DNA from: Candidatus Rokuibacteriota bacterium
Lineage (GTDB): Bacteria > Methylomirabilota > Methylomirabilia > Rokubacteriales > CSP1-6
Length of the DNA: 33,097 nucleotides
NCBI GenBank assembly: GCA_003220595.1
Contig: QHSZ01000090.1
Location: 1 to 33,097, forward strand
Reading direction: 5' to 3'
The notes under the pieces were generated by a model. It was not told the origin of the DNA. It searched no databases and saw only the letters and a list, made by a program, of their open reading frames with translations. Below are positions 1-33,097 of this stretch, one piece after another (the first letter of the stretch is position 1; every line of letters begins with the position of its first letter). The translations under genes were made by a program, and so were the position numbers.

Positions 1-961
1 CGGGGCGGCGCAGCTCGGCAAGCGTCGCCAGCCCGGCGGCGCACGCGATGGCGTTGCCGTTGAATGTCCCGGCCTGCCACACGTAGTCCGGCGTGCCCTC
101 GAGGGCGGCGTCGAAGTGGCGCATGATCGCCTTCGGGCCGGCGACGCACGCGAGCGGGAAGCCGCCCGCGAGAACCTTCCCGAACGCCGCGAGGTCGGGG
201 ACGACGCGGTAGAACTCCTGGGCGCCCCCGTAGGCGAAGCGGAAGCCCGTGACGATCTCGTCGAAGACGAGCGGGACCTCGTGGCGCCGCGTCGCCGCGC
301 GGAGGCCCTCGAGAAAGCCCGGCGCGGGCGGGATCGTCCGCTGGTAGGGCTCGAGAAGCACCGCCGCGAGCTCGTCGTGATGGGTGTCGATCAGCGCCTC
401 GGCGGTCCCGAGGTCGTTGTAGGGCGCCACGAGCACCTCGCCCTCGAGCGCGTGCGGGATGCCGGCCGAGTCGGCCATGGGCGCCGGGAACGCCTTCGGC
501 GAGCGCGGGGTCACGCTCATGAGCCCATAGTCGTGGGCGCCGTGGAAGCCACCCTCGAACTTCAGGATCTTCTCGCGCTTGCGGAAGGCGCGCGCCACGC
601 GAAGCGCGAAAAACGTCGCCTCGCTCCCGCTCGACGTGTAGCGCACCTGCTCGGCGCACGGCACCGCCCGCACGATCTCTTCGGCCAACTGGATCGCGGG
701 CTCGTTGAGGAGGAAGTACGAGGTGCCGCGCGCCATCTGGCGCTCGACCGCCGCGACGACGGCCGGATGCGCGTGGCCGAGCAGCATCGGCCCCGAGCCC
801 AGGAGGTAGTCGAGGTACCGGCGGCCGTTCATGTCCCAGAGGTAGGCGCCCCGGCCCTCCTTGACGACGAACTCGAGCCCGGGACCGCTCCGGTGGCTGC
901 CGAGCACGCCGCCGGGCAGCACTTGCGCGGCGCGTCGAATCAGATCGTCCTGGTCGGTCAT
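1..961 (-). CDS. Class III aminotransferase, glutamate-1-semialdehyde aminomutase-like (3' part beyond window)
   Basis: The frame is open from an ATG at 961 to the window edge, giving about 320 N-terminal residues of a family usually near 430. Reading the minus strand shows the PLP fold type I landmarks: a phosphate-binding SSGSEA segment, FEGGFHGAHD, the FDEIVTGFRFAYGG segment with the PLP-contacting Asp, and FGKVLAGGFP with the Schiff-base lysine. The pattern is closest to glutamate-1-semialdehyde 2,1-aminomutases and related omega-aminotransferases. It lacks a heme-biosynthesis neighbourhood, so it more likely acts on another amino substrate; the substrate cannot be read from the sequence. 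GGAGG at 972-976 and GAGG at 967-970 precede the ATG and support this start. A sigma70-type promoter lies at 994-1021, so the gene is probably transcribed separately from the MaoC/CitE genes upstream. Confidence 0.9.
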   Translation of the reverse strand, partial: MTDQDDLIRRAAQVLPGGVLGSHRSGPGLEFVVKEGRGAYLWDMNGRRYLDYLLGSGPMLLGHAHPAVVAAVERQMARGTSYFLLNEPAIQLAEEIVRAVPCAEQVRYTSSGSEATFFALRVARAFRKREKILKFEGGFHGAHDYGLMSVTPRSPKAFPAPMADSAGIPHALEGEVLVAPYNDLGTAEALIDTHHDELAAVLLEPYQRTIPPAPGFLEGLRAATRRHEVPLVFDEIVTGFRFAYGGAQEFYRVVPDLAAFGKVLAGGFPLACVAGPKAIMRHFDAALEGTPDYVWQAGTFNGNAIACAAGLATLAELRRP

Positions 962-993
962 GCGTGCCTCGCCTCCGTTCGAAGAGTGGAACG

Positions 994-1021
994 ATGATAC
1001 GTGAGAACGCTATCCGGTCAA
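994..1021 (-). promoter_or_regulatory. Sigma70-type promoter for the aminotransferase
   Basis: On the minus strand TTGACC (plus 1016-1021) and TATCAT (plus 994-999) are separated by 16 bases, a good match to the -35/-10 consensus. The -10 lies about 32 bases upstream of the ATG at 961 and is followed by a GGAGG ribosome-binding site. The -35 overlaps the last codons of the alcohol dehydrogenase remnant. Confidence 0.55.
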
Positions 1022-1162
1022 GAGCACGCCCGAGCCCGGGAGGCCGCCGCGCTTCAGGAGCTCGAGCGCGTGGTTCGCCTCCGGGACGGGCCGGCGCTCG
1101 AGGCGCAGCGGTTGCGTCTCGACCGGGGCCTGGACGGCGAGGACCTGGGCGCGCGCGCTCAC
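1010..1162 (-). pseudogene. Remnant of a zinc-type alcohol dehydrogenase with a large in-frame internal deletion
   Basis: A 50-codon frame starts at a GTG (1160-1162) that overlaps the stop of the CitE-like gene in a GTGA junction, and ends with TAG at 1010-1012. The first half resembles the extreme N-terminus of medium-chain zinc alcohol dehydrogenases (a beta strand, then PVETQPLRLERRPVPE). The second half resembles the extreme C-terminus of the same family (ANHALELLKRGGLPGSGVLL). Family members have about 330-350 residues, so roughly 280-300 residues, including the catalytic zinc and Rossmann regions, are missing between them. The remaining peptide cannot be a working dehydrogenase. It may be a degraded third gene of the MaoC-CitE operon or an assembly collapse across a short repeat. 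The homology is by eye and rests on short segments. Confidence 0.5.
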
Positions 1163-2043
1163 GCGACGCCGGCGCGAGCCAGCAGCTTCAGCGCGCGCGC
1201 CAGGTGCGGCGCGTCGACCATCTGACCCCGGAAGGTGAACGCGTAGACGCCGCGACGCGCGTGCTCCTCGAACGCGGCGACGAGCTCGCGCGCCTCGGCG
1301 ATCGCTTCCTTCGCCGGCGTGAACACATCGTTGATCACCGGGATCTGGTTGGGGTGGATCGAAATCTTGCCGGTGAACCCCATCGCGACGGCGTCCTCAC
1401 ACTCGCGCCGGAGGCCGGCGAGGTCGGCGATGTCGGTGTACACGGTGTCGAGCGCCTCGACGCCCGCCGCGGCGGCCGCGACGGCGCACATGACGCGCGC
1501 GTAGCGGGGGATGTCGAGGTAGCGCCCGTCGGCATCGCGCACGCGGCCGAGGCCCATCGCAGCGCCGAGGTCTTCGACACCCCACGAGACGGCGACGACG
1601 CGCGGCGACGCCGCCGCGACCTCGCGGATGTTCAGGAGCCCCTCGGGCGTCTCGGTCGCGATCAGGGTGAGGCGCGTCGAGCCGTGCGGGATGCCGTGGC
1701 GCTGCTCGAGCCGTTCGAGCGCTTGGACGATCTCGCGCACATCGCCCGCGTGGCGCGGCTTCGGCACCACGTAGCCGTCGGGTCGCGCCGCGAGCGTCTC
1801 CTCCAGGTCGGCGCGGCCGAGCGGGCCCCAGATCGGATTCATGCGCACCCAGCGCTCGCGGCCACCGAACTCACGGCCCCGGAGCCACTCCGCCACGACC
1901 GGCCGTGTCGCCGTCTTGCGGTCGGGCGGGACCGCGTCCTCGAGGTCGAGGATGAGGCCGTCGGCCGGGAGCGTGAGGGCCTTGGCGAGCATCCGCTCGT
2001 TACCGCCCGGGACGAAGTGGAGCGAGCGCCGGCGGCGGCTCAC
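1159..2043 (-). CDS. HpcH/HpaI (CitE-like) aldolase/CoA ester lyase
   Basis: This 294-residue protein belongs to the CitE/malyl-CoA lyase branch of the HpcH/HpaI TIM-barrel family. These enzymes cleave or form C-C bonds in CoA thioesters such as malyl-, beta-methylmalyl- or citramalyl-CoA. Visible landmarks are SLHFVPG near the N-terminus, the Mg-linked LDLEDAV at about 32-38, the CoA/carboxylate-binding Arg67 in WVRMNP, Glu131/Glu134 in ATETPEG and Asp158 in GVEDLG. The start is a GTG at 2041-2043 overlapping the MaoC stop (GTGA), which fits translational coupling. With the MaoC hydratase it forms the typical hydratase-lyase pair for branched dicarboxyl-CoA compounds (mesaconyl-CoA to methylmalyl-CoA to glyoxylate plus propionyl-CoA). 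That specific substrate is inferred. Confidence 0.87.
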
Positions 2044-2492
2044 GCGGTCGTCTTCCGCATCATCGCGTTCCGGCGCGCCACCATCACGACCTCGCCGTGC
2101 TGGTTCCGCGCGCGATGCTCGAACGTGACGATGCCCCACTGCGGGCGGGACTTCGACTCGCGCTTGCCGACCACTTCGGTCTCCGCGTAGACGGTGTCGC
2201 CGTGGAAGACGGGCTTCGGGAACTCGATCGTGTCGAAACCCAGATTCCCGACGGTAGTGCCCAGCGTCGTCTCGCCGACGGACAGGCCGACGGCAACCCC
2301 GAGGGTCAGCAGGCTGTTGACCAGCGGCCGGCCGAACTCGGCCTTGGACGCCGCATGGAAGTCGACGTGCAGCGGCTGCGGGTTCATGGTGAGGCAGGAG
2401 AAGAACACGTTGTCGGCCTCGGTGATCGTCCGGCCGGGCTGGTGCTTGAACGTCTGGCCCACCTCGAGCTCGTCGAAGTACTTGCCCGCCAT
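2040..2492 (-). CDS. MaoC-family (hot-dog) enoyl-CoA hydratase/dehydratase
   Basis: A 150-residue single hot-dog domain protein. The segment [19 protein letters not shown] (about 30-48) is the hydratase-2 active-site region. Here the usual G-D is replaced by M-N, as in the MaoC subgroup of mesaconyl-CoA hydratases / beta-methylmalyl-CoA dehydratases, while the His is kept. [13 protein letters not shown] follows as the usual overhang helix. A strong GGAGGGT at 2499-2505 precedes the ATG at 2490-2492. The gene leads the operon with the CitE-like lyase (GTGA overlap). Its start faces the methanethiol oxidase operon across a 116-base region. Confidence 0.88.
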
Positions 2493-2537
2493 CGGGACCC
2501 TCCTCGGTGGCGTGATGGTATATCCGATCCGCGATTG

Positions 2538-2566
2538 TTGACACGCCCCAAAAAGGGCATGATAGC
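2538..2566 (+). promoter_or_regulatory. Candidate promoter of the methanethiol oxidase operon
   Basis: TTGACA at 2538-2543 is a perfect -35, followed after 17 bases by GATAGC (2561-2566), a weak -10. The mtoX start codon lies 43 bases downstream behind a purine-rich GGAGAGGAG ribosome-binding site (2594-2602). The region 2493-2608 is the only untranslated space between the divergent MaoC and mtoX genes; I see no other convincing element in it. Confidence 0.45.
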
Positions 2567-2608
2567 GTCCCCCACGCGGTGACGCGCGCGGTGGGAGAGG
2601 AGCCCTGC

Positions 2609-3898
2609 ATGAACGCCAGACGCTTTCGCCTCGCGGTCACGGCCGCCCTCATGATCCTGTCCCTGCTGGGCACGAGGCCCGCCGTCGCGGACGAGACCTG
2701 TCAGTCGCCATTCCTGCCGAAGGTGACCGGGCAGGAGGACTACGTCTACGTCTGGACCCTCGGCGTCGCCGGGGTCGCCGATGGCAACGACAGCCTGGTC
2801 ACCGTCGATGTGCGCCCGGGGTCGCCGACCTACGGCCGCGTCATCCACCGGGCGCCGGTGCGGGGACGCCACGAAGCCCACCACGCCGGGTTCACGGACG
2901 ATCGGCGACAGCTCTGGGCGGGCGGGCTCGACGACAGCTACATCTTCGTCTTCGACGTCGCGTCGAACCCGGCCAAGCCTCGCCTCGTGAAGACGATCAC
3001 CAGCTTCGTCAAGGACACGGGGGGCCTCGTCGGCCCGCACACGTTCTACGCGCTGCCGGGACGCATGCTGATCTCCGCCCTCTCGAACGCGACCGACGGC
3101 TCGGGCCGCACCGGCCTCGCCGAATACGGCAACGACGGAAAGTTCATCCGGACGATCTGGATGCCGAAGGAGGCCCCGTACGGCTACGACGTCCGCGTGA
3201 ACGTCAACCTGAACCGGATGCTCACCTCGTCCTTCGCCGGCAAGAAGAATTACATGCGCGCCTTCGGCGAGCTGACGAAGGATCCGGAGGCCATGAAGGC
3301 GTTCGGGGACTCGGTGATCGTGTGGGACTTCCACGCGCGCAAGCCGCTGCAGATCCTCCGCGTGCCCGGGGCGCCGCTCGAGCTCCGCTGGGCGCTCCAG
3401 CCCAACCACCACTACGCATTCACCGCGACGGCCCTGACGCATCAGCTCGTCCTGATCTACCTGAAGGAGGACGGCACGTGGGCGACGAAGAACATCGCCG
3501 ATATCGGCGAGAATATCCCGGTCGACATCAGCCTGGCGCCGGACGACAGCAAGGTCTATGTGAATTCGTTCATGGACGGCACGCTGCGGGTCTACGACGT
3601 GTCGAATCCGTTCGAGGGAAAGCTCATCGAGCAGGTCAAGCTGGGTGAGATGGCCAACATGGTGTCGGAGTCGTGGGACGGCAAGCGGATCTACGCCACG
3701 AACTCTCTCCTGTCTCAGTGGGACAAGCCCGGGGACTACTGGCTCAAGGCGTACGCCTGGGAGGGCGGCAAGCTGGTCCCCAAGTTCACCACGGACTTCA
3801 CGGCGGTGGGTCGCGCCCACATCATGAACTTCGGGACGGCGGCACCGATCGTGGCGCGCGGCGCGAACCACATCGCGCAGCGGGCGCGGGCGCGGTGA
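2609..3898 (+). CDS. mtoX: Periplasmic methanethiol oxidase / selenium-binding protein 56 family
   Basis: The SBP56 family beta-propeller copper enzyme methanethiol oxidase converts methanethiol, O2 and water to formaldehyde, H2S and H2O2. From the ATG at 2609 the 429-residue product starts with a clear Sec signal peptide (RR, hydrophobic stretch 8-20, cleavage near AVA-DE at 26-28). This predicts a periplasmic protein, as for bacterial MtoX. Family histidines are visible in HEAHHAGF (His88, His91, His92), [10 protein letters not shown] (His144) and GRAHIMNFG near the C-terminus; these are the likely copper ligands. I chose 2609 rather than 2579 because it follows GGAGAGGAG and starts directly with the signal peptide. 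The SCO1/SenC gene that follows with a 4-base overlap matches the known mtoX neighbourhood (SCO and MauG); no mauG is present here. The family name does not mean that the protein contains selenocysteine. Confidence 0.87.
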
Positions 3899-4617
3899 CG
3901 CGTCTCCGGCGCTGGCGCCCCCTGTCGAGCCTCGTGCTGCTGGCCGCCCTCGCGGCCGGCCCGACCTCCGCCCACGAGCGCCCGCCAGCCGAGGAGGTCT
4001 ACATCCAGGGAGACTTCACCCCCAGGTTCACCCCTCCGGCTCCAGGGACCTACGAGCTGCCCGCGATCACACGGGTCGGCTCGTTCCCGGTGCTCGAGCG
4101 AGGCCGCGCCCTCCGGACGCAGGCGCTGCTGGCGGGCAAGATCGGCGTCGTGAGCTTCATCTACACGGCCTGCTCGGAGACGCTCGGCTGTCCCCTGGCG
4201 AGCGAAGCCATGCGACGGATCCAGCACCAGGTGGCGCACGAGGGCCTGCGGGAGCGCGTCGTGCTGCTCTCGGTGACCTTCGACGACGTGCTCGACCGCG
4301 CCTCGCACCTCGACGCGTACGCGCAGCGGTGGGGGGCCGATCGCTCGCTCTGGCACTTCGTGCGGGCGCCATCCGAGCAGAGCCTCGAGGCGATGCTGGC
4401 CGGTTTTGGTCAAGACCGGACCAAGCTCTATGACGCGCACGGCCGGTTCACCGGCCGCTATCGGCACACGCTCAAGGTGTTTCTGGTGGACCAGCGCGGC
4501 GCCGTTCGGAACATCTACAGCACGGGGTTCCTGGTCCCGCAGGTGGTGATCAACGACATCAAGACGGTGCTCAACGAACGCGGTCCCGACCGCCTCTCCC
4601 CGGAGGAGCCACGATGA
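3895..4617 (+). CDS. SCO1/SenC-family copper chaperone
   Basis: A 240-residue thioredoxin-fold protein. It starts at a GTG (3895-3897) overlapping the mtoX stop and begins with a signal sequence (RLRRW, hydrophobic 10-21, ending near TSAHE). SCO proteins deliver copper to periplasmic or membrane copper sites. Here the cysteines are Cys93 and Cys99 in TACSETLGCPL, a CX5C spacing rather than the classic CX3C. The third ligand, His191 in RYRHTLKVF, is in the expected position. FDD at about 130 and the FLVDQRG strand are typical. The operon position indicates a role in loading or maintaining copper in the methanethiol oxidase; this is inferred from context. Confidence 0.83.
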   Translation: MTRLRRWRPLSSLVLLAALAAGPTSAHERPPAEEVYIQGDFTPRFTPPAPGTYELPAITRVGSFPVLERGRALRTQALLAGKIGVVSFIYTACSETLGCPLASEAMRRIQHQVAHEGLRERVVLLSVTFDDVLDRASHLDAYAQRWGADRSLWHFVRAPSEQSLEAMLAGFGQDRTKLYDAHGRFTGRYRHTLKVFLVDQRGAVRNIYSTGFLVPQVVINDIKTVLNERGPDRLSPEEPR

Positions 4618-4937
4618 TCTACGAATACCGCGCCTACTACGTCATGCCCGGACGCATGCCCGACATCCAGAAGCGGTTCGCCGAGGTCACGATGAACCTC
4701 TTCAAGAAGCACGGCATCCGCGTCGTCGGCTTCTGGGAAACGGTCTTCGGCGAGTCGAACGAGCTCGTCTACATCTGCGCCTACGACGACCTCGCCCATC
4801 GGCAGCGCGCGTGGTCCGCGTTCATGGCGGACCCGGAGTGGCTGGCGGCGCGGAAGGCGAGCGAGACGAACGGCCCGCTCGTGGAGCGCGTCGTCAACAA
4901 GATCTGGCGGCCGACCAGCTTCTCGCCGCTGCAATGA
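4614..4937 (+). CDS. NIPSNAP family protein
   Basis: A 107-residue single-domain protein with a dimeric alpha/beta-barrel (ferredoxin-like) pattern. It has the NIPSNAP opening MIYEYRAYYVMPGRM, the central GFWETVFGESNELVYICAYDD strand pair and a WSAFMADPEW helix (all seen). The biochemical function of bacterial NIPSNAP proteins is not known. The ATG overlaps the SCO stop (ATGA at 4614-4617) and its own stop overlaps the LhgO start (4934-4937), so it is translationally embedded in the mtoX operon. It may bind or process a small product of the pathway; that is speculation. Confidence 0.83.
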   Translation: MIYEYRAYYVMPGRMPDIQKRFAEVTMNLFKKHGIRVVGFWETVFGESNELVYICAYDDLAHRQRAWSAFMADPEWLAARKASETNGPLVERVVNKIWRPTSFSPLQ

Positions 4938-6136
4938 CCTACGACCTGGCGATCGTCGGGGGCGGCATCGTCGGCCTCGCCACCGCGCGCGCCCTCCGCG
5001 AGCGGGCACCCGACGCGCGGCTCGTGATCCTCGAGAAGGAGCCGCGCGTGGCCGGCCATCAGACCGGCCACAACTCCGGCGTCATCCACTCGGGGATCTA
5101 CTACAAGCCGGGCTCGTACAAGGCCAAGCTCACGGTCGAGGGCAAGGGCCTCATGTACCAGTTCTGCGAGAAGCACGGGATCCGCATCGAGCGCTGCGGC
5201 AAGGTGATCGTCGCGACGACCGAGGCGGAGCTTCCGCGCTTGCAGACCCTCTACGAGCGCGGGATCGCCAACGGCGTGCCGGTCGAGCCGCTCGAGCCCG
5301 CGCGCCTGCGTGAGCTCGAGCCTCACGCGGCGGGGCTCGCCGGGATCCACTCGCCGTCCACCGGGATCGTGGACTACGTCGAGGTCGCCCAGGCCATGGC
5401 GCGCGAGCTCACCGGCGCGGGGGTCACGCTCGAGACGAGCGCGCGGGTGACGGCGATCGCGCGCACGGGCGAGGGCGTGGAGATCGCGGCGACCCGGCTC
5501 GCGGTGCGGGCCCGGCGGCTCATCAACTGCGCTGGGCTCTACTCGGACGCGATCGCGCGGCTCGCGGGTGCGCGCCCGGACGTGAGGATCATCCCTTTCC
5601 GGGGCGAGTACTACATGCTGCGCCCGGAGCGGCGCTCGCTCGTGCGGGGCCTCATCTATCCCGTCCCCGACCCCGAGTTCCCGTTCCTCGGCGTTCATCT
5701 CACCCGCACCGTGCACGGCGACGTCGAGGCGGGGCCGAACGCGGTCTTCGCCTTCGCGCGGGAGGGCTACCGTTTCGGCCGCGTGAGTCCCCGCGAGCTC
5801 GCCGGCACGCTCGCCTACGCGGGGTTCTGGCGGATGGCGCGCCGCTACTGGCGGACCGGGACCTACGAGATGTATCGCTCGCTGAGCAAGGCGGCCTTCG
5901 TCCGGGCGCTCCAGCGCCTGGTGCCCGACCTCCGCCGCAGGGACCTGGCGGCCGGCGGCGCAGGCGTCCGCGCCCAGGCCGTGAGCCCCGACGGCTCGCT
6001 CGTGGACGACTTCCGCATCGTCACGGAGCCTCACGCGATCCACGTGCTCAACGCGCCCTCGCCCGCGGCGACCGCATCGCTCGCGATCGGCCGCCACATC
6101 GCGGGCCTCGCCACCGAGGCCTTCGGGCTCCGGTAA
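4934..6136 (+). CDS. lhgO: L-2-hydroxyglutarate oxidase/dehydrogenase
   Basis: This FAD-dependent oxidoreductase of the DAO family oxidises L-2-hydroxyglutarate to 2-oxoglutarate. It is 400 residues, the usual length for LhgO/YgaF. The dinucleotide-binding GGGIVGLATA lies at about 9-18. The LhgO signature region HQTGHNSGVIHSGIYYKPGS is at about 45-64, and PFRGEYYML and GVHLTRTVHGDVEAGPNAV follow in the substrate domain. The C-terminal segment APSPAATASLAIG binds FAD. The ATG at 4934 overlaps the NIPSNAP stop (ATGA). It ends the four-gene mtoX operon. The link between methanethiol oxidation and L-2-hydroxyglutarate repair is not obvious and may only reflect shared expression. Confidence 0.9.
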   Translation: MTYDLAIVGGGIVGLATARALRERAPDARLVILEKEPRVAGHQTGHNSGVIHSGIYYKPGSYKAKLTVEGKGLMYQFCEKHGIRIERCGKVIVATTEAELPRLQTLYERGIANGVPVEPLEPARLRELEPHAAGLAGIHSPSTGIVDYVEVAQAMARELTGAGVTLETSARVTAIARTGEGVEIAATRLAVRARRLINCAGLYSDAIARLAGARPDVRIIPFRGEYYMLRPERRSLVRGLIYPVPDPEFPFLGVHLTRTVHGDVEAGPNAVFAFAREGYRFGRVSPRELAGTLAYAGFWRMARRYWRTGTYEMYRSLSKAAFVRALQRLVPDLRRRDLAAGGAGVRAQAVSPDGSLVDDFRIVTEPHAIHVLNAPSPAATASLAIGRHIAGLATEAFGLR

Positions 6137-6166
6137 CCGACTGGTTGAATATGGGGGGCCCCCAGC

Positions 6167-7024
6167 CTAACGGGCGAGCGCGACGCAGATGACGCCCGCC
6201 AGGACGATCGAGGCGCCGGCCAGGCGGGGACCGAAGCGCCCCTCACCCAGCCAGAACGTCCCGAGGAACGTCGAGAAGAGGATCGAGAGCTCCCGCGCCG
6301 CGACGACGTAGCCGACCTTCGAGAGACGGAAGGCGAAGAGCACGAGCAGATAGCTGGTCAGGTTCATGGTGGACGCGATCAGGATCGTCCGCCAGTTCGC
6401 CCTCCACTCACGCGCGAGGGCGGGGCGATCGGCGAGGACGACCGGCGCGAGGAGCGCCGCCATGCCGAGCCCCATGAGCGCGATGTAGGGGACCGGGTCC
6501 AGTCGCGCGACGCCCGCCTTGTCCACGAGCGAGTAGGTCGCGATCGTCACGCCCGTCAGGAGCGCCCAGGCGGTGCCGCGGCCGCGCGCCTCCGGCGGAG
6601 CGCCGGCTGGCCGCGCCACCAGGCTCAGGCTCACGATCCCCGCCACGACGAGCGTCACGCCGAGCGTCCCGAGCGGCGAGAGCCACTCGTCGAAGACGGC
6701 GAGCGCGATCAGCGGTACGAGCGCGACGCCGAGGCCGCGGGCGACCGGATAGACGCGCGAGAAGTCGCCGTGGCGGTAGGCGCGCCCGAGGGCGAAGAAA
6801 TACACGGCGTGGATCGCGATGGTCGCGAGCACCCACGGCACCGCCGCGGCCGGCACGCCCCCGGCGGGCAGGCGGAAGAGCCCGACGGGCACGAGGGCGA
6901 CCGAGGCGAGGGCCACCGATGACCACAGAAAGACGAGCTGGTCCTGGGCCCGCTTGGCCAGCGCGTTCCAGATCGCGTGGAGGAGCGCGGCGGCGATGAC
7001 CAGGGTGAGCGCGCGACCGGACAC
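6167..7024 (-). CDS. EamA/DMT-superfamily transporter
   Basis: A 285-residue integral membrane protein with about ten hydrophobic segments arranged as two EamA halves. The first half begins at LVIAAALLHAIWNALAKRA and the second at GTAWALLTGVTIATYSLVDK, each starting with the characteristic small-residue-rich helix. Such proteins export metabolites or drugs by exchange or proton coupling; the substrate cannot be inferred. The start is GTG (7022-7024) without a convincing Shine-Dalgarno sequence. The gene converges on lhgO (30-base gap, 6137-6166, containing only a short G6C5 dyad) and diverges from the DGQHR gene. Confidence 0.85.
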   Translation of the reverse strand: MSGRALTLVIAAALLHAIWNALAKRAQDQLVFLWSSVALASVALVPVGLFRLPAGGVPAAAVPWVLATIAIHAVYFFALGRAYRHGDFSRVYPVARGLGVALVPLIALAVFDEWLSPLGTLGVTLVVAGIVSLSLVARPAGAPPEARGRGTAWALLTGVTIATYSLVDKAGVARLDPVPYIALMGLGMAALLAPVVLADRPALAREWRANWRTILIASTMNLTSYLLVLFAFRLSKVGYVVAARELSILFSTFLGTFWLGEGRFGPRLAGASIVLAGVICVALAR

Positions 7025-7074
7025 GCGGCCATCTTAACGGAACTCCCGGTGGTTAAAGGCCGAAAATGCCTCTA

Positions 7075-7104
7075 TTGACAGGGGTTTGGGGACCAGTGTA
7101 GACT
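7075..7104 (+). promoter_or_regulatory. Promoter placed for a leaderless transcript of the DGQHR gene
   Basis: TTGACA (7075-7080, perfect -35) and TAGACT (7099-7104) are separated by 18 bases. Only nine bases (7105-7113) separate the -10 from the ATG at 7114, and they contain no Shine-Dalgarno sequence (CTCCTCCGG). Transcription would start at or within a few bases of the start codon. Confidence 0.65.
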
Positions 7105-7113
7105 CCTCCGGCT

Positions 7114-8250
7114 ATGATCACGGTCCCAGCGCGCCGTGTAAAACAGTTCGGCGTCGAGTTCTATGAGGCCGGGCTCTCGGCCAAGGACATCGATCGGCTG
7201 GTGAAGTTCGAGGTCCTCGGGTACTCGGGCGGTCCGCGGAGCGAGGAGCCCAAGAAAAAGAGCCGCATGAGCGCGCGCTCGCGCGTGAACTGGGACATGC
7301 TCGAGAAACGGATCGGGGAGAGCGAGGCTGCCTATCAGCGGCCCGTCATCCGCCGGAAGATCGACGAGCTCGTGTCCTACTACCGGGAGTGCAAGGACGC
7401 GGCGACGCTGCCGGCCATCCCCGGCGCGGTGATCATCACCTCCGAGAAGCGCTTCACCTTCACCCCGGTCGCCGGCCACCACGACCTCGGGCTCCTGCAG
7501 ATCCCCGAGGAGCACGGCGTCCTGCGCGTGCTCGATGGCCAGCACCGCCTCCTCGCCCTCCACGCGCTCTCGCAGCAGGGCGAGCAGTTCGCCATCGACG
7601 TGCCGGCGGTCCTCTTCGACTCTCTCGACGCGCGCCAGATCGTCGAGCTGTTCGTGACGATCAACGCCAAGCACACGCGCCTCAACCCGTCGCACATCAT
7701 CAGCCTCGCGGGGCGCAAGCTCTACCCCGACCCGAACCAGGCGCTCGCGCACGACGTGATCCGCTCGCTGAACGAGGACGACACCTCCCCGCTCCACGGC
7801 GAGATCAAGATGCTCGGCACCGGGCGCGGGCGCGTGAGCCAGGCGCCGCTCGCCGAGGAGATCGTGGACTTCCTCGAGACCGTCGAGAAGCTCGGGAGCG
7901 GCGGCAAGATCCAGGAGATCCGCCAGGGCGCCAAGCGCTTCTTCCTCAACTACGTCAAGGCGCTCTCGACCACGTTCCCCGCGGCCTGGGCCGGCCGGAA
8001 GTACTCCATCAAGACGGGCGCCGCCCTCCGCGCCTTCATCCGGGCCGCACCCGACGTGATGGCGCGCGCGCGCGAGCTCCGGCGCGACCCGTTCGACCAC
8101 AACGCGATCCGCGAGGCCGTCAAGCCCTGGGGCGAGCGCCTGCGCGACCGGCGGTTCGAGACCGAGGGCGAGTGGAAGCTGAAGCTCGCCGGCGGCACGC
8201 GCGGGACGGTCGAGATCCTCACGCGCGAGCTGCGCGAAGCGCTGCGCTAG
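7114..8250 (+). CDS. DGQHR domain protein (DndB-like), orphan
   Basis: A 378-residue protein with the diagnostic motif LDGQHRLLAL at about 140-149 (Asp141-Gly-Gln-His-Arg145). It is followed by the FVTINAKHTRLNPS segment also typical of DGQHR/DndB-like proteins. DndB is the regulator of DNA phosphorothioation (dnd) operons, and other DGQHR proteins occur in defence or mobile contexts; the domain's biochemical activity is unsettled. Here no dndCDE, restriction or mobile gene is adjacent. The neighbours are an EamA permease and an ABC importer. A basic stretch EEPKKKSRMSARSR (about 44-57) could contact nucleic acid. The start at 7114 is fixed by the promoter so close upstream. A stand-alone regulatory or DNA-associated role is possible but not shown. 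Confidence 0.8.
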   Translation: MITVPARRVKQFGVEFYEAGLSAKDIDRLVKFEVLGYSGGPRSEEPKKKSRMSARSRVNWDMLEKRIGESEAAYQRPVIRRKIDELVSYYRECKDAATLPAIPGAVIITSEKRFTFTPVAGHHDLGLLQIPEEHGVLRVLDGQHRLLALHALSQQGEQFAIDVPAVLFDSLDARQIVELFVTINAKHTRLNPSHIISLAGRKLYPDPNQALAHDVIRSLNEDDTSPLHGEIKMLGTGRGRVSQAPLAEEIVDFLETVEKLGSGGKIQEIRQGAKRFFLNYVKALSTTFPAAWAGRKYSIKTGAALRAFIRAAPDVMARARELRRDPFDHNAIREAVKPWGERLRDRRFETEGEWKLKLAGGTRGTVEILTRELREALR

Positions 8251-8289
8251 CGTTCCGGGCCGGCGGCGGCTCGAACAGGAGCACGCGGC

Positions 8290-9291
8290 ATGAAGCGACT
8301 GATCGTGGCTGCCGTCCTCACCCTCTGCGCCGGCACCGTGGTGGCGCAGGGCGACGCCATCCGGAAGCCGCTGCCCGCGACGGTCAAGGCGAAGCTCGGC
8401 ATGCTCAACGTGCCGGCGCTGTCGCCGCTCTGGCTCCTGCCCGAGTACGCGGCCAAGTACAACATCCAGATCGAGACGGTGATGTTCCAGCGGTTCGCCG
8501 ACGCGCGGACCGCGCTCGCGTCGGGGGATCTGGACATCACCGCGTTCGGCCCCCAGGACATCACGCTGGCGGTCGCGCAGGGCGCCCAATCGCTCGTGGG
8601 CGTGGCCGGCGTGGGCTCGGGGAACGACTGCCTCGTCGTGCGGAAGGGTGAGGACATCCGCGACTGGAAGGATCTCGGCGCCAAGCGGATCGGCATCGGC
8701 GCGGGCTCGATCTCGTGGCTCAAGTTCGCCGCCTCGGTCCAGGAGCACGGCGTCGACTACGGCAAGCTGCAGATCACCAACATCGTGGGCGGCGGCGCCA
8801 ACTACCTCAAGGCGCTCCAGGGCCGGGAGATCGACGTCGCCGTGGTCTGGCAGCCGTTCTGCGCGCAGAGCATCGTCGACGGCTATGCGCAGTACCCGAC
8901 GCTCGACCACAACCGCTCGAAGACCGTGGGCGGCCTCATCTCCGTGCTGGCCGTGAACCGTGGCTTCATGGACCGGACCCCCGACGCGGTCCAGCGGCTC
9001 GTGGTCGCCTATGTGGACGTGCTCACGTACGCCCAGGCCAATCCGCAGCGCTGGTCGAAGATCTACGCCGAGAAGGCAGGCCTCCCTGAGGCGGTCGCCG
9101 CCGAATCGATCCGCATCACCCGCCTCGACGCGACGCTCCCGCTCGCCTCGATCACGCGCATCTCGAAGTTCCTCTCCGACAACGGCGTCATCGCGCGCGA
9201 CGTCTCCGGCGAGATCGCGCGGCACTACACGTATGCGTTCCTGAGCCAGGCGACCGGCAAGTCGGCCGCGGAGCTGGGCCAGAACCAGTAG
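8290..9291 (+). CDS. ABC importer substrate-binding protein (NrtA/SsuA/TauA type)
   Basis: A 333-residue secreted protein with a signal peptide (MKR, hydrophobic 4-15, cleavage near VVAQG at 17-21). It has the periplasmic binding protein type II fold of the nitrate/sulfonate/taurine/NMT1 group. Typical segments are SPLWLLPEYAAKYNIQIE, the GDLDITAFGPQD ligand-loop region and LKALQGREIDVAVVWQP. AGGAG at 8277-8281 precedes the ATG. It is followed by its permease (9303) and ATPase (10087), making a complete importer. The ligand is unknown; members of this family take up nitrate, sulfonates, taurine, pyrimidine precursors or aromatic acids. Confidence 0.88.
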   Translation: MKRLIVAAVLTLCAGTVVAQGDAIRKPLPATVKAKLGMLNVPALSPLWLLPEYAAKYNIQIETVMFQRFADARTALASGDLDITAFGPQDITLAVAQGAQSLVGVAGVGSGNDCLVVRKGEDIRDWKDLGAKRIGIGAGSISWLKFAASVQEHGVDYGKLQITNIVGGGANYLKALQGREIDVAVVWQPFCAQSIVDGYAQYPTLDHNRSKTVGGLISVLAVNRGFMDRTPDAVQRLVVAYVDVLTYAQANPQRWSKIYAEKAGLPEAVAAESIRITRLDATLPLASITRISKFLSDNGVIARDVSGEIARHYTYAFLSQATGKSAAELGQNQ

Positions 9292-9302
9292 GCGGGTCGG
9301 CG

Positions 9303-10094
9303 GTGCCGCGACGCGGTCCCTGGTTCGTCCTGCTCCCGCTCGCGCTGCTCTTCCTCTGGCACGCCGCGGTCACGCGCCAGTGGGTCGCGCCCGGGATCAT
9401 CCCGGCGCCCTCGCAGGTCGCCGAATCCTGGTACCGGTGGATCTTCGGCGCCGCGGGCACGAGCCTCTCGCCCTACTCGGGCACCTGGCTGGCCAACGTG
9501 CTCTACTCGTCGCGCCGCGTGCTCCAGGGCTTCCTCATCGCCGCGGCGCTCGGGATCCCGCTCGGCCTCTTCATCGGGTGGAACCGTCTCGTGTCGAACC
9601 TGGTCGATCCTTCGATCCAGCTCCTCCGGCCCGTCCCGATCACGGCCTGGCTGCCGTTCTCCATCGCCGTCTTCGGCATCTACGACACGGGCGCGCTCTT
9701 CCTCATCGGGCTCGGGGCCTTTTATCCGATCGTCGTGAACACGACCCACGGCGTGCGGGACACGAATCTCTTGCTGCTGCGCGCCGCCCGCATGCTGGGT
9801 GCCAGCGAGACCACGATTCTCGGCAAGGTCGTCTTCCCGTCGGCGCTGCCGTCGATCTTCACCGGCCTGCGCCTGGGCATCGGCGTCGCGTGGACGGCCG
9901 TGATCGTCGCCGAGATGATCGCGGTGAAGTCCGGGCTCGGCTATGTCCTCTGGGACGCCTATTACGTCGGCCGGATGGACATCTGCGTCGCGACGATGTG
10001 CTCGGTGGGGATGCTCGGCTTCCTGTCGGACCGGCTCATCCACGGGGCCTCGCGCATCCTCCTGCGCTGGCGGGCTCTCGAGGCTCATGGCTGA
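9303..10094 (+). CDS. ABC importer permease (SsuC/TauC/NrtB type)
   Basis: A 263-residue BPD-type inner membrane permease with about six membrane segments. The coupling EAA-type loop is at about 161-192 (AARMLGASETTILGKVVFPS and the Leu-Pro after it) and docks to the ATPase. It starts with GTG 11 bases after the binding-protein stop and overlaps the start of the ATPase gene by eight bases, so the three genes are one operon. The substrate is the same unknown ligand as for the binding protein. Confidence 0.88.
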   Translation: MPRRGPWFVLLPLALLFLWHAAVTRQWVAPGIIPAPSQVAESWYRWIFGAAGTSLSPYSGTWLANVLYSSRRVLQGFLIAAALGIPLGLFIGWNRLVSNLVDPSIQLLRPVPITAWLPFSIAVFGIYDTGALFLIGLGAFYPIVVNTTHGVRDTNLLLLRAARMLGASETTILGKVVFPSALPSIFTGLRLGIGVAWTAVIVAEMIAVKSGLGYVLWDAYYVGRMDICVATMCSVGMLGFLSDRLIHGASRILLRWRALEAHG

Positions 10095-10887
10095 GGCGCG
10101 GGGCCCGTCGATCCAGCTCCGCGACGTGTGGAAGGACTTCGTCAAGCGCGGGCGCCGCGTGGAGGCGCTGCAGGCGATCGAGGTCGCCGTCGAGGTGAAC
10201 GAGTTCGCCGCCCTGCTCGGGCCCTCGGGCTGCGGCAAGTCCACGCTCCTCAACATGGTGGCGGGCTTCGACCGCCCCACGCGCGGCGAGGTCCTCGTGA
10301 ACGGCGTGCGCGTCGAGCGTCCAGACCCGAGCCGCGCGGTCGTCTTCCAGGAGCCCGCGCTCTTCCCCTGGTACACCGTGCTCGACAACATCACCTTCGG
10401 CCCCAAGACGCGGGGCCTCCGGCCCGCGGCCTACCAGCCGCGGGTGGACGCGCTGCTCGAGCAGGTCGGCCTGGAGGGCTTCGAGTCCCACTACCCGGCG
10501 GAGCTGTCCGGCGGGATGAAGCAGCGGGTGGGCATCGCGCGCGTGCTCGTGATGGAGCCCCAGGTGCTGCTGATGGACGAGCCCTTCGGAAGCCTCGATG
10601 CGCAGACGCGCCTCGTGATGCAGGAGCTCCTGCTGTCCGTGTGGGAGCGCCACCACCAGACGGTGCTCTTCGTCACGCACGACGTGGAGGAGGCGCTCCT
10701 CCTCGCGGACAGCGTCTCGGTGATGACCGCCCGCCCCGGCCGGATCAAGAAGCGCATCAGCGTCGAGCTGCCGCGGCCCCGCGCGCTCGAGCTGACGACG
10801 TCGGCGGCGTTCAACGACCTCAAGCGCGAGGTGCTGTCGCTGATCCGCGAGGAGAGCCGGCGGGCCGCGGCCCAGAGCGGTGGCTAG
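10087..10887 (+). CDS. ABC importer ATP-binding protein (SsuB/TauB/NrtD type)
   Basis: A 266-residue ATPase with Walker A GPSGCGKS (45-52), Q-loop Gln88 in VFQEPALFPW, signature LSGGMKQR (140-147), Walker B LLMDEP (161-166), D-loop SLD and switch His198 in VTHDVEEA. FQEPALFPW and the THDVEEALLLADS pattern are typical of the nitrate/taurine/sulfonate subfamily. The ATG at 10087 lies inside the end of the permease gene; longer frames upstream are permease shadow. Its stop overlaps the stop of the convergent CoA-transferase gene (10884-10887). Confidence 0.92.
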   Translation: MAEARGPSIQLRDVWKDFVKRGRRVEALQAIEVAVEVNEFAALLGPSGCGKSTLLNMVAGFDRPTRGEVLVNGVRVERPDPSRAVVFQEPALFPWYTVLDNITFGPKTRGLRPAAYQPRVDALLEQVGLEGFESHYPAELSGGMKQRVGIARVLVMEPQVLLMDEPFGSLDAQTRLVMQELLLSVWERHHQTVLFVTHDVEEALLLADSVSVMTARPGRIKKRISVELPRPRALELTTSAAFNDLKREVLSLIREESRRAAAQSGG

Positions 10888-12050
10888 ACGGCGCCGTCCT
10901 TCCTGAGCCCCGTGATCTCCTCGGGCGTGTAGCCGAGCTCGCGCAGGATCTCGTCGGTGTGCTGGCCGTGCGTGGGCGCGGGCCGGCGGATCGCGCCAGG
11001 CGTGCGCGAGAGCACGGCCGGGAGCCCCTGCACCTTCATCTCGCCGCGCTCGGGGTGGCGCACCGTCTGCGCCATGCCGAGATGCCGGATCTGCGGGTCC
11101 TCGAACACCTGCCTGACGTCGTAGATCGGCCCCGACGGCACGCCCGCCTTGTTCAGCGCCTCGATCCACTCGGCGCTCGTCTTCTTCACCAGGACCCGGT
11201 CGAGCTCGGCGTTCAGCTGCTTGCGATTCTTCGAGCGGTCGTGGATCGTCTTGAACCGCGGGTCGTCGACCAGCTCGGGCGCGCCGAGGGCGGTGCAGAG
11301 CCGCCGGTACATCGTCTGGCCCGACGCGGCGATGTTGATGTGGCCGTCGGCGGTGGTGAAGACGCCGGTGGGGATGCCCGTGGGGTGATCGTTGCCCGCC
11401 TGGGGCGGGATCTCGCCGTCGATCAGCCAGCGCGCCGCCTGGAAGTCGAGCATCGTCACCATCGCCTGCAAGAGCGACGTGTGCACCCACTGTCCCTTGC
11501 CCGACCGCTCGCGCTCGAGCAGCGCCACCAGGATGCCCTCGGCGAGGTACATCCCGGCCGTAAGGTCCGCGACGGGAATGCCGACGCGGACGGGCCCCTG
11601 CCCCGGCAGGCCGGTGATGGACATGAGCCCGCCCATCCCCTGCGCGATCTGGTCGTAGCCCGGTCGATCGGCGTACGGGCCCGTCTGGCCGAAGCCCGAG
11701 ATGGAGCCGTAGACCAGCCGTGGGTTGATCCGGCTGAGCGTCTCGTAGTCGATGCCGAGGCGCTTCTTCACGTCCGGGCGGAAGTTCTCGACGACCACGT
11801 CGGCACGCGCGACGAGCTTCTTGAGGATCTCGAGGCCACGCGGATGCTTCAGGTCGAGCGTCAGCGCGCGCTTGTTCCGGTGGAGGTTCAGGAAGTCGAA
11901 GCCGAGCGCGGTGGAGTCGCCCTCCATCTCCTCGCGCGCCTCCACCTTGATGACGTTGGCGCCCATGTCGGCGAGGCGGCGCACCGCGGTCGGGCCCGAG
12001 CGGGCGCGCGTGAGATCGACGACGGTCAGGTGTTCGAGTGGTAGGGGCAT
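10884..12050 (-). CDS. Family III (CaiB/BaiF) acyl-CoA transferase
   Basis: A 388-residue CoA-transferase of the Frc/CaiB/BaiF family, which moves CoA between carboxylic acids through an aspartyl-CoA anhydride. The catalytic Asp is Asp162 in GIPVADLTAGMYLAEG. VVDLTR near the N-terminus, ENFRPDVKKRLGIDYE and GFGQTGPYADRPGYD are family landmarks. I chose the ATG at 12048-12050 because GGAGG lies seven bases upstream and MPLPLEHLTVVDLT is the normal family start. A GTG at 12069-12071 overlapping the greA stop (GTGA) would add seven residues and is the alternative. The acyl substrate is unknown. It follows greA on the same strand and converges with the ABC importer. Confidence 0.88.
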   Translation of the reverse strand: MPLPLEHLTVVDLTRARSGPTAVRRLADMGANVIKVEAREEMEGDSTALGFDFLNLHRNKRALTLDLKHPRGLEILKKLVARADVVVENFRPDVKKRLGIDYETLSRINPRLVYGSISGFGQTGPYADRPGYDQIAQGMGGLMSITGLPGQGPVRVGIPVADLTAGMYLAEGILVALLERERSGKGQWVHTSLLQAMVTMLDFQAARWLIDGEIPPQAGNDHPTGIPTGVFTTADGHINIAASGQTMYRRLCTALGAPELVDDPRFKTIHDRSKNRKQLNAELDRVLVKKTSAEWIEALNKAGVPSGPIYDVRQVFEDPQIRHLGMAQTVRHPERGEMKVQGLPAVLSRTPGAIRRPAPTHGQHTDEILRELGYTPEEITGLRKDGAV

Positions 12051-12067
12051 CGATGGGCCTCCGGGAC

Positions 12068-12547
12068 TCACTCCCAGGGAAAATTCGCCTTGAGGATCGC
12101 GAACGTCTTCGTCCCGCCCGGCAGCTGCGCCGTCACGGTATCGCCGACCTTCTTGCCGATCAGCGTGCGGGCGAGCGGGGCCAGGACCGAGATGCGGCCG
12201 CGGGTGGGGTCGGTCTCGTCGGAGCCGACGATCTGGTACCTGACTTCCTTGCGGGCCTCGTCCTCGAGCAGGACGGTGGACCCGAAGGTGACGCGGTCGC
12301 CGGAGGTCGGCGGCTCGATGACCTCCGCGGCACCGACCTTCGCCTCGAGGTCCGCGATGCGGCCCTCGATGAAGCTCTGCTTCTCCCGCGCCGCGTGGTA
12401 CTCCGCGTTCTCGGAGAGGTCCCCGTGCGCCCGCGCCTCCGCGATCGCCTTCGTGATCGCATGGCGCTCGACGCGCTTCAGGTGCTCGAGCTCGTCCTTG
12501 AGCTTCTCGTAGCCGGGGCGGGTCATCGGCGTCCGCGGAACCGACAT
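12068..12547 (-). CDS. greA: Transcription elongation factor GreA
   Basis: GreA rescues backtracked RNA polymerase by stimulating transcript cleavage. The 159-residue product has the N-terminal coiled coil with the acidic tip [10 protein letters not shown] (Asp43 and Glu46 are the catalytic pair). The C-terminal FKBP-like domain ends [23 protein letters not shown] just upstream of the ATG at 12547 is the ribosome-binding site; a second ATG seven codons in ([13 protein letters not shown]) matches the usual GreA start and could also be used. The gene lies 27 bases after ppiD and its stop touches the CoA-transferase start region. Confidence 0.95.
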
Positions 12548-12574
12548 GACCCCTCTAACTTAACACGCGGCGAA

Positions 12575-14470
12575 TCATCCCACGCGCGGCCGGATCCGGC
12601 TCGAGACGTCCACCTTCGAGCCGGCACGAGCGCCGGCGAGCCACGACTCCCACGCCTGGCTCTGCTTCTGCGCGAGCACCTCGCCCGTGAACTTCTCGCG
12701 CTCGGCCTGGAATCCGCTCATGTCCGCCCCCGCGTGCTCGAGGACCTTCAGCACGTAGTAGCCCTGCGCCGTCTTGACGGGCGCCGTGATCCCGCCCACG
12801 GCCGTCTGGAGGGCTTCCACCATCGCGTCCCCGGGCAGCTTGTCCGCGGGCTTCGCGCGCGAGAACCGCGGCGTCTCGCCGGTGTGTGCGCCGGCCTTCT
12901 TCGCCGCGGCGGCGAAGTCGGCCTTCGCGTCGGCGGCGAGCTGCCGGGCGCGCTCGAGCCCCACCGCCTCGGCCTTCTGGCGCTTGACGGACGTCGCGAC
13001 CGCGTCGCGGATCTCGGCGAGCGGCGGCACGCCCGCCGGAAGCGCGGCGAGAGATTTCAGGATGACGAGGCCCGCCGGCGTCCGCACGGGGGGCGAGACG
13101 CCGCCGAGCGCCAGCGTGAACGCGGCCTCGGCGAGGGGGTCCCCGCCGCCGGCCGCGGCGGCCCCCGCCGCGCGCGCGAGCGTCGACTCGGCGGCCGTGA
13201 GACCGAGCCCCTTGGCCTCGGCCATGAAGTCCTTGGCGGCCTGGAGCTGCGGGCGGACCTCTCCGACTCTCGCCGTCATGGCCCGGTCGGCAGCCTCCAG
13301 CTGGAGCCGGTCGCGGATCGGCGCCACGACGTCCTTGAGGGGCTTTCGACCGCCCTCCTTGACGTCGAGCACCTTGATCGCGTGAAAGCCGAACGGCGAC
13401 CGCACGGGCTCGGGCGAGACCTCGCCCTTCTTCAGCGCGAAGGCCGCGCGCTCGAACTCCGGCACCATCTCGCCCTGGCCGACGAACCCGAGGTCGCCGC
13501 CCTTGGGCGCCGAGCCCGGGTCCTCGGACGCCTCCTTCGCGAGCTTGGCGAAGTCCTCGCCCGCCTTCGCGCGGCGGATGACGTCCGCCGCCTTCGCGCG
13601 CGCCTTGTCCTCGGCCGCGCTCCCACCCGTCTCGGCGACGCGCGCCAGCACGTGCGCGACGCGCGCCTGCCGGGGCGCGTCGAATTCCTTCGCGTGCTCC
13701 GTGTAGTACGCCTGCACGTCGGCGTCGGGCACGGGCTTGAGGAAGTCCCGCTGCGCGAGCGTGACGTACTGCACCCGCCGGCGCTCCGGCTGGCGGAACT
13801 CGTCGGGGTGCGCGGCGAGGTGGGCCGTCAGCTCCTGCTCGCTCGCCGTCGTCGCCGCGAGGATGGGTGGAAGCTCGACGAGCGCCCATGCCGCGCGAAC
13901 CCCCTCGTGGCGGAACGCGTACGCCTGCTCGACCTCGGCCGGCGCCACCTTCACGCCGTTCCGGATCGCGCTCTCCACCTTGGCGCGCGTCAGCTCGCGC
14001 CGAACCTCGGCCTCGAAGCTCGTGGCGCTCGTGCCGCGCCGTCGCAGGAACTCCTGATAGCGCCGGAGGACGAAGCGGCCGCCCTCCTGGAAGGCCGGCA
14101 CCGCGTGGATCTGCGCGTTCAGTTCCTCGTCCGAGACGAGGAGCCCCTCGCGCCGCGCGCGCTGGACGATCAGCGTCTCCTGGACGAGATCGTTGACGAC
14201 CTGCTGCGGGAGGCCGAGCCGCTCGGCGAGCTCCGACGAGAAGCGGTCGCGGTACATCTGCGCGTAGGCGTCCATGTACGTCTGGTAGCGGTGCTGGAAG
14301 CGGTCGAAGGGAATGGTCTCGCCGTTGACCGTGGCGACCGCGTCGCCCGCGGGGCCCTCGCCGCTCATGCCCCTGGTGCCGAAGATGAACAGCGAGCCGA
14401 TGAAGGCCGCGACCACCAGGAGCAGGCCGACCTGCAAGGACTTTCGGTACCGGCGCATCACGGTGAGCAT
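12575..14470 (-). CDS. ppiD: SurA_N / parvulin-type peptidylprolyl isomerase, PpiD-like membrane foldase
   Basis: A 631-residue protein, close to E. coli PpiD (623). It has a cytoplasmic basic start (MRRYRK), one membrane anchor at about 12-30 and a SurA_N-like helical chaperone region at about 45-200. A parvulin domain follows at about 268-368 ([30 protein letters not shown] and the final [10 protein letters not shown] strand). A second, degenerate parvulin-like segment lies near the C-terminus ([13 protein letters not shown]). It probably helps fold proteins leaving the Sec translocon. The start at 14470 lies ten bases after the trmI stop codon begins; upstream in-frame sequence is trmI shadow. 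It sits in an MFS-trmI-ppiD-greA run. Confidence 0.88.
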
Positions 14471-14477
14471 CGGCGCC

Positions 14478-15314
14478 CTACGCGTCGGGGTCGAGCGGAC
14501 GCGCGGCGGGCGGGGGCCCGCCCTCCTCCGGCACCACGCGCCGCGCGGTCGTGATGAACCCGGTGTGCGCGACCATCCGGTGGAACGGCCGGACTGACTG
14601 GCCCTCGATGTTCCAGGGCCGGTAGAGCGTCTCGAACGTCTCCACGAGCGCCCAGTGCCTGTCGTGCTGGAGCGCCTCGGCGATCTGGTGGGACTGGATG
14701 ATCGTCGGCACATAGCAGAGAAAGATCCCGCCCGGACGGAGCACGGCGGCGACCGGCTTCACGAGCTTCCACGGCTCGGGCAGGTCGAGGAGCACGCGGT
14801 CCGCGGGCGGCTCCTCCGGGAGCCCGTCCTCGACGGGGCGGAGCCGCACCGCGAGGTTCGTCACCTCGCCGAGGCGCATGTGGATGTTGGCCACGGCCCG
14901 CCGCGCGAACTCGTCGCGCTGCTCGTAGGTGATGACGCGCCCGTCGGGCCCGACCGCGCGCAGGAGGGCGAGCGTGAGCGCGCCCGAGCCCGTGCCCGCC
15001 TCGATGACGCGGCAGCCCGGGTAGATGTCGGCCCAGAACAGGATCATCGCCAGGTCCTTGGGGTAGATGACCTGCGCACCGCGGGGCATGTCGAGCACGT
15101 ACTCGCCGAGCGTGGGGCGGAACGCGAGATAGCGGAGGCCCAGCGAGGACCGCACCCAGGTGCCCTCGGGCTGGCCGATGATCGCGTCGTGCGCGATCCA
15201 GCCGCGGTCGGAGTGGAACGCCTCCGACTTCCGCAGGAAGATCAGGTGGCGCTTGCCGCGCTGATCGATGAGCAGGACCTGCTCACCGTCCTGGAACGCG
15301 CTGCCCTCGTTCAC
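14478..15314 (-). CDS. trmI: tRNA (adenine-N1)-methyltransferase, TrmI family
   Basis: TrmI uses SAM to make m1A58 in the T-loop of tRNA. The 278-residue product has the small N-terminal beta domain ([19 protein letters not shown]), then [21 protein letters not shown] typical of the GCD14/TrmI family. SAM motif I is [16 protein letters not shown] (about 103-118), and the [11 protein letters not shown] motif carries the catalytic Asp. The start is a GTG (15312-15314) overlapping the MFS stop (GTGA). The C-terminal tail is proline-rich. Confidence 0.9.
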
Positions 15315-16519
15315 TGGATCTCTTTGTCTCGTGGCGTCGGCAGGAAGCGCGCGGTCGCGAACCCGGCGAGCGGCATGAGCGCGCTCAGTGTGAGCGCCGT
15401 CGCCAGGCCCCAGTGGTCGGCGACCCAACCGAGCGCCGTCACGCCGAGACCGCCCGCACCGATCGCGAAGCCGACGATGAGCCCCGACGCCATGCCGGCG
15501 TTGCGCGGCAGGTAGGCCTGGCCGAGGACGACCGAGACGGAGAAGCTCGACGTGAGCACGGCGCCGTAGAGGCCGAGCACGACGAAGGCGAGGACGCCGT
15601 CCGTGTGGAGGAACAGGAGCCCGAACGGAATCGCCGCGAGGAACACCCACTGCATGAAGGGGCGCGGCCCCCAGCGGTCGGCGAGCGGGCCCGCGACCAC
15701 CGTGCCGAGCGCGCCCGCGCCGAGGAAGACGAAGAGCAGCGTGCCGACGAGGTGCGGATCCGCCTTGAGGTCGTCCACGTAGTAGAAGGGCACGAACGTC
15801 GTGAAGCCGAGCGTCGCCCACGAGCGGACCGCCACGATGAGGATCAGGAGCGCCATCGCCGCCGGCATGTTGACCCCGCGGTCGGCCACGGCCGCCGCCG
15901 CGCGCGCGGGCGCCGCCGCGCGATTGATGTGCGGGAGCATCATGAGAATGAGCGCGCCGACGATCAGGGTCGGCACGAGCATGCCGAGCGTGCCGGCGAG
16001 CGAGAGTGAGGTGACGAGGGCCGTGGCGAGGGGCGGTCCGAGGGCGAGGCCGACGTTGCCGCCGAGCGAGAACCACGAGAGGGCCGTGGCCTTGCGGTCG
16101 CCGGCGACGCCCGTCGCGGTCTTGTAGCCCTCGGGGTGCCACGAGGCGACGCCGAGCCCCATGACGAGCACGAGGCCCAGCACCGTGAGGTACCCGGGCG
16201 CGACGCCGACCAGCGCCAGGCCCGCGCCCGAGAGGAACACCGACGCCGGCAGGATCCAGCGCCGCGCGAGCTGGTCGGAGAAATATCCGAAGAGCGGCTG
16301 GATCAGCGACGAGGCCAGGTTGCCGACGAGCACGATCGTCGCCGCCTGCGCGTAGCTCCAGCCGTGCGCCGTCCTCAAGAACGGCAGCACCGCCGGGATC
16401 GCGCCCTGGTTGAGGTCGATCACGAGATGGCCGAGGGCCAGGAGCGCGATGAGTCGCGTGTGGGGCCGGACGCGATCGAGACGCTCGGCGAACGCGGTGG
16501 CGGCCGACGAATCAGCCAT
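15311..16519 (-). CDS. MFS transporter (fosmidomycin-resistance Fsr-like)
   Basis: A 402-residue major facilitator protein with about 12 hydrophobic segments. Features include LALGHLVIDLNQGAIPAVLPFL in helix 1, FGYFSDQLARRW (the loop 2-3 signature in Fsr form) and GLGVASWHPEGYKTATG, a hallmark of Fsr-like exporters. It probably exports a small molecule by proton antiport; the substrate is unknown. The ATG at 16517-16519 has no Shine-Dalgarno sequence and lies 29 bases from the divergent VOC gene start. TACCAT (minus, 16534-16529) sits nine bases upstream as a possible -10. Confidence 0.87.
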   Translation of the reverse strand: MADSSAATAFAERLDRVRPHTRLIALLALGHLVIDLNQGAIPAVLPFLRTAHGWSYAQAATIVLVGNLASSLIQPLFGYFSDQLARRWILPASVFLSGAGLALVGVAPGYLTVLGLVLVMGLGVASWHPEGYKTATGVAGDRKATALSWFSLGGNVGLALGPPLATALVTSLSLAGTLGMLVPTLIVGALILMMLPHINRAAAPARAAAAVADRGVNMPAAMALLILIVAVRSWATLGFTTFVPFYYVDDLKADPHLVGTLLFVFLGAGALGTVVAGPLADRWGPRPFMQWVFLAAIPFGLLFLHTDGVLAFVVLGLYGAVLTSSFSVSVVLGQAYLPRNAGMASGLIVGFAIGAGGLGVTALGWVADHWGLATALTLSALMPLAGFATARFLPTPRDKEIQ

Positions 16520-16528
16520 GACGTGCCA

Positions 16529-16538
16529 ATGGTACACT
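16529..16538. promoter_or_regulatory. Overlapping divergent -10 elements between MFS and VOC genes
   Basis: The 29-base gap between the start codons at 16519 (minus) and 16549 (plus) contains TGGTACACT on the plus strand (extended -10, hexamer 16533-16538, ten bases before GTG). TACCAT lies on the minus strand (16534-16529, nine bases before ATG). Neither gene has a Shine-Dalgarno sequence and no clear -35 is visible. Both transcripts would start at or next to the start codon. Confidence 0.45.
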
Positions 16539-16548
16539 ACTCGTCGCG

Positions 16549-16953
16549 GTGGACGCATTCCCCCGGCTCACGATCCGCGAGCTCGGTCACGTCGCGTTCT
16601 TCGTCCGTGATCTCGACGCGACGCGCCGCTTCTACCACGAAGTCCTCGGCCTCGCCGAGACCGGCACCGGCAAGGGCGGACGCATCGTCTTCTTCTCCGC
16701 GGGCGTCCACCACCACGACGTCTCGTGCGAGCTCGCGCGCGCCGACGGTCCTGGACCGCAGCCGAAGGGCGTGCCCGGCCTCTACCACGTCGCCTTCGCG
16801 GTCGGCGCGTCGCGCGAGGAGCTCGCCGGCGCGCGCCGCTGGGTGGAGTCGCACGGCCTCGTGCCGTTCGGCGAGACGCCCACGTCGTTCAGCGTGCGCG
16901 ATCCCGACGGCCACGAGATCGAGCTGTACGTCGACGCCCCGGCGGGGCGCTAG
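16549..16953 (+). CDS. VOC-superfamily metalloenzyme (glyoxalase/extradiol dioxygenase-like)
   Basis: A 134-residue protein made of two beta-alpha-beta-beta-beta modules. A complete 2-His-1-carboxylate metal site is visible: His14 in ELGHVAFFV, His80 in GLYHVAFAV and Glu125 in HEIELYVD. This makes it more likely to be an active metal enzyme (extradiol ring-cleaving dioxygenase, or lyase/isomerase) than a resistance-type binding protein. The DPDGHEIELYVD ending resembles catechol-2,3-dioxygenase-like VOC members. It starts with GTG, has no Shine-Dalgarno sequence and lies ten bases behind an extended -10. Its stop codon lies inside a 22-base palindrome. Confidence 0.82.
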   Translation: MDAFPRLTIRELGHVAFFVRDLDATRRFYHEVLGLAETGTGKGGRIVFFSAGVHHHDVSCELARADGPGPQPKGVPGLYHVAFAVGASREELAGARRWVESHGLVPFGETPTSFSVRDPDGHEIELYVDAPAGR

Positions 16954-16962
16954 CGCCCCGCC
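16941..16962. terminator. 22-base perfect palindrome at the VOC / receiver gene junction
   Basis: The sequence from 16941 to 16962 is its own reverse complement, centred on the CTAG that contains the VOC stop (TAG 16951-16953). It ends one base before the stop of the convergent receiver gene (16964). As RNA it can form an almost all-GC hairpin in either direction. There is no T-run on either side, so it is a hairpin-type bidirectional stop signal or 3'-end protector rather than a textbook intrinsic terminator. Confidence 0.5.
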
Positions 16963-16963
16963 C

Positions 16964-17743
16964 CTATTCGGCGAGGTCGATGCGCCGCATCGCCAGCGCC
17001 GACTCGATCGCCTGCCCGAGCAGTGCTCCGTCGACGGGCTTCTTGAGATAATCGAAGGCGCCGAAGGCGAGCGTCCGCCTCGCGAGCTCGACGTTCGCGC
17101 TCTCGCAGACCATGATGACCTTGGCGTCGGGCGCGAGCGCGACGATCGTCGGCAGCACGCCGACGCCCGACAGCCCGGGCATCTCGATATCGAGCAGCAC
17201 GATGTCGGGGGCGCGCGCGACGACGGCGCGCACACCCGAGGCGCCGTCGGGCGCGAGGCGCACGTCGTAGCCCTTCTGGGCGAGCAACCGCTCGAGGTGC
17301 GCGCGCTCCTGCGCCTCGCCCTCCACGAGGAGGATCGAGAGGGGGTCGGCGCGCCGTGGCGCCGGCTCCGCGGGCCGCGGCGGGGGCGCGGGCGGCTCCC
17401 CGCGGAGCGCCAGGACGATCTCCGAGGGCGCGAGCGGCTTCGTGAACACCGCGGCCGCGCCGCGGGCGCGCGCCTGCCGGTGGAGCTCCGCGTCCGCGAG
17501 CCCCGTCATCACGAGAACGCGGATCCGCGGGTCGAACGCGTGGATCCGCTTGATCGCGTCGAGCCCGCCGAGTCGCGGCATCATGAGATCGAGGAGCACG
17601 GCGTCGGGGTGCAGGCGCCGCACCTGCAGGAGCGCCTCGAGGCCGTTCGCCGCCTCCACGATCTCGAAGCCCGACGCGCGCAGGAAGTCGCCGATCACCT
17701 CGCGGACGTCCGGCTCGTCGTCCACGATGAGCACCGTGCTCAC
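16964..17743 (-). CDS. Tandem receiver-domain protein (two REC domains, no output domain)
   Basis: The 259-residue protein consists of two CheY-like receiver domains joined by a proline-rich linker (about 116-135). REC1 (1-115) is complete: Asp8/Asp9, phosphoacceptor Asp52 in LLDLMMP, Thr80 and Lys102 in FTKP. REC2 (about 136-255) keeps the acceptor Asp185 in LLDIEMPG and the KKP lysine. Its acidic pair is Glu141-Gly142 in VEGE and the switch Thr/Ser position is Cys213 (MVCES), so it is probably altered in phosphorylation. No DNA-binding, GGDEF or HD domain follows, so it likely acts through protein contacts or as a phosphate sink. I chose the GTG at 17741-17743 because GAGGGAG (17753-17759) lies nine bases upstream; a GTG at 17749 is too close to it. 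It trails glutaryl-CoA dehydrogenase by 14 bases. Confidence 0.85.
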   Translation of the reverse strand: MSTVLIVDDEPDVREVIGDFLRASGFEIVEAANGLEALLQVRRLHPDAVLLDLMMPRLGGLDAIKRIHAFDPRIRVLVMTGLADAELHRQARARGAAAVFTKPLAPSEIVLALRGEPPAPPPRPAEPAPRRADPLSILLVEGEAQERAHLERLLAQKGYDVRLAPDGASGVRAVVARAPDIVLLDIEMPGLSGVGVLPTIVALAPDAKVIMVCESANVELARRTLAFGAFDYLKKPVDGALLGQAIESALAMRRIDLAE

Positions 17744-17757
17744 CGCCACCGTCTCCC

Positions 17758-18930
17758 TCAGACTCCGAACGCGTCGAGGCCCGTGATGTCGCGGCCGATG
17801 ATCAGCGTATGGATGTCGTGCGTGCCCTCGTAGGTGTTGACGGTCTCGAGGTTCAGCATGTGGCGGATGATCGGGTGCTCGTCCACGATGCCGGCCGCGC
17901 CCAGGATGTCGCGCGCCAGCCGCGCCGTCTCGAGGGCCATCTGCACGTTGTTCATCTTGGCCATCGAGACCTGCTGCGGCCGCGCCGCGCCGAGATCCTT
18001 CAGCCGGCCGAGCTGCAGGCACAGGAGCTGCGCCTTGGTGATCTCGGTGAGCATCCAGACGAGCTTCTGCTGCACCAGCTGGAACGAGGCGATCGGCTTG
18101 GCGAACTGGACGCGCTGCTGCGCGTACTGGAGCGCCCAGTCGTAGCAGGCCGTCGCCGCGCCGATCGCCCCCCACGCGATGCCGTAGCGCGCCTGGTTCA
18201 GGCAGCCCAGCGGGCCGCGCAAACCCTTCACGTGCGGCAGCTCGTTCTCCAGCGGGATGCGGCAGTCCTGGAAGGAGAGCTCGGACGTGATCGAGGCGCG
18301 CATCGAGAACTTCCCGTGGATGTCGAGCGTCGAGAAGCCGGGCGTCCCGCGTTCGACGAGGTACCCGTGAATCTCGCCGTCGTCCCCCTTCGCCCAGACG
18401 ACGGCAAGGTCGGCGATGGAGCCGTTCGTGATCCAGAGCTTCGTCCCGTTGAGCACGTAGCCGTCGCCCTGGCGCCGGGCGCGCGTCTTCATCGAGCCCG
18501 GGTCGGAGCCGTGGTCGGGCTCGGTGAGGCCGAAGCAGCCGACCTTCTCCCCCGTGGCGAGCGCCGGCAGCCAGCGCTCCTTCTGAGCGTCGGAGCCGTA
18601 GGCGTGGATCGGGTGCATCACGAGCCCGCTCTGGACCGACGCCGCCGACCGGAGCCCCGAGTCGCCCCGCTCGAGCTCCTGCATGATGAGCCCGTAGGCG
18701 ACGTTGTTGAGCCCGGCGCAGCCGTAGCCCTTCAGCGTCGCGCCGAAGACGCCGAGCTCGCCGAGCTTCGGGAGGAGCTGCACCGGGAAGGTGCCCGCGC
18801 GGTGGTGCTCCGTAACGAGCGGGAGGAACTCGGTCTCCACCCAGTCGCGGATCGCGTCCCGGATCATCCGCTCTTCCTCGGAGAGGAGGGCCTCGATCCC
18901 GTAGTAGTCGACGCCGCGGAACTTCTCCAT
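17758..18930 (-). CDS. gcdH: Glutaryl-CoA dehydrogenase-like acyl-CoA dehydrogenase
   Basis: A 390-residue FAD enzyme of the acyl-CoA dehydrogenase family, most like glutaryl-CoA dehydrogenase. That enzyme oxidises and decarboxylates glutaryl-CoA to crotonyl-CoA in lysine, tryptophan and aromatic acid breakdown. Visible features are VGCFGLTEPDHGSDPGSM (FAD/substrate region), GTKLWITNGSIADL, the RVQFAKPIASFQLVQQKL helix and the catalytic base Glu368 in NTYEGTHDIHTLIIG. The last is the GCDH form of the C-terminal motif. The ATG is preceded by GGAAGGG. It lies four bases after the membrane protein gene and before the tandem receiver gene in one run. Confidence 0.9.
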   Translation of the reverse strand: MEKFRGVDYYGIEALLSEEERMIRDAIRDWVETEFLPLVTEHHRAGTFPVQLLPKLGELGVFGATLKGYGCAGLNNVAYGLIMQELERGDSGLRSAASVQSGLVMHPIHAYGSDAQKERWLPALATGEKVGCFGLTEPDHGSDPGSMKTRARRQGDGYVLNGTKLWITNGSIADLAVVWAKGDDGEIHGYLVERGTPGFSTLDIHGKFSMRASITSELSFQDCRIPLENELPHVKGLRGPLGCLNQARYGIAWGAIGAATACYDWALQYAQQRVQFAKPIASFQLVQQKLVWMLTEITKAQLLCLQLGRLKDLGAARPQQVSMAKMNNVQMALETARLARDILGAAGIVDEHPIIRHMLNLETVNTYEGTHDIHTLIIGRDITGLDAFGV

Positions 18931-18934
18931 GGGT

Positions 18935-19453
18935 CTAGCCCTTCCGACGCGCCGCCGACAGGGGCACCGTCAGGAGCGTCCCGAGCGCCGTCGTCAGCGT
19001 CGCCGCGTGAAAGAAGTGGATCGGGGCGTTCAGACGGAGGAAGCTCGCCGCGACGTCCGGGGGCACCGCGCTCGTCGCCCGGACGACCTGCGCCTCGAGG
19101 GCGCCGAACCCCGACGCGTAGTGCGCCACGAGCCAGAGGACGCCCGCCGCCGCCGCGACGGTGGCCAGGCCCCGCGCGCGCCCCGAGGCGAGCGCCAGGA
19201 CGAGGAACGCGACGACCGCGAGCACCTGGAGACCGCACACCGCATAGAACGCCGTGAGGCCCCCGCGGCCGGCGGTCGCCCGGAACGCGGCGTATGCGAG
19301 ACCCTGGCCCGGCGCCCCCGACGCCAGGAGCCAGTCGACGAAGCGCCCGAGGATCAGCGCGTGACCGAGCATGAAGCCGCCCACGATCCCCGTGAGGGCG
19401 GTCGCCGCGACCCAGCCGGGCCAGTAGAGGCGGGCGGCGAGCGCGGAGGCCAC
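18935..19453 (-). CDS. Integral membrane protein of unknown function (four membrane segments)
   Basis: I do not recognise this 172-residue protein with confidence. It has four hydrophobic segments (about 13-35, 66-88, 93-115, 145-165). Other features are a small-residue-rich first helix ([17 protein letters not shown]), a [20 protein letters not shown] loop and a final [19 protein letters not shown] segment. The layout vaguely resembles DUF1772/DUF4149-like four-helix membrane proteins, but this is a weak impression. It starts with GTG one base after the queuosine-precursor transporter stop and ends four bases before gcdH, so it is almost certainly co-transcribed with both. Confidence 0.75.
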
Positions 19454-19454
19454 G

Positions 19455-20114
19455 CTAGAGCCTGATCGGGTTGAAGTCGGTGTCGTAGTCGTACGCGTCC
19501 TGGCCCTCGGCCGCCTTGAGGTAGGCGACCGCCGCGTAGGTGAGCGGCGTCGCCGCCGCCTCGTACGCGACCTTCACGGCCCACTGGCCCGCGACGAGCC
19601 CCGCCAGCACGCCGCCGGGCACGGTGCCCGCGAACGCGAGCACGACGAAGAGCGCGGTGTCGAGCGCCTGGCCGACGACCGTGGAGCCGAGCGTCCGCGT
19701 CCAGAGCCAGCGCCCCCGCGTCAGAACCTTCAGCTTCGCGAGCACGAACGCGTTGGCGAACTCGCCCGCCAGGTAGCCGACGAACGACGCGCCGAGGACG
19801 CGCGGCGCCTGGCCGAGGATCTCGTCGTACGCACCCTGGCCCTTCCAGAAGGGCGCGGCTGGGATCGCCCCGCCGAGCCAGATCGCCAGCACCATGAGCG
19901 CGTTGCAGGCGAAGCCGAGCCAGATCACGCGCCGCGACGCTGCGTAGCCCCACACCTCGGTGAGGACGTCGCCGAGGACGTACGACAGCGGGAAGATCAC
20001 GACGCCCGCGGTGAGGATGAGTCCACCGACGCTGATCAGCTTGGTCGCGATCGTGTTGGCCGTCAAGAGACACGTGACGAACAGGACGGCGCACGCGATG
20101 AATCGCCAGCTCAT
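19455..20114 (-). CDS. yhhQ: Queuosine precursor transporter (YhhQ/QPTR, former DUF165)
   Basis: A 219-residue membrane protein with six hydrophobic segments. It has the YhhQ/QPTR hallmarks: [14 protein letters not shown] near the N-terminus, [36 protein letters not shown] and the acidic C-terminal [10 protein letters not shown]. Members import queuine, preQ0 or preQ1 for tRNA queuosine. It is divergent from queC with a 30-base gap, which supports the function: one gene imports, the other makes the precursor. The ATG at 20112-20114 is inside a 16-base palindrome and has no Shine-Dalgarno sequence. TATGAT (minus strand, 20129-20124) lies nine bases upstream. Confidence 0.92.
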
Positions 20115-20128
20115 GATCGTTCGATCAT
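20113..20128. promoter_or_regulatory. 16-base inverted repeat between yhhQ and queC (candidate operator)
   Basis: ATGATCG-TT-CGATCAT is a perfect 7-2-7 inverted repeat. It covers the yhhQ start codon and overlaps the minus-strand -10-like TATGAT (20124-20129) and the plus-strand CATACT (20126-20131). A dimeric regulator bound here would block both queuosine genes. The role is inferred from position and symmetry only. Confidence 0.4.
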
Positions 20129-20133
20129 ACTAT
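20124..20133. promoter_or_regulatory. Overlapping divergent -10 elements of yhhQ and queC
   Basis: TATGAT on the minus strand (20129-20124, 5 of 6 consensus) is nine bases from the yhhQ ATG. On the plus strand CATACT (20126-20131) or TACTAT (20128-20133) is 13 or 11 bases from the queC ATG. No good -35 is visible for either direction. Confidence 0.4.
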
Positions 20134-20144
20134 GGAGCCGCGCC

Positions 20145-20834
20145 ATGCCCGAGCCCCCGAAGGCCATCGTCCTGCTGAGCGGCGGGGTGGACTCCACGAC
20201 CACGCTCGCCATCGCGAGGTCGCGCGGCTTCGACGTCTACGCGCTCACCTTCCGGTACGGCCAGCGTCACACGGCCGAGATCGAGGCCGCGCAGCGCGTG
20301 GCGGCCGCCGTCGGCGTCACCCGGCACGAGGTCATCGTCTTCGACCTGCGGCGGTTCGGCGGCTCGGCGCTCACCGGAGACCTCGCGGTGCCCAAGGGGC
20401 GGGCGCTCGAGGAGATGACGCAGGCGATCCCCGCCACCTACGTGCCGGCGCGCAACACGATCTTTCTCTCGTTCGCGCTCGCCTGGGCCGAGACGCTCGG
20501 CGCGAGCGATATCTTCATCGGCGTCAATCACTACGACTATTCGGGTTACCCCGACTGCCGTCCGGAGTTCATCGGGGCCTACCAGCGGATGGCCGACCTC
20601 GCCACGAAGGCCGGGGTCGAGGGGCGCCAGCGCCTGACGATCCACACGCCGCTCATCCACATGACCAAGGCGGAGATCGTCCGGACGGGCCTCGGGCTCG
20701 GTGTGGACTACGCGCTCACCCTCTCCTGCTACGATCCGGCGCCGGAGGGCGCGTGCGGGCGCTGCGACGCCTGCGCGCTCCGCCTGAAGGGCTTCGGGGA
20801 AGCCGGCGTGACGGACCCGATCCGCTACCGCTAG
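20145..20834 (+). CDS. queC: 7-cyano-7-deazaguanine synthase QueC
   Basis: QueC converts 7-carboxy-7-deazaguanine with ammonia and ATP to preQ0, the precursor of queuosine. The 229-residue product has the PP-loop [12 protein letters not shown] (SGGVDS 12-17) and [14 protein letters not shown]. The [18 protein letters not shown] and [18 protein letters not shown] segments are typical, and the zinc cysteines are Cys195, Cys204, Cys207 and Cys210 (the last three in GACGRCDAC). The ATG follows GGAG (20133-20136) at eight bases, so it may have a very short leader. Its stop overlaps the convergent HD gene stop. Confidence 0.95.
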
Positions 20835-22237
20835 ACGTTCGTCACGATCGACGGCGGCTCTTCGTTCAGCGCGCGCCGCAGCGCCTGCGCGAGCTCGGCG
20901 TCGTGCTCGTGGGTCATCGCGAAGATCCGGCACTGCGCGACTTTTCCAGGCAGGTATTTCAGGATCTCCGTCAGCGGCTCCTCGGAGACGCGCTTCGTGG
21001 ACGAGTCGTAGACGTAGATCTGGCGGTCGCCCATCTTGAGCGGGTTGAGGGGGCGCGGGTCCTGGAGCGCCATGTCGATCTCGAACGGCACGTCCTTGAG
21101 CGCCGGGGGCAGGAAGCTCCGGACACGCCGCTTCACCGTCTCGACGTCGAGGAAGCCCTGGCCCTTGCGGGCCTCGAACTGGTCGAGGACCTCCTCGCTC
21201 GCCATCCGCCACTTGAGCTTCCGGTCGAGGATGTGCCGCCACTCGAGGCCCAGGCGCCTCCGGTCCTCGTCGTCCGCGTCGTGCCACTTGCCGACGTCCT
21301 CGAGGAGCGTCCACTCCGTGAGGTGGAGGTAGGGGTGCAGCTCCTTCCGGAGATCGTACGGAAACGCGATGCGCATCGTGTCGCGGAAGATCTCCTTCAG
21401 GTGGAGGTCGATCCCCCGCGTCGTGCGATGGTAGTAGACGTTGGTGTACATGTAGAAGCGCGCGTTCAGGAACATGGTGAACGCCTGCAGCCCGCTGCGG
21501 TCGAGCGTGAGCCCCTTCTCCGAGAAGAACGCGTAGTAGATGATCCGCTCGATGTCGATCGGCCCGATGGCGACGCCGCACATGTACGAGTCGCGGAGGA
21601 CGTAGTCCATGTTGTCGGCGGTGAAGACGCCCGAGAGGAGCGGCTTCAGGAACGCGAGCCACCGGGGGTGTGACTCGAGCGGCTGCGTGTAGGCCTTCCC
21701 CATCAAGTAGCAGATCCACTCCGGGTCGATCGCCTCGCCCGCGTTGAACGCACCGCTCGGGCTGCGGCGCAGGCTCCGGATGACGTCGGCCAGCTCCTCG
21801 CGGATGATGCGCTGGCCCACCAGCTCGTGCGTGAGGTCGAAGTCGACGAGGAAGTTGTCGTCGAAGAAGTGGCCGAAGGGGCCGTGGCCCACGTCGTGGA
21901 GCATGCCCGCCACGCGCAGGAGCGCCTCGATCAGCGGGCTCGAGGGCGCGTCGGGGAAGATCGCGCGGAGCGAGGGATAGAGCTGCTGCGCGAAGCGCCC
22001 CGCCAGATGCATCGCGCCGAGCGAGTGCTGGAAGCGGCTGTGCTCGGCCGCCGGAAACACCCAGCGCGCCGACTGCAGCTGCGGCACGCGGCGCAGGCGC
22101 TGGACCCACGGGGTGTCGATCAGGTCCTGCTCGGTCGCCTCGCCCGGGATCCCGCGCGGGCGGGTGTAGAGGATGTACTGGTGGATCGGGTCCGCGATGA
22201 GCCCGCGCCCCTCGTAGGTGTCGACCGCGCCCCTCAT
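20831..22237 (-). CDS. HD-domain phosphohydrolase (dNTPase-like)
   Basis: A 468-residue protein with an HD domain in its first half. The metal ligands are visible as His71 in [10 protein letters not shown], His114-Asp115 in [12 protein letters not shown] and the Asp of [11 protein letters not shown]. The N-terminal [12 protein letters not shown] and [16 protein letters not shown] pattern is that of the dGTPase/SAMHD1-like HD group, which hydrolyses dNTPs or related nucleotides. The C-terminal half (about 280-468) is a helical region without a recognised catalytic motif. The ATG at 22235-22237 overlaps the rmlB stop (ATGA), so it is translated with the dTDP-sugar genes. Whether it acts on dTDP-sugar or dTTP pools is speculation. 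Confidence 0.85.
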
Positions 22238-23232
22238 CGCGCGCCGTACTGCTTCGCGTAGTACGCGCGGAACTCGCCCGACTTCAGCGGCCGCCACCAC
22301 GCCTCGCGCGCCCGATACCAGGCCACGGTCGTGGCGAGCGCGTCGCCGAACTTGTGGCGCGGCGCCCAGCCGAGCTGCTGGACCTTCTTCGCGTCGAGCG
22401 AGTAGCGGCGGTCGTGGCCCGGCCGGTCCTTCACCGGCGTGATCAGCGTCTCGGGCTTGCCCGCGAGCTTCAGGATCTGGCGCGTGAGCACGATGTTCTC
22501 GACCTCGTGGCCGCCGCCGATGTTGTAGACCTCGCCCTCCTTCCCCTTGCGCAGGACGAGGTCGATCGCCGCGCAGTTGTCGAGCACGTAGAGCCAGTCG
22601 CGCACGTTCTTGCCGTCGCCGTAGAGCGGGAGCGGCTGGTCGTCGACCGCGTTCGTGATGAAGAGCGGGATCACCTTCTCCGGGTACTGGTACGGCCCGA
22701 AGTTGTTGGACGAGCGCGTGATGACGACCGGTGTCTTGTGCGTCTGCCAGTAGGCGAGCGCCAGGAGGTCGCCGCCCGCCTTCGACGCCGAGTACGGGTT
22801 GGACGGCCGCAGGGGGTCGCTCTCGCGCGACGAGCCGCGCTCGACGCTCCCGTAGACCTCGTCGGTCGAGATATGCAGGAGCCTCGGGATCTTGAGCTCC
22901 CGCACGGCCTCCAGGAGCGTGAAGACGCCGAAGACGTCCGTCCGGAGGAACTCGTCCGGCTCCATCAGCGAGCGATCGACGTGCGTGCACGCCGCCATGT
23001 TGACGACCGCGTCCACGCCCTTCAGCGCGTCCCGCACGACCGTCGCGTCGCAGATGTCGCCCTGGACGAAGCGGTAGCGCGGGTCGTGCGCGACGTCCTC
23101 GAGATTCGCCGGGTTGCCCGCGTAGGTCAGCTTGTCGAGGTTGACGACCGAGTCCTCGGGGTGGGCCGCGAGGACGTGCCGGACGAAATTGGAGCCGATG
23201 AAGCCCGCCCCGCCGGTGACGAGCAGCTTCAC
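22234..23232 (-). CDS. rfbB: dTDP-glucose 4,6-dehydratase
   Basis: A 332-residue short-chain dehydrogenase of the RmlB type, making dTDP-4-keto-6-deoxyglucose from dTDP-glucose. The NAD-binding GGAGFIG is at 7-13, followed by NLDKLTYAGNPANL. The dehydratase triad residues Thr123-Asp124-Glu125 are in STDEVYGS, and Tyr147 and Lys151 are in NPYSASKAGG. The ACTHVDRSLMEPDEF segment and ITRSSNNFGPYQYPEKVIPLF region are diagnostic. It lies three bases after the RmlC-like gene and overlaps the HD gene. Confidence 0.95.
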   Translation of the reverse strand: MKLLVTGGAGFIGSNFVRHVLAAHPEDSVVNLDKLTYAGNPANLEDVAHDPRYRFVQGDICDATVVRDALKGVDAVVNMAACTHVDRSLMEPDEFLRTDVFGVFTLLEAVRELKIPRLLHISTDEVYGSVERGSSRESDPLRPSNPYSASKAGGDLLALAYWQTHKTPVVITRSSNNFGPYQYPEKVIPLFITNAVDDQPLPLYGDGKNVRDWLYVLDNCAAIDLVLRKGKEGEVYNIGGGHEVENIVLTRQILKLAGKPETLITPVKDRPGHDRRYSLDAKKVQQLGWAPRHKFGDALATTVAWYRAREAWWRPLKSGEFRAYYAKQYGAR

Positions 23233-23235
23233 GGG

Positions 23236-23772
23236 TTATCCGCGGACGACGTCCCAGACGTCCCGGCCGGCGTAGTCCCACGGCAGGCGGCCCTCGTCGC
23301 ACGCGGCAGGCTCCGACGCGAACTGGACGTCGGTGAAGTAGATGATGCGCCCCGGCGCCGTCCCCACGTTGCGCACGCCGTGGGCGACGCCCGGCGGGAT
23401 CCGCAGCATCCGCGTCGCGCCGGCGCCGAGCACGAGCCGGAGCTTCGTCCCCTCCGTCTTGCCACCCTGCCGCACGTCCACCAGGACCACCAGCATGCGG
23501 TCTCCGGGCGGCACGAACCAGATGTCGGTCTGCCGGAGGTGGACGTGAAACGCCTTGATCGCGCCCGGCTCCACCTCGCTGTAGTTGACCTGCCGCAGCG
23601 TGAAGCCCGCGAACGCCTGCGGACGGCCGTCGGCGAGCCGCGCGAGCTCCGTCATGGTCCCGCCGTCGTCGGAAAACCGCTTGAGCTCGACCAGCTCGAC
23701 GCCGTCGATGGACGGCCCCGGCCCGTACGACTGGACGTGAAAGGCGCGCTTCGCGTCGGGGGTGAGGTCCAT
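23236..23772 (-). CDS. RmlC-like cupin (dTDP-4-dehydrorhamnose 3,5-epimerase related)
   Basis: A 178-residue cupin lying between rmlA and rmlB, where rmlC would be expected. It retains the RmlC core layout: the catalytic His in IKAFHVH, VVLVDVRQG and IPPGVAHGVRN. By eye, the Lys of RmlC (GKLV position) is replaced in TDIWFV, the usual YxxTxxY of the later strand reads YFTDVQF, and the WND-P ending reads WDYAG. It may therefore have changed specificity (for example 3- or 5-epimerase only, or a ketoisomerase-like role) or use another sugar. No rmlD is seen beside it, so dTDP-L-rhamnose cannot be completed from this cluster alone. The name is tentative. Confidence 0.75.
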   Translation of the reverse strand: MDLTPDAKRAFHVQSYGPGPSIDGVELVELKRFSDDGGTMTELARLADGRPQAFAGFTLRQVNYSEVEPGAIKAFHVHLRQTDIWFVPPGDRMLVVLVDVRQGGKTEGTKLRLVLGAGATRMLRIPPGVAHGVRNVGTAPGRIIYFTDVQFASEPAACDEGRLPWDYAGRDVWDVVRG

Positions 23773-23781
23773 CGACCGATC

Positions 23782-24666
23782 TTACGGCTCGGACTCGATC
23801 AGGCGCAACAGGTACTGGCCATAGGAGTTGTCCTTCATCGAGCGCGCGAGACGCGCGACGTCCGCGGCCGTGATGTAGCCCATGCGGTAGGCGATCTCCT
23901 CGACGCACGCGACCATGAGCCCCTGCCGGTCCTCGATCGTCTGGATGAACGTCGCGGCCTGCAGCAGCGCCTCGTGCGTCCCCGTGTCGAGCCACGCGAT
24001 ACCGCGGCCGATCTTCTCGACCTGGAGCTGGCCGCGCCGGAGGTACGCACCGTTCACGTCGGTGATCTCGAGCTCGCCACGCGCCGAGGGCCGGAGACCC
24101 GCGGCGATCTCCACGACCTGGTTGTCGTAGAAGTAGAGACCGGTGACCGCGTATGGCGAGCGCGGCTTGGCGGGCTTTTCTTCGAGACCGACCGCCTTGC
24201 CCGTCGCGTCGAACTCGACGACGCCGTAGCGCTCGGGATCGCGCACCCAGTACGCGAACACCGTCGCGCCCCGGCCCCGCTCGGCGGCGTGCTTCAGGTA
24301 CTCGGGGAACCCGTGGCCGTAGAACACGTTGTCGCCGAGCGCGAGGGCGACGCGGTCGTCGCCGATGAAGCGCCGCCCGATGATGAAGGCCTGCGCGATG
24401 CCCTCGGGCTTGGGCTGGACCTCGTACGCGATGCGGAGCCCGAGCTGGCTCCCGTCGCCCAGGAGGCGCTGGAACGCGGTCTGGTCCTGCGGGCTCGTGA
24501 TGACGAGGATCGTTCGGATCCCGGCGAGCATCAGAGAGGAGAGGGGGTAGTAGATCATCGGCTTGTTGTAGACGGGCACGAGCTGCTTGCTCATCGCGAG
24601 GGTCAGCGGGTAGAGCCGGGTGCCGGAGCCCCCGGCGAGGATGACGCCCTTGATGGAATTCGCCAT
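23782..24666 (-). CDS. rfbA: Glucose-1-phosphate thymidylyltransferase
   Basis: RmlA joins dTTP and glucose-1-phosphate to dTDP-glucose. The 294-residue product has the usual length. It carries the nucleotidyltransferase motif [14 protein letters not shown] (11-22), [27 protein letters not shown] and [20 protein letters not shown], and [16 protein letters not shown] near the C-terminus. The ATG at 24664-24666 lacks a Shine-Dalgarno sequence. The extended -10 TGCTATACT (hexamer plus 24683-24678) lies 11 bases upstream. It is first in the run rfbA, RmlC-like, rfbB, HD phosphohydrolase. Confidence 0.95.
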
Positions 24667-24677
24667 GGATTTTTGAG

Positions 24678-24685
24678 AGTATAGC
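24678..24685. promoter_or_regulatory. Bidirectional -10 element between rfbA and the rhodanese-MoeB gene
   Basis: The 30-base gap holds AGTATAGC. On the minus strand it reads as extended -10 TGCTATACT (hexamer 24683-24678) and on the plus strand as TATAGC (24680-24685). Each hexamer ends exactly 11 bases before its start codon (24666 and 24697). Neither side has a Shine-Dalgarno sequence or a clear -35 at the normal distance, which fits leaderless mRNAs in both directions. Confidence 0.5.
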
Positions 24686-24696
24686 AATATCGACCC

Positions 24697-25923
24697 ATGA
24701 AGACGCTCAAGGAGATGCTCGCCGAGGCCCGACAGGTCGTCCCCGAGGAGGGGCCGGCGGACCTCCAGCGTCGTCTGCAGTCGGGCGACAAGGTCGTGGT
24801 CATCGACGTCCGGGACCCGGACGAGTACCGCGACGGCCATCTCGAGGCCGCGACGAACATCAGCCGCGGGTTCCTCGAGTTCAGGGTCGGCACGGCGGTC
24901 ACGGATCCGAGCACGCCGGTCGTCCTCTACTGCCAGACGGGCCTGCGCTCGCTGCTCGCCGCGAAGGCGCTCAAGGAGCTCGGCTACCAGAACGTCATCA
25001 ACCTCCAGGGCGGGTTCCAGAAGTGGACGCAGTCGGGGCTTCCCGTCGTCAAGGACGTCCCGATGAACGCCGATCAGATCCAGCGCTACAGCCGGCACTT
25101 CCTGCTTCCGCAGGTCGGCGACAAGGGACAGCGCAAGCTCCTCCGCGCGAAGGTGCTGCTGATCGGCGCGGGCGGGCTCGGCTCGCCGACGGCGCTCTAC
25201 CTCGCGGCGGCGGGTGTCGGCACGCTCGGGCTGATGGACGGCGACGTCGTGGACATCACCAACCTCCAGCGGCAGGTGCTCCACACGACGGCCGACATCG
25301 GCAAGCCCAAGGTCGAATCGGGCACGCGCACGCTGAAGGCGCTCAACCCGGACGTCCACGTGATCCCGCTCCCGATGCGGATCACCGTCGACAACGTCAT
25401 GGACGTGATCAAGGACTACGACCTCATCGTCGACGGCTCGGACAACTTCGAGACACGCTACCTCGTCAACGACGCGTGCTTCCTCGCGGGCAAGACCAAC
25501 GTCCACGGCTCGATCTTCCAGTTCGAGGGCATGGCGACGGTCTTCGCGCCGAACGAGGGTCCCTGCTACCGCTGCCTCTACCCGACGCCGCCCCCGCCGG
25601 GCCTCGTCCCGTCCTGAAGCGAGGCCGGTGTCCTGGGCGTGCTCCCAGGCGTGATCGGGCTGGTGCAGGCGACCGAGACGGTGAAGCTCCTGCTCGGGAT
25701 CGGCGAGCCCCTGATCGCGCGGCTCCTCACCTACGACGCGCTCGGCATGCGCTTCCGCGAGGTGAAGCTGCGCCGCGACCCCAAGTGCCCGCTCTGCGGC
25801 ACGTCGCCCACGATCACGGATCTGTCGATCCACCGGAACGGCGCAGGGGGCGCGTGCGAGATCGCTCCCGACGGCCGCCGCGAGCCGGCGGTCGCGGCAC
25901 CGGCCGCCAAGGCCGGCGGCTGA
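24697..25923 (+). CDS. moeB: Rhodanese-MoeB/ThiF fusion; candidate selenoprotein with in-frame UGA at residue 307
   Basis: Read through one TGA (25615-25617) the frame gives 408 residues. Residues 1-120 are a rhodanese domain with active-site Cys79 in LYCQTGLRS. From about 125 follows an E1-like ThiF/MoeB adenylyltransferase: [15 protein letters not shown] loop GAGGLGS (157-163), DGSDNFETR with the catalytic Asp, and zinc cysteines Cys290/Cys293 (CYRC) and Cys364/Cys367 (CPLC). The last pair lies after the TGA, so the downstream frame is conserved coding sequence. The TGA falls in [13 protein letters not shown], where relatives have C-x-x-A-G-V (ThiF Cys184, which forms the acyl disulfide with ThiS). 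A hairpin at 25628-25652 fits a bacterial SECIS. The enzyme would activate the C-terminus of a MoaD/ThiS-like protein and load sulfur from the rhodanese domain. Alternatives are a nonsense mutation or a base-call error of TGC/TGT. MoaB lies 2.3 kb away. About 30 C-terminal residues are Ala/Pro-rich. Confidence 0.8.
25628..25652 (+). promoter_or_regulatory. Candidate bacterial SECIS hairpin downstream of the UGA
   Basis: CCTGGG (25632-25637) pairs perfectly with CCCAGG (25644-25649) around the loop CGTGCT (25638-25643). The loop has G as second base followed by U. Below the stem, U25631 can bulge and G25630-C25650 plus two G-U wobbles can extend it. The loop begins 21 bases after the UGA. Stem length, distance and the G in the first two loop bases match the described features of bacterial SECIS elements. 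In GC-rich DNA a chance 6-bp stem is possible. Confidence 0.55.
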
Positions 25924-26022
25924 GCGCCGGCACCCCGTCCCTTCCCGCCGGGACGCAATGACGCCCCGCGAGCCTGGCTCAGGCCACCCACGGTGCACGC
26001 CGGTCTCGCGGACCCCGGTCCA

Positions 26023-26523
26023 ATGACCCGCTCCCTCGGCCCGTCGCTCCCGCCCGCCCTCGTCGAGCGCTTCTCCCAGCGCGACCTCGCCCGACGCCTC
26101 GGGGTGGCCCTCCCCTTCGTCACCGTGGACCGCGACGGGCGGCCCCACCCGATGCTCCTCTCCTACCTGGAGCTGCGCGCCTACGACGCGGGCACGCTGG
26201 GCCTCGTGATCGGCGCGCGGAGCCGGAGCGCGACCAACCTCGCGGAGCGCAGGAAGGGGACGCTTCTGGTGGTCGAGCCGGACGTGTCGGCGTACGTCAA
26301 GCTCGCCACGGTCGACGGGCCGCTGCCGGTCGCGGCGGCCGATGGGCTCGAGCTGGGCTACTTCCTGCTCGCCGTCGAGGACGTGCTCGAGGACGCGGCC
26401 GCCGACTGGGAAGGCGGGATGCGGATCACGGGCGCGATGCGCTACGAGCCGGCGCCGCGGCTCGACGAGGCGTGGGCGAGCGCGACGCTCGCCGCGCTCG
26501 CCGCGCCGCGGGCGCGCGCCTAG
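26023..26523 (+). CDS. Pyridoxamine 5'-phosphate oxidase-like split-barrel protein
   Basis: A 166-residue protein with the beginning of a flavin-reductase/PNPOx split barrel: a helix [15 protein letters not shown], then [43 protein letters not shown], typical of FMN-binding split barrels, follows, and the rest is less clear. Whether it binds FMN, F420 or heme cannot be decided. The start is uncertain: the ATG at 26023 has no Shine-Dalgarno sequence, and a GTG at 25993 would add ten residues. The preceding 99 bases (25924-26022) hold no clear promoter. Its stop faces the convergent HtrA-like gene one base away. Confidence 0.65.
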
Positions 26524-26524
26524 C

Positions 26525-27691
26525 CTACTTCGGCGCCTCGGGCGCCGGCGCCTCTGGCTGCGGCGCGTCCGGCCCGAGGGGCGGCCGCTGCGGAGGCTCG
26601 CGGCGCGGGGGCGCGCCCGGCGGCCGCTCCCGCTCCTGGTAGAGGCCGATCGTCACCTCCACCTCGGTCTCGCGCCCGGCGCGCACGAGCGCCACGCGGA
26701 CCTTCTTGCCGACGGGGGTCGAGGAGACGACGCGCTGCAGGTCGCGCGGGCCCGCGAGCGTCGTGCCGTCGATGCCGACGATCACGTCGTCGGCGCGGAC
26801 GCCCCCCTGGTCGGCCGGCTCGCCGGGCATCACGGCGCGGACCAGCACGCCGCGCGGCTCGCGGAGCTTCAGACGGTCGACGTCCTCCTCGGTGACCTCG
26901 GCGATCGAGACGCCGAGCCAGCCCCACTCGACCTTGCCCTTGCTGGCGAGCTGCGGGAGCAGGAGCTTCACGAGGGTCGAGGGGATCGCGAAGCCGATCG
27001 AGCCGTTGCGGGCGGCCATGCTGTTGACGCCGACCACTTCGCCCGCCATGTTCACGAGCGGCCCGCCCGAGTTGCCGGGGTTGATCGCGGCGTCCGTCTG
27101 GATGAAGTCGAATCCGGGCGACGCCACCATGAGTGGCGCGCCCTTGCGGCTCACGATCCCGAGCGACACGCTCTGCTCGAGGCCGAACGGGTGGCCGAGC
27201 GCCAGCACGAACTCGCCGACGCGCAGCCGGTTCGAGTCGCCGACGGGCAGGACGGCGAGCTCCGTGGCGCCGGTGATGCGGACGAGCGCGAGGTCGACAC
27301 GGCTGTCGAGGCCGACGAGCGTGCCCGCGAACCGGCGACCGTCGGCCAGGCGCACCTGGATCTGGTCGGCGCCGCTCACCACGTGGGCGTTCGTGACGAC
27401 GAGCCCGCTCGGGTCCACGATGAACCCTGAACCGGTGCTGCGCTGCTCGCCGGGGTCCTCGCGCGCCTCCTCCGACTGCGCACCGCGGCGGACGCGCACG
27501 TGCACGAGGCCCGACTTCATGCGCTCCGCCAGGTCGGCGAGCGCCGTGTTGAACCGGACGATCTCCGGCGCCGCGACCGCGCCGGGGTTCTCCGTCCAGC
27601 CGACGGTCCTCCCCCCGGTGCCGGCGCAGCCCGCGGTCAGCGCCGCGACGAGCAGCAGGGTCAGGAGCGTGGTCGGTCGGGGCCTCGTCAT
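26525..27691 (-). CDS. HtrA/DegP-like trypsin-family serine protease with PDZ domain, lipoprotein
   Basis: A 388-residue protein. The N-terminus is a lipoprotein signal (hydrophobic 8-19, lipobox LTAG-Cys22), so it is anchored to a membrane on the outside of the cytoplasm. The S1C protease domain has the full triad: His103 in TNAHVVSG, Asp133 in [10 protein letters not shown] and Ser208 in NPGNSGGP. One PDZ domain follows (about 265-355, [18 protein letters not shown] and VIVGIDG). It ends in a proline-rich tail of about 30 residues. It probably degrades misfolded envelope proteins. The ATG at 27689-27691 is preceded by GAGGAGGAT (27697-27705) and a -10-like TATACT. Confidence 0.92.
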
Positions 27692-27722
27692 CCGGATCCT
27701 CCTCGAAAAGAATCGCTGCTCA

Positions 27723-27728
27723 AGTATA
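27723..27728 (-). promoter_or_regulatory. -10 element (TATACT) of the HtrA-like gene
   Basis: TATACT on the minus strand lies 31 bases upstream of the ATG at 27691, leaving room for a leader with the GAGGAGGAT ribosome-binding site. No clear -35 is visible in the preceding sequence, which belongs to the end of moaB. Confidence 0.35.
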
Positions 27729-27740
27729 CGCGCGAGCACC

Positions 27741-28259
27741 CTAGCGGCCCGCCTCCCGCACGAGGTGGGGGAGCTCCGGGATCAAGAGCTTCTCGAGGGC
27801 GAGCCGGCAGGCGTTGGGCGAGCCCGGGAGCGAGACGACGATCCGACCCGCGTGGATCCCCAGCTGCGCGCGCGAGAGCATGGCCGCCGCGCCCACCTCC
27901 TGGTACGAGAGCATGCGGAAGAGCTCGCCGAAGCCGGGCAGGCGCTTGTCGAGCAGCGCCTCGACCGCGTCGAACGTGGAGTCACGCGACGTGATGCCCG
28001 TGCCGCCGGTCATGATCACGGCCTGCACCCGCGCGTCGCCGCACGCCTCGCGCACGACGCGCTGGACGTCGGCGGGCTCGTCGCGCACGAGCGTCGAGCC
28101 CGCCACGCGGTGGCCGGCGGCGGCGAGGAGCTCGCGGATTGCGCCGCCGCTGGTGTCGGTCTCGGGCGTCTTCGTGTCCGAGATCGTCACGACCCAGCAG
28201 CCGACGGACGTGGGCGCGTGGGCCTTGTGCTCGCGGGGCGTGGCCGCGACGTCGCTCAT
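27741..28259 (-). CDS. moaB: Molybdenum cofactor biosynthesis protein MoaB (MogA-like fold)
   Basis: A 172-residue MoaB/Mog family protein, which adenylylates molybdopterin or binds it during cofactor assembly. Landmarks are VVTISDTKTPETDTSG near the N-terminus, MTGGTGITSRDSTFDAVE (TGGTGI 84-89 with the catalytic Asp after it) and VSLPGSPNACRLALEKLL. The ATG overlaps the glcF stop (28256-28259), so it is the last gene of the glc run. The only other possible cofactor or sulfur-carrier gene here is the rhodanese-MoeB fusion on the opposite strand. Confidence 0.92.
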   Translation of the reverse strand: MSDVAATPREHKAHAPTSVGCWVVTISDTKTPETDTSGGAIRELLAAAGHRVAGSTLVRDEPADVQRVVREACGDARVQAVIMTGGTGITSRDSTFDAVEALLDKRLPGFGELFRMLSYQEVGAAAMLSRAQLGIHAGRIVVSLPGSPNACRLALEKLLIPELPHLVREAGR

Positions 28260-29593
28260 GGGCCTCGCTCAGCGGGCCGGCCATACGCGCGATCCAGCAG
28301 CTCGACGAGGTGCAGGACCTGGACCTCCGCCCCCCGCGCACGAAGCCCCGCCTGGATCTGGAGGATGCAGCCCGGGTTCGCGGTGACGACCGCCTCGGCG
28401 CCGGTCTCGAGGACGTGGCGGATCTTACGCTCGAGCAGCCGGCCGGCCATCTCGGGCTGGGTGAGGTTGTAGATGCCCGCCGAGCCGCAGCACCAGTCCG
28501 ACTCGACGAGATCCACGACGCTGAGCCCCGGGATCTGCGCGAGGAGCTGGCGCGGCTCCTTGCGGATCTTCTGCCCGTGCACCACGTGGCAGGGATCATG
28601 GTAGGTGACCCGCAGCGCGACGGGGCTGAGCGGTGGGACGAGGGGCGCCTTGGCCAGGAATTCCGAGAGGTCCTGGACCGACGCGGCGAAACGCCTCGCG
28701 CGCTCGGCCCAGGCGGGGTCGCCGTCGAGCAGCGCGCCGTACCCCTTCATGTGAGCGCCGCAGCCCGAGGTGTTGACGATCACGGCGTCGGCGCGCGCCG
28801 CCTCGAACGTCTCGATCGTCCGCCGCGACATCTCGAGGGCGCGCGCGTGGTCGCCGCCGTGGGCGTTGAGCGCGCCACAGCAGCCCTGGCCCTCCGGGAC
28901 GATGACGTCGCAGCCGTTCTTCGCCAGGACGCGCGCCGTCGCCCGGTTGTGGGCGCCGAAGACCACCGACTGGACGCAGCCCGTCAGCAGCGCGACGCGC
29001 GCGCGCCGGGCGCCCTCCGCCATGACGTAGGACGGCAGCGGCGCGCGCTCGTGCCGCGGCGGCAGCGAGGGCAGGAGCGCCTCCCACGCGGGAAGCGTCC
29101 CCGGCAGGAGCCGGACGAGGCGGCTCCGGCGGACGAGCGCCTGGAGCCCGCTCACCTGGTAGAGCCTGAGCGCCGTCGCTGCGAGCCTCAGTGCCCACGG
29201 GCGTCCGAGCAGGAGCCCGAAGTTGAGCCAGCGGAAGAGGCGGCGCGCGGGCGAGCCCGGCCGCGCGTGCTCGATCTCGGCCTTCGCCGCCTCGATGAGC
29301 CTGCCGTAGGGCACGCCCGCCGGGCAGACCGTCTCGCAGGCGCGGCAGTCGAGGCACAGGGAGAGGTGCTGCACCGTCGTGTCGGTGAGCGCCGTGCGCC
29401 CCTCGGCGAGCGCCTTGATGAGGAAGATCCGCCCCCGCGGCGAGTCCATCTCCGTGCCGAGCTCAGCGAACGTGGGGCAGGAGGCCAGGCAGAGCCCGCA
29501 GTGGACGCACTGGTTCACGCCCTCGACGGACAGCCCGTGCAGGACCAGCGGGCCCGTGGCCGTTCGGCGCGCGTCCTCGACGATATGCGCCAT
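28256..29593 (-). CDS. glcF: Glycolate oxidase iron-sulfur subunit
   Basis: The GlcF subunit takes electrons from the GlcD/GlcE flavin subunits. The 445-residue protein has two [4Fe-4S] motifs, CVHCGLCLASCP (Cys29, 32, 35, 39) and CLDCRACETVCP (Cys80, 83, 86, 90). Two CCG domains follow, with GQGCCGALNAHGG and SDWCCGSAGIYN. The start is the ATG at 29591-29593, 11 bases after the glcE stop, with no clear Shine-Dalgarno sequence. It is in the order glcD-glcE-glcF-moaB. Confidence 0.93.
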   Translation of the reverse strand: MAHIVEDARRTATGPLVLHGLSVEGVNQCVHCGLCLASCPTFAELGTEMDSPRGRIFLIKALAEGRTALTDTTVQHLSLCLDCRACETVCPAGVPYGRLIEAAKAEIEHARPGSPARRLFRWLNFGLLLGRPWALRLAATALRLYQVSGLQALVRRSRLVRLLPGTLPAWEALLPSLPPRHERAPLPSYVMAEGARRARVALLTGCVQSVVFGAHNRATARVLAKNGCDVIVPEGQGCCGALNAHGGDHARALEMSRRTIETFEAARADAVIVNTSGCGAHMKGYGALLDGDPAWAERARRFAASVQDLSEFLAKAPLVPPLSPVALRVTYHDPCHVVHGQKIRKEPRQLLAQIPGLSVVDLVESDWCCGSAGIYNLTQPEMAGRLLERKIRHVLETGAEAVVTANPGCILQIQAGLRARGAEVQVLHLVELLDRAYGRPAERGP

Positions 29594-29604
29594 GCGCGGC
29601 CCCG

Positions 29605-30948
29605 CTAGATACCGGCCACGAAGCGGCCGGGATTCAGGATGCGCTTCGGATCGAGCTGCGCCTTGATGCGCTGCATGACACGGCCCGCCGCGCCCGGGTC
29701 GTCCCAGACGGGCACCTGCGATTTCACCGCGAGCGGCGCCCGCTCGAGGGTCGCATGACCGCCCCCCGCGCGCGCCATCTCGCGCCACTCGCTGAGCACA
29801 CCGCAGACCGGGCCCGGCTCGCGCGGCTCCCTGTCCGAGACGAGCGCCGCGCTGACGACGCCGACCCCGGCGTGCGCCGCCCACGCCGTCTGGAACCCGC
29901 GGGCGCGCGCGACGCCGGCGCCCTGCTCCATCAGCTCGGCGACCTGCGCCGGCACGACGTCGAAGGACATGACCGCCGTAGCCACCGGAAATGCGTCCCG
30001 CACCGCGGCGGCGAGCCGCGGCCAGGCCGCACTCGACAGCGGTGTTGCGTCGCGGCCGCCATGGGGCGCCGCGAGCCGCGCAAGCTCCGCGCACTGCCAC
30101 TCGACCTGCTCCGGAAGCCCGTCGAACCCCACGACCAGCACCGCTCCGGCCGCGAGGCCAAGCGCGCCCCCGGCCTCTCCGGCGCCCAGGGCCGCCGCCG
30201 CGGTGGGGTCGAGGAGCTCAACGGCGTTCGGGATCAGATCCGATGCGAGCAGCGCGCGGACGGCCGCCGCCGCGTCCTTGAGCCGCGCGAAGCGCAGCGC
30301 GACGAGGCGCTCGGCCTCGGGCACGGGGCGGAGCTTGAGCGTCGCCTCGACGATCACGCCGAGCGTCCCGTACGAGCCGATGAAGAGCTTGGGCAGGTCA
30401 TACCCGGCGACGTTCTTCACGACCTTGCCGCCACCCTTGACGACGGCGGCGTCAGCGGTGACGACCGTGACGCCGATGAGGAGATCGCGCGCCGTCCCGT
30501 AGAGATGGCGCCGCGGTCCCGCGGCGTTCGCCGCGAGCACGCCCCCGAGCGTGGCGCGCTCGGCGTCCGCGGGATCGAGCGAGAGCCACTGCCCGCGGTT
30601 GCCGAGCGCCGCCTGCAGCTCGGCGATGGTCACGCCCGACTCGACGGTGACCGTGAGGTCACCCGGCTCGTGCTCGACGAGCCGCGCGAGGCGGCGAAGC
30701 CCGAGCACCACGCCCGCGCGCGCCGCTGGCATCCCGACGGAGGCCGCGGTGCCACCGCCCCAGGGCACGACGGGCACCTCCGCCTGCCCGCAGAGGGCGA
30801 TCACGGCGGCGACCTCCTCGAGCGCGCCGGGGAACACGGCCGCCTCGGGCGTCCGGCCGTCGACGACGTAGGGCGAGAGCTCGACGCCGGTCAGGACGTT
30901 GGCAGGACCGATCACAGCGCGGAGCCGCTCGAGCAGCGCGTCCTGCAC
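29605..30948 (-). CDS. glcE: Glycolate oxidase FAD-binding subunit GlcE
   Basis: A 447-residue PCMH/VAO-type FAD protein. Typical segments are VPWGGGTAASVG (FAD pyrophosphate loop), LGGVLAANAAGPRRHLYGTARDLLIG and GKVVKNVAGYDLPKLFIGSYGTLG. The C-terminal KAQLDPKRILNPGRFVAG ending is shared with GlcD. The only in-frame start after the glcD stop is the GTG at 30946-30948. Longer frames run into glcD. It is slightly longer than E. coli GlcE (about 350). It would form the GlcDEF complex that oxidises glycolate to glyoxylate. Confidence 0.9.
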   Translation of the reverse strand: MQDALLERLRAVIGPANVLTGVELSPYVVDGRTPEAAVFPGALEEVAAVIALCGQAEVPVVPWGGGTAASVGMPAARAGVVLGLRRLARLVEHEPGDLTVTVESGVTIAELQAALGNRGQWLSLDPADAERATLGGVLAANAAGPRRHLYGTARDLLIGVTVVTADAAVVKGGGKVVKNVAGYDLPKLFIGSYGTLGVIVEATLKLRPVPEAERLVALRFARLKDAAAAVRALLASDLIPNAVELLDPTAAAALGAGEAGGALGLAAGAVLVVGFDGLPEQVEWQCAELARLAAPHGGRDATPLSSAAWPRLAAAVRDAFPVATAVMSFDVVPAQVAELMEQGAGVARARGFQTAWAAHAGVGVVSAALVSDREPREPGPVCGVLSEWREMARAGGGHATLERAPLAVKSQVPVWDDPGAAGRVMQRIKAQLDPKRILNPGRFVAGI

Positions 30949-30967
30949 GCGGCGCGCGACGCCCGCG

Positions 30968-32443
30968 CTAGAAGCGCTGGGCGAGGCCCTTGGCCTCGAT
31001 CGCGTGAGGCGTGTAGGCGACGGGGCCGACCTCGACACACGACTTCTTGGTGGGGAAGACCTTCCCGGGGTTGCAGAGCCCCGTGGGGTTGAAGGCGTTC
31101 TTGAGCCGCTGCATCACCGCCAGGTCGGCGGCAGAGAAGATGAAGGGCATGAAGTCGGCCTTCTCGAGCCCGATGCCGTGCTCGCCCGAGATCGAGCCGC
31201 CGACCTCGGCGCAGACCTTCATGATCTCGGCGCCAGCCTCTACGACGCGCGCCTCCGCACCGGGCACGCGCGGATCGTAGAGGATGTTCGGGTGCAGGTT
31301 GCCGTCGCCTGCATGGAAGACGTTGCCGACGCGCAGGCCGTGGGCGGCGACGATCTCGTTCACGCGGCGGAGCACGTACGGGAGCTTCGTTCGCGGAATG
31401 ACGCCGTCCATCACCATGTACGCCGGTGAGACGCGGCCGAAGGCGCCGAAGGCCGACTTCCGCCCCTTCCAGAGAAGCGCCCGCTCGGCCTCGTCGCGCG
31501 CGGTGCGCACCTCGCGGGCGCCCGCGTCGCGGCACGCTTGCACGATGCGCTCGGTCTGCGCGTCCATGCCGACCCGGAGCCCGTCCAGCTCGACGAGCAG
31601 CGCCGCCGCGGCGTCACGCGGGTACCCGCAGCCGAACGCGTCCTCGACGGCCTGGATCGTGAGCTGGTCCATCATCTCAACGGCGGCCGGCACGAGACCG
31701 CGCGCGATGATCGCCGACACGGCCGCCGAGGCGTGGTCCACCTGGTCGAACACGGCGAGCACGGTCTTCACCGCCTGCGGCTTCTTGAGGATTCTCACGA
31801 CGATCTTCGTCGCGATGCCGAACGTGCCCTCGGAGCCGACGAAGACGCCGGCGAGGTCGTAGCCGGGCGTCGCGCGCGTCCGGCCGCCGAGCCACACGAT
31901 CTCGCCGTCGGGCATCACGACCTCGAGGCCGAGCACGTGGTTCGTCGTGACGCCGTACTTCAGCGTGTGTGGCCCGCCCGAGTTGTTGGCGATGTTGCCG
32001 CCGAGCGTGCACGCCTGCTGGCTCGACGGGTCGGGCGCGTAGTAATAGCCCTTCGGGACGACCGCCCAGGAGAGGTGCAGGTTGACGAGCCCGGGCTCGA
32101 CGACCGCGAGCTGGTTCTCGTAGTCGATCTCGAGGATGCGGTTCATGCGCATCATCGAGATGACGAGCCCCCCCTCGGCCGGGAGGCACCCGCCCGAGAG
32201 GCCCGTCCCCGCGCCGCGCGCGACGAACGGGAGACCCTCGCGCCCGGCCAGCCTGACGACCGCGGCGACGTGCTCGGCGGAGGTCGGGAAGACGACGAAG
32301 TCGGCGAGCGCACGGAAGAGCGTGAGACCGTCGGACTCGTAGACGAGCAGCTCGTCGGGATCGGACAGCACGCCGCCCGGGCCGACGATGGCCTCGAGCT
32401 CCCTGCGGAGCGCCGTCTTGCGCCCGGACGTCAGCGTCGCCAT
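30968..32443 (-). CDS. glcD: Glycolate oxidase catalytic subunit GlcD (FAD-linked oxidase)
   Basis: A 491-residue flavoprotein that oxidises glycolate (possibly lactate or another 2-hydroxyacid) to the 2-oxoacid. FAD-binding residues are in FVARGAGTGLSGGCLP and LGGNIANNSGGPHTLKYG. The catalytic C-terminal domain has GNVFHAGDGNLHPN (metal/substrate histidines) and GGSISGEHGIGLEK. NPTGLCNPGKVFPT is at the end. The start at 32443 follows GGTGAGGG and the previous -10 TATACT; further in-frame codons upstream are shadow of the M24-like gene. Confidence 0.94.
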   Translation of the reverse strand: MATLTSGRKTALRRELEAIVGPGGVLSDPDELLVYESDGLTLFRALADFVVFPTSAEHVAAVVRLAGREGLPFVARGAGTGLSGGCLPAEGGLVISMMRMNRILEIDYENQLAVVEPGLVNLHLSWAVVPKGYYYAPDPSSQQACTLGGNIANNSGGPHTLKYGVTTNHVLGLEVVMPDGEIVWLGGRTRATPGYDLAGVFVGSEGTFGIATKIVVRILKKPQAVKTVLAVFDQVDHASAAVSAIIARGLVPAAVEMMDQLTIQAVEDAFGCGYPRDAAAALLVELDGLRVGMDAQTERIVQACRDAGAREVRTARDEAERALLWKGRKSAFGAFGRVSPAYMVMDGVIPRTKLPYVLRRVNEIVAAHGLRVGNVFHAGDGNLHPNILYDPRVPGAEARVVEAGAEIMKVCAEVGGSISGEHGIGLEKADFMPFIFSAADLAVMQRLKNAFNPTGLCNPGKVFPTKKSCVEVGPVAYTPHAIEAKGLAQRF

Positions 32444-32457
32444 GGCCCTCACCGTGA

Positions 32458-32463
32458 AGTATA
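32458..32463 (-). promoter_or_regulatory. -10 element (GCTATACT) of the glcDEF-moaB run
   Basis: TATACT (plus 32458-32463) lies 14 bases before the glcD ATG, with GGTGAGGG in between, giving a very short leader. The preceding base context (GCTATACT) is the same as at the rfbA promoter. It overlaps the gap after the M24-like gene stop (32466); no clear -35 is visible. Confidence 0.4.
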
Positions 32464-32465
32464 GC

Positions 32466-33097
32466 TCAATACGGATTGGCGATCGGCAGCTCCTCGGCCG
32501 GATAGAGCGTGATGATCGAGGCGCCCGCCGGCGTGAGGACGACCTCCTCCTCGATGCGCGCGGCCGAGACCCCGTCACCGGCCGGGCAATACGTTTCCAC
32601 GGCGAACACCATGCCAGCCTCGAGCTCCATCGGATCGTCGAGCGAGTTCAGCCGGCTGATGATCGGCCGCTCGTGGAGGCCGAGCCCGAGGCCGTGGCAG
32701 AAGTTCAGGCCGAACGCCTCCATCTCGCTCGAGAAGCCGATCTCCTGCGCGCGCGGGAAGCAGCGCGCGATCCGGTCGGTCGCGACGCCCGGCTTGAGCA
32801 TGGCGATCGCCTTGTCCATCCACTCGCGCGCCTTGCGGTAGGCGTCCACCTGGGCGCGGGTGGCGCGCCCGACGTTGAACGTGCGGTAGTAGCACGTGCG
32901 GTAACCCACGAACGACTGGATGATGTCGAAGAAGGCCTGGTCGCCGGGGCGGATCATCCGGTCGGTGAAGTTGTGCGGGTGGGGCGAGCAGCGCTCCCCG
33001 GAGATCGCGTTGATCGCCTCCACGCAGTCCGAGCCCATCTCGTAGAGGCGCTTCGACGCGAGCGCGACGATCTCGTTCTCGCGCACCCCGGGCTTGA
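32466..33097 (-). CDS. M24-family metallopeptidase-like protein (N-terminal part beyond window)
   Basis: The C-terminal 210 residues of a pita-bread fold (M24, Xaa-Pro aminopeptidase/creatinase) protein; the frame is open to the window edge. Recognisable are the His in NFCHGLGLGLHERP, the Glu in VFAVETYCPAG and the Glu of ARIEEEVVLT. The region normally supplying two Asp metal ligands reads FFDIIQSFVGYRTCYYRTF. The first Asp is kept, while the second (the usual GY-x-S-D-x-T-R-T-F position) is Cys. Relatives with such changes include non-peptidase hydrolases, so the reaction cannot be named. It precedes glcD by 22 bases and could belong to the same run. Confidence 0.85.
   Translation of the reverse strand, partial: KPGVRENEIVALASKRLYEMGSDCVEAINAISGERCSPHPHNFTDRMIRPGDQAFFDIIQSFVGYRTCYYRTFNVGRATRAQVDAYRKAREWMDKAIAMLKPGVATDRIARCFPRAQEIGFSSEMEAFGLNFCHGLGLGLHERPIISRLNSLDDPMELEAGMVFAVETYCPAGDGVSAARIEEEVVLTPAGASIITLYPAEELPIANPY

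Follow-up and report, generated by a model that had tools for sequence, protein, structure and literature searches.

A member of the Rokubacteria from soil or groundwater appears to carry selenocysteine (Sec) in place of the active-site cysteine in its only E1 enzyme for loading sulfur onto ubiquitin-like carriers. The best explanation of the gene described here, to which we give a probability of about 0.9, is that it encodes a rhodanese-fused, E1-like selenoprotein in which UGA 307 specifies Sec and which loads sulfur carriers. The gene belongs to the Sec-MoeB kind of selenoprotein that is already known and is not a new family, as judged by matching it to the descriptions of the published sequences.

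The gene, its domains and the position of residue 307

The gene lies on the forward strand of the window, i.e. the whole stretch of 33,097 nucleotides that was analyzed (Table 1). It starts with ATG and comprises 408 codons, and the TGA at codon 307 is the sole stop between 24697 and its terminal stop codon. The sequence-only reading had described this frame as intact apart from one TGA, with the family context persisting on both sides of it. Both points hold, as the Pfam match to the ThiF domain of the read-through protein extends across residue 307 and the CPLC motif located after the UGA is invariant. The two CxxC motifs are presumably zinc-binding, a role that is established for MoeB. In an alignment of 24 Sec relatives, the rhodanese loop conforms to CxxGxRS with C79, G82, R84 and S85 invariant. 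The elements of an E1 adenylyltransferase are likewise all invariant, namely the Gly-rich ATP loop, the Arg, Lys and Asp residues and both CxxC motifs; the invariant columns of the adenylation domain comprise R130, G157-G162, D181, N189-Q193, K205 and D249. The NCBIfam model NF006444 (PRK08762), which covers both domains, is matched with 530 bits against a curated cut-off of 449. The MoeZ model NF005902 is not reached (398 bits versus 647), and the scores for the UbaA and the moeB/thiF equivalog models of NCBIfam are also under cut-off.

Table 1. Features of the predicted selenoprotein gene (positions in the window)
Feature	Position	Strand	Remarks
Predicted rhodanese-MoeB/ThiF fusion selenoprotein gene	24697..25923	+	408 residues if UGA 307 is Sec, plus stop codon
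N-terminal rhodanese domain, residues 20-112	24754..25032	+	Pfam PF00581, E 8e-21
Codon of Cys79, rhodanese persulfide cysteine (CQTGLRS)	24931..24933	+	Invariant column in alignment of 24 sequences
ThiF/MoeB adenylation domain, residues 131-365	25087..25791	+	Pfam PF00899, E 2e-84
First presumed zinc CxxC (CYRC), residues 290-293	25564..25575	+	C290 and C293 invariant
In-frame TGA, predicted Sec codon 307, crossover loop	25615..25617	+	Codon conservation; alignment with known cysteines
Predicted bacterial SECIS apical hairpin, CCUGGG-CGUGCU-CCCAGG	25632..25649 (loop 25638-25643)	+	Conserved synonymous sites; pairing
Second presumed zinc CxxC (CPLC), residues 364-367, 3' of UGA	25786..25797	+	C364 and C367 invariant
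Terminal stop TGA	25921..25923	+	Length past Sec codon differs among relatives

Profile alignments place residue 307 at the cysteine that is conserved in ThiF and MoeB of E. coli and in Uba4, which bears out the earlier proposal that the TGA occupies the position of the sulfur-transfer cysteine. Counting along the chains, its equivalents are Cys184 of ThiF and Cys187 of MoeB, and the chain offset suggests that the Uba4 equivalent is the catalytic Cys202 of PMC7527816. The predicted structure has a mean pLDDT of 83, and among solved folds it comes closest to MoeB and ThiF (1jw9 and 1zfn; TM-score by target 0.93-0.95). The loop formed by residues 304-312 has a pLDDT below 50, in agreement with the crossover loop of Uba4, which is disordered in the apo form (PMC7527816).

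Without recoding, the open reading frame list gives two products of 306 and 94 residues. The UGA could be a true stop, with a functional 306-residue product and a downstream frame that is a relic or a separate gene. A 94-codon open reading frame does begin with GTG shortly past the TGA (25639-25923), and truncation is plausible when selenium is scarce. However, a protein that stops there would be short of the final helix and strands of its ThiF domain and of the second CxxC. Relatives conserve all these parts, and the Cys homologues continue past codon 307. We therefore rejected functional truncation, which we consider highly improbable. Gene callers will nevertheless end the protein at residue 306 and so conceal the second zinc motif.

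Conservation of the codon and selection on the gene

Among 95 genomes of the phylum, 86 contain a strong homologue, and the codon aligned with position 307 was compared in 85 homologues. It is TGA in 58 of them, TGC in 17 and TGT in 10; TAA, TAG or a sense codon for another amino acid was found in none of the 85. The congener has the identical TGA, and recurrence on this scale is far more than chance would give. When compared with 49 relatives, the median Ka/Ks is 0.105 upstream of the UGA and 0.139 downstream, and such a low value past the UGA indicates purifying selection on the downstream sequence. A degenerate protein-level pattern with the TGA fixed was also used for scanning across phyla a collection with one genome per species. 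The same TGA was found in at least 115 named loci, which represent six phyla or more. The Sec loci among the matches listed belong to Rokubacteria/Methylomirabilota, Poribacteria, Tectomicrobia/Entotheonella, SAR324, Verrucomicrobiota, Nitrospinota and Syntrophaceae/Deltaproteobacteria.

These data bear on a possible nonsense mutation or assembly error as the origin of the TGA, in which case the gene would be dead or in truth code for Cys. A single base change converts TGC or TGT to TGA, and the assembly is a draft. Against this, the TGA recurs in the congener, in phylum homologues from separate assemblies and in the loci of other phyla, the frame is otherwise undamaged, and the sequence beyond the UGA is under constraint. 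Conservation across independent assemblies rules out a pseudogene or an assembly error, and we give this explanation next to no weight.

Selenocysteine machinery and predicted SECIS element

The host genome is 98.5% complete, in 380 contigs, and all four genes of the Sec machinery are present. A tRNA-Sec with anticodon TCA scores 68.3 bits, over cut-off (C309:2253-2346). On the same contig, selA (591 bits) adjoins it and selB (373 bits) comes after it, and selD (333 bits) is located elsewhere. The sequence-only reading had named these four genes and the codon in homologues (TGA in 58 and TGC/TGT in 27 of the 85) as what should be looked at, and both support Sec. None of the findings that it had said would refute Sec turned up in the assembled sequences.

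The host genome shows signs of other selenoproteins. The selD gene (L121, around 4010, minus strand of G000:C7) itself has an in-frame TGA within a CAGU motif, followed by a predicted hairpin. A Trypsin/HtrA-like protein with a C-terminal rhodanese domain has the active site CTU, again through an in-frame TGA (L024, G000:C162). This feature is kept in the congener (L025, G001:C198), making the protein a further candidate selenoprotein.

The hairpin predicted just 3' of UGA 307 has the properties of a bacterial SECIS element: its small apical loop starts 20 nt after the UGA, and G is the second loop position. Codons 312-316 are without any synonymous variation in 53 Rokubacterial sequences. Codon 317 is CCA in 52 of the 53, although CCA makes up about 6% of the proline codons (85/1481) in the same genes. 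The hairpin region has the lowest synonymous diversity among the 284 windows compared. Taking all phyla together, the stem is kept with at least 5 of 6 pairs in 120 of 122 distinct Sec sequences; 4 of the 27 Cys homologues fit it in each register. The loop has 6 nt in 103 of the 120 pairing sequences and 7 nt in 17, with the register shifted by one. In this latter class the basal pair is C-G (11), G-C (4), A-U (1) or a mismatch (1). G is found at loop position 2 in every Sec hairpin. No Rfam family matches at the hairpin. Folded as a single sequence, it is only modestly better than shuffled sequences (z -1.2, which is unremarkable), so that the case for a SECIS element rests on the comparative data. 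In some relatives, the minimum-energy fold departs from the hairpin.

Reading of UGA as another amino acid, by a reassigned code or general readthrough, was also considered, since UGA readthrough is known in other bacteria. Against it stand Cys as the sole replacement among homologues, the full Sec machinery, a hairpin that is specific to the UGA copies, and the gene's own terminal stop, which is TGA. A code change was rejected on these grounds and has a negligible chance of being correct. Judging from the machinery, the codon conservation, the frozen hairpin and the selection, which together strongly support the Sec assignment first made for residue 307 by the sequence-only reading, UGA 307 is almost certainly decoded as Sec.

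Association with rhodanese domains and evolution

Every classifiable Sec copy among the matches listed is fused to a rhodanese domain. The domain is N-terminal in 75 named Sec loci and C-terminal in 22, the latter being the SAR324 and Verrucomicrobia types; the architecture of 17 further loci among these matches could not be classified because they are ended by the contig or the retrieved segment. In the phylum set, the rhodanese motif is present in 58 of 58 Sec copies. It is not seen in 26 of the 27 Cys copies, one of these 26 (L089) being a fused copy cut off by the end of its contig. The Sec loci were picked by codon and not by architecture, but the search pattern demanded flanking residues. 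The association of Sec with rhodanese-fused E1s is therefore strong and its exclusivity not proven. The remaining named Sec locus (L177, JACPFL010000262.1) has a TGA both at the rhodanese catalytic Cys (VVYU-ASGLRS) and at the E1 Cys within a single protein. Its first TGA is followed by the hairpin GCGGTC-CGTGCT-GGCCGC, of which the CGUGCU loop is identical to that of the hairpin of the second TGA.

In a tree of 57 ThiF domains, the Sec copies form one clade with respect to the Cys copies of the phylum, with two changes in total, a number limited to this sampling because the Cys copies in the tree come from one phylum only. Several forks are weakly supported. Two fusion copies with Cys (TGC) from the same genome, G053 (L086 on C209 and L089 on C393), are nested in the Sec clade, next to a Sec copy. 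They are best read as a Sec-to-Cys reversal, while contamination is possible, this genome being 9% contaminated.

The E1 complement and the sulfur carriers

The Sec gene is the only one in the host genome with a PF00899 match over cut-off, although a second E1 could be missing from an assembly in 380 contigs. The TGA gene is present in 27 of the 30 family genomes with a completeness of 90% or more, and 24 of these 27 are without another PF00899 hit at E <=1e-10. The host genome has 11 ThiS/MoaD matches (L248-L258), in all of which the carrier domain ends in Gly-Gly or has it close to its end. Two of the 11, on C256 and C121, are copies at contig ends that are nearly identical to each other. 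Among the 11 are a ThiS equivalog and a fusion of MoaD with MoaE, and ThiG is present in the genome too. Several of the 11 matches are closest to the archaeal SAMP1 model, and the count is large for one bacterium. As the only strong ThiF-family E1, the Sec protein probably serves all carriers of this genome. That one E1 can serve several carriers is known from mycobacterial MoeZR, which sulfurates MoaD1, MoaD2 and CysO (PMC3227635). With a sole E1 beside 11 carrier matches, sulfur transfer for molybdenum cofactor and thiamin may depend on selenium.

No carrier operon was found around the gene in the window. A divergent sugar-nucleotide transferase gene is located upstream, and genes for a possible PNPOx-like protein, an HtrA-like protease and a MoCF_biosynth protein are located downstream. 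The latter, with a molybdopterin-binding domain, is encoded on the minus strand (27744-28259). Beside it, genes for a FAD-linked oxidase and Fe-S proteins (28259-32578) resemble a glycolate/lactate oxidase operon.

Proposed mechanism

We propose that tRNA-Sec and SelB decode UGA 307 as Sec at the predicted hairpin. The ThiF domain would adenylate the C-terminal Gly-Gly of ThiS/MoaD-like carriers, and the carrier would then probably be passed on to form a selenoester with Sec307, which sits on the mobile crossover loop. Attack on this selenoester by the rhodanese persulfide of Cys79 would give an acyl-persulfide, and its reduction would free the carrier thiocarboxylate. The latter would feed the synthesis of molybdopterin, thiamin thiazole and probably other products. 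Sec is a better nucleophile and leaving group than Cys. That Sec occurs in rhodanese-fused copies agrees with the view that the crossover-loop chalcogen is most important in enzymes whose fused rhodanese has to attack it.

The selenoester step is modelled on Uba4, in which adenylation of the carrier is followed by a thioester on the crossover-loop cysteine and then by attack of the rhodanese persulfide on this thioester, giving an acyl-persulfide (PMC7527816, PMC7911844). The sequence-only reading had stated that cysteines at this position form an acyl disulfide or thioester. This stands for ThiF and Uba4, but a thioester has never been found for E. coli MoeB, for which an external desulfurase provides the sulfur (PMC7911844). 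The chemistry of the Sec protein is thus drawn by analogy, and we lean towards the selenoester with some reserve. Sec307 could instead act late. Following the model for MOCS3 Cys239 (PMC5372717), the Cys79 persulfide would attack the acyl-adenylate and Sec307 would cleave the resulting acyl-disulfide; or Sec307 could protect against over-oxidation or self-conjugation. Uba4 C202 mutants still adenylate, and this cysteine also guards against self-conjugation (PMC7527816). A Sec residue, with its low pKa and easy repair, would fit both roles. The Uba4 data, in contrast, favour a thioester that precedes the persulfide attack (PMC7527816, PMC7911844), and we regard a late or protective role as a possible but less likely alternative to the selenoester.

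Relation to known systems and significance

MoeB was reported as a selenoprotein family by Zhang and Gladyshev, with 11 sequences in 2005 (PMC1088965) and 19 in 2008 (PMC2398784). Selenoprotein MoeB is also listed in PMC9312934 and PMC13188914 (example MBT7809913.1). The Rokubacterial protein shares with them the ThiF/MoeB family, a predicted Sec and a predicted bacterial SECIS; its own Sec is at the position of a conserved Cys. Marine metagenomes yielded published sequences, and the Sec loci here likewise include SAR324 and Verrucomicrobia copies of marine origin. The published text describes no fusion architecture or carrier context, whereas the Rokubacterial copy is fused to an N-terminal rhodanese and is the sole E1 found in its genome. 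NF006444/PRK08762 has the identical layout of N-terminal rhodanese and MoeB, but its model description is without the Sec that replaces Cys here. Uba4/MOCS3 and mycobacterial MoeZR, which serves both MoaD and CysO (PMC3227635), share the E1 adenylation domain, a crossover-loop Cys aligned with residue 307 and a rhodanese sulfur donor; they differ by a C-terminal rhodanese and by having Cys. E. coli ThiF and MoeB have the same fold and the aligned cysteine but no rhodanese domain.

Neither the link to rhodanese nor the context of a sole E1 nor the relative with two UGA codons turned up in the literature searched, with most subscription papers outside the search. Since 2005, Sec-MoeB has been a mere line in selenoprotein tables. 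What is added here is the rhodanese fusion of every classifiable Sec copy among the matches listed and the context of a sole E1 beside 11 carrier matches. This genome context supplies a testable role, that of the only E1-like ThiS/MoaD activator, coupled to a rhodanese, for most members of a bacterial family. A broader proposal, somewhat short of an even bet, is that in Rokubacteria one rhodanese-fused Sec E1 may be the sole activator of all carriers. Molybdenum cofactor, thiamin and other pathways would then be selenium-dependent and catalysis would proceed through a selenoester; Sec would be favoured specifically in fused E1s, up to both active sites in one lineage. If the role as the only activator is confirmed, two core cofactor pathways become selenium-dependent. 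There would also be a natural Sec/Cys pair for probing, in bacterial sulfur transfer, the acyl intermediate on the E1 crossover-loop residue, which is unsettled for MoeB.
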